DNA from: a virus
Length of the DNA: 52,429 bases
Strand: one strand, 5' to 3'
IMG/VR virus record: IMGVR_UViG_3300049489_000174
Coordinates: 1-52,429 of that record
Shown here: piece after piece, positions 1 to 52,429 of the stretch
How the letters are laid out: the number at the start of each line of letters is the position of its first letter
Numbering within the stretch: the stretch's first letter is position 1
Program-made: the position numbers and the translations under genes
Notes under the pieces: generated by a model
The model's input: only the letters and a program-made list of their open reading frames with translations
Databases searched by the model: none
Told to the model about the DNA's origin: nothing

Positions 1-107
1 ATGCTGCCGCTGCTGCCGCTGCTGCCGCTGCAAGAAAACAAATGAAATTAAAGCAAGTAGCAATTATCAAAGAGTTTATTGGTGTTAATCCCTTTGCAAA
101 GGTCTAA
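1..107 (+). CDS. 3' end of the Ala/Tyr/Asp-repeat protein that starts at 51916 (gene crosses the contig ends)
   Basis: The frame entering at base 3 reads an alanine run, then a lysine-rich C-terminus ending NPFAKV and a TAA at 105-107. The same codons, in the same frame, are the last codons of the gene starting at 51916, so this is its terminal part after circular closure and not a separate gene. Bases 11-87 duplicate 52353-52429 exactly. Only codons from base 88 onward add new sequence. Confidence 0.85.
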   Translation, partial: AAAAAAAAAARKQMKLKQVAIIKEFIGVNPFAKV

Positions 108-110
108 CCA

Positions 111-194
111 ATGAACGAAAATGAAGCTACGCTGTTAGCAGTATTAATACTGCTATGCGTTGTATTATCTTCTTCGCCAAAAGGCGACCAATGA
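111..194 (+). CDS. 27-aa hydrophobic peptide
   Basis: A short reading frame begins three bases after the preceding stop. The peptide has an acidic N-terminus (MNENEA) followed by a hydrophobic stretch of about 15 residues (LLAVLILLCVVL), so it would be a single-span membrane peptide. Its stop overlaps the next start as ATGA (191-194), which is the coupling used throughout this cluster and is the main argument that it is real. No family is recognised. The ribosome-binding site is weak. Confidence 0.5.
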   Translation: MNENEATLLAVLILLCVVLSSSPKGDQ

Positions 195-316
195 ACCGTT
201 GGACCAAAGAAGACAAAGCAGAGGTGCTATACACAATCCTCTGTACGCTTATAATCGCAGCGATATTCTTTCCATTCTTCAAATACACAATCATCACCGT
301 TATCCTAGGAAACTAA
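191..316 (+). CDS. 41-aa single-pass membrane protein
   Basis: The product has a charged N-terminus (MNRWTKEDKAE) and then about 25 hydrophobic residues rich in Ile, Leu and Phe, ending in GN. This is the profile of an N-in, single transmembrane small protein. It starts inside the ATGA overlap with the upstream peptide, and one base separates its stop from the next start at 318, so the three are probably translated together. Function is unknown. Small membrane proteins of this type are common in phage early regions. Confidence 0.6.
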   Translation: MNRWTKEDKAEVLYTILCTLIIAAIFFPFFKYTIITVILGN

Positions 317-317
317 C

Positions 318-557
318 ATGTCTACATGGAAAGTGCAGATATTCGGCAAAGAATGTAGTGAAACATGGGAGATTTCTGTTGTAAGAACAGACAACAAGCA
401 TGGTCAAGAATCATGGGGCTGGTTCGACTAAAATAAATTACTAGTAAGCCATAATGGAGGACCATGCCGTTGGCCTCTTACAAAATTCGTATTGGATAGA
501 CAAGTGCAGATAGCGCACGATCTATGCAATAACTTAAACACTAAGGAAACACCATGA
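318..557 (+). pseudogene. conserved-looking small gene interrupted by an in-frame TAA
   Basis: Read in one frame from ATG 318, the sequence gives 37 residues ending ESWGWFD. A TAA follows at 429-431, then 41 more codons with no further stop (NKLLVSHNGGPCRWPLTKFV and onward), ending in TGA at 555-557. That final stop overlaps the next start as ATGA. The downstream half has natural protein composition, and its stop is placed exactly where an intact gene would need it. It is therefore read here as one protein of about 79 aa split by a nonsense codon. A single T-to-G change would make the TAA a GAA. Sequencing error, true inactivation and readthrough are all possible. Confidence 0.6.
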
Positions 558-979
558 AACAAGAACTCCGCAACGACTGCATCGACGAAGCAATGTCAAT
601 GCAGATCAACGGTCGTAATCAAGAGAATTACAAGCACTATGCATTTGTAATTCAAAACGGACGTATTGTGTCATATGGATGTAACACTCGCGTAACACAT
701 AAAACGATTTATACTCGTACTACACCTGATGGTGTTACACTGTATAGTTTGCATGCTGAGTTTGTTGCATATCAGAAAGCCAAGAAATCAAAACTGTTTA
801 ATATCGAAGAACCATTTGATATTCTTGTGCTACGATTGAATAATCACTTACGGCTGATGGACAGCAAGCCATGCCGTATCTGTGAAAACTTCCTCTCACA
901 CACGTCGTGCCGTCGTGCCTATTACTCAAAGAGTAATAGTTTCACGATCGAAGGTAACGACTACGTGCAGATACAGTGA
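554..979 (+). CDS. cytidine-deaminase-fold protein
   Basis: The 141-aa product carries the zinc-binding signature of the deaminase superfamily. HAE is at residues 67-69 and the PCxxC element at 106-110 (PCRIC), giving His, Cys and Cys as ligands and Glu69 as the proton shuttle. Members of the superfamily hydrolyse the amino group of cytosine or related bases in nucleotides, nucleosides or nucleic acids. The protein is shorter than typical dCMP deaminases, so the substrate cannot be assigned. It is separate from the dCTP deaminase-family enzyme encoded at 10755. It overlaps the interrupted gene before it by ATGA. Confidence 0.7.
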   Translation: MKQELRNDCIDEAMSMQINGRNQENYKHYAFVIQNGRIVSYGCNTRVTHKTIYTRTTPDGVTLYSLHAEFVAYQKAKKSKLFNIEEPFDILVLRLNNHLRLMDSKPCRICENFLSHTSCRRAYYSKSNSFTIEGNDYVQIQ

Positions 980-992
980 AAGGAAATAACAA

Positions 993-1187
993 ATGAAATA
1001 TATAATCCTATCTAGAGTATGCGTGTTTCTAAACAAAGAAAAGTTAGATGATTTTGCTGAATTAGTAGAAGATTACACAAAAGAAAGATGGGTACCTGTT
1101 GGTGGTGTATGTATTTCGATGGACGCCAATCGTAGCCCATCAGAATTTATAGTTGCACAATCATTAACATTTACAAAGGAAGGTTAA
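993..1187 (+). CDS. 64-aa DUF1737-like protein
   Basis: The layout beta strand - helix - RWVPVGGVCI - FIVAQSLTF matches the small DUF1737-type fold (W-x-P-x-GG followed by a QxxxF-like strand), whose function is unknown. A good AAAGGAAA ribosome-binding site precedes ATG 993, and the gene lies 13 bases after the deaminase gene. The family match is by motif recognition only. Confidence 0.65.
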   Translation: MKYIILSRVCVFLNKEKLDDFAELVEDYTKERWVPVGGVCISMDANRSPSEFIVAQSLTFTKEG

Positions 1188-1190
1188 TCA

Positions 1191-1379
1191 ATGAAAGTCT
1201 ACCTAAACACATACAGCCATTATCCCGTCATATCTCTGTGTACAGAGCAAAACAGTGCATTTGATATGGTAGTAGATATTCCAGCTAATCTAGTAAAACA
1301 ATATCAAGATGCAGAAGAAAAATATACTAAGATACAAGAAAAACTCTTATCATACTATAAAGAAGCCAAGAAAGGCTAA
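1191..1379 (+). CDS. 62-aa hypothetical protein
   Basis: A ribosome-binding site (AAGGAAGG) lies about 8 bases before ATG 1191, three bases after the upstream stop. The N-terminal half looks like beta strands (VYLNTYSHYPVISLC). The C-terminal half is a charged helix (QYQDAEEKYTKIQEKLLSYY) that could form a short coiled coil. No family is recognised. Its tight position in the run suggests co-translation with its neighbours. Confidence 0.6.
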   Translation: MKVYLNTYSHYPVISLCTEQNSAFDMVVDIPANLVKQYQDAEEKYTKIQEKLLSYYKEAKKG

Positions 1380-1382
1380 CAA

Positions 1383-1610
1383 ATGAACCTTCGCACCATC
1401 GACCCAAACACCAAATACGACCTACGTAGTGCAGTATCACTACGTAATGGTATCACACTATACGAAGCATTCCTAGCATGGTCACGCAAAGGCTGTGAAA
1501 TTGCTAAGGATACAAGTAACCGTACACCTGAGGTACGTAGACGAATAGTACAGAGATGCTTTCGTAAGGCTAAGAATTGCTTTCATGTTAGAATGATGCC
1601 GGAGGTGTAA
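1383..1610 (+). CDS. 75-aa basic hypothetical protein
   Basis: The gene follows the previous stop by three bases, with an AAAGG ribosome-binding site. The product is strongly basic and helical after residue 20, with clusters of Arg and Lys (RTPEVRRRIVQRCFRKAKN), so nucleic-acid binding is conceivable but not shown. No recognised domain. Confidence 0.6.
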   Translation: MNLRTIDPNTKYDLRSAVSLRNGITLYEAFLAWSRKGCEIAKDTSNRTPEVRRRIVQRCFRKAKNCFHVRMMPEV

Positions 1611-1611
1611 A

Positions 1612-1770
1612 ATGCACACACCACAGATCCTAATTATAATTCTGTTTACAATCAGAGTAACATATGCTGCATGCTGCAACGGAGAAAGTAGAAAGATAGT
1701 TGGATGGGCTACGTTTATTAATGTAGTATTACTAACAGCACTGCTGTATTGGGGAGGTTTCTTTGGGTAA
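1612..1770 (+). CDS. 52-aa double-spanning membrane protein
   Basis: The reading frame from ATG 1612 gives two hydrophobic segments, about residues 5-20 (ILIIILFTIRVTYAA) and 31-51 (GWATFINVVLLTALLYWGG). They are separated by a short hydrophilic, cysteine-containing turn, so a membrane hairpin is expected. It starts two bases after the upstream stop and overlaps the next gene by 8 bases. Function unknown. Confidence 0.55.
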   Translation: MHTPQILIIILFTIRVTYAACCNGESRKIVGWATFINVVLLTALLYWGGFFG

Positions 1771-2020
1771 CTCACCTGAAATTCACACACAGAAATATGT
1801 ATACATAGAAGACATCGTTGAGTCGTTCAATCTCAATAGTGAGCAAGCACACGATCTTTTAACAGAAAGCACAACTGTTACATTCGGAGATGATGCAGAG
1901 GTATTCATCTCTGCTAATATACTGAAAAACATCTTTTCTGATATTTGTAACATTCCACTATCTGATTATCTTAGCTCGTTGCACAGCAAGCAAATTCAAA
2001 TTCTCATCCATCGTGGTTAA
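1763..2020 (+). CDS. 85-aa hypothetical protein with a TTG start
   Basis: No ATG is available near the 5' end. A strong ribosome-binding site, GGGGAGG at 1751-1757, sits five bases before TTG 1763, so TTG is taken as the start. The product has an acidic helical middle (YIEDIVESFNLNSEQAHDLL) and resembles no family I can name. It overlaps the membrane protein gene by 8 bases. Confidence 0.55.
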   Translation: MGNSPEIHTQKYVYIEDIVESFNLNSEQAHDLLTESTTVTFGDDAEVFISANILKNIFSDICNIPLSDYLSSLHSKQIQILIHRG

Positions 2021-2045
2021 TAGCCACACAAACAAGGAACGCAAC

Positions 2046-2660
2046 ATGCGTAAGCCCACCCGTCGTATCAACGACACGTTCAACAACAATACTGCACTAA
2101 AGATAATTGCTTTAGTGCAGCACACTCCAACACCTACAATTCACGAAGTTAGAAAACTTCTTGAGAGTGTTGGTAAGATTATTCGTACTAACTACGTTCG
2201 TCGTGTTGATGTTGTAGGATTGAAGAAGACTCATAAAATCAAAAGTATCGAAGAAGGAAAGACAAAGGCCCGCTGTAAGGCTGGTGATATTGTTAAGGCT
2301 CTGCATAGTATTAATAGTAAGTTAGGGCATAATCGTAAATGTATTATTATAGATGAAGTATCTAAAACATTAATGCCTATGGCTGTATCTCTGGAGAGTA
2401 ACCATGGCACTGATGCAACGGTTAGGCGGTTTACTCCGCAGCCTAACTTTGCACCACATGTATTAAAGCAAGCAGAAGCGCGCATTAATCGTGTTAAACC
2501 TCCTACCACTGAAGTAACACCACCTACTAGAGCCGAGAAAAAGCGTACAGAGCAGCTAATCGCTGAACGCGAAGCCCGTCGCTCGCAGTTACAAGAAGAA
2601 CGTAAGATTGCACTACAAAAGCTCGCTGATAAGATTGACAAGTTAAAAGCTCAGGTGTAA
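2046..2660 (+). CDS. 204-aa basic protein with C-terminal coiled coil
   Basis: The start is placed at ATG 2046 because an AAGGAA ribosome-binding site precedes it. An in-frame GTG further upstream lacks one. The product is basic throughout. Residues about 1-100 are a helical domain with many Lys and Arg (HEVRKLLESVGKIIRTNYVR), followed by a proline-rich linker (RVKPPTTEVTPPTRAEKK) and a charged coiled coil to the C-terminus. Nucleic-acid binding is plausible from charge alone. No known family. Confidence 0.65.
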   Translation: MRKPTRRINDTFNNNTALKIIALVQHTPTPTIHEVRKLLESVGKIIRTNYVRRVDVVGLKKTHKIKSIEEGKTKARCKAGDIVKALHSINSKLGHNRKCIIIDEVSKTLMPMAVSLESNHGTDATVRRFTPQPNFAPHVLKQAEARINRVKPPTTEVTPPTRAEKKRTEQLIAEREARRSQLQEERKIALQKLADKIDKLKAQV

Positions 2661-2661
2661 C

Positions 2662-2895
2662 GTGCCTGATTTCAGCCACCGCATAGACTGCTCTACTGAG
2701 GTGCGAGCACACTATGTGAAAATGAAGTATGAGAAAATAGTAGTATTGAAACATCATCTAGCTGCTCTTACACTGACAGTAGATGGGCAGTTTGTATATA
2801 TTGATGGGCTAATAACTACTGCTCAAGATCCAGGATACATACGTGGTTTGCTAGATGGCGTCAAAGAAACAATCACCGTTTACTACGAAGGGTAA
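2662..2895 (+). CDS. 77-aa hypothetical protein with a GTG start
   Basis: GTG 2662 lies one base after the upstream stop and is preceded by AGGTG within the upstream gene. The next ATG would remove about 20 residues. The product looks beta-rich (LTLTVDGQFVYIDGLITT) and ends in an acidic tail. No family recognised. Confidence 0.5.
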   Translation: MPDFSHRIDCSTEVRAHYVKMKYEKIVVLKHHLAALTLTVDGQFVYIDGLITTAQDPGYIRGLLDGVKETITVYYEG

Positions 2896-2898
2896 ACA

Positions 2899-3015
2899 AT
2901 GCAACGCTATTCATCATTCGCAATTAATTCAATGCACGAGTCTACTGATGGCGAGTATGTAAAATACTCTGATGTAGAAGCATTGATTGCTCGCAATAAT
3001 ATTTTAGAAAAGTAA
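2899..3015 (+). CDS. 38-aa hypothetical peptide
   Basis: A short frame (MQRYSSFAINSMHE...) begins three bases after the previous stop and ends in TAA, which overlaps the next ATG as TAATG (3013-3017). An AGGGT element precedes it. The pattern of coupled starts supports it. Composition is soluble and acidic. No function can be proposed. Confidence 0.45.
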   Translation: MQRYSSFAINSMHESTDGEYVKYSDVEALIARNNILEK

Positions 3016-3152
3016 TGGATAGATTTATAGGAAATATTGGTGATAAAAAGCTATTAAATGCCAAGTTAAATGTATTAAAGCCATATGCCACTACTGATAC
3101 AGAAGCAAGATCAGTATGTGAATGTATTGAACTATTACTTTTACTACCTTGA
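3015..3152 (+). CDS. 45-aa hypothetical peptide
   Basis: It starts in a TAATG overlap with the preceding peptide gene and ends in TGA at 3150-3152. The sequence is a basic N-terminal half followed by a leucine-rich helix (CIELLLLLP) at the C-terminus. It fills what would otherwise be an unexplained gap in a gap-free gene run. No family recognised. Confidence 0.45.
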   Translation: MDRFIGNIGDKKLLNAKLNVLKPYATTDTEARSVCECIELLLLLP

Positions 3153-3163
3153 AAGGATGATAT

Positions 3164-3373
3164 ATGCCATACTATATTCATAAGCCACATTGGTTTAGAC
3201 GCGGATTAAAGCGTAAGTTTAAGGCAAATAAAGGATTGCATAGGGATTGTAGTAAAGCTTCGAGGGCTTATGTAGATAATCATGATGATTCATCTGTATT
3301 TAGAAGCTTCCGCCCATTTATGAGAGACTCTAGACACATGCAGAAAGGAATGGTGAAATATGCCACAAAGTGA
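3164..3373 (+). CDS. 69-aa very basic protein
   Basis: A good AAAGGATGATAT leader precedes ATG 3164. The product is rich in Arg, Lys and His (HKPHWFRRGLKRKFKANKG), with aromatic residues and no hydrophobic segment. It is a candidate small nucleic-acid- or ribosome-associated protein, on composition only. It overlaps the next gene by 14 bases. Confidence 0.55.
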   Translation: MPYYIHKPHWFRRGLKRKFKANKGLHRDCSKASRAYVDNHDDSSVFRSFRPFMRDSRHMQKGMVKYATK

Positions 3374-3659
3374 CCGCGCCCGTCGTGCCGCAGAAAAGCT
3401 GGAGCTTCTGAAACGCAACCTAGATAAAGATGTATTTATTATTGCATCAGGCACATGGTTACGTGTTAAGCTAAATGCAATACAAGTAAGTGAAGATCAG
3501 AAAACATATTGGTACTATACAAGTGCGTTCAATGAAAGTTTCAGAACTAACAATGTATATCTGACCATTCAATCATGCAATGCTGCTATTGCATCAAAGT
3601 GGCGTTGGATCAAAGCAGGTAAAGCAACACATAAGGATTTGAACTATGTCCATTCGTGA
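3360..3659 (+). CDS. 99-aa hypothetical protein
   Basis: ATG 3360 follows AGGAATGGTG in the end of the upstream gene. The product has a charged N-terminal helix (RARRAAEKLELLKRNL) and then beta-like segments with several Trp and Tyr (TYWYYTSAF, SKWRWIKAGKA). No recognised family. It overlaps the downstream gene by 14 bases. Confidence 0.6.
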   Translation: MPQSDRARRAAEKLELLKRNLDKDVFIIASGTWLRVKLNAIQVSEDQKTYWYYTSAFNESFRTNNVYLTIQSCNAAIASKWRWIKAGKATHKDLNYVHS

Positions 3660-3840
3660 AGATGTAGCAAAGTATCTTCATAATAATGAGGTGCTACGAC
3701 TAAACTGGCACTTATCGTATGCGTTTACTGATGAAATCTTAGCACTAGTTCAGAAAGGTCTAGAGAAAGAACTGACCAATGGGTCTAGTAATAACAAGAG
3801 TGAGACAGACAGTAGAGAAATTCAAAACATTCCCAGCTGA
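3646..3840 (+). CDS. 64-aa hypothetical protein
   Basis: The start lies inside the upstream gene (14-base overlap). Helical composition for the first 45 residues (DVAKYLHNNEVLRLNWHLSY) is followed by a Ser/Asn/Glu-rich tail that overlaps the next reading frame. No domain recognised. Confidence 0.5.
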   Translation: MSIREDVAKYLHNNEVLRLNWHLSYAFTDEILALVQKGLEKELTNGSSNNKSETDSREIQNIPS

Positions 3841-4000
3841 TAAGTTTCATCTCTGCATACTAGTCAATGGGATTAGCTTCTACACTCGTATAGAATACGG
3901 CAGAAGTTACCCATTAACTAGAGCAAACTTCCCTGTTCCACAAACACTACTGCTAGAAATGAACCTAGCAACTAACACATGGAGAGCCTATTATGTATGA
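3779..4000 (+). CDS. 73-aa hypothetical protein
   Basis: ATG 3779 gives a 62-base overlap with the upstream gene, which is long for this genome. An AGAAAGAA element precedes it. GTG 3800 is an alternative start that shortens the overlap. The product is beta-like with aromatic residues (FHLCILVNGISFYTRIEYGR). The C-terminal part is the confident portion. Function unknown. Confidence 0.45.
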   Translation: MGLVITRVRQTVEKFKTFPADKFHLCILVNGISFYTRIEYGRSYPLTRANFPVPQTLLLEMNLATNTWRAYYV

Positions 4001-4217
4001 TTTACAGAAATTACAAGAACAACTCACCGATGCAGTAATTGCTAATACTGCAAAAACTATTAAACTATTAGGAAATAGGATGCGAGAGTGCAGTTATATA
4101 AGCGATGATGCTCTTAATAGCTACTATAGATATAGAACAGAAGCAATAAAAAATAGTAATGAGAGGCTAACTCAAATTTCTAAGCTAATCACAGATATTC
4201 AGAACGATGCAACGTAA
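3993..4217 (+). CDS. 74-aa helical hypothetical protein
   Basis: It starts 8 bases before the upstream stop, behind a GGAGAG ribosome-binding site. The sequence is almost entirely helical and polar (LQKLQEQLTDAVIANTAKTI, SNERLTQISKLITDIQ), consistent with a coiled-coil or helical-bundle protein. No family recognised. Confidence 0.55.
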   Translation: MYDLQKLQEQLTDAVIANTAKTIKLLGNRMRECSYISDDALNSYYRYRTEAIKNSNERLTQISKLITDIQNDAT

Positions 4218-4252
4218 ATAACACCTGATAAATATACAGAAAGGAGGTGATT

Positions 4253-4870
4253 ATGGAGTTATCTCTTTATGATGGAGAAAGAGAAGTGAATATATTCTAC
4301 CTTCACCCTTGTGCCGCAGTATCTGCGTCCTACATGCATGATAAGCATGTAGTAAAAATGATAGTAGAATCTGCACAATTACTATCCACAGCAGCACAGA
4401 TGGTTTGTATGGAGCGTGATACTAGACTCTACAAACCATGTTATATCAATCATCCATGCGCTGTGTGGACTAGATTATCAGTAGATAATTATGAGTGGTT
4501 ATATCAGCACTATATATCTCTTATCAAGATATATGAGTTCACATATAACGACGAGCATCGTAGTGCAGAACTAATGAAGGCATTAAAAGAATATCTAGTT
4601 CTTATGCCTAAAACAGGCTTTACTGAGCCACCATTATGCATGCCTGATGAGTATAAAGTACCTAATGTATCACATTATATCTCATATCGTAAGTATTATC
4701 TAGCCGAAAAAGCTAAAAAGCGTCACTACCGTCGTATCAAACCACCATATTGGGTACAAGAGTACCACAACGCTAGGAGTAACCACGCGATAGAAACAAC
4801 AGTATATTTACCAACAAAATCGGATCTTGAAGAATTGTCGTCGGATCAGTCAGTCTCAGACGAAACCTAA
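4253..4870 (+). CDS. conserved phage protein with DKHVVKM motif
   Basis: The 205-aa product begins at ATG 4253, five bases after a consensus AGGAGG (within AAGGAGGTGA). A GTG at 4247 lies inside that site and is rejected. Recognisable features are NIFYLHPC, a block containing DKHVVKMIVESAQLLSTA (about residues 29-46), NHPCAVW, and MPDEYKVP near residue 140. The set resembles a conserved phage protein family without assigned function. Conserved His, Asp and Lys residues might be catalytic, but that is inference. It is the last gene before a new promoter at 4885. Confidence 0.7.
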   Translation: MELSLYDGEREVNIFYLHPCAAVSASYMHDKHVVKMIVESAQLLSTAAQMVCMERDTRLYKPCYINHPCAVWTRLSVDNYEWLYQHYISLIKIYEFTYNDEHRSAELMKALKEYLVLMPKTGFTEPPLCMPDEYKVPNVSHYISYRKYYLAEKAKKRHYRRIKPPYWVQEYHNARSNHAIETTVYLPTKSDLEELSSDQSVSDET

Positions 4871-4884
4871 AAGACACTTTCCGC

Positions 4885-4912
4885 TTGCATTCATCATCAA
4901 GTAGGGTATAAT
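4885..4912 (+). promoter_or_regulatory. sigma70-type promoter
   Basis: TTGCAT at 4885-4890 and TATAAT at 4907-4912 are separated by 16 bp, with GGG directly upstream of the -10 box. The expected start is near 4919. The leader of about 95 nt is C-rich and carries a perfect small hairpin, GAAGGT/ACCTTC (4962-4967 and 4973-4978). It serves the gene at 5013. Confidence 0.7.
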
Positions 4913-5012
4913 AGTCTTACACCCGGACACCAACCCCACCCGGCCCGTCCAGCCAATGGCCGAAGGTCCAACACCTTCAAAAGAAAACAACAAAGTAAGA
5001 AAAGAATATAAC

Positions 5013-5534
5013 ATGCCTCTCCCCGCCGCTATCACTAAGTCAGTCGCTCCTACCACCACTGCAACCGCTCCAGTTACTGCGGCTGCTACAAATGCAGTTG
5101 AGACTTCTGCTCCAGAAGCATCAGCCGATAAGAAGGTTTCACATATCAAGCAGTTCGCATCAGTTAAGGATGAAGCCGGTAATCTGATTCCTGTTCCTCG
5201 TCCACTTGGTGTTGATCTAGTTGAGTTCGCTAAGGAAACCTACGCTTTCGTCAATGACAAAGCTAAGGCCCTTGGTGCCGAGCTAGCTGAGCTAGTCGAA
5301 GCTGCTGATAGCCTAGATAAGGAAACCATCCCCGGTTCTAAGGAAGGCAAAATCACCTACGGTTTCGCCAACATCCTAGTCAAGCTGTCAGACATCTACG
5401 ATGCAACTCAGCGTAAGCGTGGCGCTGGCGGCTTCGCTGCTATCAAGGCTCGTGAAGCTGCTAAGGATGCTAAGATCGAACAGCTACAGAAGCAGCTCGA
5501 AGCCCTCATGGCTCAGCTTAATGGAGCAAAGTGA
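5013..5534 (+). CDS. Ala-rich coiled-coil protein, probably well expressed
   Basis: ATG 5013 is chosen over ATG 4956 because it follows a purine-rich AAGAAAAG leader and 4956 has none. The 173-aa product starts with an Ala/Thr/Pro-rich flexible segment to about residue 40. A central domain follows (VPRPLGVDLVEFAKETYAFV) and then a C-terminal coiled coil (EQLQKQLEALMAQLN). It has its own promoter and a strong terminator, so it forms a single-gene transcription unit. Its codons are noticeably more GC-rich than those of the neighbours, which fits high expression. Function unknown. Confidence 0.65.
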   Translation: MPLPAAITKSVAPTTTATAPVTAAATNAVETSAPEASADKKVSHIKQFASVKDEAGNLIPVPRPLGVDLVEFAKETYAFVNDKAKALGAELAELVEAADSLDKETIPGSKEGKITYGFANILVKLSDIYDATQRKRGAGGFAAIKAREAAKDAKIEQLQKQLEALMAQLNGAK

Positions 5535-5588
5535 TCGGACTAGGCAAACAACCCTAATAGCTGCCTAGATAATATATAAGGGGCAACA

Positions 5589-5637
5589 CCCCTAGAAGTG
5601 CGAAAACAATAGTAGCGCTTCTAGGGGTTTGTTGTTT
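5589..5637 (+). terminator. Rho-independent terminator
   Basis: A 13-bp stem (CCCCTAGAAGTGC with GCGCTTCTAGGGG, one G-U pair) at 5589-5601 and 5615-5627 is followed by TTTGTTGTTT. Immediately upstream, GGGG at 5580-5583 could pair instead with the first CCCC (loop CAACA), an alternative that would break the base of the terminator stem. Confidence 0.8.
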
Positions 5638-5657
5638 ATATAGACTAGGAAATAACA

Positions 5658-5993
5658 ATGATCAAACACTACGTATCATGGCGTGTATATGGTAAGACAC
5701 TTTTCTTCTGCGATACAGAATACAAGAGTGTATACAACTACTTTCTGAAACATTGCCCAGGTACCGCAGATATTAAGACAAGGTTGTTTCAAGTAGAGGA
5801 TGTAAAGAATGCTGATAAAATGGTGTATGCTGCGGTAACAGGTAACAAGGATGCATTTATCAAGAAATTATTTCAACAATTCGCTGATAAGTACACAGCA
5901 GGATGCATTATTCGTTATACACAGCAGGTGCTACGTGAGCATCCACCGAAGGTTAATGTTGTGAAAGATGAAGATTTATGTTTAATACCGTAG
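5658..5993 (+). CDS. 111-aa hypothetical protein
   Basis: The gene lies between the terminator at 5589 and the promoter at 6017, preceded by AGGAAATAAC. The N-terminus is beta-rich with aromatic residues (HYVSWRVYGKTLFFC) and the middle is helical (NADKMVYAAVTGNKDAFIKK). It ends in TAG, so TAG is used as a stop in this genome. No family recognised. Transcription may depend on readthrough of the upstream terminator. Confidence 0.6.
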   Translation: MIKHYVSWRVYGKTLFFCDTEYKSVYNYFLKHCPGTADIKTRLFQVEDVKNADKMVYAAVTGNKDAFIKKLFQQFADKYTAGCIIRYTQQVLREHPPKVNVVKDEDLCLIP

Positions 5994-6016
5994 TATCTAC
6001 GACACTTTAATTCTAC

Positions 6017-6044
6017 TTGACTTTTCCATAAAGCCCGGTAGAAT
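6017..6044 (+). promoter_or_regulatory. sigma70-type promoter of the conserved phage set
   Basis: TTGACT at 6017-6022 and TAGAAT at 6039-6044 have a 16-bp spacer beginning TTT and containing ATAAAG. The same spacer pattern occurs at 13048 and 46395. The start would be near 6051, leaving a leader of about 11 nt that contains AAGGA before ATG 6062. Confidence 0.8.
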
Positions 6045-6061
6045 GCACTCAAGGACAAACA

Positions 6062-6403
6062 ATGAGCATCATCTCACAGATGGAAGAAATCGACGCTAAG
6101 CGTAAGCAGCTTAAACGCTACAACGCTGATGTTCATTACAATTTTACACGTACCGACGATCTTAGAAAGCTGCTAGAAGAAGCTAAGAAGTCTCTAGCAT
6201 ATTATCAAGAATGTATACCGATGATCGAAGCTGAGTTAATTGCTATTGCTAAAGATACAGAAGCAAAAGAAAAGTATATTGTGAACTACAGCAGTAAGAT
6301 TGAGAATATCGAAGAAGCAACAAAGCTAGCACTTAAGATTGCAAAGCTAGAAAAAGAGAAGGCTGCTGCAATCAAAAAGAATGCAAGAACACCTGTTAAC
6401 TAA
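6062..6403 (+). CDS. 113-aa coiled-coil protein
   Basis: This is the first gene after the promoter at 6017, with AAGGA just upstream. Most of the sequence is a charged helix with heptad-like hydrophobic spacing (DLRKLLEEAKKSLAYYQ, LALKIAKLEKEKAAAIKK), so an elongated coiled coil is expected. No family recognised. It opens the operon that runs toward the helicase and nuclease genes. Confidence 0.65.
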   Translation: MSIISQMEEIDAKRKQLKRYNADVHYNFTRTDDLRKLLEEAKKSLAYYQECIPMIEAELIAIAKDTEAKEKYIVNYSSKIENIEEATKLALKIAKLEKEKAAAIKKNARTPVN

Positions 6404-6419
6404 GCCGATAGGATAATAC

Positions 6420-6701
6420 ATGAGTAGCTTCGCTGATTTCAAAGACTTTTATGCTAGGCATAAAGACATCATTGCTAAGTATGAAGCTAAGCGAAGCTAC
6501 GTCGAAACGTTGCTTGAAACAAAAGCAGAATCCGCTGATCCTGTGGAACAAAGTATCTTAGAAACTTGGTTACAAGCTGGTTCTACGTGGCTGCGAGACA
6601 ATGAAGAAGAATACAATAAAGCTACTACAATATCTAAGTTATGTGAGAGTGATGTTAACTCTGTGTTTGAGTTATACGATTCAATCTATTCAACCCAATA
6701 A
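6420..6701 (+). CDS. 93-aa acidic helical protein
   Basis: It starts 16 bases after the preceding stop behind TAGGATAATAC. The product is helical and acidic (DIIAKYEAKRSYVETLLETK, WLRDNEEEYNKATT). No domain is recognised. Membership of the run 6062-8664, with spacings of 0-20 bases, indicates shared transcription. Confidence 0.6.
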   Translation: MSSFADFKDFYARHKDIIAKYEAKRSYVETLLETKAESADPVEQSILETWLQAGSTWLRDNEEEYNKATTISKLCESDVNSVFELYDSIYSTQ

Positions 6702-6713
6702 CGAAAGACAATA

Positions 6714-7010
6714 ATGTCAGATCCTCAATTTACTAATGATTGGTGTAAATTAGAAGGTATTACAATTAAAGAAGATGGAAGCCATGTGTTTACTTTGGCC
6801 TCTACTTTGATCAATAGATATAAGAATTTCAGTAGTGCGCTACATCTGATCTTTGGGCTATCATGGCATAATCATCGTGATTATCTACATCGGTGCAAAG
6901 AACATCTGATGCAAGTGTGGACTAAAGATCAAGTAGCAACGGAAGAATGGTTGCAACAGTTCGTTCAGTATTATATCACAGAAGTCGAACAATACCCACA
7001 GGATGGCTGA
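6714..7010 (+). CDS. 98-aa hypothetical protein
   Basis: ATG 6714 follows CGAAAGACAAT, 12 bases after the upstream stop. The product contains several Trp and His residues (LIFGLSWHNHRDYLHRCKEH) and a C-terminal acidic segment. No recognised family, and the His cluster is not a known metal motif. Confidence 0.6.
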   Translation: MSDPQFTNDWCKLEGITIKEDGSHVFTLASTLINRYKNFSSALHLIFGLSWHNHRDYLHRCKEHLMQVWTKDQVATEEWLQQFVQYYITEVEQYPQDG

Positions 7011-7013
7011 GCC

Positions 7014-7280
7014 ATGGCTAAAACTAAGGCTGATCTAGAGCAAGAGATTGTTGAGAAGGATCGTAGTATTAGAATGTTAAAAGAGCGAATTGATGTATTA
7101 TATCAACGTAAGACTAAGCGCGCTGTATTAGAACTTCATAATGCACGTAAGTACAGTAAACATATTGAGCTTGAATCGGCGAAAGTTTCTGCACTTAATA
7201 GTATTGCAGTGTCTTTAAGCGATATTAACAGTATTTTACGGCAGGCCGCAGAACCTAAGAACAAAGGTAAAAAGTCATGA
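7014..7280 (+). CDS. 88-aa coiled-coil protein
   Basis: It begins three bases after the previous stop. The N-terminal two thirds is a charged helix with regular hydrophobic spacing (DLEQEIVEKDRSIRMLKERI), and the C-terminus is lysine-rich. It overlaps the next start as ATGA (7277-7280). Function unknown. Confidence 0.6.
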   Translation: MAKTKADLEQEIVEKDRSIRMLKERIDVLYQRKTKRAVLELHNARKYSKHIELESAKVSALNSIAVSLSDINSILRQAAEPKNKGKKS

Positions 7281-7450
7281 AACTATCCAAACTAGTAAAG
7301 CAAATTGCAAAGCTAGTCGAGATTCCAGAAGATGACATTGATCCTGACCTAATTTTTGAAGCGTTGCCCGCTGGTACAGTGGAAGACGATAGTGATGTTG
7401 ACCTAGAAGATGACAACACATTCGATCCACCCGAGATTGCAGACGAGTAA
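7277..7450 (+). CDS. 57-aa acidic protein
   Basis: The frame from ATG 7277 overlaps both neighbours by single-codon couplings (ATGA at 7277 and TAATG ending at 7452). The first 15 residues are basic-hydrophobic (MKLSKLVKQIAKLVE). The rest is extremely acidic (VEDDSDVDLEDDNTFD). Small acidic phage proteins sometimes mimic DNA or inhibit host factors. That is only a possibility here. Confidence 0.55.
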   Translation: MKLSKLVKQIAKLVEIPEDDIDPDLIFEALPAGTVEDDSDVDLEDDNTFDPPEIADE

Positions 7451-7965
7451 TGCCTATCAAGCGCTATAACAATATTACTGGTGAATGGGAAGAAATATCA
7501 CAATATCAATTCCGATTGATCAAACTTATAGCGCAAGGCGTCATTGATACTGGTCATTATCAAACTGTAAGGAATGGTAATGACCAGTTGTTAATGGAAA
7601 CCTTCTGCGACCCGTTGAACCTTTGTATCTTAGAAGGCCCAGAATCAACGATACGCTACATGTTCGATCTATGGGATGAAGATTGTAAGCCAGTAGTAAA
7701 CTTCCTAGTTAAAATATATAAGTCATGGCCTTCTGATCTAGGAGCAGAGAACATAGAGGCATGGCGAGACTTTATACTAGACTCCTACGATCTTCAAGAA
7801 GTATACGAAAGATTCCAGCTGATAAGTGACACTGGAAGTAAGTTAAAGAAACTACTAAAGCAGAAAATAAAGTATGCGACCAGACTTAGCAGACAGCTTG
7901 AGAAGATTAAATCTAATCGTAAAAAGTGGCGACAGAGCCGACGAGAACTTACTGGTGGCCGCTAA
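7450..7965 (+). CDS. 171-aa hypothetical protein with basic C-terminus
   Basis: It starts in a TAATG overlap. The body looks globular and mixed alpha/beta, with Trp and Cys residues (YQFRLIKLIAQGVIDTGHYQ, ESTIRYMFDLWDEDCKPVVN). The last 45 residues are a strongly basic helix (KSNRKKWRQSRRELTGGR). Nucleic-acid contact through the tail is plausible. No family recognised. Confidence 0.6.
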   Translation: MPIKRYNNITGEWEEISQYQFRLIKLIAQGVIDTGHYQTVRNGNDQLLMETFCDPLNLCILEGPESTIRYMFDLWDEDCKPVVNFLVKIYKSWPSDLGAENIEAWRDFILDSYDLQEVYERFQLISDTGSKLKKLLKQKIKYATRLSRQLEKIKSNRKKWRQSRRELTGGR

Positions 7966-8257
7966 GTGCATAATGGCACTGATAACTGCACCTGCTGTAG
8001 TATTACAATCATATACCTCACTGAACGAAACGCATTACATGCATGAGTGCTTTATCTCTGAGATTATATGGGAATACTATGGTATAGGTAGGCGATACAA
8101 TCCTTTTGCTTGGCATCTAATGAAGACTATTAAACAGTATGACAAGAAACAATTTGCTGATGTAGGATTCAACAAAGAGTTTATATCAGTGTATTGTAAT
8201 ATGATAGATACAGTAAACACCTTAGCAACCACAGAAACACAAATAGCACTTATATGA
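7874..8257 (+). CDS. 127-aa hypothetical protein
   Basis: From ATG 7874 it overlaps the preceding gene by 92 bases in another frame. The N-terminus (MRPDLADSLRRLNLIVKSGD) reads as a natural amphipathic helix, so this start is kept, although ATG 7974 would remove the overlap. The remainder is helical with aromatic residues. It overlaps the nuclease gene start as ATGA. Function unknown. Confidence 0.5.
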   Translation: MRPDLADSLRRLNLIVKSGDRADENLLVAAKCIMALITAPAVVLQSYTSLNETHYMHECFISEIIWEYYGIGRRYNPFAWHLMKTIKQYDKKQFADVGFNKEFISVYCNMIDTVNTLATTETQIALI

Positions 8258-8664
8258 GCCGACCAAACGAAGTATTAGAGTCTAACTTTAGCAAGAAGTT
8301 TAGGCAGACTCTAGAAGCATATGGATGCTATGCGCCTTGCATATCAGGTGGTATGTTCACTGCTGGGCAGCCAGATACTACTGTAGTAACTAGGCAAGGT
8401 GCTGTGTTATTCGTAGAGTTTAAGATATGGCGTATGACAGGACCACCACAGAATAAGCAAGCAGTAGAAAACCTACTGAAAGGACCACAGATAGCAGTAA
8501 TTAAGCACCGGCTGTGGAAGTATGGAGCAACCTGTGTTATAGTAGCACAGTTACATAACAATATAGATAAGTGTGCTTATACAGATGGCACTTACTTTGA
8601 TGTAGTAGAGTGGAAAACTTTAGCTAAGTCGTTAAGTGAATTGAAGCCAGCACCGATAGTATAA
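8254..8664 (+). CDS. VRR-NUC-type nuclease
   Basis: The 136-aa product has the compact PD-(D/E)xK arrangement of VRR-NUC nucleases. An N-terminal helix contains Glu9, then GQPDTTVV supplies the Asp at about residue 41, and VLFVEFKI supplies the E-x-K pair about 16 residues later. A conserved Gln/Leu helix follows. Phage VRR-NUC proteins are structure-specific nucleases acting on branched DNA and are often encoded beside an SNF2-like helicase, as here. It is translationally coupled to the upstream gene. Confidence 0.8.
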   Translation: MSRPNEVLESNFSKKFRQTLEAYGCYAPCISGGMFTAGQPDTTVVTRQGAVLFVEFKIWRMTGPPQNKQAVENLLKGPQIAVIKHRLWKYGATCVIVAQLHNNIDKCAYTDGTYFDVVEWKTLAKSLSELKPAPIV

Positions 8665-8692
8665 CAGATATACCTAACAAGAAAGAAACAAT

Positions 8693-10516
8693 ATGTTCTC
8701 CGTAGATATGTTCAGTGCTACTGAGCTTATTTTAGTTCCAGATGCTTACGATCCTGTTGAGCATTCAAAGTTTCAAGGCTTTACAGAACGTAAGTGGGCT
8801 AATAATTCTGACTACAAAGGTTGGATTGTACCTTGCAATCCTAAGTCAGTAGAATATCTGAATAGCGTATGGCGTGAGAATGCTGACTTCACTCTAAGTG
8901 AATCAGCACGCATGATGATTATGTTTGAGACATTGACTAATAAGGTCAATGCTAAGAAAAGTATCAAGCGTTGGGAGTATTTATTTGATGATAAGATTAC
9001 TGATTTCTGCTACCCGTCGAACCGTCGGCCCTTTGACCATCAACGTGTAGCAGTAGAAGCAATGTATGGTGCTGAGTATTTCGGACTACTCATGGAAATG
9101 GGTACAGGAAAGACAAAGTGCATTGTAGATGAGTTAAAGCTATATCAAATTAAGATGAATGAGCAGAAAGAGATGTTACGCTGTATCATTGGTTGCCCTA
9201 AAGCACTAATGGTAAACTGGAAGCGCGAACTAGAATCAGAACTCAATACCTGTGGCGACTGTGTAATTGAGATTCTTAACAAGGGTGATTTCAAAGCTAT
9301 TGAGCAAGTATACTCATGCATGAAGTCTAAAGCATCTACAAAGGTGCTAATCGTATCTTATGACTCCTTTGCCACCCTTCTCAAAATCTTGCTTGCTTTC
9401 AAGCCGGTTTATCTATGCTGCGATGAGTCTCATTATCTTAAGAATGGAGAATCGCAGCGATGGAGGGCCGTTAATGAAGTTGCTAAGAATACTTCGATAC
9501 GACGGATTCTTACAGGTACACCAGTCTCTAATAATATTCTGGACGTATTCTCACAATTCCAACTGTTACGTCCCGGTTGTCTTGGATTTAACACATATAA
9601 TGCCTTCAAGAGAGAGTATGCAGAAGTAGAATCTACTGGACAATTCGAGAAGATTACAGGGTTTAAGAACGTCGAACGCTTAAAAGAGAATATGGCTGCT
9701 ATCTCTTTTATCGTTAAGAAAGATCGTTGCTTAGACCTTCCAGCTAAGATGTATGAAACAGTAGCTATTGAGATGCCTGCTAATGTTCGCGATATTTATG
9801 AAGAATTTTCTAATAACTTCTATGTTGCTCTAGCTGGCACAGATCAGGAAGTTACTACTGAATACATCATTGTTCAGATGTTAAAGCTGTGCCAGATTTG
9901 CTCTGGATACGTCGTATCGCAGGATATGAATACCACAGAAACCACAATTGACGCCGATGGTAATATCGTTCCTAAGGTTATCACTAATCTAACAGAGATT
10001 CCTGGTGGTGATTACAAGCTAGAACAGATGCTTGATGATATTGAAGAAGCTGTGCCAGAGGGTAAAGTTATTGTATGGGCTAGATTTAATCATGATATTC
10101 TACGTATCGTCGAGCGTTTGAAAGCTAGAGGTATTCGTGGCTGCCCTTTCTACGGTGCGACGTCTGGTAAAGAACGTCAACAATACATTGATGACTTTAA
10201 TGGTGAATCTGATCTAGATGTATTCGTAGCTAACGCTGGTGCTGGTGGCGTAGGTCTAACACTACTAGGCCCAGCCAGTAAAACAGTTAAGACTGTTTAT
10301 TACTACAATAATGATTTCAGCTACGGCAAGCGCAATCAATCAGAGGACCGTTGCCATCGTATTGGCTTAAAGAATCCTATTCTGTATAAAGATTACTGTT
10401 ACGCTAATAGCATTGAAGAATACATTGCTACGAAGTTACAGCAAAAGAAAGACCTATCTGATGCTGTTAAGAATGTAGGCGAGATTAAAGAACTACTCCT
10501 AGCCAATCGAGGATAA
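8693..10516 (+). CDS. SNF2-type superfamily 2 helicase
   Basis: The 607-aa protein has the SF2 motifs in order: motif I MGTGKT (residues 136-141), motif II DESH (244-247), motif III LTGTP (273-277), and in the C-terminal lobe the motif VI region QSEDRCHRIG near residue 560. The N-terminal 110 residues are a phage-specific extension with no recognised fold. Enzymes of this type use ATP to move along double-stranded or branched DNA. With the neighbouring VRR-NUC protein it probably forms a helicase-nuclease pair for replication or recombination intermediates. AGAAAGAAAC precedes ATG 8693. Confidence 0.9.
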   Translation: MFSVDMFSATELILVPDAYDPVEHSKFQGFTERKWANNSDYKGWIVPCNPKSVEYLNSVWRENADFTLSESARMMIMFETLTNKVNAKKSIKRWEYLFDDKITDFCYPSNRRPFDHQRVAVEAMYGAEYFGLLMEMGTGKTKCIVDELKLYQIKMNEQKEMLRCIIGCPKALMVNWKRELESELNTCGDCVIEILNKGDFKAIEQVYSCMKSKASTKVLIVSYDSFATLLKILLAFKPVYLCCDESHYLKNGESQRWRAVNEVAKNTSIRRILTGTPVSNNILDVFSQFQLLRPGCLGFNTYNAFKREYAEVESTGQFEKITGFKNVERLKENMAAISFIVKKDRCLDLPAKMYETVAIEMPANVRDIYEEFSNNFYVALAGTDQEVTTEYIIVQMLKLCQICSGYVVSQDMNTTETTIDADGNIVPKVITNLTEIPGGDYKLEQMLDDIEEAVPEGKVIVWARFNHDILRIVERLKARGIRGCPFYGATSGKERQQYIDDFNGESDLDVFVANAGAGGVGLTLLGPASKTVKTVYYYNNDFSYGKRNQSEDRCHRIGLKNPILYKDYCYANSIEEYIATKLQQKKDLSDAVKNVGEIKELLLANRG

Positions 10517-10520
10517 TAAC

Positions 10521-10754
10521 ATGAGCAAACGAATCTTAGGTATCGAAGTATCTTCCATCTACAAAGATGTTGCTGCTGGACTAGCTCATATGGATAATAC
10601 AGAGCAAGCCGAGTTCTTCGGTATATTTGCCGATGAACTTAAAGATGCTTGTGGAACTACCTATCATACAGAGGTGCAGATGCTCGATGTAGCTAAGGAA
10701 ATGACTTTAGAACAACTGGATGTATTTAAGATTCTTAATAGCGAAAGGCAATAA
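10521..10754 (+). CDS. 77-aa acidic hypothetical protein
   Basis: The gene lies between helicase and dCTP deaminase genes, four bases after the helicase stop, and its TAA is adjacent to the next ATG. The product is helical and acidic (DNTEQAEFFGIFADELKDAC). Its fixed place suggests a role with the replication genes. No family recognised. Confidence 0.6.
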   Translation: MSKRILGIEVSSIYKDVAAGLAHMDNTEQAEFFGIFADELKDACGTTYHTEVQMLDVAKEMTLEQLDVFKILNSERQ

Positions 10755-11327
10755 ATGCTAAACAGTAATGACATATTAAAGAAGTTAGAATGTGGCGGTA
10801 TCAAAGCGTACTACAAGAATACACCTGTAAGTAAGGATTTTCTTACAATCAATCCTAACAGTGTTGATGTTACTTTAGGTGCTAGTGTACTACGTATTGA
10901 TCCTAGTGTCGAAGTTATTGATGTATTAGATAATACTTCGTTACGATGGTACGAAGATATTATTCGTCCAGAGGGTATGCTTATTATGCCAGATGAGTTT
11001 CTGCTTGCTACAGTAAATGAAAGATTTTCTTGTGGTAATGCTATTACTCAAATGTACGAAGGTCGCAGTACCATCGCTCGTATAGGCTTATTCACACATA
11101 TATGTGCTGGATTTGGTGACATTGGTTTCGACGGAAATTTTACACTAGAGTTAAAGAATGTAAGTAACAAACCAATTAAGGTATATCCTGATATTCGTAT
11201 TGGACAAGTAGCATTTATAGAGACTAAGAGTTTTCTATCTAATGAAGAATTATATCTTGGTGCTTATCGTCATCAGTATGATCGACCATTGCCACCTGTT
11301 CTAGGTGAAGATCGGATGTTCCAATGA
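10755..11327 (+). CDS. dCTP deaminase/dUTPase-family enzyme
   Basis: The 190-aa protein shows the trimeric dUTPase-fold motifs in dCTP-deaminase style: INPNSVDVTLG (residues 32-42), YEGRSTIARIGL (101-112), then HICAGFGDIGFDGNFTLEL (115-133), with the likely catalytic Glu at 132. The family converts dCTP to dUTP, or directly to dUMP, feeding thymidylate synthesis. That matches ThyX and the dNMP kinase encoded downstream. Deaminase-only and bifunctional forms cannot be told apart by eye. It starts directly at the upstream stop and ends in an ATGA overlap. Confidence 0.85.
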   Translation: MLNSNDILKKLECGGIKAYYKNTPVSKDFLTINPNSVDVTLGASVLRIDPSVEVIDVLDNTSLRWYEDIIRPEGMLIMPDEFLLATVNERFSCGNAITQMYEGRSTIARIGLFTHICAGFGDIGFDGNFTLELKNVSNKPIKVYPDIRIGQVAFIETKSFLSNEELYLGAYRHQYDRPLPPVLGEDRMFQ

Positions 11328-11434
11328 GTAAATCATGGCTTGATCGTCAAATAGAAAAGCTGCCTCCTGAAAAGCAAAAGAAAGTACACCAGTTATCTAA
11401 GAAGATAATTAAAAATAATAAGGATAAGAAATGA
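11324..11434 (+). CDS. 36-aa very basic peptide
   Basis: It is coupled at both ends by ATGA overlaps (11324-11327 and 11431-11434), which is good evidence of translation despite its size. The sequence is dominated by Lys and Gln (PPEKQKKVHQLSKKIIKNNK). No function assigned. Confidence 0.55.
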   Translation: MSKSWLDRQIEKLPPEKQKKVHQLSKKIIKNNKDKK

Positions 11435-11754
11435 GTAAAGTTATTATTCTTGTAAATAAACATAATGAAGACTACTCTGCACTAAAGGAGTTCGGAGAAA
11501 TAGAGTTTGCTTATCAATCAGTGAATAAAGCATATGATAACTACGATGACTTTATTGACCGACTGACTAAGTTGTTTGAAGAAACTACTTATGATGATAA
11601 AGTTGTTTTGAATGGGCCAGCTTGGTTGATTGGATTTGCTAGTTATTTGTGGCTAACACGAAACTTACCTGCGATCGTCGGTTCTGCTACAGGTATTATT
11701 CATTTTAACTCTAACAAGGCTAAGTATTATGAAGTACAAGCCTCTAACATTTAA
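11431..11754 (+). CDS. 107-aa alpha/beta hypothetical protein
   Basis: The N-terminus is a beta strand (KVIILVNKH) typical of a Rossmann-like beginning. A central hydrophobic segment follows (VVLNGPAWLIGFASYLWLTR) and then GIIHFNSNKAKYYEV. The pattern suggests a small sensor or nucleotide-binding fold. No catalytic motif is visible and no family is claimed. It is coupled to the upstream peptide by ATGA. Confidence 0.6.
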   Translation: MSKVIILVNKHNEDYSALKEFGEIEFAYQSVNKAYDNYDDFIDRLTKLFEETTYDDKVVLNGPAWLIGFASYLWLTRNLPAIVGSATGIIHFNSNKAKYYEVQASNI

Positions 11755-11763
11755 AACTAAGTC

Positions 11764-12093
11764 ATGACACAAATAGATGTACTATTCTGGTTTACAGGTA
11801 TCATGATATGGGTTACCATATCAGTTGTGCTAGCTACAATAGTAGTTGTGGTTAGCACATACATAGTAGTTACAGCTAGGCAAAGGGTTAAGAACTGGTG
11901 TATGATTAGATATATAATGAAGTATGATATAAGTCTTGACGACATGGATGATATTAGGAACGCTTGTGATTATGCTAGTTACAAACATGGAAAGCCATTT
12001 AAGGATAAGAAGGATTGCTATGATTGGATTTTATGTGTAGCAGAGAACTTCAAACATAGAAAATCATTAGATAATAACAAGGAAACACCATGA
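11764..12093 (+). CDS. 109-aa N-terminally anchored membrane protein
   Basis: Residues about 6-37 are a long hydrophobic region (LFWFTGIMIWVTISVVLATI and on), enough for one long or two short membrane spans. A cytoplasmic, charged C-terminal domain follows with several Cys and Asp residues (CDYASYKHGKPFKDKKDCYDW). It overlaps the next start by four bases. Function unknown. Confidence 0.6.
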   Translation: MTQIDVLFWFTGIMIWVTISVVLATIVVVVSTYIVVTARQRVKNWCMIRYIMKYDISLDDMDDIRNACDYASYKHGKPFKDKKDCYDWILCVAENFKHRKSLDNNKETP

Positions 12094-12602
12094 ACCTAAC
12101 ATCAAAACAAGTAGAAGAAGCAACAGTAGAAAAATGTAATGCTTTAGAGAAGATCATTAATGATTTATCTGAAACCATCGACCCGTTGGTATTTGGTACT
12201 GGTCAAGCAGACCTAGATGTACAACTACGCCTATACATTACAATGGATTTCCTATTAGATACTTGCTCAAGGCTAACTAAGATTTGTAATACTAATCAGC
12301 CTATTGTTGCTGAACGCGCACAGAAGTTAATGGTTGAGCGTGACATGGATAGTATTGAAATGTTCGGTAAGAAGTTTTCACCTGATACAAAGACATATGT
12401 ATCAGTGAACGCTGCTAATAAGCCAGGAATTATTGCATGGTTACAGAAGCAAGAGTCTGGTAAAGAGCTAGTTAAACTAGACTTCAATGCTAAGTCCTTT
12501 GAATCTTATATAAAGAAAGAGATTCTGGATAAAGGTGCAGAAGTACCAGAAGGTGTGTCATGCTTCGATAAACCAATACTCACTGTTAGAAAGTCTCGGT
12601 GA
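12090..12602 (+). CDS. 170-aa conserved-looking phage protein
   Basis: The N-terminal 85 residues are helical, and a distinct C-terminal domain begins around FGKKFSPDTKTYVSVNAANK and ends GVSCFDKPILTVRKSR. The C-terminal block looks like a family I have seen encoded near phage replication and ssDNA-binding genes. Its biochemical role is not known to me. AAGGAAACACC precedes ATG 12090. Confidence 0.6.
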   Translation: MNLTSKQVEEATVEKCNALEKIINDLSETIDPLVFGTGQADLDVQLRLYITMDFLLDTCSRLTKICNTNQPIVAERAQKLMVERDMDSIEMFGKKFSPDTKTYVSVNAANKPGIIAWLQKQESGKELVKLDFNAKSFESYIKKEILDKGAEVPEGVSCFDKPILTVRKSR

Positions 12603-12605
12603 TGT

Positions 12606-12797
12606 ATGGGTTGCGATTGTATTAAGAGTACAATCACACAGATAAACAAAGGAAACCTTGATGAAGTAACAAAGAAAGCAAAGATGAAAACAGTATGCCC
12701 TAGGTGTACTAGTAACATGACGATCAATCACAACAAAGGAACCGTCGAATGCTTGAGTCCAACGTGTGGTTATTCCATTCCATTATCGCAGTGGTAA
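12606..12797 (+). CDS. 63-aa zinc-ribbon protein
   Basis: Two CxxC-like knuckles, CPRC and CLSPTC, are separated by about 15 residues near positions 36-54. They form a probable four-cysteine zinc ribbon, and CDC near the N-terminus adds further Cys. Zinc ribbons of this size usually bind nucleic acid or protein partners. Its last 49 bases overlap the start of the next gene. Confidence 0.6.
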   Translation: MGCDCIKSTITQINKGNLDEVTKKAKMKTVCPRCTSNMTINHNKGTVECLSPTCGYSIPLSQW

Positions 12798-13039
12798 TAC
12801 TAGTGCTTGCTGGCAAATCACTTACAGGATACTTAACTAGTAGTGATCTATTAGAGAAACTTCGATTGAAGTATCCTATCTTTCATCAGAAGCCTTTCTC
12901 TTGTGCATACTGTATGAGTTTTTGGGTATCAGCATTAATGGGATTATTCTGGTGCTACTTCTTTGGATACTATAATCCTATTGTATTTATGTGCATATGG
13001 TTTGCTATTCATAGAATGATTATGCAAGCGTACTGGTAA
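12749..13039 (+). CDS. 96-aa membrane protein with CxxC
   Basis: There are three hydrophobic segments, at about residues 7-27, 58-73 and 76-92. The motif FSCAYCMSFWVSALMG lies just before the second segment. This cysteine-pair-plus-Trp pattern resembles the DUF1360-like membrane family of unknown role. The 49-base overlap with the zinc-ribbon gene is accepted because the hydrophobic N-terminal segment begins within it. A promoter lies 9 bases after the stop. Confidence 0.55.
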   Translation: MLESNVWLFHSIIAVVILVLAGKSLTGYLTSSDLLEKLRLKYPIFHQKPFSCAYCMSFWVSALMGLFWCYFFGYYNPIVFMCIWFAIHRMIMQAYW

Positions 13040-13047
13040 AGTTTTTC

Positions 13048-13075
13048 TTGACTTTTAGATAAAGTATGGTATAAT
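13048..13075 (+). promoter_or_regulatory. strong sigma70-type promoter
   Basis: TTGACT (13048-13053), a 16-bp spacer starting TTT and containing ATAAAG, and a perfect TATAAT (13070-13075) preceded by GG. It matches the promoters at 6017 and 46395 almost base for base in the conserved positions. It drives the SSB-like gene at 13149. Confidence 0.85.
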
Positions 13076-13081
13076 GAAAAT

Positions 13082-13148
13082 CCATGCCTCAAACGGGCAT
13101 GCAACCCCGTTACTTCTAGGCAAGTAACACAACGAACGAAAGAATCCA
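13082..13148 (+). promoter_or_regulatory. structured 5' leader of the SSB-like gene
   Basis: The leader of about 67 nt holds two hairpins, CATGCC/GGCATG (13083-13101) and GTTACTT/AAGTAAC (13110-13129). A competing pairing, AACGGG with CCCGTT, joins the loop of the first to the base of the second. The two conformations are mutually exclusive or could form a pseudoknot, a layout suited to translational feedback. CGAAAGAATCCA precedes the ATG. Confidence 0.45.
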
Positions 13149-13907
13149 ATGAGTAACGAACTATCTATCTACAACGGAGCCGAAGATTTCGCTGACATGC
13201 GCCAGAGTGATATTCTCACTCCACGCATTAAGCTCATGCAATTCACATCACAAGAAGTTAAAACACGTAAGCGTAATGCTGGCGAGTTCGTATCACAAGT
13301 CGATAACGGTGTATTAATTCCAGCTGATAAGTCTAGCTTAGTAGTTCCACTAATGTTCTGGCTACAGTGGATTGAATGGAACCCTGATCGTGCAGCACCA
13401 AAGGATAAGTTAATTTTGGATCAATCAACTGACCCACGCGGAGCTTTGGCTAAGCGTGCAGAATCATTTGAGAAGATACAAACTAAGAACGGTCCTAAGC
13501 TGGCAGTAACAGAGAACTATAATTTCCTTCTAGCACTACCAGAGATCAGTGGTAACTACACTGATATTTATATTTATAGCTTTGCTCGTAGCTCGCATAA
13601 GATTGGTAAGACTTGGCTTAACCGTATGCAGCGTATTCGTCATGGTGGTAATATTGCGCCTATCTGGATGCATGCATGGCCTCTGTCATCTAAGGTAGAG
13701 AAGAAAGAGAATGACGAATACTGCGTTCCTGTGATCGGTGATGCACAACAGATTCCACAGGATTCATGGGATCAGTTGAATGAGTTGTCTAAGCAATTGA
13801 AATCACGTAAGGCAGAGATGGCTGCCCGTGCTGCTGCATCAGAAACTAGTGAACATGCAGAAGGTGAAGGTAATCAAGCTAAGACTGGCGAGCAACCGCC
13901 GTTTTGA
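13149..13907 (+). CDS. probable single-stranded DNA-binding protein
   Basis: The 252-aa product has a compact N-terminal beta-rich domain (residues about 20-200, with aromatic-rich stretches such as LVVPLMFWLQWIEWNP and DIYIYSFARSSHKIGKTW). A disordered acidic region follows, ending GEQPPF. That hydrophobic tip after an acidic tail is the hallmark by which SSB proteins recruit partners. Its own strong promoter, a structured leader and its position among replication genes agree. The OB fold itself cannot be proved from sequence by eye. Alternative: another abundant replication accessory protein. Confidence 0.6.
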   Translation: MSNELSIYNGAEDFADMRQSDILTPRIKLMQFTSQEVKTRKRNAGEFVSQVDNGVLIPADKSSLVVPLMFWLQWIEWNPDRAAPKDKLILDQSTDPRGALAKRAESFEKIQTKNGPKLAVTENYNFLLALPEISGNYTDIYIYSFARSSHKIGKTWLNRMQRIRHGGNIAPIWMHAWPLSSKVEKKENDEYCVPVIGDAQQIPQDSWDQLNELSKQLKSRKAEMAARAAASETSEHAEGEGNQAKTGEQPPF

Positions 13908-14117
13908 TGATAACTATTCTTTAGTTATAATTGATGATGTGTGAGCCTCTAGTAAGCTAGTGATAATCATTCACAGCAATGTAATAACACTAAAGAGCAA
14001 CCACACCTTGGCAGTAACTAACTAGACGTAGGAAGTTACTATTAACGATAAATAATTGCTATGGCTATTCTAGTTTGCCGGGTCCTAGAATTAAAATATA
14101 TAATACCCGGCACATAT
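13908..14117 (+). other. intergenic region with hairpins and a possible tRNA promoter
   Basis: No gene is seen. ATAACTA/TAGTTAT just after 13907 may end the SSB transcript. TTGCCG (14075-14080) and TATAAT (14099-14104), with an 18-bp spacer, could start a transcript covering the tRNA and thyX. A CCGGGT/ACCCGG inverted repeat (14078-14083 and 14105-14110) brackets this -10 box. Confidence 0.4.
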
Positions 14118-14190
14118 CCACCTGTAGCTCAGCGGTTAGAGCAGCGGCCTTATAAGCCGTTGGTCGATGGTTCGATTCCATCCAGGTGGA
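14118..14190 (+). tRNA. tRNA-Ile(UAU)
   Basis: A full 73-nt cloverleaf folds: acceptor CCACCTG with CAGGTGG, D stem GCTC/GAGC, anticodon stem GCGGC/GCCGT, T stem GATGG/CCATC with TTCGATT loop, and discriminator A. The anticodon at 14151-14153 is TAT, which reads the isoleucine codon ATA. CCA is not encoded. An alternative identity, a CAU anticodon modified to read ATA, does not apply because position 34 is T. ATA codons are frequent in this AT-rich genome, so the tRNA would relieve a codon that is rare in many hosts. Confidence 0.95.
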
Positions 14191-14209
14191 CTCCACCCTA
14201 GGAAACAAA

Positions 14210-15031
14210 ATGACTATTGAAGCTAAGATTATCTGTGACTCACAAGCATTCACAGCTGGTCCAAGACTAACAACGTTCGTACTTCGTTATCCACGATTCA
14301 TACATGCCGAGTTTATGACTCATCGTATGTTTAGTAGGAATGCATCTAGTAGTCGTGCTATTCCTATAGAGAAGATGATTGAAATAATTATTAATGATCC
14401 GGCTATGCCAATATATTGGGGCAAGAATCAGAGCGGCATGCAAGCTAAAGAAGAACTAGATGCCGAGAAGATTGCATATGCTAAGTCTATGTGGCTCGCT
14501 GCTATGAATGATGCAGTAGCTAATACAAAAGTTATGCTTGCATTAGGACTACATAAACAGATTACTAATCGTATCTTAGAACCTTGGCAACACATTACAG
14601 TTGTGTGTTCTGCTACTACTTACAAGAACTTCTTTAAGCTACGTTGCCATCCTGACGCACAACCAGAGATTGCTGAACTAGCACGTCAGATGCGTGATCT
14701 ATACAATAGCACTGAGCCTAAAGAAACAAAGTTCCATCTTCCATTTATCAAAGATGATGAACTACTAGAACATGACTCAGATACTTTGATTAAGTGCTCC
14801 GTCGCCCGTTGTGCCAGAGTATCATATCTAAATCATGATGGTACTAATCCAAGTATAGAAAAAGACATTGTACTACATGATCGTCTATGTGCTAACAATC
14901 CAGGCCACTTCTCACCTTTTGAGCACGTAGCAGAAGCACAAGATTATGCAAACCGTAATAAGTTTGATAAGAACTTTCAAGGTTGGGTACAATATCGTTC
15001 AACATTCAAGCATGAAAGCGGTCTACTATGA
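14210..15031 (+). CDS. thyX: FAD-dependent thymidylate synthase
   Basis: The 273-aa protein contains the ThyX signature region THRMFSRNASSSRA (residues 37-50), equivalent to RHRxxSxNxxSxR. The first Arg of the classic motif is Thr here. ThyX methylates dUMP to dTMP with methylene-tetrahydrofolate, FAD and NADPH. ATG 14210 is chosen because AGGAAA precedes it. An upstream in-frame ATG lies inside the tRNA. The gene follows the tRNA by 20 bases and overlaps the dNMP kinase gene by four, so dUMP production, methylation and phosphorylation are encoded close together. Confidence 0.85.
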   Translation: MTIEAKIICDSQAFTAGPRLTTFVLRYPRFIHAEFMTHRMFSRNASSSRAIPIEKMIEIIINDPAMPIYWGKNQSGMQAKEELDAEKIAYAKSMWLAAMNDAVANTKVMLALGLHKQITNRILEPWQHITVVCSATTYKNFFKLRCHPDAQPEIAELARQMRDLYNSTEPKETKFHLPFIKDDELLEHDSDTLIKCSVARCARVSYLNHDGTNPSIEKDIVLHDRLCANNPGHFSPFEHVAEAQDYANRNKFDKNFQGWVQYRSTFKHESGLL

Positions 15032-15651
15032 AAACTTTACTCGTCGGTATCTGCGGTAAGAAAGGTAGTGGTAAGACACTATTTGCTAATAATCTAGAGT
15101 TAGATTTGAATACTCACAACAGTTACCGTCGTTTACAGGTAGATCGTTATTCATTTGCACAGCCTTTGAAGCAAGTATGTCATATACTATTTGGTGGTGA
15201 TGAGCAAGGATGGTTTGGTACTGACGAGGATAAGAATAAGAAACTACCATTCTTCGCTGATAAGTGTAGCAAAGTACCGACGTACCGTCGTGCTATGCAA
15301 GTAGTAGGTACTGATCTATTTCGTAACAATCTATATCAGAGCATCTGGACTGATATAGCATATAATACAATCTTCAACTTCCCTGAGGAACTACAACCAG
15401 AGATTACTATTATCGACGATATACGTTTTAAGAATGAAGCTGAGTTCGTAACTAACAATGGTGGCATCACTGTATATATTGAGCGCAATACTAATACACC
15501 AACTGACTGGCATGCATCAGAACAGATGCACAAAGGTATGCATAAGTTCGATTACTGTTTCGACGATGTTGGTAATCGTTGGGTGCATGAGGCTTCTATT
15601 GTATCACACGACGTAATTAACAGGATCGAAAAGGCACATGAAACACCGTGA
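15028..15651 (+). CDS. deoxynucleoside monophosphate kinase
   Basis: The 207-aa product begins with a P-loop (GKKGSGKT, residues 10-17) after a beta strand. Later it shows ITIIDDIRFKNEAEFV, a pattern typical of phage dNMP kinases, and a lid-like region with VPTYRRAMQVVGTDLFR. Enzymes of this family phosphorylate dNMPs to dNDPs, which suits its place after thyX. It overlaps thyX by ATGA and the primase gene by 14 bases. An 18-bp segment of its coding sequence (15270-15287) recurs, inverted, in the intergenic region at 48954. Confidence 0.8.
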   Translation: MKTLLVGICGKKGSGKTLFANNLELDLNTHNSYRRLQVDRYSFAQPLKQVCHILFGGDEQGWFGTDEDKNKKLPFFADKCSKVPTYRRAMQVVGTDLFRNNLYQSIWTDIAYNTIFNFPEELQPEITIIDDIRFKNEAEFVTNNGGITVYIERNTNTPTDWHASEQMHKGMHKFDYCFDDVGNRWVHEASIVSHDVINRIEKAHETP

Positions 15652-18481
15652 TCCAAAGACATTAATTTCGCAATTCGAGATTGCAAATTATGACGATGGA
15701 TCAGAGTTCGTAACAGTTGAATGCCCTTATCATAACGATAAGCATGATGATGTAAGAAGTTGTCATGGTCGTGTTAATAAAGAACACGGTGGGTTTAACT
15801 GTTGGTCCTGCGGTGCTACTGGTACACTACTTAAACTAATAGCAACTAAGTACGCTGTACCTGTAAATGTTATCGAGGCAAGGGTAGATGGTTTATTAAC
15901 TGCTACCCTTACTGACTTTGATGCATCATATGTATCTCACTGCCATACTCAGCTGCTAGGCAACCCAGAAGCTATTGCTCAGCTAGAGAATAGGCATGGC
16001 ATATCTAAGCAGAGTATTGTTAAATACTCTCTTGGATGGTACAATGTAAATAGCAGAATAACTATACCTGTGTATAATATCAACAATCAAATTGTTGATT
16101 TCCGCATGTATAAGTATGATCCTTCTGATCCTAAGAAGAAGTTAAAAGGCATCAAAGGTGCTGAGTCATGCTTATTCTTAGCTCAGAATATCATAGATAA
16201 CAATACTGTATATGTAACAGAAGGTGAGTTTAAGTCTATACTGTTATCACAGATGGGATTTCCTGCATGCTGCGGTACTGCGGGCGCTGGTACTTGGAGT
16301 GATGCTTGGTCTACTGCATTTAAGAATAAAGATGTAGTAATTGTATATGATGTTGATAAGCCTGGACGCAGAGGTGCTGATAAAGTAATACGCTCGATGC
16401 TTAGATACGTAAATCGTATCAAGAATGTATTCCTAGCTGATGTAGTTGATATTGAAAATGGCGACATCACTGATTATGTTGTTAAGAAGCATAAGACAGC
16501 TGCTGATTTCAAAGAGTTAGTAGAGAAAACACCTTGGTTATCACAGAAGGATTTTATTGGTTCTTCCTCAATAGAGCTAGAACGTAATGATCCTATTGAA
16601 CTACGACTATCTAACTCATCTAAAGCAGAGTATAACGGCAAGATAATTTCTACTGTTGCAGTAGTATCTGCTAAGGCACAAGCACCTTATGTAGTTCCTA
16701 AAAAGTGTGCAGTTTTATGCATGCGTGATAAAGACTACTGCCATATGTGCAAGATATATGCAGCACCTGCCGACTCTACATTTGTAATACCTCCTGATGA
16801 TCCAGAACTATTGAAGATGGTAGGTACTACAGAGAAGGGGCAGAAAGATGCTCTACGAAAAATATCTGGTATCTATATTAATTGTAAGTCCAGTTCTTTT
16901 AATGTTACTGAGTCTTATAACGTTGATGAACTTAGACTTGTACCTCAAATTGCTATCGGCCATACTTCCGAAGAACAGATCACACGCAAAGCCTTTTTCG
17001 TCGGACACGGGCTTGCTAGTAATAATTCGTATAAGTTTCTCGCTAGAGCATGCCCTTCGCCTACTGATAGTGTTGCTACTTTTATTGCATATGAAGCTGC
17101 TCCGCAAGAAAACGATATTGATACATATAAAAGGACGATGGATCTATCTGTCTTTTCGCCAATTGAGAACACCGTTGAAAGCATTAAGGCTAAACTAGAT
17201 GATATTTATGAAGATTTTGAAGTAAATGTTACACGTATCTATCAGCGTCGTGATCTACACATATTCTTTGATCTTATCTGGCACTCAGCATTGTTCGTTA
17301 CATTCCAAGGTAGAGAGTTAAAAGGTTGGGTCGATGCTCTAGTCATCGGTGATTCTGGTCAGGGTAAATCAGAATGCTCATCTAGATTACGCGATCATTA
17401 TAAGTGTGGTGAGCGCGTAGATACTAAGCGTGCTAGTATTGCTGGTATCGTTGGTGGTCTACAACAAACGTCGGACCGTTGGTTCATTACTTGGGGTACT
17501 ATTCCACTCAACGATCGTAGGTTAGTAATACTAGAAGAAATCAAAGGTATGATGCCAGCTGCATTATCAGCTATGACTGATATGCGCTCATCAGGTGTTG
17601 CTGAACTAATTAAGATTGATCGTGCTAAGACAATGGCTCGTACACGCCTAGCTTGGATTAGTAACCCTCGTTCAGATAGTAAGATGGCTGCATACAATTA
17701 TGGTGTTAATGCAGTACAAGAATTGATCGGTGCACCAGAAGATATACGTCGCTTTGATATGGTAATGGCAGTAGTATCAGGTGAAGTTCCACTTGATATA
17801 GTTAATAAGCGTAACACAGCAGAAGTTAAGCATGAGTACACATCTGAGCTATGCCAGGATCTAATAGGTTGGTGCTGGTCACGCAAACCTAGTCAGGTAG
17901 TTATCTCTACTGCTACAGAAGATAGGATACTTAAACATGCGCAAGATATGGGTAAAACTTATTCTTCTACTTGTCCTATCGTTGAACCGTCGGATCAACG
18001 TCTTAAAATCACAAGATTGGCTGCGGCTCTTGCTGGTAGATTATACAGCACAACCGACGGCGAGAATCTAATTGTACTTCCTGAGCATGTAGATGTAGTA
18101 GTAGAGTTTCTTAATCGTATTTATAAGTCCAGAGCACTAGGATACCACGACTTCTCACAAAGTAAGAAAGGAGAAGAAGACATCACTGATCCAGAAGGCT
18201 TAGAGAAAATCCTAGCGGAGATGCCTAATGCTCGTGACTCTATTAATTGCATCATTGATTCTGATTTACTTCGACCTGAAGATATTCAGAACATTACAGA
18301 TTGGCCGGTCGATAGATCGAACGAGTTTATTGGGTTACTTGTACGCAAAGGCGCTATTAGGCGCTCTAGGCGTGGTGGCTATCGTAAAACATCTGCATTC
18401 ATTGATATTCTAAAGAAGCTAGATAGAATGAACCTACAATCCGAAACCTACAAAGAACGTATCAGTAGGGGAGAGTTCTAA
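15638..18481 (+). CDS. DnaG-type primase fused to an MCM-like helicase
   Basis: The 947-aa protein has a CHC2-like zinc site (C29, H32, C55, C58) and a Toprim core with EGE at 195-197 and DVD at 238-240. A second four-cysteine cluster follows (C357, C361, C368, C371) in a region that may be the OB/zinc domain of MCM proteins. The AAA+ module has Walker A GDSGQGKS (571-578), Walker B LVILEEIKG (629-637) and a sensor-1-like WISNP (673-677). Spacing and motifs are MCM-like, not the RecA-like DnaB type usual in T7-style primase-helicases. It should synthesise primers and unwind the fork. It overlaps the kinase gene and abuts the polymerase gene. Confidence 0.8.
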   Translation: MKHRDPKTLISQFEIANYDDGSEFVTVECPYHNDKHDDVRSCHGRVNKEHGGFNCWSCGATGTLLKLIATKYAVPVNVIEARVDGLLTATLTDFDASYVSHCHTQLLGNPEAIAQLENRHGISKQSIVKYSLGWYNVNSRITIPVYNINNQIVDFRMYKYDPSDPKKKLKGIKGAESCLFLAQNIIDNNTVYVTEGEFKSILLSQMGFPACCGTAGAGTWSDAWSTAFKNKDVVIVYDVDKPGRRGADKVIRSMLRYVNRIKNVFLADVVDIENGDITDYVVKKHKTAADFKELVEKTPWLSQKDFIGSSSIELERNDPIELRLSNSSKAEYNGKIISTVAVVSAKAQAPYVVPKKCAVLCMRDKDYCHMCKIYAAPADSTFVIPPDDPELLKMVGTTEKGQKDALRKISGIYINCKSSSFNVTESYNVDELRLVPQIAIGHTSEEQITRKAFFVGHGLASNNSYKFLARACPSPTDSVATFIAYEAAPQENDIDTYKRTMDLSVFSPIENTVESIKAKLDDIYEDFEVNVTRIYQRRDLHIFFDLIWHSALFVTFQGRELKGWVDALVIGDSGQGKSECSSRLRDHYKCGERVDTKRASIAGIVGGLQQTSDRWFITWGTIPLNDRRLVILEEIKGMMPAALSAMTDMRSSGVAELIKIDRAKTMARTRLAWISNPRSDSKMAAYNYGVNAVQELIGAPEDIRRFDMVMAVVSGEVPLDIVNKRNTAEVKHEYTSELCQDLIGWCWSRKPSQVVISTATEDRILKHAQDMGKTYSSTCPIVEPSDQRLKITRLAAALAGRLYSTTDGENLIVLPEHVDVVVEFLNRIYKSRALGYHDFSQSKKGEEDITDPEGLEKILAEMPNARDSINCIIDSDLLRPEDIQNITDWPVDRSNEFIGLLVRKGAIRRSRRGGYRKTSAFIDILKKLDRMNLQSETYKERISRGEF

Positions 18482-20334
18482 TGCTTAAAGAGCATCTAGC
18501 TAAGTTTGATACAGAAGATGTAATTGCTATTGACGTTGAAACAATATCGTATGATGATAATGAACCAGCACTTAAACCATATCATGGTCATCGTACTGGT
18601 TTAATTATCATTGGACAAAAGAAAGGTAAAGACAATCTAGTTCTCTCTGTTCCTATACGCCATAGGACAGAGGGGGCTAAGTGTTTTCCACTAGAAAGTG
18701 TATTACCTGATATTAAAGAGTTCTTTCTTAAAGTTAAGTTGTATACAAACCTTAACATTAAGTTCGATCTACATAACTTAGCACAAGATGGTTTGTTTCT
18801 TCCTAATGCATCTTATATTGATTTATCTAGTATGGCTCGGTTCGTCGACCATACTCTTTTATCATATAGTTTAGAATCTTTATGTGAACTATACACTGGT
18901 ACAAGAAAGTCTGATACAGCGAAGGTATGGTGTGAAAAGAATAATACAAAGGACTATGGTAGAATACCGCTAGATATTCTTGTTCCTTATGGTGAGATAG
19001 ACGTTATCGGTGCATTAGATTTGTACTACGCACTACTGAACAGAATGCCTAAAGAGTCTATCAAGGCTTTTAAGACAGAAGTAAATTGTATTAAACATCT
19101 GTTTTGGGCAGAGCGTACAGGTATTCCTATTAATAAAGACTTTCTGTTAAAGCGTCGTATTGGTCTACTTCATACTATGATTAATACTAGTTTAGATATA
19201 ACTAGATTAAGTAATGGTAATATTGAAAACCCAGGATCGTCGGACCAGCGTAACGCATTCTTTACTTCTGTAGGTATTGAACCTATTGAACGTACAGAGA
19301 AAGGTAAGCCCAGCTGGGGTAACAAAGTATTAGAACTAGTAAACCACCCTGTTGCTAAGAAGCTAGTAGAATATAATAAGGCTGCAATTCAAGAATCGAC
19401 GTTCTGCGGTGGATGGATTTCGCATGCCGACAAGGATGGTATTATTCATCCGCAGTATCGTATCAGCGGTACTAGGACAGGTAGATTAAGTAGTGCAGAA
19501 CCTAATGTACAAAATCCACCAGAATGGATATTAGAGTCGTGGCTGATACCCGACGGTTACACTGGTATTAAATGGGACTTATCACAGATTGAGTATCGCA
19601 TATTTAGTCATTACAGTAATGATGCTGAACTGCTAGCATTGTATGCTGCTAATCCTAAAGTAGACTTTCATCAATTAATCGCTGATCGTCTAGGCATGCC
19701 TAGAAAACCAGTGAAGTCTATTAACTTCGGTATTTTGTATGGTATGGGTAATACTAAATTAACTAAATCACTCACTGTCGCTCTATCAGAGTTCGATTCT
19801 CCTGATATGCGTATTAAACTTAGAAAGTTCTTGCCAGCTGGTAAATTGATAATACCAGATATAGGTGACATTGATGATGCTGTAATGGCAGAAGTATCTA
19901 AGGGCGTACTTAGAGACTACAACGAGCGTGTACCAGCAGTTAAGAAACTAATGAATCAGGTACGTGAAGCTATTCAAGTACGCGGTAAGATACGTAACTT
20001 CTTTGGTAGAGAATATAAGTTTACTCTGTCAAAAGCATATATCGCTCTTAACTATTTGATTCAAGGATCAGCAGCCGATTACTTCAAACAACTACTAGAC
20101 TTATCTACAGAGGAAATGATTTCTCTTGGATGGCTAGTTAACAGTGAGGAAATCTGTGACTACTACCTTTATGATAATATACATGATGCTATTGTTTGTA
20201 TTGTTAAAGATGATAAGGTCGAGACATACACGAAGATAATAAATAATCTTTTAGCTAAGGCTCCATTCAGAGTTCCTATTCTGTGTGACTTTGAATATTA
20301 CAAAGGTAACTTCGGTAAAGGATCAAAGTTATGA
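18481..20334 (+). CDS. family-A DNA polymerase with 3'-5' exonuclease
   Basis: The 617-aa protein has Exo I (IDVET, about residues 18-22), Exo II (NLNIKFDLHN) and Exo III (YGEIDVIGALD), then the polymerase motifs. RISGTRTGRLSS precedes motif A DLSQIEYR. Motif B is RKPVKSINFGILYG, with Phe at the position controlling dNTP/ddNTP discrimination. Motif C is NIHDAIV. The usual HDE of motif C is HDA here, and motif A has Tyr where Leu is usual. There is no 5'-3' exonuclease domain. Start and upstream stop overlap as TAATG behind a GGGGAG ribosome-binding site. Confidence 0.93.
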   Translation: MLKEHLAKFDTEDVIAIDVETISYDDNEPALKPYHGHRTGLIIIGQKKGKDNLVLSVPIRHRTEGAKCFPLESVLPDIKEFFLKVKLYTNLNIKFDLHNLAQDGLFLPNASYIDLSSMARFVDHTLLSYSLESLCELYTGTRKSDTAKVWCEKNNTKDYGRIPLDILVPYGEIDVIGALDLYYALLNRMPKESIKAFKTEVNCIKHLFWAERTGIPINKDFLLKRRIGLLHTMINTSLDITRLSNGNIENPGSSDQRNAFFTSVGIEPIERTEKGKPSWGNKVLELVNHPVAKKLVEYNKAAIQESTFCGGWISHADKDGIIHPQYRISGTRTGRLSSAEPNVQNPPEWILESWLIPDGYTGIKWDLSQIEYRIFSHYSNDAELLALYAANPKVDFHQLIADRLGMPRKPVKSINFGILYGMGNTKLTKSLTVALSEFDSPDMRIKLRKFLPAGKLIIPDIGDIDDAVMAEVSKGVLRDYNERVPAVKKLMNQVREAIQVRGKIRNFFGREYKFTLSKAYIALNYLIQGSAADYFKQLLDLSTEEMISLGWLVNSEEICDYYLYDNIHDAIVCIVKDDKVETYTKIINNLLAKAPFRVPILCDFEYYKGNFGKGSKL

Positions 20335-20567
20335 ACTTCATTCACATTGTTAAATACGGTGTAAACATCATCATCGCTACACAAAATATCAGGCACATCA
20401 TGTTGAGTGATGTGCCTGATAGGAGTGACAAGTACCAGATCGAAGTTTTATATTTTGACGGTAATGTACTCGAAATTAGGTCTGATGAGTTAAAGAACGA
20501 TGAGAAGCTATGTATAGCTCTTATGGAAGAAATAGGCGCACTACTCAGTGTTCAAACTATATCTTAA
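20331..20567 (+). CDS. 78-aa hypothetical protein, last gene of the replication operon
   Basis: It is coupled to the polymerase gene by ATGA. The sequence looks alpha/beta (YGVNIIIATQNIRHIMLSDV, YQIEVLYFDGNVLEIRSDE). Its stop TAA (20565-20567) interlocks with the stop of the convergent minus-strand gene through TTAA. The coding sequence contains a perfect 14-bp hairpin that is a terminator when read on the other strand. Function unknown. Confidence 0.6.
   Translation: MNFIHIVKYGVNIIIATQNIRHIMLSDVPDRSDKYQIEVLYFDGNVLEIRSDELKNDEKLCIALMEEIGALLSVQTIS
20382..20421 (-). terminator. terminator of the virion operon, embedded in the convergent gene
   Basis: The perfect inverted repeat TATCAGGCACATCA/TGATGTGCCTGATA (20387-20400 and 20408-20421, 7-nt loop) is followed on the minus strand by TTTTGTG. 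It stands about 140 nt past the last minus-strand stop codon, inside plus-strand coding sequence. On the plus strand no T-run follows, so it should act on the leftward transcript only. Confidence 0.7.
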
Positions 20568-20947
20568 ACTATATGCCCTAGCTCAGCGTATACTTTTATC
20601 AGCGGCCATGGTATACGCTTTCCACCCATTTCAATCATTAACTCTAGAAAGTAATGCCCGCGTGAAACTATAGCAGCAGTATCTAGCGCAGTGTAATCTA
20701 TATTGATTACTCCATTAGCCCAATCTGCTCCATCAGCAGTTGGGCTTAATGTTTTAGCTGAGATAGCTACTGATATACCATCTAGCTCTATTAGTGCTGC
20801 ACGTATCGTTGCAGTGGATAGATTTAGATTACCCATCGTACCGTCGGGTAATTCCTCCTGTAATGTATAGTATAGAGGAGAATCATAGCCTGAGCGTATC
20901 AGCTGATCGTCTATATTGCAGAAGGTATTGATATTAGACATTTGCAC
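20564..20947 (-). CDS. 127-aa baseplate/fibre-associated protein, last in the virion operon
   Basis: The sequence has a beta-strand rhythm and pattern (ATIRAALIELDGISVAISAK, GVINIDYTALD, GHYFLELMIEMGGKRIPW) like the small upper-baseplate-type proteins at 24804 and 25157, so a related fold is inferred. It overlaps the repeat-fibre gene by 14 bases and is therefore probably a fibre partner. It ends against the convergent operon with overlapping stops. Confidence 0.5.
   Translation of the reverse strand: MQMSNINTFCNIDDQLIRSGYDSPLYYTLQEELPDGTMGNLNLSTATIRAALIELDGISVAISAKTLSPTADGADWANGVINIDYTALDTAAIVSRGHYFLELMIEMGGKRIPWPLIKVYAELGHIV
20585..20619 (+). terminator. possible terminator for the rightward replication operon
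   Basis: AGCGTATAC (20585-20593) and GTATACGCT (20611-20619) form a perfect 9-bp stem with a 17-nt loop, followed by only two further T residues (TTCC) beyond the stem. It lies 18 bases past the plus-strand stop, inside the last minus-strand gene. The T-run is weak, so it may be only a pause or processing site. Confidence 0.35.
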
Positions 20948-21767
20948 GTCCTGTGGTACGACGGATTGGCTTTGATGTTATTGTATTGCGTTTATTTGAT
21001 ATAGTACCGAACTTGGAGCAGATTAACTTTTGATTAGAGTTGTATAGAACTATATTTCCAAACGCTTCATCTGATGGAATACCTATTAATCTTATCGGTT
21101 GTTTAAGTATCAACGGTCCGAAGGTTTCAGATGACGCAATACCTTGCAGTGCTATTATTGATATTAGCTTAATAGCGCCGAAAGACTCTGATGATGGTAT
21201 GCCAGATAAAACTATTTTACTATTTAGCTTTATAGTACCAAATGATTCTGAGGAGGATATTCCAGTAAGCAGTATTTTAGGAATTAACTTTATAGTGCCA
21301 AATGCTTCTGATGATGCTATACCAGTAAGAGCTACTTTACCATTTACCTTTATAGTACCGAACGCTTCTGATGATGCTATACCAGTTAGTGATATTGTAG
21401 TTGGGCTTACAGCAGCTACTGTTATAGTACCAAATGCTTCTGACGATGTTATACCAGTAAGAGCTAGTTTAGCATTTATGTTTATAGCACCGAATGATTC
21501 TGACGATGCTATACCAGTTAGTGATACTTTGCTATTTAGCTTTATTGACCCGAAGGTTTCAGACGATGGAATACCAGATAGTGTTATTGTAGACGCTGCT
21601 ACAGCAGATACAGTTATACTACCGAATGCTTCGTCGGAAGTAATGCCTGTTAATACTATGATACTAGCAGCAGGCTCAACGTCACTATATATACCATCTG
21701 ACCCTACACGTTCACTGTCTACAGATGGAAAGAACTTATATATGCCAGCAGAGCCGAAGTATTCCAT
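20934..21767 (-). CDS. tail fibre with ten LTGIxSxExFG repeats
   Basis: The 277-aa protein is dominated by ten copies of a unit with core L-x-G-I-x-S-[SD]-E-x-F-G (for example LTGIASSEAFG), usually 20 residues apart and sometimes 25. The N-terminal 35 residues are aromatic and the C-terminal 40 are basic and free of repeats. Similar GIASSEAFG-type repeats occur in phage fibre and adhesin-like proteins. A receptor-contacting beta structure is likely, but which partner it binds is unknown. Near-identical 60-bp DNA units make copy number prone to change. It starts one base from the spike gene stop. Confidence 0.6.
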   Translation of the reverse strand: MEYFGSAGIYKFFPSVDSERVGSDGIYSDVEPAASIIVLTGITSDEAFGSITVSAVAASTITLSGIPSSETFGSIKLNSKVSLTGIASSESFGAININAKLALTGITSSEAFGTITVAAVSPTTISLTGIASSEAFGTIKVNGKVALTGIASSEAFGTIKLIPKILLTGISSSESFGTIKLNSKIVLSGIPSSESFGAIKLISIIALQGIASSETFGPLILKQPIRLIGIPSDEAFGNIVLYNSNQKLICSKFGTISNKRNTITSKPIRRTTGRANV

Positions 21768-21768
21768 G

Positions 21769-23829
21769 TTAGCTCACAGTCGGATTATCAATCCATCCTG
21801 AGTAGGTCGTACCACCGTAAGCCTCTAAGAATATATCCATATTCTGAGCTATTGTGGATGTAACAACTATTGAAACTGTTTCCCAAGTATCTGCAATAGC
21901 TGTCATTTCAGTCTGCACCCGCGCAGTTAGTCCAGGCTGTCTCATTGCTACAAGACGCATTATCAAACCGACGTTATCACGCCGCATACGAAGTGATATT
22001 GTCTTAGTCTCATTTGCAGCAAATGGTATAACAGCTACTTTCAATGTGAACGGAGCATCGGCCTGCCAGGATGCAGATGTAATATTGATCCTCCAGCTAC
22101 TTGTACCAGTGTCAAACACAGTTGTATCCCGGATCACTGTAACACCGCTCATATAGATTCTATCATCACCATCAGCACCATTATGCTTGATTAAGAATAC
22201 TCCAGCATTGCTGCTATCATTAGTTACAGCGAAATTAACTGCTGTTACACCTTGAACGTTATACATTCCAGTTATCAATGGGGCGTCGCTGTTAACTTTT
22301 ATAGCACCAGAACATGGAGAATTGAGCTTAACGTCTCTAATCGGTATTGGATCAGGTGTGGTAATTGCACCAATCAGTAGAGAAGACAGATTATTCCAGG
22401 TATTCTTTATGGACATACTGAATATTTTACAAGCCGACAACTGAACAAGATCCCTAGCACGAGTATTATATTCTATGAATACTCTCTCAAAAGTTATACC
22501 AATACCGCGTAGTAGTGCTTGAATAACAGATTGATCCGCACCGCCACTACCAATGTATACGTCAGTAAATGCTATATTACCAGCTTGTGCTGTTGAGTCG
22601 CCTTCCAGTGTTGCACACAAGAATACCATCTGCGAGAATGCGCTATATCTGAATCTAAATATATTAACATAAGATGAACTATTGCCTACTCGGCATAAGC
22701 CGAATCTTTCAAAGTTAATGTATGATCTAGTTGTACTTTGGACTAAGAACCTTCCACTACCATTTATAGTTATAACAAATGTTATTCCATTTGTATCCTG
22801 CGTACTCATATCAGTACGATTCCAGCCACCAGAATACGTTATAGGTAGCCCTAATGATCCAGATTCCTGCACCTGTACAACACCATTACCAGTGGAGGTT
22901 TGATGTTCCATTACAGATGCCAACCATGTGTATAACGTCTGATTAGTCTTGGTATCACCTTGGTACGGTGGTACGTTATTAGTTACTGTACCTATTGCAC
23001 TGAACAATCCAGGTGAATTTGCGTCTAGATACAATATATCATTTATAACTCCACGAACAAGGAATGGCTTCTCTCCATTCTCAGTCCAGAAATCAGCTAT
23101 TGTTCCAGTAAAACTAACAACAGTGTTCAATGTTATACAGTCGGAAGCTATTACAGCTTTAGAAGCAAAGAAGTTTTGGAAACGCATTGTAGGCGTTCCA
23201 GGATCGCTAGTAGCATATATTGCAATTGATCTAACATTGTTTGGTAATGGACCACCATTTTCCCAGACCAAAGCATGGTATATATTTGTAGGGTTAAGAC
23301 CGCCAGTTGCACGACATGATGTACCAACTGTAAAAGAGACAATAGGGACATCACCAGTTGCATCACTACACAAATCAACTCTTATACGCTCAGCACTCTG
23401 TGCAGAACTTGTATACATCCATGCATTGAAGACTTCATAAGCAGAGAAATCAGTAGCAACACCTAGATCAATGTATGCCATTTTACCAGTTACAAATGAT
23501 GTGCCAACAGCTAAAGACAATGCATTAGCTGTTACACGCTTATTCGTTGTATCAGAAGAAGCAGTTATATTCGCTGATGCAACCCATCCAGCACTACCAT
23601 CACAAGTAGCAACATCCTTGCAAGTTCCGGCCGGCAGACTAATCTGCGCTGTACCATTAGTTATAGAGCAATTAGTGATTGATCCTGTACGGCTCGCCAT
23701 AAAGCGAACAGTGTCTCCAGGCGCTGTGCGTGTAGATGTTGCACCAGATTGAATGGTTCTGAACCGTGATGCAAAATCTGTTCCAGCATTTGCATCATTG
23801 CCATCATCTGCACCGTACAGGATTCCCAT
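21769..23829 (-). CDS. tail spike/fibre, probable beta-helix
   Basis: The 686-aa product begins MGILYGADDGNDANAG with F-RF-T soon after, the opening seen in many parallel beta-helix (pectate-lyase-like) spikes. Short hydrophobic strands and Asn/Gly/Thr-rich turns continue for 500 residues. A C-terminal beta-sandwich-like part (residues about 560-686) could be a carbohydrate-binding module. It is the largest fibre gene and the best receptor-binding candidate. Enzymatic depolymerase residues cannot be picked out by eye. GGAG lies six bases before ATG 23829. Confidence 0.6.
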   Translation of the reverse strand: MGILYGADDGNDANAGTDFASRFRTIQSGATSTRTAPGDTVRFMASRTGSITNCSITNGTAQISLPAGTCKDVATCDGSAGWVASANITASSDTTNKRVTANALSLAVGTSFVTGKMAYIDLGVATDFSAYEVFNAWMYTSSAQSAERIRVDLCSDATGDVPIVSFTVGTSCRATGGLNPTNIYHALVWENGGPLPNNVRSIAIYATSDPGTPTMRFQNFFASKAVIASDCITLNTVVSFTGTIADFWTENGEKPFLVRGVINDILYLDANSPGLFSAIGTVTNNVPPYQGDTKTNQTLYTWLASVMEHQTSTGNGVVQVQESGSLGLPITYSGGWNRTDMSTQDTNGITFVITINGSGRFLVQSTTRSYINFERFGLCRVGNSSSYVNIFRFRYSAFSQMVFLCATLEGDSTAQAGNIAFTDVYIGSGGADQSVIQALLRGIGITFERVFIEYNTRARDLVQLSACKIFSMSIKNTWNNLSSLLIGAITTPDPIPIRDVKLNSPCSGAIKVNSDAPLITGMYNVQGVTAVNFAVTNDSSNAGVFLIKHNGADGDDRIYMSGVTVIRDTTVFDTGTSSWRINITSASWQADAPFTLKVAVIPFAANETKTISLRMRRDNVGLIMRLVAMRQPGLTARVQTEMTAIADTWETVSIVVTSTIAQNMDIFLEAYGGTTYSGWIDNPTVS

Positions 23830-23832
23830 GAA

Positions 23833-24069
23833 TTACTCCGGTAATGTTGCTACGATAGTCATCGCAGCTGGAAGCACATATGTATTATGCTGTATTGTTT
23901 CAACTGACAAATCACTCAACTTAAGAGCACCAACCTCTGCTCCATCGCTAGGAGTGATGAGAATGTAGTCATCTGATCCCATGCGGAACGGGCATCCAGG
24001 CTCAAGATTCTGAGCTTCAGTAGTCTCAGAAGCGAGTTGTGGAAATGTGTGTGTAATCGTTGTTTGCAT
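23833..24069 (-). CDS. 78-aa small virion-region protein
   Basis: The start is set at the ATG ending at 24069 because AAAGGAG lies five bases upstream. A TTG five codons earlier overlaps that ribosome-binding site. The sequence looks like a compact beta protein (CPFRMGSDDYILITPSDGAE, TYVLPAAMTIVATLPE). It lies between the spike gene and a conserved structural protein. No family recognised. Confidence 0.55.
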   Translation of the reverse strand: MQTTITHTFPQLASETTEAQNLEPGCPFRMGSDDYILITPSDGAEVGALKLSDLSVETIQHNTYVLPAAMTIVATLPE

Positions 24070-24087
24070 AATAACTCCTTTCAAGAG

Positions 24088-24495
24088 TTAGAGTTTGAAT
24101 ATCTTATTTGCGCCAGAGTCGAACTGAATAGTAATATCACCGCCACTTGGAGTGAATGGTAATCCTGTACCAGTATCAAAGATACAGATGAGTGGCGACG
24201 TACTAGCTACACCAGTATCTTTATATAGGATAACATATTCAAACTGATCGCCAGTAACACCAGTAATAGTTACATCATCTGCATCTGCTACACCTAGTGT
24301 GCTAGTCTTATTAGATAAATTACCGCTGGTACCAACACGACCACCAGCGGGAATATCAGATAAGAACTCATGTGCTGCTGTATCTATAGTATAGTCAGCA
24401 GCATCTACACACACTACTTTAATATCGTTAGTAAGCCAAGCAATAGATCCTTCTAGGAACTTCTGTCGGCCTTTATCATACATTCTGCTTGCCAT
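24088..24495 (-). CDS. conserved phage structural protein
   Basis: The 135-aa sequence, with MYDKGRQKFLEGSIAW at the start, VVCVDAADYT, EFLSDIP, and the C-terminal DITIQFDSGANKIFKL, matches a widespread phage virion protein found among tail-tip and fibre genes. Its exact role is not established to my knowledge. A predicted all-beta fold is consistent. AAAGGAT precedes the ATG. Confidence 0.65.
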   Translation of the reverse strand: MASRMYDKGRQKFLEGSIAWLTNDIKVVCVDAADYTIDTAAHEFLSDIPAGGRVGTSGNLSNKTSTLGVADADDVTITGVTGDQFEYVILYKDTGVASTSPLICIFDTGTGLPFTPSGGDITIQFDSGANKIFKL

Positions 24496-24505
24496 GTGTT
24501 ATCCT

Positions 24506-24799
24506 TTACTTTAGGATTTCGGCTAGATCATCAGCACTTATATCACCTAGCGTAGCAGCAACGTCGACCTCAGAACCTTCGTTCTCAGCATTATAGGCTT
24601 CAAGAATAGTTACAAGACGAGGCTGTGCAACCTGCTTAACAGTGGCATCCTTAGAAACCTTCTTCATAGCTGGCGAGTAATCAGCGTAGTAGCTCTGCTT
24701 TAATAGAGCTAACTTACCTTCATTATTGACAGTTGCATAACCAACGCCCGCAGGATCATTGATTATTTCATTCTTGATTAACTCAGGTAGTGTTGCCAT
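24506..24799 (-). CDS. 97-aa acidic virion-region protein
   Basis: The start is taken as the ATG ending at 24799 (MATLPELIKNEI). A TTG four codons earlier would overlap the upstream stop. The product is helical with an acidic C-terminus (AATLGDISADDLAEILK). It lies between two small structural genes. No domain recognised. Confidence 0.55.
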   Translation of the reverse strand: MATLPELIKNEIINDPAGVGYATVNNEGKLALLKQSYYADYSPAMKKVSKDATVKQVAQPRLVTILEAYNAENEGSEVDVAATLGDISADDLAEILK

Positions 24800-24803
24800 T
24801 GTA

Positions 24804-25148
24804 TCATCCAATGTTTACTAGAGTGAATTGACGTGAGAAGAACACCTTAGAAGTAGCGTCTGTGAAACGCACGAAGCCAAAGTAAGTCCCTGGGCCGAAG
24901 TCTAGGTTAGCAGGTACTAGTGCTAGAGTACACTTACCATCGGTAGCAGTAGTAACAGTTACTGAAACTGTCTTTAGTGCTGCGTTACGACGATCCGAGG
25001 TATCATATACAACTAGATCGACGGTACCTGTTGATAGTGCTTGAATAGCACCAGCATCAGTGAGAATAGTGATTGGAATGCCAGAGTAGTTAGCACCCTT
25101 TTGGAATTGTATGCTTCCGCCAACCTGACCGTTAAATAGTGCTTTCAT
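24804..25148 (-). CDS. 114-aa baseplate-like protein (paralogue of 25157-25504)
   Basis: It shares with the upstream neighbour the layout MKA-x-x-NG, a strand ending ILTDAG, and a D/NFGPGTYFGF motif near residue 85. The two are tandem paralogues. The pattern, an all-beta domain with a GPGTYxGF turn, is like the N-terminal domain of upper baseplate (BppU-like) proteins that attach fibres to the tail tip. That assignment is structural inference. Confidence 0.55.
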   Translation of the reverse strand: MKALFNGQVGGSIQFQKGANYSGIPITILTDAGAIQALSTGTVDLVVYDTSDRRNAALKTVSVTVTTATDGKCTLALVPANLDFGPGTYFGFVRFTDATSKVFFSRQFTLVNIG

Positions 25149-25156
25149 GTTATACC

Positions 25157-25504
25157 TTACTGAATGATTAGTGTTGCGGGGATGTTAGAAAACTCTACAG
25201 TCGAACCGACGTTTTCAACACGCTTCATAAAGCCATAGTAAGTACCAGGGCCGAAGTTGAGCTGTGCTGATGTTAGAGTTACAGTTAATGATCCAGCGGT
25301 TGCAATAGCAATAACACCTGCTGCTGAGAGCGAGGACGTTACGCTACGATCCTTCTTAGTGTAGAACTCTAATGTAAGAGTATCTGCTGTAAGGTCTAGC
25401 TGCGCACCAGCGTCAGATAGAAGAACTACATTCAAAGCAGGTTCGTCGCCACCTTTGAATAAACGTACTTCTGGACCTTCGACTCCATTGATAATTGCTT
25501 TCAT
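25157..25504 (-). CDS. 115-aa baseplate-like protein (paralogue of 24804-25148)
   Basis: Residues MKAIINGVEG, VVLLSDAG and NFGPGTYYGF align with the downstream paralogue at the same spacing. The remainder has diverged, including the connecting loops. It directly follows an internal minus-strand promoter (25532-25559), so the fibre module can be transcribed separately from the rest of the virion genes. Confidence 0.55.
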   Translation of the reverse strand: MKAIINGVEGPEVRLFKGGDEPALNVVLLSDAGAQLDLTADTLTLEFYTKKDRSVTSSLSAAGVIAIATAGSLTVTLTSAQLNFGPGTYYGFMKRVENVGSTVEFSNIPATLIIQ

Positions 25505-25531
25505 AATGTTCCTTAGTTAAAGGGTTTCTTA

Positions 25532-25559
25532 ATTCTATCTTTATCTAGTAAGCAGTCAA
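25532..25559 (-). promoter_or_regulatory. internal promoter for the fibre module
   Basis: Read on the minus strand, TTGACT (25559-25554), a 16-bp spacer containing ATAAAG, and TAGAAT (25537-25532) reproduce the phage promoter set. The transcript would start near 25525, with AAGGAAC ahead of ATG 25504. It stands in a 58-bp gap, one of the few in the virion operon. Confidence 0.7.
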
Positions 25560-25562
25560 GTA

Positions 25563-26090
25563 TTATTTGATACGCACGGCTCTTATACCGCCACGAACAG
25601 TGAGAGTTGAAGTTGCAAACGTAGCTACAGCTTTTGCATAATATGTAGTATCAGTTGCTAAGGTTATGCGGAACGGCGGCGATGATATTATGGTTTCACC
25701 AGCATTTAATACTAAAGCATTAAACTTCAAACGAGCGACGTTACGATCGTAGTCACGCCCTGTAGATACGTTTCCAGTTGCAGTACCTATGAATGCTTCA
25801 AGGTCAGTAATGGTTGTAGTTGCTGCTGGTGCAAATCTAGCTACTACAGTTGCTTCCCATACACCTTTAGTCAATCCTAGTGATGTTATATCAGCTATGG
25901 TTGCTGTGGTTAGAGATACAGTAGAACCAGCGTATGCTTCTTTTAACTCTCCTACTTCTCCAGCTAGTATTGCTCTAGCTGTTGTATCTCCCCATAGTAT
26001 ATTTCCTGGGAATGCTGTCTGCGGTACTGTTTCGTTACCGCCTAGTGCGGCACCATTATCAACACACTGCCTAACTCTCTGTGTAGCCAT
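25563..26090 (-). CDS. 175-aa fibre/tail-associated beta protein
   Basis: The middle portion (AYAGSTVSLTTATIADITSL, then GVWEATVVARFAPAATTTIT) and the end (YYAKAVATFATSTLTVRGGI) are typical of the small beta-sandwich found in phage fibre tips, with alternating Thr/Ala strands. A possible role is a fibre tip or tail-tip cap. AAAGGAGATACA precedes the ATG. Confidence 0.5.
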   Translation of the reverse strand: MATQRVRQCVDNGAALGGNETVPQTAFPGNILWGDTTARAILAGEVGELKEAYAGSTVSLTTATIADITSLGLTKGVWEATVVARFAPAATTTITDLEAFIGTATGNVSTGRDYDRNVARLKFNALVLNAGETIISSPPFRITLATDTTYYAKAVATFATSTLTVRGGIRAVRIK

Positions 26091-26100
26091 TGTATCTCCT

Positions 26101-29100
26101 TTATGAGTAGATTACACTACCGAGTGGATCTAATTGGAATGTTACATTAACCGCTATTACGCCTAATTCTAAGGTTTCAAAGCACGGTCTTTTATAAGTA
26201 CCATAAAACATTAATTGAATAGTCGTACTACCAGATTGTAAATACTCGCTTATAAATCCAGAATCTACTGTAAGTTGACCTATAGTTTCTGAACATGGTG
26301 TAGGGGCTGGTGGCGATAGCACAGTTTTATCTAAATATAAATATACTCCTGACTCTCCACTATTTACAGTATTAGACCCATGACCACCATTTATTATTAT
26401 TTGCACTCTTACTATTGTAAATGGTAGATCCCCAGTAGAATATTTAGCTATTAAATCGGCCGCTTCTACAGATGAATTATATACAGTTATTGATGCTGGA
26501 TCAGCAACTATAACAGGATGAAATCCATCCCTGCATGGAGGATCGGCAGGTATTGGCTCTGTAGTATCACCGCCACCTTGCGGGTCATCATCTTTAGTAC
26601 CACCAGGAGTGCAATCACATGCTCCTAGTGTACTGCCACCATTACTATGTGGGCTACCTAATCCATCTCCATATACTGGATTTGTAACGCCATGCATATC
26701 AGCTACACCATCTTGAATAACGTCTGGATTTATGAACCCATTCTTTGCAGATTCTTTTATATTACAATATAGTAATGGGGACATTTGCTTTGCTACTATA
26801 TCAACATACGATTTATCTAGCTCTATATGTGTAGTTATTCTATCTATAGTGCATAGACCAGCTTGCAAAGGAAAGAACTTTTTCTTACTGCCAGCAGTCT
26901 CTAATGCATAACCATAAGCATTATTAGCGCCTATAGGATATATAGTCCCTGCATGACTATATACTAATGCTCCTGGGCCTGCTTTACCATATGCTCCAAT
27001 TACTAAATCGGGTATATATGCTTGATCTGCTGCACTAGGTATAGATAGTATAGAATTTTCATCTAGCAACTCAGGAGTATTAAAATATAACGTGTCCCCT
27101 GGTTCTAGCATATAGTTGTGTAATGTAACTCTACAATTTATATTCCTAGTAGTACAATTTATTTGCTTTATTGAGCCTGAACCGGGAGAGCATACTGCGC
27201 CACAAAAGAATGCTGCACTTTGTATATCTTTAATATGCTTTAAGTCAAATTGTAGTATATTATCTCTGCTTGATAATGCCTTGCCTCTAGAATCAAGCAT
27301 CTTAGTCTGACTATCATAATCAGACGATATATATGAAGCCTTCAAGTAAACTGGTAATGTTTCTGTAGGCTCAAATATAGTTATTGCTTCTAGTGCTGGG
27401 GAACAATCGCCGGAGTATACTATAATCTCTCTGCCATTATTCTCTGTGTTTCCATTGCCAATAGACACACCTATTGATTTCTCTATTAGCTTAGAAGAAT
27501 CAATTACTCTTGAATAATTAACTTTTGAGCTTAATAAATACTGGTCTCCTAGCTCTATTGGGTCAGTAGCAACATCTTCACAACCTATAGACTTAACACT
27601 ATTTGTATGCTCAATGTCATGGTACTGATTATATAATAATTGAAGCTTACCATCTCTATAGTACAGAGATGCACATGCTTCATATAATAGTGTATCTAAT
27701 ACTTGTGTTAAAGTCTCATTATATATTTTAGCTGAAACATAAGGACCATAATCAACAGCAGTATTATTTACTGTTTGATCACCGAATAGTGTTGAGTATG
27801 TTTTACCTAACTTATTGAATGGATAGCTAGTTGCTTTGAATATATCGTAGAGTATATCATTTAATTTTTTGAATGGTCCAATATCAACAACTAGAAATGA
27901 AGAGTCAATATTACTACCTGTATTCTCATATAGTTCTACTGTAGATGTGCTATTAGGGGCAGTTACTAAGTCATTTCCTAATGTTATTGTCTTAGTAGAT
28001 TTTACATAGCTTTGCACTATATTAACTTGCCCAGCACCAGTGCCAGATGCTATCTTAACAATAAGTCCAGTTATATCTATACCCCCACCAACTAGAGGCT
28101 CATTCAATACTATTGTAGACACACTACCACTAGCTACAGTGTATGTTGCCAGTGGAGAATCTGAGATTGTTTGGTCGCGTGCAATCTCTTTAAGATCGCC
28201 CTTTAGAGTAATCTTACATAGATAAGGCAGGAATATCTCTACTGCGCAGTAGTTGTATTTTATAGACTCTATAGATTCTGTTGGTATCTTTATTAACTTT
28301 GAACCATACGCAGCATATATTCTATCACCTGTTATTGTAGTACCAGGGAATAACTTTATAAAATAACCGGGCTTCAAATTAGCAAAGTTATTTAGGAATG
28401 GTTTAGCATGTGAGTTAATGCTATTATTTATAATTAATAGCCATGTATCAGGCTCTGTACTAGTTCCAAATCTAGAAGTATTTACAGCACCAGATACTAG
28501 TACAGTTCCTAGTGATACACTGGGATTTCTTACATAATAATTTGCAGTTGTGTACTCATTAGTATCACCAGTAGCATAATCAAAATGTGCTAATATACCA
28601 TTAAATGCAATTACTGTTGGGTTGCTTATATCTGACCATCCATCAGATACTAATGTTGTAGAGAATCTTACAGAAATACCCGTCTCTTTATATGTAGATG
28701 GAGATGCAAATGTTATAGGATATATGTTCATATATCCTTTAGCTATGTCATTTACACCAGATAACCTCACTACTTTATCAGCTATTGTAGCCTCTACGCC
28801 GCCTATAGTAGATACGGAATGGACCGTTAATTTGAAGTACCCAATGTCAGATGGTAGATTATCTATTTGTGACTTATCTTTAAACGCTATTTTTGTTCTC
28901 GAATATATGTTTGGAAATATTGACGCTCCAGCAAATATACCTACACTCTTACAATCAATACTCATTACTGGCTGATCGAAGTAAGTAGCTTCTGATGCTA
29001 CGTTAGCTGCGAATAGTCGAACACCGCCGACATTCTGGACATCTACTTTCAATGCTTCACCGGTACGACGGTTTACTAGAATCACAGTAGGGTTTGCACT

Positions 29101-29979
29101 GCCTATTATATCATCTAATAATCCCTCTAATGCTCCTAGCTTAGATGTTGTACTACCATCTAGATTAGGCGTAAGACGGAATCCATCAGTAACATTATAA
29201 GATGCTACTGCTTGGAATGGTATTTCAAAGTAGTCTCTACGCTTTGTTATACCAGATGTGGCTGTAGAATCACCATACGCCTTTACTTTACTATGGTACC
29301 CTATGTGCAAAGGGGTATCTACAAGTAGTTTATACTCGTCTAAGTCATAGTGAGTGAATACTTTATCTACGTCTGCCGGTACTAGATCTATTGCACTATT
29401 TAACTTATCATTCATTAATAGTGTGAAGTCTATTAATGATATGTCAGTTGTTAGAGATGAGTTACTCCAGTTGAACCCATCTATTTTATACATTCCGCTA
29501 ACTGTCCACTGTGATAGTGTAAGTACAAGCATTTGCTCTGGGCTTGTAGTGTATAATACAAATAGAACATTAACAGGTGATAATGTCCCTGTTATGTACT
29601 TATTACCTATACCTTTAAGGTTCTTTAGCGCCGCTGTTCCATGTTTTAGTTTAACAGAGGCTGTTTTACGTATCAAACCACCAGACTGCGATACCACCTC
29701 TGTTATATCTATATATTCTATATCGTCAATTATAGTATTATCATTCTTTGGTAGTGTATCAACTATGTCAGGCATATTTGAATATATGCCTAATACTTTA
29801 TCAGCATTAGTAAATATGTCGCTGTTTCTATCATTGTATGTATAGAACGCTCCTAGCGCATCAGCTGCTGGGTATGCCTCCGGTGCTACAGTCTGAGGCT
29901 CGTCTTCTGTATTAAAATAATAAGCAACTAGTACCGCTGCTAGTGATGCATCATATGCAGATACTAGTCCTTGTTTCAT
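26101..29979 (-). CDS. tail tip hub/central fibre protein
   Basis: The 1292-aa protein is the third and largest of the tape measure - distal tail - hub trio and has the position and size of siphophage tail-tip hub proteins. It is beta-rich throughout. Near residues 1170-1215 is a Gly/Asp/Pro linker with a cysteine pair (CDC), followed by a terminal domain of about 110 aa containing further Cys (PPCRDGFHP). That end is a likely exposed, receptor-facing module. No peptidase or muramidase motif was found. It overlaps the upstream gene by four bases. Confidence 0.6.
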   Translation of the reverse strand: MKQGLVSAYDASLAAVLVAYYFNTEDEPQTVAPEAYPAADALGAFYTYNDRNSDIFTNADKVLGIYSNMPDIVDTLPKNDNTIIDDIEYIDITEVVSQSGGLIRKTASVKLKHGTAALKNLKGIGNKYITGTLSPVNVLFVLYTTSPEQMLVLTLSQWTVSGMYKIDGFNWSNSSLTTDISLIDFTLLMNDKLNSAIDLVPADVDKVFTHYDLDEYKLLVDTPLHIGYHSKVKAYGDSTATSGITKRRDYFEIPFQAVASYNVTDGFRLTPNLDGSTTSKLGALEGLLDDIIGSANPTVILVNRRTGEALKVDVQNVGGVRLFAANVASEATYFDQPVMSIDCKSVGIFAGASIFPNIYSRTKIAFKDKSQIDNLPSDIGYFKLTVHSVSTIGGVEATIADKVVRLSGVNDIAKGYMNIYPITFASPSTYKETGISVRFSTTLVSDGWSDISNPTVIAFNGILAHFDYATGDTNEYTTANYYVRNPSVSLGTVLVSGAVNTSRFGTSTEPDTWLLIINNSINSHAKPFLNNFANLKPGYFIKLFPGTTITGDRIYAAYGSKLIKIPTESIESIKYNYCAVEIFLPYLCKITLKGDLKEIARDQTISDSPLATYTVASGSVSTIVLNEPLVGGGIDITGLIVKIASGTGAGQVNIVQSYVKSTKTITLGNDLVTAPNSTSTVELYENTGSNIDSSFLVVDIGPFKKLNDILYDIFKATSYPFNKLGKTYSTLFGDQTVNNTAVDYGPYVSAKIYNETLTQVLDTLLYEACASLYYRDGKLQLLYNQYHDIEHTNSVKSIGCEDVATDPIELGDQYLLSSKVNYSRVIDSSKLIEKSIGVSIGNGNTENNGREIIVYSGDCSPALEAITIFEPTETLPVYLKASYISSDYDSQTKMLDSRGKALSSRDNILQFDLKHIKDIQSAAFFCGAVCSPGSGSIKQINCTTRNINCRVTLHNYMLEPGDTLYFNTPELLDENSILSIPSAADQAYIPDLVIGAYGKAGPGALVYSHAGTIYPIGANNAYGYALETAGSKKKFFPLQAGLCTIDRITTHIELDKSYVDIVAKQMSPLLYCNIKESAKNGFINPDVIQDGVADMHGVTNPVYGDGLGSPHSNGGSTLGACDCTPGGTKDDDPQGGGDTTEPIPADPPCRDGFHPVIVADPASITVYNSSVEAADLIAKYSTGDLPFTIVRVQIIINGGHGSNTVNSGESGVYLYLDKTVLSPPAPTPCSETIGQLTVDSGFISEYLQSGSTTIQLMFYGTYKRPCFETLELGVIAVNVTFQLDPLGSVIYS

Positions 29980-30794
29980 ACTTTGATCCTCTTAACCTTT
30001 ATTGTTGCTAGAGTGGTATTCGCAGGCGAGTTTTTAAATTTAAGCTGTAATGTAGTGGCTGCTAGTTCTACATCAAACGAATCATTGTATGGCAATGCTC
30101 CAATACCTTCTGATACAACTTTAATATCAGATGCAATTATATCTACAGTTACAAGCCTACTAAATTGTGTAACACCAGAAGCTAAGTATCCTACTACTAA
30201 GAATACAACATGCTTCATTACAGCGGATTCAACTGAGTCGATAACTTGATACACATCAGCAACACCAACAGTTGTAGTAGTAGTTGGTGTATGAGGTGTA
30301 TTGTAATCTGCTATATGTGCCGATAAAGCTGTGCTCATTAGACTTCCTGACTGCGTAGAATCATTTACCTCTAATATCTTTAACGAGAAGTCCCACAGTA
30401 TATTACTATTTATGTCTCTCTTTAGAGTATATCCAGTATCAGACAGATTCAAAGAGTTTTGATTAACTCTTACGTTATAGGTATTACCTATATAGTCTTG
30501 ATATTTAACTACCGCTAATCCCCAACCTACAAATTCTAGGAATTGTATAAGCGCAGCACGCTCAGTGTCTGGTATTGACTTAAAATCTAAAATATGCTCA
30601 GTTGATAATGTATTGCCATAGTCATATACCTTCACTCCACCATTAGCAGTCCTGAATATACTTTGATTTCTTCCACTGCTTATCTGATTGCCTATCTCTG
30701 GTGCTTTGATAGCTAGAGCTAGTGTAGCAGTCTCATAAGTAGCATCCAATGGATACCAGAACTTACAGGTGAATGGATGATCGTATGCAGGCAT
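29976..30794 (-). CDS. distal tail (Dit)-like protein
   Basis: The 272-aa product lies directly after the tape measure gene and before the hub gene, the normal place of the distal tail protein. The N-terminal half has the beta pattern of a tube-like ring domain (HPFTCKFWYPLDA, ILDFKSIPDTERAALIQFLE, NILWDFSLKILEVN). A Thr-rich linker (HTPTTTTTVG) then joins a second domain. The assignment depends on position more than on motif. Confidence 0.55.
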   Translation of the reverse strand: MPAYDHPFTCKFWYPLDATYETATLALAIKAPEIGNQISSGRNQSIFRTANGGVKVYDYGNTLSTEHILDFKSIPDTERAALIQFLEFVGWGLAVVKYQDYIGNTYNVRVNQNSLNLSDTGYTLKRDINSNILWDFSLKILEVNDSTQSGSLMSTALSAHIADYNTPHTPTTTTTVGVADVYQVIDSVESAVMKHVVFLVVGYLASGVTQFSRLVTVDIIASDIKVVSEGIGALPYNDSFDVELAATTLQLKFKNSPANTTLATIKVKRIKV

Positions 30795-30795
30795 C

Positions 30796-33700
30796 TTATA
30801 ATCCTCTTACTACGCCTAGTTGTGCTGCTGACCCTACTGTGCTACCGTTAGTTGTTCTATCATCGCGTCTAAAGTCACCTTGACCGAAGGTATCGGTATT
30901 AGGTGTATCTATCTTATTACCTTTATCCTTAGCTTGCTTCTTTAATGCTTCTGTAACTCTCGCTTCTACTAGTGATTTAATCTCTGGTGCTAGCCCAGCC
31001 CACGCATCAGGCACAGATATTGATAGATTGTTTGTTACTGCTGCACCAGACTCTTTATTAACAGCAGCTATTGCTTTAGCGAATTGCTCTGCAATCATGC
31101 TTAACTGCGTAGTCTTAGGATCCGATGCTGCATCAGATATACCACTAGTGTACTTACTAGTTACATCTTCCATCTTAGACCCGATTAGTGCATCATATGA
31201 GTGTGAACGATTATTCCAGAATCGCTCTCCTTCGCCACGTTGTGTAGCATCAGACTTCATAGCATCATATGTTGATTCTATGTTACCACGAATCTCTTTT
31301 GCTCTATCCATATCTCCGCTGTTTAGTGCAGATTTATAGTTATCTATTAAGCCTGGTAGTCTCTTTTCTAACTGTTTGAAGTTAGGGCCAGTTCCGCCGG
31401 GTGTGCCATCATCTCTACGCTTACTACGACGGTCTTGAATATCGTTCAGTAGGTCTTCTGCCTTTTTACGCTCTGCTATTGACCTCTTATGTTCTTTATC
31501 TACATCTGATAGATACTTCTTATATGCATCGAGTTGTGTTTTTAATGCTTCTTCTTGTGCTTTAACTTCTGTCTTAGTCTTTTGATTTAGTATCTTATCG
31601 TATAATGCATCCATTTGATTTGTTATATCATTTACAGAGTTTCTACCTGCACTAAGCTCTGGATTAAATCTAGCCTGCGCATTCAGTAGTTCTGCTTGCT
31701 TATTATACTCTGCTACTACTTGCTCTAAGCGCTTTTGCATAGCACTTACTCTACTAAGATCCTGAGACTCTATAGCCTCTTTAAGATCATTCTCAGCTTT
31801 TAACTTTTCTTCTAATAGTGGTTGTAGTCCTTGTTCATACTCAATACGTATTTGTTTCTTTATATCTTCCAGCTGTGCCATTGCATCTTCACGTTGTAGT
31901 GCTAGGTCATCTAGTGCTTCACGTTGCTCAGGTAACATTCTATCATTCAATGATTTAGTTAAACGCTTGCCTGGAGTAATTCCACTATTAGTAGATGAGA
32001 AGTCCCACCCACCTGATGAGAATAATGATTTACCTGCTTCATCAGTACCAGTTTGTGATCCTGATATTGCATCATATGCATTCTGTAATTTTGCTTGCTT
32101 CTGCCTTTTGATAACCTCATTTATAACTTTAATTAATTCAGTCTGTGATATGCCAGAATCTTTTAATTGCTGTTTTGCAGCATCCATCAGTTCTTTAGGT
32201 ATTTTTTTATACCAATCTGTGACACCTTCTGTAGTAGTATTAGAAAGGTCTATAGTCTGTATATTTGAGTAATCATTGCCTTTAGTTCTATTCATTACAC
32301 CAGCAACTGCGCCGCTATTACCGAACATATCTTCATATTGCTGCCCAGCTTTCCCACCACCAGTAGCCTTATTAATAAACTCTGCCATTGCAGAGCCGGC
32401 GTTCTTTAATGAACTAGTTACAGAGTCTATGCCTGCACCGATGCGATGCCATAGATTATCTTGAATCTTTAATTGTGCTACTATAGCAGATCCATCAGAG
32501 TTTACAGTAGCACTCCATTCTTTCCACTTATCTAGATTGTTAGTTATTGCTGCTGCGCCACGCTTAGCGAATGCTTCATCGAATATTTCACCTAATGCTG
32601 TTAGGCTGCCGCCGGTCTTTTCCTTTATCTCTGCCATAACATCAGCGAATTGCTTGCCTTTGAATGCATTTTCGCCGTATGCTATTCCTAGACGATCTAA
32701 TTCTTTCTTAGCTTTAGCAGTTGGATTAGTTAGCCCGTCTATGATACGGTACATAGCGGTGAACTCTTGACCATTACGGAAACCAGCGTTAGTTAGTGCG
32801 ACTAAGCCAGTACCTAGGTCTTCTATAGATACACCAGCAGATTGTGCAGCTGATGCTACTTTGCCTAAGTGGCCATTCAATGCTTCTACTTGTATCTTAC
32901 CAGCATCAACGATGTTGAACAGCACATCATTTACATGTCCTAACTCATATACTGACTTGCCATATACAGTCATTGTTGTAGTTAGTGCTGATATAGCAGT
33001 CTTTAAATCACTACCTAGAACCATCTTTAACTGTAGTGCATTCTCCATGAACGTAGTTAATTCTGATTCTTTGATGCCAGAAGATAGTGCTTCTTTCATT
33101 CCTTTGACTACATCTATTATGTTAGTCTCGAATGCTGCCCCTAGTTCTCCCGCCTTTTTTCCTAGGTCTGATATTTGGTCTTTGAACGATAGTGCTGATG
33201 CTGCATTGTTATCGTACAGCGTACTCATATCAGCTAGAGTCTTATTTAGCTCTTTACCGTATACAAGTAGTCCAGCAACAGCTGCTGTAGCTCCTACTGC
33301 TGCACCACCTATTGCTAGTGTTGACCCGCCTAATTCTATTCCGCCCATTCCAACCATATTAGCTGCTGCATACATACCGCCAGCGGCTTGATAGTTGCCA
33401 GTCATTGTTGATAAACCAGCACCTATACGCAATGCTTTATCGGCACCCATTGAGAACGGTGCTGGTTGTTGTGGCTTCTTACTACGCGCAATTATATCTT
33501 CGCGTAATGCACGTATACGCGCAGCATCTTGTGATGCTTCTAATGCATTGGCTTTAGCTATTGATCTACCTACTGCATCCGCGGCTTGTTCTTGTAACCT
33601 CTGCTTTTCAGAATAAAATGCCTTAGCGTCGGCTAGTATCTGACGTTGCTTCTCTTTATTAGCATTTATCTCCGCTGTATTGAATTGCTTATTGGTACGT

Positions 33701-34002
33701 CCAGTTGCATTCTCTGCTTGTACTAGTAAATTATACTCTCTCTTAAATGCTTCTTCTTTTAATCGCTCTATTTCTTTTAATTGACTTGCTTGATCTTGTT
33801 TAATCTGGTTTAATATAGTTCCTAACTTCTTACGAACGCCCTCTGGAGCATTTGCCATCTCATCATTTAATTTCTTAAATGATGTTTGAAGCCCATCTAG
33901 TTCTTTCTTACCTTCACTGTTTAGCTTCTTTAGATTATCTATGGCCTTACTGGTATCAACAGTAGCCTTTATAACATAATCAACAGGAGAACTATCACTC
34001 AT
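30796..34002 (-). CDS. tape measure protein
   Basis: At 1068 aa this is the longest helical protein. It has an N-terminal coiled coil (about 1-180), a hydrophobic glycine/alanine-rich segment near residues 215-250 (IAAVGA-type membrane stretch), a conserved-looking helical block to about 560, and Glu/Gln/Lys coiled coils thereafter. These are the features of siphophage tape measures, which set tail length and are ejected into the host membrane. By the usual rule of about 1.5 angstrom per residue the tail would be roughly 160 nm. It follows the frameshifted chaperone gene with an ATGA-type overlap. Confidence 0.88.
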   Translation of the reverse strand: MSDSSPVDYVIKATVDTSKAIDNLKKLNSEGKKELDGLQTSFKKLNDEMANAPEGVRKKLGTILNQIKQDQASQLKEIERLKEEAFKREYNLLVQAENATGRTNKQFNTAEINANKEKQRQILADAKAFYSEKQRLQEQAADAVGRSIAKANALEASQDAARIRALREDIIARSKKPQQPAPFSMGADKALRIGAGLSTMTGNYQAAGGMYAAANMVGMGGIELGGSTLAIGGAAVGATAAVAGLLVYGKELNKTLADMSTLYDNNAASALSFKDQISDLGKKAGELGAAFETNIIDVVKGMKEALSSGIKESELTTFMENALQLKMVLGSDLKTAISALTTTMTVYGKSVYELGHVNDVLFNIVDAGKIQVEALNGHLGKVASAAQSAGVSIEDLGTGLVALTNAGFRNGQEFTAMYRIIDGLTNPTAKAKKELDRLGIAYGENAFKGKQFADVMAEIKEKTGGSLTALGEIFDEAFAKRGAAAITNNLDKWKEWSATVNSDGSAIVAQLKIQDNLWHRIGAGIDSVTSSLKNAGSAMAEFINKATGGGKAGQQYEDMFGNSGAVAGVMNRTKGNDYSNIQTIDLSNTTTEGVTDWYKKIPKELMDAAKQQLKDSGISQTELIKVINEVIKRQKQAKLQNAYDAISGSQTGTDEAGKSLFSSGGWDFSSTNSGITPGKRLTKSLNDRMLPEQREALDDLALQREDAMAQLEDIKKQIRIEYEQGLQPLLEEKLKAENDLKEAIESQDLSRVSAMQKRLEQVVAEYNKQAELLNAQARFNPELSAGRNSVNDITNQMDALYDKILNQKTKTEVKAQEEALKTQLDAYKKYLSDVDKEHKRSIAERKKAEDLLNDIQDRRSKRRDDGTPGGTGPNFKQLEKRLPGLIDNYKSALNSGDMDRAKEIRGNIESTYDAMKSDATQRGEGERFWNNRSHSYDALIGSKMEDVTSKYTSGISDAASDPKTTQLSMIAEQFAKAIAAVNKESGAAVTNNLSISVPDAWAGLAPEIKSLVEARVTEALKKQAKDKGNKIDTPNTDTFGQGDFRRDDRTTNGSTVGSAAQLGVVRGL

Positions 34003-34672
34003 AATTTGAATCCTAGGGACGTGGCTTCTTCTATGTCTCTTATGTTACCGTATGCAAGCAAATGACCTTGAGTAACTCTATCTTTAGAATAGAACCACTC
34101 AAGGTCTTTGCCAAATCTTTCACATAAACGATAAATTTGATATAGTTGAGTTCTACCTCTTGGTAACTCTGGCACTGAGCGTTTAATCTCATTACCTACT
34201 ACTACATCAAATTCTTCTTTAACATCTATTACGAATTTTTTTTTGTCTCATCAATCTCATCAACAGTGATCTGTGTTAGTTCATGTACTATACCGAACAC
34301 AGTTGATATATCACCTTCTGATAGTCCAGATGACCGAATCTCATCAGATAGAGCCTTCATGCTTTCCATATTAACAGGTAGATTAGTAAACTCTATTCCA
34401 GGGGTATTTTTAGTTACCTTCCAGAATGTGTACATATTCTTATGGAACTGCCACTCTTTATAATCAGCTATATACTTAGCATCTTCCCAATTAGTAACTC
34501 GCTCAGGTGGCTTACCTACGCGAGATATTTCTGTAACTGGTGGCGCTGGCTCTGGATATATCTTTATGAACTCGCGTTCTAGACCGATTGGTAGTGAAGT
34601 TACTACTAGTTCAACACCATGTATACTAATGGTGCGAGCTACTCGATCTATCTCTTTACCTTGAATACGCAT
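33999..34672 (-). CDS. tail assembly chaperone, -1 frameshift product (GT-type)
   Basis: A run of nine A residues on the minus strand lies four codons before the stop of the G-type gene. A one-base backward slip there continues as KKKFVIDVKEEFDVV and reads open for about 75 further codons. It ends in TGA at 34001-33999, overlapping the tape measure ATG. The T-type extension has normal protein composition and fills a gap with no other gene. This is the classic lambda G/GT arrangement. The coordinates cover the joined product of about 224 aa. Confidence 0.82.
34229..34672 (-). CDS. tail assembly chaperone, short (G-type) product
   Basis: The 147-aa unshifted product (RIQGKEIDRVARTISIHGVE at the start, DEIDETKKNS at the end) lies between tail tube and tape measure genes. 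In lambda-like phages the G protein coats the tape measure before tail-tube polymerisation, and a small fraction of ribosomes shift to make GT. The gene is helical in its C-terminal half. GGAGCAACC precedes the ATG. Confidence 0.75.
   Translation of the reverse strand: MRIQGKEIDRVARTISIHGVELVVTSLPIGLEREFIKIYPEPAPPVTEISRVGKPPERVTNWEDAKYIADYKEWQFHKNMYTFWKVTKNTPGIEFTNLPVNMESMKALSDEIRSSGLSEGDISTVFGIVHELTQITVDEIDETKKNS
34236..34244 (-). other. programmed -1 frameshift site (A9 run)
   Basis: Nine consecutive A on the coding strand (nine T on the plus strand), in the context ACA-AAA-AAA-AAT-TCG-TAA, allow tandem AAA slippage into the -1 frame just before the zero-frame stop. Confidence 0.8.
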
Positions 34673-34717
34673 GGTTGCTCCTATGCGATAGTGGAATGGA
34701 GGACGGAGATTATACTA

Positions 34718-35212
34718 TCAGGGCGTGAAAGTACGTGTTGGCTTTACAGCTAGACACATACCTGACACGCTAATGCTATTAGCATCATTACCTTCGCGGA
34801 AGTTCAACGACTCAGCGTGGAACTTGGGGAACAGTAGTGTTTCGTAGTTAGCTGGATTGCAAGGATCAAAGATCCTGAACTCTAGGTTCACACGGAATGG
34901 GCCACAACTAGGATCGACGTTCATCCAAGTTGAGGCATTACCAGCTTGACTAAGCGCATCGACAACGCTAACGCCAACGTTACCAGCGTTACCTTGCCAT
35001 TGCTCGAATAGGAATGAGAAGCTAACATCCATTTCCTTTTCATCACCAGCACGGCTGTGATCTATGACACCACGATTACGAATGGTGAAGCTAGGCGAAT
35101 GAACAGTGAAGTTTAGATCGCCAGAAGCAATGGGAATGATTAGAGTGTTAGGAGTACCCGAGCCGTCAATGATTTTAAGCTGGCCATGGCGAAGATTACG
35201 AGTAGATGACAT
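34718..35212 (-). CDS. major tail (tube) protein
   Basis: The 164-aa protein sits between the tail-terminator candidate and the tail chaperone genes. It has the all-beta layout of tail tube proteins (DLNFTVHSPSFTIRNRGV, DVSFSFLFEQWQ, RVNLEFRIFDP, AESLNFREGNDANSISVSGM). The codons are relatively GC-rich, in keeping with a structural protein made in quantity. Assignment rests on order, size and strand pattern. Confidence 0.7.
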   Translation of the reverse strand: MSSTRNLRHGQLKIIDGSGTPNTLIIPIASGDLNFTVHSPSFTIRNRGVIDHSRAGDEKEMDVSFSFLFEQWQGNAGNVGVSVVDALSQAGNASTWMNVDPSCGPFRVNLEFRIFDPCNPANYETLLFPKFHAESLNFREGNDANSISVSGMCLAVKPTRTFTP

Positions 35213-35215
35213 ATG

Positions 35216-35680
35216 TTATTCCTTATCTATGATAATACCTTCTGTAATGATAACAGAGGACATTAAGTGTAATGGCGGTGAGTTTTGATATATCTGTTTA
35301 GAGAAGTCAGATAGACTCCTCAAATCTATGTATTTAATTATACTCTCTTTGAACTGGATGCAACTACTTTTTATCTGTATATCTTGCTGATGAAACACAT
35401 CTTTATATATGTCTCCAAGCTCATATATCCTATTAATCTTTTTATCTGCTCTATGCTCTGCGTGTGCAGAGTATGTACTTATTTGTACAGCTATCTTTCT
35501 TCCTTGAGCATTCTTTCTAATATTCATAGGAATACTATACAGTAATTCAAACGATGCCCATTCATCTTTACCAGCAACAGATGGATTTGCCATACCTTTT
35601 AGAAACACTGGTGCAGTAGGCAGTATATCTGCTACCATCTTTGCTAGGCTAAGATATATCTCAGAGTCTTTAGCTTTCAT
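35216..35680 (-). CDS. tail terminator-like protein
   Basis: The 154-aa product lies upstream of the tail tube gene, where siphophages encode the tail terminator that caps the tube for joining. The sequence is mixed alpha/beta (IYLSLAKMVADILPTAPV, ASFELLYSIPMN, AVQISTYSAHAEHRADKKIN). The repeated 'V-Q-I-S' type strand followed by a helix is common to that family. No unique motif proves it. Confidence 0.5.
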   Translation of the reverse strand: MKAKDSEIYLSLAKMVADILPTAPVFLKGMANPSVAGKDEWASFELLYSIPMNIRKNAQGRKIAVQISTYSAHAEHRADKKINRIYELGDIYKDVFHQQDIQIKSSCIQFKESIIKYIDLRSLSDFSKQIYQNSPPLHLMSSVIITEGIIIDKE

Positions 35681-36174
35681 ATTGTTGCCTTAAATTTCTC
35701 AAAGGCTATCTTTACAAACCCTTGATGTTGTGATGGATAAAATCCATACTCAATATATTTAAGATATTTATCCCACATTCTATTAGCAAAGTAATATACA
35801 AACCCTTGCCTAGTCTTCTTCTTTACTAATCTCCATCCAGAGTAATTATCCCCATCTTCTAGCGAGAAGCCTGGGCCTATCTCTAGTCCCATTTTAGCAG
35901 CTGGATGTGACGGGTACATATCTCTGAATGCTGCAACACCAGCAGCAGCGCCAGTATCTTTAGGTGTTGCCTTTACTAATTCCATACCGAATACATGCAT
36001 AGCATAATCAGTCTTAGCTTCAAACTTACCAACCATGTCTTCTTCTATTACCTTCATTATATCTGCAAACTTAACAGAGGCTTCTTGTGGATTATTAACA
36101 ATTACAGGTGCTTTAGGTAATAGATTTCTACCTTTTACATTTAACTTCTCAGGTGTCATTTGAAGTCCGTGCAA
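35677..36174 (-). CDS. neck/tail-completion protein (HK97 gp10-like)
   Basis: The product has 165 aa. ATPKDTGAAAGVA near residue 80 echoes the TPVDTG-x-x motif of HK97 gp10-like neck proteins. A Tyr/Trp-rich C-terminal half (YFANRMWDKYLKYIEYGFYP) with repeated aromatics fits an interface protein. It overlaps both neighbours. Order (connector, gp10-like, terminator, tube) agrees with a siphovirus head-tail junction. Confidence 0.6.
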   Translation of the reverse strand: MHGLQMTPEKLNVKGRNLLPKAPVIVNNPQEASVKFADIMKVIEEDMVGKFEAKTDYAMHVFGMELVKATPKDTGAAAGVAAFRDMYPSHPAAKMGLEIGPGFSLEDGDNYSGWRLVKKKTRQGFVYYFANRMWDKYLKYIEYGFYPSQHQGFVKIAFEKFKATI

Positions 36175-36584
36175 CCTAATCTAATTCTAGATGCCAGTGT
36201 TGTAAAGTCTATAGCACATACACGCCACTTCTTTTTAAGCTGCGGATCATATAGTGTATCACCATCATTAATAGTGTATTTATCAGATACAGGTACTTCT
36301 ATAACAACATCGTACTTATCAATGTTGTCTATCTGTACAGCGCCGTCTCTATCCTTAAACTGCCGTACAGACTGTGAGTTGCGGTTAGCTAAACCTCTAT
36401 AAATACAACCTTCAATTAGGATCTTTATAGGATCACTGTCTAATACACCGGTAGTGTAGTCTAATTGTTTATTATAATCATGAGTTAAATACAGAGTAAC
36501 TTTATTATCAAAGATGACATAATCATCCTTAATACCTGTTACGAATAGGCATTCGATATTAGAGTTTAAGTCTATATCACTCAT
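36156..36584 (-). CDS. head-tail joining protein
   Basis: The 142-aa beta-rich product (DYVIFDNKVTLYLTHDYN, KYDVVIEVPVSDKYTINDGD, RVCAIDFTTLASRIRLGCTD) is encoded between the small connector gene and the gp10-like gene, the usual place of the head-closure protein. Its ends look like the SPP1 gp16/lambda FII class in size and strand pattern only. Confidence 0.5.
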   Translation of the reverse strand: MSDIDLNSNIECLFVTGIKDDYVIFDNKVTLYLTHDYNKQLDYTTGVLDSDPIKILIEGCIYRGLANRNSQSVRQFKDRDGAVQIDNIDKYDVVIEVPVSDKYTINDGDTLYDPQLKKKWRVCAIDFTTLASRIRLGCTDFK

Positions 36585-36590
36585 AAAGAC

Positions 36591-36821
36591 TCAGGTGTAG
36601 CCTACTGTTTCAATTTCCCAAGGCTCTTCTAATTCAGTTATCTGATCGTTCAGAGATTTGATCTGGTCGTCAAGCATCTTAGCATACTCTATCCAAGATA
36701 CTTTCTGACCATCAATATCGTAGTTAGGCTTAGGAGACTTACTAAGTAAATACTTCTGATCGACTAGGTTATCCCTAGTCTTCATCAGCTGTGTTTTTAT
36801 TTCATCGTCTGTATATGGCAT
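36591..36821 (-). CDS. 76-aa head completion/neck-associated protein
   Basis: A helical hairpin-like sequence with KPNYDIDGQKVSWIEYAKML, a pattern recurring in small phage neck proteins of the gpW-like group, and a second helix (QIKSLNDQITELEEPWE). It is the first gene after the major capsid gene and a hairpin, and the first of the neck set. Confidence 0.55.
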   Translation of the reverse strand: MPYTDDEIKTQLMKTRDNLVDQKYLLSKSPKPNYDIDGQKVSWIEYAKMLDDQIKSLNDQITELEEPWEIETVGYT

Positions 36822-36843
36822 AGATTATCCTTAGTAAGAGTAA

Positions 36844-36871
36844 CACCCAGGAGGGAGCAATCTCCTGGGTG
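36844..36871 (-). terminator. hairpin after the major capsid gene
   Basis: CACCCAGGAG/CTCCTGGGTG (36844-36853 and 36862-36871) is a perfect 10-bp stem with an 8-nt loop. On the minus strand TTACTCTTAC follows, a poor U-tract. It probably attenuates transcription or protects the capsid message, with readthrough into the neck and tail genes. Confidence 0.6.
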
Positions 36872-36900
36872 CCATTGTACTCCGCCCTCCACCCGGCGAA

Positions 36901-38067
36901 TTATGCGTTATATAGCTGAGCAACGTACCATGGAGCGCGAATGTATGCACCGCCGCGTTCATCAGCACGGAACTGAGCAACAACGTCACGATCAAAGTCG
37001 TCATCACTATTTGGTCCCTTAGCACGAACGCTAAGTGGGAATAATGTACGATAACGGAATGCAGTCTTAGGATCGCCAATGTACCAGTAATCAGCGGCGT
37101 TAGTAGCTGATACACCACCTTCGTTGACTAGGAGCCAATCTAGCCAAACGCTAGAAAGAACACTCATAGCATTGATAGGATTGCCGCTGATCGTGACGCG
37201 ATTACCAGTGTTGGTAGCTTCACGCACTTCTGTAGCGTTGAGGATACGCTTAGCAGTGTTGACCTTATAGGCACTTACAACCATAACCTTTGGAGTTACA
37301 GCGATAGGTTCACCTAGAGTGCGATCATCCTTCATAGCAGTGAACAACTGCATAGCAGTGTCGACGCTAGTCCAGTCGGCTAGAGGAGTAGAAGCCTTCT
37401 TATTGATACGCGCACCAGTGGTCAGGTAGGTATTAGCTGCAACGCCCTTGCGTGAGAAGCTATTATCTAGACCAGCGAACACGCGAAGAATGCGCTTCTC
37501 TTTATCAGTACCTAGACGCTTACCAATGCTCTGAGCCATCTCTAGGACTTTATCAGTCTTATCGAAGAAGATGATTTCGCGAGTTAGGCTGATACGTAGA
37601 CCGCGCTTCTTAGTACGAGGAACGTCGATGTAATCCTCACCGAACTTGGTGTCAGGATATTCCTCGCCTTCCTTCACTTCTAGAGCGTTATCATCAATAG
37701 GAGCAATACCAGGTTCACGGGTATTGTCTTCGTTAGAAGTTTCCTCTGAGACTAGCTGTGATCCGATGAACTCTGGAGCCTTATATGCCTCTAGAACACC
37801 CTGCATAATAAGGGTCTGAGTGATATTAGTGAATGCAGTCGAGTTTACTGGGTCAGTAGCTTCTTGAATAACCTTGGCTGAGCCTTCTGGACTATCCTTG
37901 CTTAGCTTCTGTAGGCAAGCAGAACCAAGAGTAGATTCAGCAATATCACGGATGCTTAGTTCATCCTTAGTGATCTTGCCTTCCTTCATAAGACTGACGA
38001 TATTCTCGGCTGTCTCACGAACTTCTGCTTTAGTCTTGCCTTCAAAGGCGACTGATAGATTTGACAT
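36901..38067 (-). CDS. major capsid protein
   Basis: The 388-aa protein follows portal, protease/scaffold and decoration genes in standard order. It has the HK97-like pattern: an acidic N-terminal arm, an E-loop region (residues about 120-160, EGEEYPDTKFGEDYIDVPRT), a long spine helix (DKVLEMAQSIGKRLGTDKEK), and a C-terminal part with WYIGDPKTAFRYRTLFPL. Codon choice is the most GC-rich and regular in the operon, as expected for the most abundant protein. A hairpin follows the gene. Confidence 0.85.
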   Translation of the reverse strand: MSNLSVAFEGKTKAEVRETAENIVSLMKEGKITKDELSIRDIAESTLGSACLQKLSKDSPEGSAKVIQEATDPVNSTAFTNITQTLIMQGVLEAYKAPEFIGSQLVSEETSNEDNTREPGIAPIDDNALEVKEGEEYPDTKFGEDYIDVPRTKKRGLRISLTREIIFFDKTDKVLEMAQSIGKRLGTDKEKRILRVFAGLDNSFSRKGVAANTYLTTGARINKKASTPLADWTSVDTAMQLFTAMKDDRTLGEPIAVTPKVMVVSAYKVNTAKRILNATEVREATNTGNRVTISGNPINAMSVLSSVWLDWLLVNEGGVSATNAADYWYIGDPKTAFRYRTLFPLSVRAKGPNSDDDFDRDVVAQFRADERGGAYIRAPWYVAQLYNA

Positions 38068-38085
38068 ATTATAAGCTCCTATTTA

Positions 38086-38565
38086 TTAGCGCTTAATAGC
38101 TGTATTGATGAGGCGGACTAGAACAGTTGTTGAACCAATCGGTGCTTCCTTGACTACAACACCAACTGCACGAGCCTTAGTAGCAACTGCTTCATAGGTC
38201 TGCTTTAGGTTGTTACCAGTGTCCTTCGATAGCCCAACATAGGTACCGAATAGATAAGCTGATGCAGCAGCAACAGTAAGAGGAACTTCAAAGTTACCAT
38301 CTTGTAGAAGCTGAACTTCTAGATCACGAGGATCAGTAGAAGCTGCACGACTACGGCCACTTGCAATACCACCTAAGGCAGCAGCAAAGTTAGTCTGAGT
38401 AGTAGCTAGATCAGTAGTCCAAGTGAATGAAGTTGCAGCTAAAGCTTTACCTGACACTACTGCGGTAGCATCACCAGGGAGAATAGTTGCAGCAGGGACA
38501 GTTGAGTTGAGTGTAACAGCTAATGTTACAGGCTCAGTAGGACCAGTACGATGAATAGTTGGCAT
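38086..38565 (-). CDS. head decoration protein
   Basis: The 159-aa Ala/Thr/Val-rich, beta-type protein is encoded directly before the capsid gene. Many siphophages place a capsid-stabilising decoration protein there. Sequence cues are a flexible N-terminus (HRTGPTEPVTLAVTL) and an Ala-rich middle. There is no catalytic motif. Tail-less structural roles other than decoration cannot be ruled out. Confidence 0.6.
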   Translation of the reverse strand: MPTIHRTGPTEPVTLAVTLNSTVPAATILPGDATAVVSGKALAATSFTWTTDLATTQTNFAAALGGIASGRSRAASTDPRDLEVQLLQDGNFEVPLTVAAASAYLFGTYVGLSKDTGNNLKQTYEAVATKARAVGVVVKEAPIGSTTVLVRLINTAIKR

Positions 38566-38577
38566 ATATTATATTCC

Positions 38578-39678
38578 TTACTTTTTACCTAGGGCTGCTA
38601 GGATTGAATCTTTATCGCACTTCTTCTTTCCTGGTGCTTTTGGAGTAGTTTCGACGCTCTCATGCTTGAGAGTCTGAGGAACTTCCTTAGCTATAGCCTT
38701 ACGATCAGCTAGAAGCTCTGTGGTATCTTTACCAGCTTCAATAGCTTCACGAACTAGCTTGGTGAATGTTGCAGTCACTAGATTAGCTGGAATACCAGTG
38801 ATGGCTTCCTGTACCTTCTTATCTAGTACCTTTTCTGCTTCGATAGCTTCTTCCTTAATCGCGGAGACAATGTCTTTACGAGAAGTCTTAAGCATTTCTA
38901 GCGTAACTTCTTCAATCTTCATATCATTTCCTTCTGTAGAGGTTGATGCAGATGTTGATTCTTGCACTGGAAAGAGTTTGCTAACTTCAAGGGTAGCATC
39001 CTCGTATATCGATTTTAATTTTAATGCCTTTTCCTTAGCGGTCAAACTCTTTTCCATTGAATACATGCTTTCCCACACTAAATCGCTAACTGCCCTTGCA
39101 ACTGTCCGTATTTTATCATCATCAGTTAGTTCAGTAATCTTATCTCCTACTACACCTTCTGAGAATAGACCATTAGTAGTGGATGCGTTACTTACTATAT
39201 CAACAGAGAATACTTTACCTACTTTGGTTACTGCATTCTCTGATTCTGAATAAACTACTTGTGCGACGTGCGACATACCTAGCTTAGAAGGCTTGTTCTC
39301 TGCCCACCACTTAACGGCTTCAAACAATGGGTGCTTCTCGTTAAGAACTACATCACCATATATTCCTTTACCTTCTTTGAATACTGGTGAGTCAATATAG
39401 CCTATCTTATCAGCAATGTCACGGTTCTGATATTCTGATTTATTATGATTGGTGTTTACATCCACACCATTATAATTAGACACAGAAGCTGATAGGGCTT
39501 CTTCTTTATAAGTATAAGGATCAGTTTTACCCTTTTCCTTATTCTTAGCCTTTAAGCCTACAAGGTGAACGTCTTTTATACGATTACCTTCAACCTTTAG
39601 GGCTTCATTATATACCTGTAATGACTCGCCATTAGGAGTTACTACAGTGTCTTCAAAGTGTACTTTGCGTTTACTCAT
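38578..39678 (-). CDS. prohead protease fused to a scaffold-like region
   Basis: The 366-aa protein has an N-terminal domain (about 1-190) with NTNHNK near residue 75 and LGMSHVAQVVYSESE near 133-147, a Ser/His arrangement seen in phage prohead proteases. From about residue 200 it becomes a charged helical region (VSKLFPVQESTSAST, then KIEEVTLEMLKTSRKD) typical of scaffolds, ending in a basic tail. A protease-scaffold fusion that chaperones capsid assembly and then self-cleaves is the best reading. The catalytic residues are inferred. Confidence 0.65.
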   Translation of the reverse strand: MSKRKVHFEDTVVTPNGESLQVYNEALKVEGNRIKDVHLVGLKAKNKEKGKTDPYTYKEEALSASVSNYNGVDVNTNHNKSEYQNRDIADKIGYIDSPVFKEGKGIYGDVVLNEKHPLFEAVKWWAENKPSKLGMSHVAQVVYSESENAVTKVGKVFSVDIVSNASTTNGLFSEGVVGDKITELTDDDKIRTVARAVSDLVWESMYSMEKSLTAKEKALKLKSIYEDATLEVSKLFPVQESTSASTSTEGNDMKIEEVTLEMLKTSRKDIVSAIKEEAIEAEKVLDKKVQEAITGIPANLVTATFTKLVREAIEAGKDTTELLADRKAIAKEVPQTLKHESVETTPKAPGKKKCDKDSILAALGKK

Positions 39679-40040
39679 TTGATTCGTCCTTCTACTAGTT
39701 GTAGGCGAGTATCCATAGCACTTACAACTTTATTAAAAGTCTTAAGTTCTACTTCTACACTCTTTATTAGTTCTTTAAGTTCTACGTTATTAGCCTTCAT
39801 ATTTGACAAGTGAATATCATGCTCTTTGATAGCGATGGTATTACCAGCGGATATTCCGTGTAGCCATACAAGATACATTATAATGAATGGAGTTACACTT
39901 ACAACAGCGTATTGTAGTATTGATTTAATACTTACTGCATTTAGTTTCTCTGTAGCCACGTTACGCTGGTCTTTACTGTTATGATGTGAATGGAAATCAA
40001 AGTCATCGTAGGATTCATTTTGCTTCTTAGCAGTTGTCAT
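39675..40040 (-). CDS. 121-aa membrane-anchored coiled-coil protein
   Basis: A His/Asp-rich hydrophilic N-terminus (DDFDFHSHHNSKDQRN) is followed by one transmembrane helix (about residues 42-66, LQYAVVSVTPFIIMYLVWLH) and a C-terminal coiled coil (ELKELIKSVEVELKTFNKVV). This topology is that of an inner-membrane spanin or a small holin-like accessory, but the gene sits between portal and protease and overlaps both by four bases. Lysis role is possible, not shown. Confidence 0.5.
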   Translation of the reverse strand: MTTAKKQNESYDDFDFHSHHNSKDQRNVATEKLNAVSIKSILQYAVVSVTPFIIMYLVWLHGISAGNTIAIKEHDIHLSNMKANNVELKELIKSVEVELKTFNKVVSAMDTRLQLVEGRIK

Positions 40041-41509
40041 TGCTTTCCTCCCCCTGCATCAGCAGATTTAGGTGTTCCTTTTGAGGTTGTCATTCCGTCA
40101 TTTGAAGCGTTATTAGATGCAAATGTGCCGCCAGCACTACCAGGAGCTATTTCACCTGGCTGTAATGTTGCTATGTGACGAATGGTATCTGCGCGTTCTA
40201 TATTATAGTTGAATCCGAAGGTACGAGATATAGTACGTGGACCGACAGAGCCTACCTGTTGTAATACTTGAAGCACTCTTGCTTCATCTAGTGATTTACC
40301 AACAGCTAGACGTGGTCCGAAAACCCATATAGCATACTTAGTCTTTTCGCGTTCTGTATTAATACCCATTAATTCTTGGACACGCCAAAATAGCTCTATA
40401 ACATGATCATATAACCACATCTGCTCAGTGCTAAAGTTTGCTATTACTGGTGATCCAGGCGACAGTGGATCAGTGGGTTCTTTTGCTAGAAGCCAATCAA
40501 CAGGTAGTACATGTCCTGCTGCTATCTGCGCTAATTCTTTATCTATTACACCAATGAAGTTAGAAGTATTAATAGAATGTGCTGGAAACTCATATGTAGT
40601 TCCCTTCGGTGCATCTAATATAGTACCAGCACTTAGTTTACGTGCGGTAGTAGATTTACCAGTTACAGAGTCGGTACGTGTACGTCCATCAGATTGCTTA
40701 TTTACTAATGATTGCACGCGAGCCTGGGACTGATTCTCATGCTGCCGTATTAATGCAATAGCTGATTGAATCTGTGTTAAAGTAGACACATTTAATAGTA
40801 ACTTATCTAAACGACGGAAATTAGTAAACAATGGCCAGTTGTCAGGAATACCTCTAGGCGTATCCATATCAACATTACGCTTACCATGTATAACTTTTTC
40901 TTCTGGTATAGTAGATTCTACACCACCTATATTAACAACATAGCCTATGACTGATTCATAATCGGTTGGTGTCTTTAGTTTTATACCAGAGGGTGCTTTT
41001 ACTGAGTCGCTTGAACGAACTACATAAGGATCAATAAAGCGTAATGTAGGAACATCATTGGTATCGTAGATACGCCAGAGGAACTCTCCATCACGCTTTG
41101 CACGCTTTAATGTATCTATCAAACGTAGGTCAAACTTGTTAGCAGTACAGAAGGCTTGCCAGTTCTCCTTCATCTTCTTTATTTTACTATCTGGCTTTGC
41201 TTTCCCTATGTCCTGCGGTTCGCCTAGATATTCAGCGGGTGTTATCTCTACTGTTACACCATTACCAATGATGTGATTACGATAATGAAATTGTATATTC
41301 TTTGCTATTTCGTTCGTAGAGTCAATGGTACGCGAGATTTTACGAATACTATCTAACTGCGCATCAGTAAACTCAAATGCCTTATCTTGTAATGTAAGAG
41401 TTAAATCAGCATATCCAGGAAATGACTCTAATGGATCAGAGTATACTTCTGATGCTTCTTGAACTAACCTCTCAACAAATGTTTCTAGAGATTTAGATAA
41501 TTTGCTCAT
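40037..41509 (-). CDS. portal protein
   Basis: The 490-aa protein is encoded two genes after the large terminase. The pattern fits phage portals: an N-terminal wing region (FTDAQLDSIRKISRTIDSTN), a stem with conserved aromatic residues, EKVIHGKRNVDMDTPRGIPD (about residues 205-224) resembling the portal strand-turn with PRG, and a long helix with QSAIALIRQHE. A Gly/Ser/Asn-rich C-terminal tail (SAGGTFASNNASNDG) is expected to be disordered. It should form the dodecameric DNA channel at the capsid vertex. Confidence 0.8.
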   Translation of the reverse strand: MSKLSKSLETFVERLVQEASEVYSDPLESFPGYADLTLTLQDKAFEFTDAQLDSIRKISRTIDSTNEIAKNIQFHYRNHIIGNGVTVEITPAEYLGEPQDIGKAKPDSKIKKMKENWQAFCTANKFDLRLIDTLKRAKRDGEFLWRIYDTNDVPTLRFIDPYVVRSSDSVKAPSGIKLKTPTDYESVIGYVVNIGGVESTIPEEKVIHGKRNVDMDTPRGIPDNWPLFTNFRRLDKLLLNVSTLTQIQSAIALIRQHENQSQARVQSLVNKQSDGRTRTDSVTGKSTTARKLSAGTILDAPKGTTYEFPAHSINTSNFIGVIDKELAQIAAGHVLPVDWLLAKEPTDPLSPGSPVIANFSTEQMWLYDHVIELFWRVQELMGINTEREKTKYAIWVFGPRLAVGKSLDEARVLQVLQQVGSVGPRTISRTFGFNYNIERADTIRHIATLQPGEIAPGSAGGTFASNNASNDGMTTSKGTPKSADAGGGKQ

Positions 41510-41546
41510 GATTATATTTTATCCTTATTTACATTACTTCAAGTGT

Positions 41547-42824
41547 TTATACAGCGAATGTTGGTCCTGATTTAATTACTGCTGTTTCATATGCCTCTAA
41601 TAAACTACCGTTCCATGCTAGCCCATTATTAAGCGGCATTTTGAAATATGACGCTGGCATTACCATTAGCCTAGGCAAAGTTCCACCGCCGCCTGGGTTA
41701 AACGTGCCTATTATTCCATTTTCTAATAAACATATATCATAATAGTCAGCCGCTTCTACATCACACGTACCTACGGTTAATTTGTTGGTAGTTCTAGTAT
41801 GAACAACTGTATATGTAGCACCTGAACCAGACCAGCTTCCAGTGAATGTTGGCCAATCACCATAACCTGTACCAACACATCCTGGAGTTATTCCAGTACA
41901 AGGACAAGACCCGCTAATCATTCCAATATATGCCCCACTATTTTTTATGTATCCTGGATCTGATCCATATGGTGTATATACGTACTCATACGTCATTCTT
42001 CTTGTTAAGTTATCAGGTGATGTGTAGTTTTCCTCTACTGTCCACGAAAATTCAGTATAGGAATCCATAAACTCTAGTATTACTTCTGGTAATATAACTC
42101 CATTTAATGATACTGTTACACCGCATTTTAATGAAGTGCCATTAAACCCTATTTGACCAACATAAGTACCACCTGTAGATTCCATTCTGCTCATAACCAT
42201 AACAGTGAAGCCACCTTGAAATACAGTAGTTGATCCATTGCCGACTGAGCATATATTAGCACCGCTCTGAGATACTATAGCACTATTCCTAGTGCCGGAA
42301 ATCCATCTAGATGATTGTATTTTAACATTTGGTTGTGTTGCTATAAAAATACCTACTGGCGTGTATTCATTAGCTTTTACATTAGACCCACCAGAAAACC
42401 CATATGGAGTATATCCAGATGGTACTAATACAGTTCTATATGGTATTAATACATTTGGTGCGGGCGGTATACATTCCACCTGATCCATTTGTATTTTCTT
42501 TTCTGGCGTATATCCAGCCGTTATTATTGTTTTTAATTTATCCTTCGTACCTTCTAGCACATTATTACAGTTACATATCATCTTAGCTTTCTTACCAGTG
42601 TAGTTTGAATGTGTGAATGTAGCCCCTAACCCAAATCCATCTGAAGAAACAGACACAGATCCATCGTGATTTTTGAACTTTATCTGTCCATCTCTATATA
42701 TTAACCAGCCAGATGATACTCTATCGCTGCCATCACCATCGACACCTAATGAGCCTCCTGGCTGCTTATCGAACGATAAATCTATTATCTTTTCACCTTC
42801 TAAACATCCACATGTTAAGCTCAT
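41547..42824 (-). CDS. 425-aa cysteine- and glycine-rich protein, probably extracellular or virion
   Basis: The sequence is Gly/Thr/Ser/Tyr-rich and beta-like, with about a dozen Cys residues, some in close pairs (CGC near the start, CNC, CPC). It has repeated YTPxG-type elements (GYTPEKK, SGYTPYG, EYTPVG, VYTPYGS). This composition suggests an exposed adhesin-like or decoration domain. It is oddly placed between the lipoprotein gene and the portal gene. Its start overlaps the lipoprotein stop by ATGA. No family recognised. Confidence 0.55.
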   Translation of the reverse strand: MSLTCGCLEGEKIIDLSFDKQPGGSLGVDGDGSDRVSSGWLIYRDGQIKFKNHDGSVSVSSDGFGLGATFTHSNYTGKKAKMICNCNNVLEGTKDKLKTIITAGYTPEKKIQMDQVECIPPAPNVLIPYRTVLVPSGYTPYGFSGGSNVKANEYTPVGIFIATQPNVKIQSSRWISGTRNSAIVSQSGANICSVGNGSTTVFQGGFTVMVMSRMESTGGTYVGQIGFNGTSLKCGVTVSLNGVILPEVILEFMDSYTEFSWTVEENYTSPDNLTRRMTYEYVYTPYGSDPGYIKNSGAYIGMISGSCPCTGITPGCVGTGYGDWPTFTGSWSGSGATYTVVHTRTTNKLTVGTCDVEAADYYDICLLENGIIGTFNPGGGGTLPRLMVMPASYFKMPLNNGLAWNGSLLEAYETAVIKSGPTFAV

Positions 42825-43519
42825 ATATCTGCTTTCGTATTGTCAATAATCCTCTTTACATCAGCATCTTGAAATTCTCTATGTTCATTCTTATTATATA
42901 AATACTCCACATATTCTTTCTTATCTTTAGGTACTGCACTTTCTATAACATCTTTGGCTAGATCATAATATGCTTTTGAATCACTTAGTGACGACCTGTA
43001 CTTGATAAGCACATATATCCCTATACACAAAGATATACACGCAAGCCCATAACCAAAGTATAACCAATACGCCAACACTTGAGGTATAGCTAATGCTAAT
43101 CCCATTGTAGCTGCACAAGCGATCCCCGTCGTTAAAATCATCTTCTTTGCTATTGGAGAAAAGAAAAAAAGGAACACACATACTAGAACGCCTATTAAGC
43201 ATACTCCAGCACATGAGTAAGAGATTAATTTTAGTTTATCTAATCGTTCTTCTTCCAGCTGCTTTTTCTTTATATCTAATTCAGCCTCATATGCAGCTAG
43301 TAATGCTTTAGTCTTAGCTATATATGATTGTAGTTTCTTAACGGCTTCTGGAGTTGGTACTTCTTCTGCTACATTATTATATGTAGGCGATGCTGTAGCA
43401 CTTCCAGCAGATATTCCTTCTGCTATTTTATTGGTGGTATTGTTAATACGCTCTTGTATTCCTTCACCTTTACAGGATAGCATTAGCATTGATATTACTA
43501 TTAATAGTAATGTACGCAT
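42821..43519 (-). CDS. lipoprotein with coiled coil and several membrane spans
   Basis: The 232-aa product starts with a signal peptide ending in a lipobox (LMLSC, Cys16). An outward region of about 55 residues and a coiled coil (YIAKTKALLAAYEAELDIKK) follow. Three to four hydrophobic segments lie between residues about 100 and 175, and a charged C-terminus ends the protein. A lipid anchor combined with membrane helices recalls one-piece spanins, though those have a single C-terminal helix. Superinfection exclusion is an alternative. It lies directly after terL. Confidence 0.55.
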   Translation of the reverse strand: MRTLLLIVISMLMLSCKGEGIQERINNTTNKIAEGISAGSATASPTYNNVAEEVPTPEAVKKLQSYIAKTKALLAAYEAELDIKKKQLEEERLDKLKLISYSCAGVCLIGVLVCVFLFFFSPIAKKMILTTGIACAATMGLALAIPQVLAYWLYFGYGLACISLCIGIYVLIKYRSSLSDSKAYYDLAKDVIESAVPKDKKEYVEYLYNKNEHREFQDADVKRIIDNTKADI

Positions 43520-43527
43520 ATCGTTCC

Positions 43528-45105
43528 TTAATTGAATGATAATTGGTCGCCTAACCCATCATCACCTACTGCACTATCGTCTTGCACTTCATCGCTATCA
43601 CCTAGATCATGCACTGACGTTAGAAGTCTTATTAGTCCTTCTAATGCATCTGGCCCGTCATCATGATCTGAATTAGGATGATCTTGTATCTGCTCTAGTA
43701 GTATCTTTGTGTATGGGCAGTTTCGTTTGAATCTAAAGAATCCACGTTGAAACCATATAGATAACCGAGATATACGAGTATTCTTATGTACTCCATAGTT
43801 CTCAACACCTATTATATTTGGCGCAATTATGCCTTCCTCTTGTAACTTTGCAAATAGTTCCTCTGCTACTAATGCTTGGAAACCATTAGATTCACAGCCA
43901 AATGCTACATATCTAACCTGTTTATACCATTCTACGATAGTAGATGTAAGTTCAGTTAGCGGTATCTTTCTTATGTCGCACTCAATATAACAACATCTCT
44001 GTGCAGGGCAATAATGACCAGTGAGTATAGGGTTATAGTCACCACGTTTTGTTTCTAATCCTTTTGATGGATCGCAGAATCCTACGGTTACTAGCTTCTC
44101 ATCAGGTAGTTCATCATACATTACTGCATCAGAGAACCATTCTTCAGGAAACTCTGACTTTGTAGGATCTCTAGGATTATTCTGCTTTTCTGCATCAAAC
44201 GCAGCATCACCAATAGATGCACGTAGGCACATTAGATCGTAGTAATCTTCTTTCTCAGCCCATAGCACTTCTGTATCAGCAATCATTGCTGCTTTATTAT
44301 CTATAAATAGTTGTTTACACTCCTCTTTACGTCCATCGTTCCACAGCTTCTTCCACATCTTCCATAGTTCTTCTTCTTTACTCCATTTCATTACAGCGCT
44401 GAACTTAATGGTTATGAAGTCAGGACGATCAGCGAGTATACCTACCATACTCTTACGATGTAGATTATTGCCTACAACGAAGAAGTTAGTGTTTGTATCA
44501 CCACACGGTATCAATGCTCTATTTAGCCAGTTAATATCTTTGTCACGCATGGTCGGTGATCTAACATCATCATCACTCTGCGGGTCGTCTAGTACAATAA
44601 GCGTAGGACGAAATTGACGATATTTAATACCGCGAGCATTCTTGCCTTTACCTAATGCAGCTATGCATACACCACTAGCAGTGATTAAATACTCATCTGA
44701 CCAACTATCTCCTTTAGTGCAAGCCATCGGATACTTCTTACGAAGTTCCTCATTAGTCTCTAGTTCAGCACGTATGCTTTTAACGTATTTCACAGCCATA
44801 TCGCTGGTATCAGCACATAGTAATATGAATCTTTCTGATCCTTCACATATAGCTTTTAACGGCATAGCAAATGAGCAGAATGTGCTCTTTGCATATCCAC
44901 GCGGAACTATAACAGTACGCCTCTGCTTTCTACTGAACTTTAATTCATCAGCAGTGCGGCATAATGTATGATGTACTTCACTAAATCCTTTATCGAAGTA
45001 GTGAGGTATATACTTTTGTGCCCATTCTAGCAGACCTATTTCATCAGTTTGTACTGCTTTCGCTCTTATGCGATCTGCGAGCGACGTTAGTATATTCTCT
45101 GTCAT
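43528..45105 (-). CDS. terL: terminase large subunit
   Basis: The 525-aa protein has the packaging ATPase motifs: Walker A-like VPRGYAKST (residues 67-75) and Walker B LIVLDD (169-174) followed by a coupling region. The RNase H-like nuclease domain has its first Asp in VGFCDPSKG (D345), CESNG further on, and DHDDGPDALEG near 493 carrying the last acidic pair. It cuts concatemeric DNA and pumps it into proheads. It overlaps the terS candidate by four bases. Which packaging type (headful or cos) is used cannot be decided by eye. Confidence 0.92.
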   Translation of the reverse strand: MTENILTSLADRIRAKAVQTDEIGLLEWAQKYIPHYFDKGFSEVHHTLCRTADELKFSRKQRRTVIVPRGYAKSTFCSFAMPLKAICEGSERFILLCADTSDMAVKYVKSIRAELETNEELRKKYPMACTKGDSWSDEYLITASGVCIAALGKGKNARGIKYRQFRPTLIVLDDPQSDDDVRSPTMRDKDINWLNRALIPCGDTNTNFFVVGNNLHRKSMVGILADRPDFITIKFSAVMKWSKEEELWKMWKKLWNDGRKEECKQLFIDNKAAMIADTEVLWAEKEDYYDLMCLRASIGDAAFDAEKQNNPRDPTKSEFPEEWFSDAVMYDELPDEKLVTVGFCDPSKGLETKRGDYNPILTGHYCPAQRCCYIECDIRKIPLTELTSTIVEWYKQVRYVAFGCESNGFQALVAEELFAKLQEEGIIAPNIIGVENYGVHKNTRISRLSIWFQRGFFRFKRNCPYTKILLEQIQDHPNSDHDDGPDALEGLIRLLTSVHDLGDSDEVQDDSAVGDDGLGDQLSFN

Positions 45106-45929
45106 ATACCATTTTCCTCGTCGTCTATCGTCATACGTGCTGCTTGCTCTTTCAGTGAGTCGTGCAGTAATCGTATCTTTACATCTTCACCACGTATCTT
45201 TATTGTATCGCCAGGAGTGAATGGTATGTTTTCTACTGGTCTTGTTTTAGGTTGTAACTTCTCTATCTCTGATGCAACGGTTTCTAGGTACTGTGCTGGA
45301 ACGTATTTAGCTATAATGTCAGTTACACCAGAGAATATCTTTTCTATAGTCTCAGGAGTTATTTCATTCATCTTACTCATCTTCTCAGTTATCTGAGAGA
45401 TTTTCTCACACAGTATTGTTACTTGCGCTATAAGATCAATAGGTATTTGCCCTGTATTGACCTTCATCACGATTTCACTTAACATCAAACGCATCATCGC
45501 TTGTTCGGCGTCTAGCTGAATCTTAGTTGGTGAACGTAGTATAGCTTCGTAGCGTTCTTGCAGACTGGGATCAGAGAATAAATTAGTATACATATTAACT
45601 TTCTTTAAGTGCTTCTTACAAGTTAGTGAATTACTATATGTTGTGCATCTTTGATTGTATTTGTTTATCGCTACGCAGCGACGACGGCCTTTGTAATCTA
45701 CTTCCGGCAGTACGCCGGTACGTTCGTATATATTCCACATCAACTCATTTGCTCTTACATTACCTACTGCAACACCTAACTGTATCGCTGATAACAGTTC
45801 TGGATTATTACCATTGCATACTTGTACTATGCCTATGTACTCTAGATCAGTAACTAAATCTCTATTCTCAGTAATTATTTCTTTCCAATTACCGCCTTGC
45901 AGTTCAGTAGTTACAATATTACTTTCCAT
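45102..45929 (-). CDS. probable terminase small subunit with zinc-finger-like motif
   Basis: The 275-aa product is encoded immediately before terL and overlaps it by four bases. An N-terminal helical part is followed by RRCVAINKYNQRCTT and LTCKKH (residues about 84-108), a C-C-C-H arrangement that could bind zinc and DNA. A long helical oligomerisation-like region then runs to about residue 220. The initiating ATG begins six bases after a perfect TATAAT on the minus strand, with no ribosome-binding site, so the message should be leaderless. Confidence 0.6.
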   Translation of the reverse strand: MESNIVTTELQGGNWKEIITENRDLVTDLEYIGIVQVCNGNNPELLSAIQLGVAVGNVRANELMWNIYERTGVLPEVDYKGRRRCVAINKYNQRCTTYSNSLTCKKHLKKVNMYTNLFSDPSLQERYEAILRSPTKIQLDAEQAMMRLMLSEIVMKVNTGQIPIDLIAQVTILCEKISQITEKMSKMNEITPETIEKIFSGVTDIIAKYVPAQYLETVASEIEKLQPKTRPVENIPFTPGDTIKIRGEDVKIRLLHDSLKEQAARMTIDDEENGI

Positions 45930-45935
45930 ATAAGA

Positions 45936-45970
45936 ATTATACTTGACAATTACTATGTGTCAAGTATAAT
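45936..45970. promoter_or_regulatory. perfectly palindromic divergent promoter
   Basis: ATTATACTTGACA (45936-45948) and its exact reverse complement (45958-45970) flank a 9-bp centre. Rightward: TTGACA 45943-45948, TATAAT 45965-45970. Leftward: TTGACA 45963-45958, TATAAT 45941-45936. Both spacers are 16 bp. The two -35 boxes lie inside each other's spacer, so two polymerases cannot bind together. Rightward transcription has a normal leader with GGAGG before ATG 46006. Leftward transcription starts on the ATG at 45929. Confidence 0.85.
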
Positions 45971-46005
45971 GTAACAGTTAGTATTCTACTAGCAATGGAG
46001 GAATT

Positions 46006-46398
46006 ATGCAACGAGTTGTTAATGAGTGGAAGTATGTGCCGGATAGGACTGATCTGATTATTCAGTCATTTAAGACTGGAGAAGTAGTTATATCGTTCTA
46101 TGGTATTAAACCAGATTATATCATGGCTCTGCGTCATCTACGCTGGTGCTTTGAGTCAAGTAAAGGACATGCCTATGCTACTGATCTTACAGCAGAGATT
46201 CCTAAACTTCTAAACTGCGGTACGCATAAAGTGTACTTATGGAAGTATCTATCTTATCTAATAACAGGTAAAGTTACTTCTGCATGGGTACGTATTAATC
46301 TATCTGAGTTTAGATTCGGTGAAGGTTCTATACTAGACAGCTCTGGATCAAGTATACTTTGGACGGACTTGGCTCCACTCCAGTTAAAAACTTCTTGA
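46006..46398 (+). CDS. 130-aa hypothetical protein under the divergent promoter
   Basis: ATGGAGGAATT, with GGAGG about five bases before ATG 46006, gives good initiation. The product looks alpha/beta with a strand-rich first half (DLIIQSFKTGEVVISFYGIK) and Trp/Tyr clusters (KVYLWKYLSYLITGKVTSAW). Its TGA stop (46396-46398) lies inside the -35 box of the next promoter. It shares a promoter region with the virion operon, so a role in switching the two directions is possible but unproven. Confidence 0.6.
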   Translation: MQRVVNEWKYVPDRTDLIIQSFKTGEVVISFYGIKPDYIMALRHLRWCFESSKGHAYATDLTAEIPKLLNCGTHKVYLWKYLSYLITGKVTSAWVRINLSEFRFGEGSILDSSGSSILWTDLAPLQLKTS

Positions 46399-46422
46399 CT
46401 TTTGTATAAAGTCGGGTATAAT
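46395..46422 (+). promoter_or_regulatory. strong sigma70-type promoter
   Basis: TTGACT (46395-46400), 16-bp spacer starting TTT and containing ATAAAG, and TATAAT (46417-46422) preceded by GGG. It drives the 392-aa gene at 46443, behind a CGGAGAG ribosome-binding site. Confidence 0.85.
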
Positions 46423-46442
46423 AGATTTACGGAGAGCCTATT

Positions 46443-47621
46443 ATGCCGCGACTTTTCAAGTCTTGGGTTAATACAGTTGATGATGTTTCACTTCTATGTG
46501 TGACTGTAGATAACAAGACTATATACAATGCTCTGATGCCATCTAGTGTTGGTTCCATTGTGGCAGAGTATAATTGGAAATACATCAAGGGTGTATTCTT
46601 CTGTAAAGATGGTACGTTATTAGAATTGTTATCGAATGTTTACGGCTACGAAGGTAAGGTACGTAGAATAGAAAGTACAGATGACTACTTTCCTCGTAAT
46701 ATACAATCTAATTTGAGTAACTTTAATGGTAACTTCGGTACTTTGATACCACGGGCCAAAGGCGATTTTGTCATATCTCGCGTAGACTGTCATCCTAGAA
46801 TGAAGTATAAGAACAAGAATGAATGGTGCTGGCTACCCGTTAATATACAGAATAACAAGTTTGTTATGGTACGTATTAACAAGTGTAATGCACATTTTCT
46901 TAATAAAAACGCTGTATTAATCAATAATAAACTACATTTATATCCTGATTTCAAAGGATTTGATGGTAAATTTCATGGAAAACAGCTTACTTCTGTGATA
47001 TTTAAGGCTGTTTTTGGTATAAAAGGTTATAATAAGCATGTAAGTTTAATAGATTATACTGATTTTAGAGTGGATTTTAAGCAACAATGCTTCGTTTCTG
47101 GTAAGAATATACGTAATAATTGGTCTAAATTACAGGATAATATGTGGTTATTAGAGATAGTTATTAGTAATACTAAGCGTTGGTTGCCTGATACTTTGGC
47201 TTATCGGAACAAGAGTACAGGTAGAGTTTATGCTATTTTTAATAAGTGTTATGATGAGAATTTGTTTACTTGGAATGACGGTGCTATGACTATCAACGTG
47301 TACGACGATCTTAATACCATTGCAGCACCTATGTTCATAGCACGCGATAACAAGATGCCAGTTGATAATATATACATTCCTGCTAGAATGGGTAAGTATT
47401 ACCAGAAGGCTGTAGATACAGGTAACTTCAAATCTAGAGCTGCCTTTGAGCATACTGAGTTATCTACGCATCGTGGTGGTAGAGTTATGATGACCAAAGC
47501 TAAACTAATATCCAGAAGAAAAGTAAGTGCTGCTGTAGTATATGAATATGCTACAGGTAAGTATGCACTAGACTTGCGTCCTGAATCAATTATCGTCGGT
47601 TCTACTAATAAGGAAGCATAA
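46443..47621 (+). CDS. 392-aa hypothetical protein
   Basis: Under its own strong promoter and GGAG site. The protein looks globular and basic, with many Asn, Lys and aromatic residues. Repeated strand-turn elements (KGDFVISRVDCHPRMKYKNK, KFVMVRINKCNAHFLNKNAV) suggest a beta-rich fold. Residues about 160-290 are distinctly more AT-rich than the flanks. No motif of an enzyme, fibre or lysin was identified. Being one of the largest unknowns, with its own promoter, it is a good target for structure prediction. Confidence 0.6.
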   Translation: MPRLFKSWVNTVDDVSLLCVTVDNKTIYNALMPSSVGSIVAEYNWKYIKGVFFCKDGTLLELLSNVYGYEGKVRRIESTDDYFPRNIQSNLSNFNGNFGTLIPRAKGDFVISRVDCHPRMKYKNKNEWCWLPVNIQNNKFVMVRINKCNAHFLNKNAVLINNKLHLYPDFKGFDGKFHGKQLTSVIFKAVFGIKGYNKHVSLIDYTDFRVDFKQQCFVSGKNIRNNWSKLQDNMWLLEIVISNTKRWLPDTLAYRNKSTGRVYAIFNKCYDENLFTWNDGAMTINVYDDLNTIAAPMFIARDNKMPVDNIYIPARMGKYYQKAVDTGNFKSRAAFEHTELSTHRGGRVMMTKAKLISRRKVSAAVVYEYATGKYALDLRPESIIVGSTNKEA

Positions 47622-47624
47622 TCT

Positions 47625-47885
47625 ATGTCACTAGAATACGCACTCAAAGTCAACGAAGAACTAAAGAAAGGTCTAGTATCAGATAACGAGGCACATATTC
47701 TTTTACGTTGGTACCGTAGTATGCCATTTCTTGATGGTATGAAGGTACAACGGTACGTCGAACGTTGTACTAATATCGTCGAGGCTGAGTTGTTTCTTGA
47801 ACGTCTTTGTATTATGCATGAATGTGACCCTTTCTTTAGAGCGGCCCATATTCCTTTTGAGCTTCAGTTACAAGGAGAACAGTGA
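47625..47885 (+). CDS. 86-aa helical hypothetical protein
   Basis: It starts three bases after the preceding stop. The product is helical (YALKVNEELKKGLVSDNEAH, RCTNIVEAELFLERLCIMHE) and acidic. Its coding sequence contains phased GGTAC octamers (47736-47757). No family recognised. Confidence 0.6.
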   Translation: MSLEYALKVNEELKKGLVSDNEAHILLRWYRSMPFLDGMKVQRYVERCTNIVEAELFLERLCIMHECDPFFRAAHIPFELQLQGEQ

Positions 47886-47889
47886 TAGT

Positions 47890-48138
47890 ATGCCACATAT
47901 AACAGAGAAGTCTGTAACTAACTATTCTAATAGAGTACAGTCTAAACTACTCAAAGGCCCATGGTCAGCAGATGAAGATTCTACACTAATACACTTAGTG
48001 TCAAAGTTCAACGCTGAGCATACTTACAAAATAGGTAATGTTAACAGAATGTATGCTATAATATCAGATACTATGCATCGGTCTATTTCTTCTTGTCAAC
48101 GACGGTACGTCGAACTAAAGAACTTAGGGAGAGCGTAA
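47890..48138 (+). CDS. Myb/SANT-like DNA-binding protein
   Basis: ATG 47890 is chosen (82 aa). From KGPWSADEDSTLIHLVSKF through RSISSCQRRYVELKNL the sequence follows the Myb/SANT three-helix pattern: Trp plus acidic pair in helix 1, and RS-x-x-x-C-x-x-RY in the recognition helix. The middle Trp is replaced by a Tyr or Ile region. Myb-like domains bind DNA in the major groove. A phage copy could act on its own promoters or on the GTAC arrays nearby, which is inference. AAGGAG upstream is 12 bases away, longer than ideal. Confidence 0.6.
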   Translation: MPHITEKSVTNYSNRVQSKLLKGPWSADEDSTLIHLVSKFNAEHTYKIGNVNRMYAIISDTMHRSISSCQRRYVELKNLGRA

Positions 48139-48139
48139 T

Positions 48140-48475
48140 ATGCCTAAACTCGAATACATGCTCAATGGGGATACCATTGAGGCATCATCAGATATTAAAC
48201 TTGCATTCTTTTGTCCGGGATGCGAGTGCCATCATGCTTATACTATTAAGGCATATAATAACGTCGGGCCGACGTGGCAGTGGAATAACAGTATGGATAA
48301 ACCTACTTTCTCTCCATCTTTACTTGTAAACTTTACACAGTGGGATGAAGAACAGAAAGTTGGTGTTAAGAGAGTATGCCATCTATTTATGAACGATGGT
48401 AAGATACAGTTCTTGAGTGATTGTACACATAAGCTCGCCGGTACGACGGTTGATATGCTTGATGTGGAAGTGTGA
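48140..48475 (+). CDS. DUF6527-like phage protein
   Basis: The 111-aa protein has FFCPGCECHH near residue 28, W-Q-WNNSMDKPTFSPSLLV in the middle, and VCHLFMNDGKIQFLSDCTHK-LAGTTV toward the end. This is a Cys/His-rich pattern found in many phages and classed, as far as I recall, as DUF6527. Conserved Cys and His suggest metal binding. The biological role is not established. Confidence 0.65.
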   Translation: MPKLEYMLNGDTIEASSDIKLAFFCPGCECHHAYTIKAYNNVGPTWQWNNSMDKPTFSPSLLVNFTQWDEEQKVGVKRVCHLFMNDGKIQFLSDCTHKLAGTTVDMLDVEV

Positions 48476-48476
48476 T

Positions 48477-48815
48477 ATGGCTCCTAACCTAGATCACGAT
48501 GATATAGTAGAGCATAATGAGCACTTATTCAAGCAGTACGTAGAACCATACTTACTGACACCAGAGAAATATTACTATTACTTACAACCGTCACAACATA
48601 TCGACAGTGCAACAGAAGTAGTTATAGTTTCACGCTCTAAACTAATAGACTATCTTAAGACGACGATATTTTATGCTGCCTCATTATCAGAAGATATTAT
48701 GATTGATGACTTTCTTGTAGTACACTTTGGTGCAGAAGCTAAGATTAACAGCAGTGGCAATGTTGTGGTTGATGTTAGACCAGATGAGGCGATTTCTACT
48801 GTTAGGAGATTATAA
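48477..48815 (+). CDS. 112-aa acidic hypothetical protein
   Basis: It starts one base after the previous stop. ATG 48477 is preferred to an upstream in-frame ATG buried in the neighbour. The product is acidic with an N-terminal His/Asp/Glu cluster (DHDDIVEHNEHLF) and a Tyr-rich stretch (EKYYYYLQ). No family recognised. It is the last gene before the long intergenic region. Confidence 0.55.
   Translation: MAPNLDHDDIVEHNEHLFKQYVEPYLLTPEKYYYYLQPSQHIDSATEVVIVSRSKLIDYLKTTIFYAASLSEDIMIDDFLVVHFGAEAKINSSGNVVVDVRPDEAISTVRRL

Positions 48816-52429: not shown

Follow-up and report, generated by a model that had tools for sequence, protein, structure and literature searches.

Genome layout around the divergence point

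The window, by which is meant the whole stretch of 52,429 nucleotides analysed here, corresponds to a virus record of an uncultured phage (IMG/VR IMGVR_UViG_3300049489_000174), the contig ends of which overlap by 77 bp. The contig probably represents an almost complete circular map in which the junction differs in repeat length, and the break in the circle is probably located in a GCT/GCC/TAT-rich repeat that extends across this junction (52190-52429 and 1-87). Only two switches of the coding strand are found by a codon-model scan, a divergent one at ~45.96 kb and a convergent one at 20.4 kb, with coding mainly on the plus strand from 46.0 kb across the junction to ~20.4 kb and on the minus strand from 45.9 kb down to ~20.5 kb. 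The sole divergence point of the coding strand is the site of a 35-bp element, from which the flanking genes point away, a terS-like gene leftward from 45929 and the gene g46006 rightward from 46006. The proposal of the preliminary description that this element separates the virion operon from the plus-strand genes is borne out. The features of the locus, together with the further plus-strand promoters, are as follows.

45936-45970, no strand: near-palindrome, arms of 13 nt, centre of 9 nt
45943-45970, plus: rightward promoter TTGACA-16-TATAAT, 12/12, predicted start ~45977
45936-45963, minus: leftward promoter TTGACA-16-TATAAT, 12/12, predicted start 45929, the A of the terS-like ATG
45102-45929, minus: terS-like gene, 275 aa, first of the virion operon, no Shine-Dalgarno, predicted leaderless
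43528-45105, minus: large terminase (TerL) gene, second in the virion operon (phrog_38, E 4.7e-78)
46006-46398, plus: g46006, first rightward gene, 130 aa, function unassigned, GGAGG leader
46395-46422, plus: second rightward promoter TTGACT-16-TATAAT, 11/12, of a three-member family
13048-13075, plus: promoter-family member, intergenic, conserved spacer
6017-6044, plus: promoter-family member with 2 mismatches, intergenic, conserved spacer

The minus arm opens with the terS-like gene and TerL, with the portal, capsid and tape-measure genes further on, and the plus arm contains replication and nucleotide genes. It also encodes (47890-48138, plus strand) a protein of 82 aa in which Pfam recognises a Myb-like DNA-binding domain (E 5e-6), an unusual feature in a phage. 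The genes scanned, which cover the small ORFs in part, revealed no integrase, repressor, sigma factor or phage RNA polymerase, and no lysogeny genes. Since neither a sigma factor nor a phage RNA polymerase was found, both arms probably use the host polymerase.

The codon-model scan also reveals a low-coding stretch at ~48.8-51.1 kb; many GGTAC-(3 nt)-CGGTAC-like repeats and two copies of GTATAATTGGTATAATAGAT are found at 48816-51150. Between two plus-strand genes, positions 51423-51491 form a near-perfect palindrome of 69 bp, in which exact arms of 31 nt flank a centre of 7 nt; it may serve as a terminator or as a replication or resolution site, or may have arisen in assembly. A hairpin at 20387-20421 was considered as a common terminator and rejected, because it lies inside an ORF starting at 20331.

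Symmetry of the 35-bp element and its predicted promoters

The arms of the element (45936-45948 and 45958-45970) are 13 nt each and 100% complementary across a gap of 9 nt. The term 'perfect palindrome', used for it previously, is thus correct for the arms, which are exact; the 9-nt centre is non-symmetric, with two matching pairs only, so that the element is properly a near-palindrome. Sigma70-type promoter sequences (TTGACA and TATAAT 16-18 nt apart) are present on both strands, each with a spacer of 16 and each matching the consensus at 12 of 12 positions, as had been claimed, and the coordinates confirm that each -35 lies within the spacer of the opposite promoter. Judged from this geometry, polymerase binding at the two promoters should be mutually exclusive. 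The consensus hexamers make up 12 of the 13 arm positions and leave a single C:G pair as extra symmetry; chance could account for both this one arm pair and the two matching pairs of the centre. The 35-bp symmetry therefore follows from two consensus promoters set in this register and is not independent evidence of a dyad binding site. The earlier suggestion of an operator contacted symmetrically by a dimer finds no support, both because the hexamers explain the symmetry and because no dimeric regulator was identified in the genes scanned.

Compared with expectation, the promoter matches are exceptional. Exact TTGACA/TATAAT pairs with spacers of 15-19 are expected 0.18 times per window, and three were found, two of them at the 35-bp element. 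Four sites in the window match at 11/12 or better with a spacer of 16 nt, and each of them is either intergenic or immediately precedes a correctly oriented gene. Inverted repeats with arms of at least 12 nt and loops of up to 20 number four in the window versus 0 in 10 simulated sequences. A chance match without promoter function would be in keeping with the number of promoter-like sites in this part of the window, which shows no enrichment (54 versus 49.2 expected), but is an extremely improbable explanation: 40 order-2 Markov genomes matched to the window in trinucleotide composition each gave a best overlapping divergent pair of 18-20, against 24/24 in the window, which puts the double 12/12 pair well beyond the simulated range, and the element occupies the only divergent gap. 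The assignment of two overlapping divergent sigma70-type promoters to the element, predicted from these matches, is well supported.

Packaging sites can occur directly upstream of terS-like genes, which is the position of the element. A packaging site (cos or pac) or other DNA-processing site in place of a promoter would not, however, need an exact sigma70 consensus at functional spacing in both arms, and we regard such a role for the palindrome as very improbable.

The bacterial bidirectional promoters described by Warman, Grainger and colleagues share a -10 and have starts 7-25 bp apart, most often 18 (PMC12825309; PMC10268837). The phage element is like them in being symmetric DNA on which polymerase would be placed in two orientations, one excluding the other, but differs from them in its two separate -10s and two -35s, in the full consensus on both sides, and in its predicted starts (45929 and ~45977), which are ~48 bp apart and hence beyond the 7-25 bp range of promoters with a shared -10. 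The basal activity of the E. coli bidirectional promoters studied there was too low for competition (PMC12825309); as both phage promoters are full consensus, their competition should exceed that of these E. coli cases. The spacer of the phage element is 16 nt, compared with an optimum of 17 nt in E. coli (PMC12825309). In the EcoRV restriction-modification system, PCR/PM are overlapping divergent promoters of which one is occupied at a time, under the control of the C protein (PMC5333194). The phage element likewise has divergent promoters, diverging flanking genes and, by geometry, overlapping polymerase sites; unlike the C-protein-controlled PCR/PM, its two promoters are both exact consensus and form a near-palindrome.

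The predicted leftward and rightward messages

Read leftward, the minus-strand TATAAT is followed by TCTTAT and then by the ATG at 45929, the -10 ending exactly 6 nt before the start codon of the terS-like gene, a name that is based on the place of this gene before TerL and on a Cys/His motif recognised by eye rather than on a family match. With this TATAAT-N6-ATG spacing, transcription at the canonical distance would begin on the A of the ATG itself. No Shine-Dalgarno precedes the terS-like gene; most virion genes carry one, and in two or three others it is also weak. No in-frame ATG, GTG or TTG lies upstream of the terS-like ATG. The gene scores as coding, like other genes, both over codons 1-30 (0.38 bits/codon versus a mean of 0.32) and over codons 31-63. 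With no earlier in-frame start and with a coding signal that sets in at codon 1, a misplaced start is unlikely. AlphaFold models made without alignments were poor (mean pLDDT 45.5 for the terS-like protein and 35.7 for g46006) and were left out of the inference.

Leaderless genes lack a Shine-Dalgarno and have a -10-like TA signal ~12 bp ahead of the start codon, and leaderless initiation is found in phage lambda (PMC3160421). The terS-like gene shares both the spacing of the TA signal and the missing Shine-Dalgarno with the leaderless genes of bacteria and lambda, and differs from those of that study in heading a 25-kb virion operon, the other genes of which mostly have a Shine-Dalgarno. Given a -10 located 6 nt before the ATG, no Shine-Dalgarno and coding from codon 1, the virion operon is predicted to open with a leaderless mRNA, and transcription from the leftward promoter apparently begins at the very first codon of this packaging/virion operon. 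The element is, on these predictions, a rare arrangement, but one that fits known overlapping divergent promoters and leaderless genes.

On the rightward side, g46006 has a predicted leader of ~29 nt that carries GGAGG, and it is the sole gene between the rightward half of the element and the next promoter. This promoter, at 46395, and those at 13048 and 6017 share the sequence TTGACTTTTNNATAAAGYNNGGTAtAAT (three found versus 0 in 100 shuffles), which is absent from the other fetched loci. A 50:50 choice for the whole genome, as envisaged in the preliminary description, is at odds with these at least three further strong promoters of the plus arm and with the differences between the two sides in discriminator and leader, the terS-like message being predicted leaderless and the rightward leader carrying its GGAGG. 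Since the rightward genes have their own promoters, the element is not a whole-genome toggle.

We consider it likely that the element consists of two interlocked divergent, full-consensus promoters of the host sigma70 type at the single divergence point, with competing directions, a leaderless leftward message and a palindrome that is a by-product. Host RNA polymerase would sit on the element in either orientation but never in both, and the two directions would compete. Leftward polymerase would start at the A of the terS-like ATG, or at most one base from it, and produce the leaderless virion-operon message. Rightward polymerase would start ~48 bp away; its message, with a short leader, would serve the 130-aa gene at 46006 and, by read-through, the plus-strand genes, for which further promoters exist from 46395 on. 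The near-palindrome would result from fitting two consensus promoters into a gap of 76 bp. The sequence, its position, the missing Shine-Dalgarno and the coding signal from codon 1 are observed directly; we infer the host sigma factor, the start sites, the competition and the leaderless translation from the DNA sequence. If correct, both arms of the phage genome would be started by one 35-bp element, which would provide a natural near-symmetric case for measuring the competition of two full-consensus promoters, the bidirectional promoters studied so far being weak, as well as a concrete virion operon opening with a leaderless message, for which TATAAT-N6-ATG would be a simple signature for finding others.

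An operator switch, in which a phage- or host-encoded dimer on TTGACA-N9-TGTCAA shuts both promoters or biases the choice between them in an early/late switch, is unlikely. The spacers of the promoters at 46395, 13048 and 6017 do contain a conserved dyad, CTTT-TNNAT-AAAG, with its centre 10 nt from the -35 start and so in the register of the palindrome, and the plus arm encodes the small Myb-like protein and several unknowns. The spacer motif of the palindrome differs, however, from that of the three-member family, the arms are promoter consensus at all but one position around an asymmetric centre, the window shows no excess of TTGAC-N11-GTCAA when up to two mismatches are allowed (12 found versus 24.6 expected), and no repressor-type protein was found in the genes scanned. 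The dyad centre shared by the palindrome and the three promoters is the sole hint of a common regulator, and a weak one. A more elaborate scheme, in which the strong promoters share a spacer dyad read by a phage dimer that, at the palindrome, sets the ratio of virion to rightward transcription via polymerase orientation, the leaderless start tying the first late protein to the state of the ribosome, is improbable.

Relatives and comparable arrangements elsewhere

Searches for close relatives with the terS-like, TerL and DNA polymerase proteins in viral_contigs, and with the terS-like, major capsid, portal and first two rightward proteins in phages, returned none. A TerL profile retrieved 80 distant loci (29-39% identity), ~20 of which have syntenic portal or capsid genes; these distant loci are about 50-70% G+C and have different layouts upstream of TerL. 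The two-arm layout recurs in the Manatee Spring phage MW202657, which lacks such a palindrome, and DNA similarity searches with the two promoter regions as queries gave chance-level matches only.

Among 1765 distinct TATAAT sites in the fetched loci (L003-L224), ORFs of at least 60 aa have their ATG at offset 6 in 35 cases, versus 6.9 +/- 3.1 at other offsets, and five control hexamers give 2-13 cases at offset 6. This pile-up suggests that many phage genes may be leaderless. Nearly all of the peak comes from loci fetched by a promoter-like pattern; the TerL-chosen loci alone, with one offset-6 ATG versus 0.9, are too few to tell.

The exact double pattern with N9 is absent from viral_contigs, a search from which the window's own record was possibly excluded. 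Exact double promoters with spacers of 16-18 nt occur four times in genome_contigs and at least twice in viral_contigs among the matches fetched (L139 and L096). A relaxed form was found at seven viral loci. The symmetric double promoters at L096, L139, L212, L213, L215, L222 and L224 have, like the window, ATTATA...TTGA...TCAA...TATAAT at promoter spacing, and most of them are located between divergent genes; most relaxed matches are short of full consensus. In a control search with a spacing unlike that of a promoter, four loci (two distinct sequences) turned up, every one of them within an ORF. Apparently enriched spacings of ATTATA/TTGACA/TGTCAA were set aside, because the favoured spacings keep the codon frame and several matches read as protein. 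The genes that adjoin the symmetric pairs of other loci are unrelated (transposase/TnpB, HTH regulator/integrase, nucleases, metabolic genes), as in the following cases.

L212: between TnpB-like and baseplate J genes, ATG at offset 6
L213: between an IS200-type transposase and TnpB, ATG at offset 6
L215: between an HTH regulator and an integrase
L222 and L224: between divergent genes
L096, 3627-3662: symmetric double promoter, spacers 18 and 16, endonuclease/exonuclease

The symmetric double promoter is rare and arises beside unrelated genes, with no single function attached to it. An ATG is present at offset 6 on 5 of 26 sides of symmetric pairs (window included), compared with 50 of 1998 TATAAT sites by the same measure. 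At L096 it is present on both sides, so that both messages are predicted to be leaderless, and at L213 (980-2616) an IS200/IS605-type tnpA/tnpB pair apparently has a near-symmetric double promoter in common, with tnpA at TATAAT-N6-ATG.
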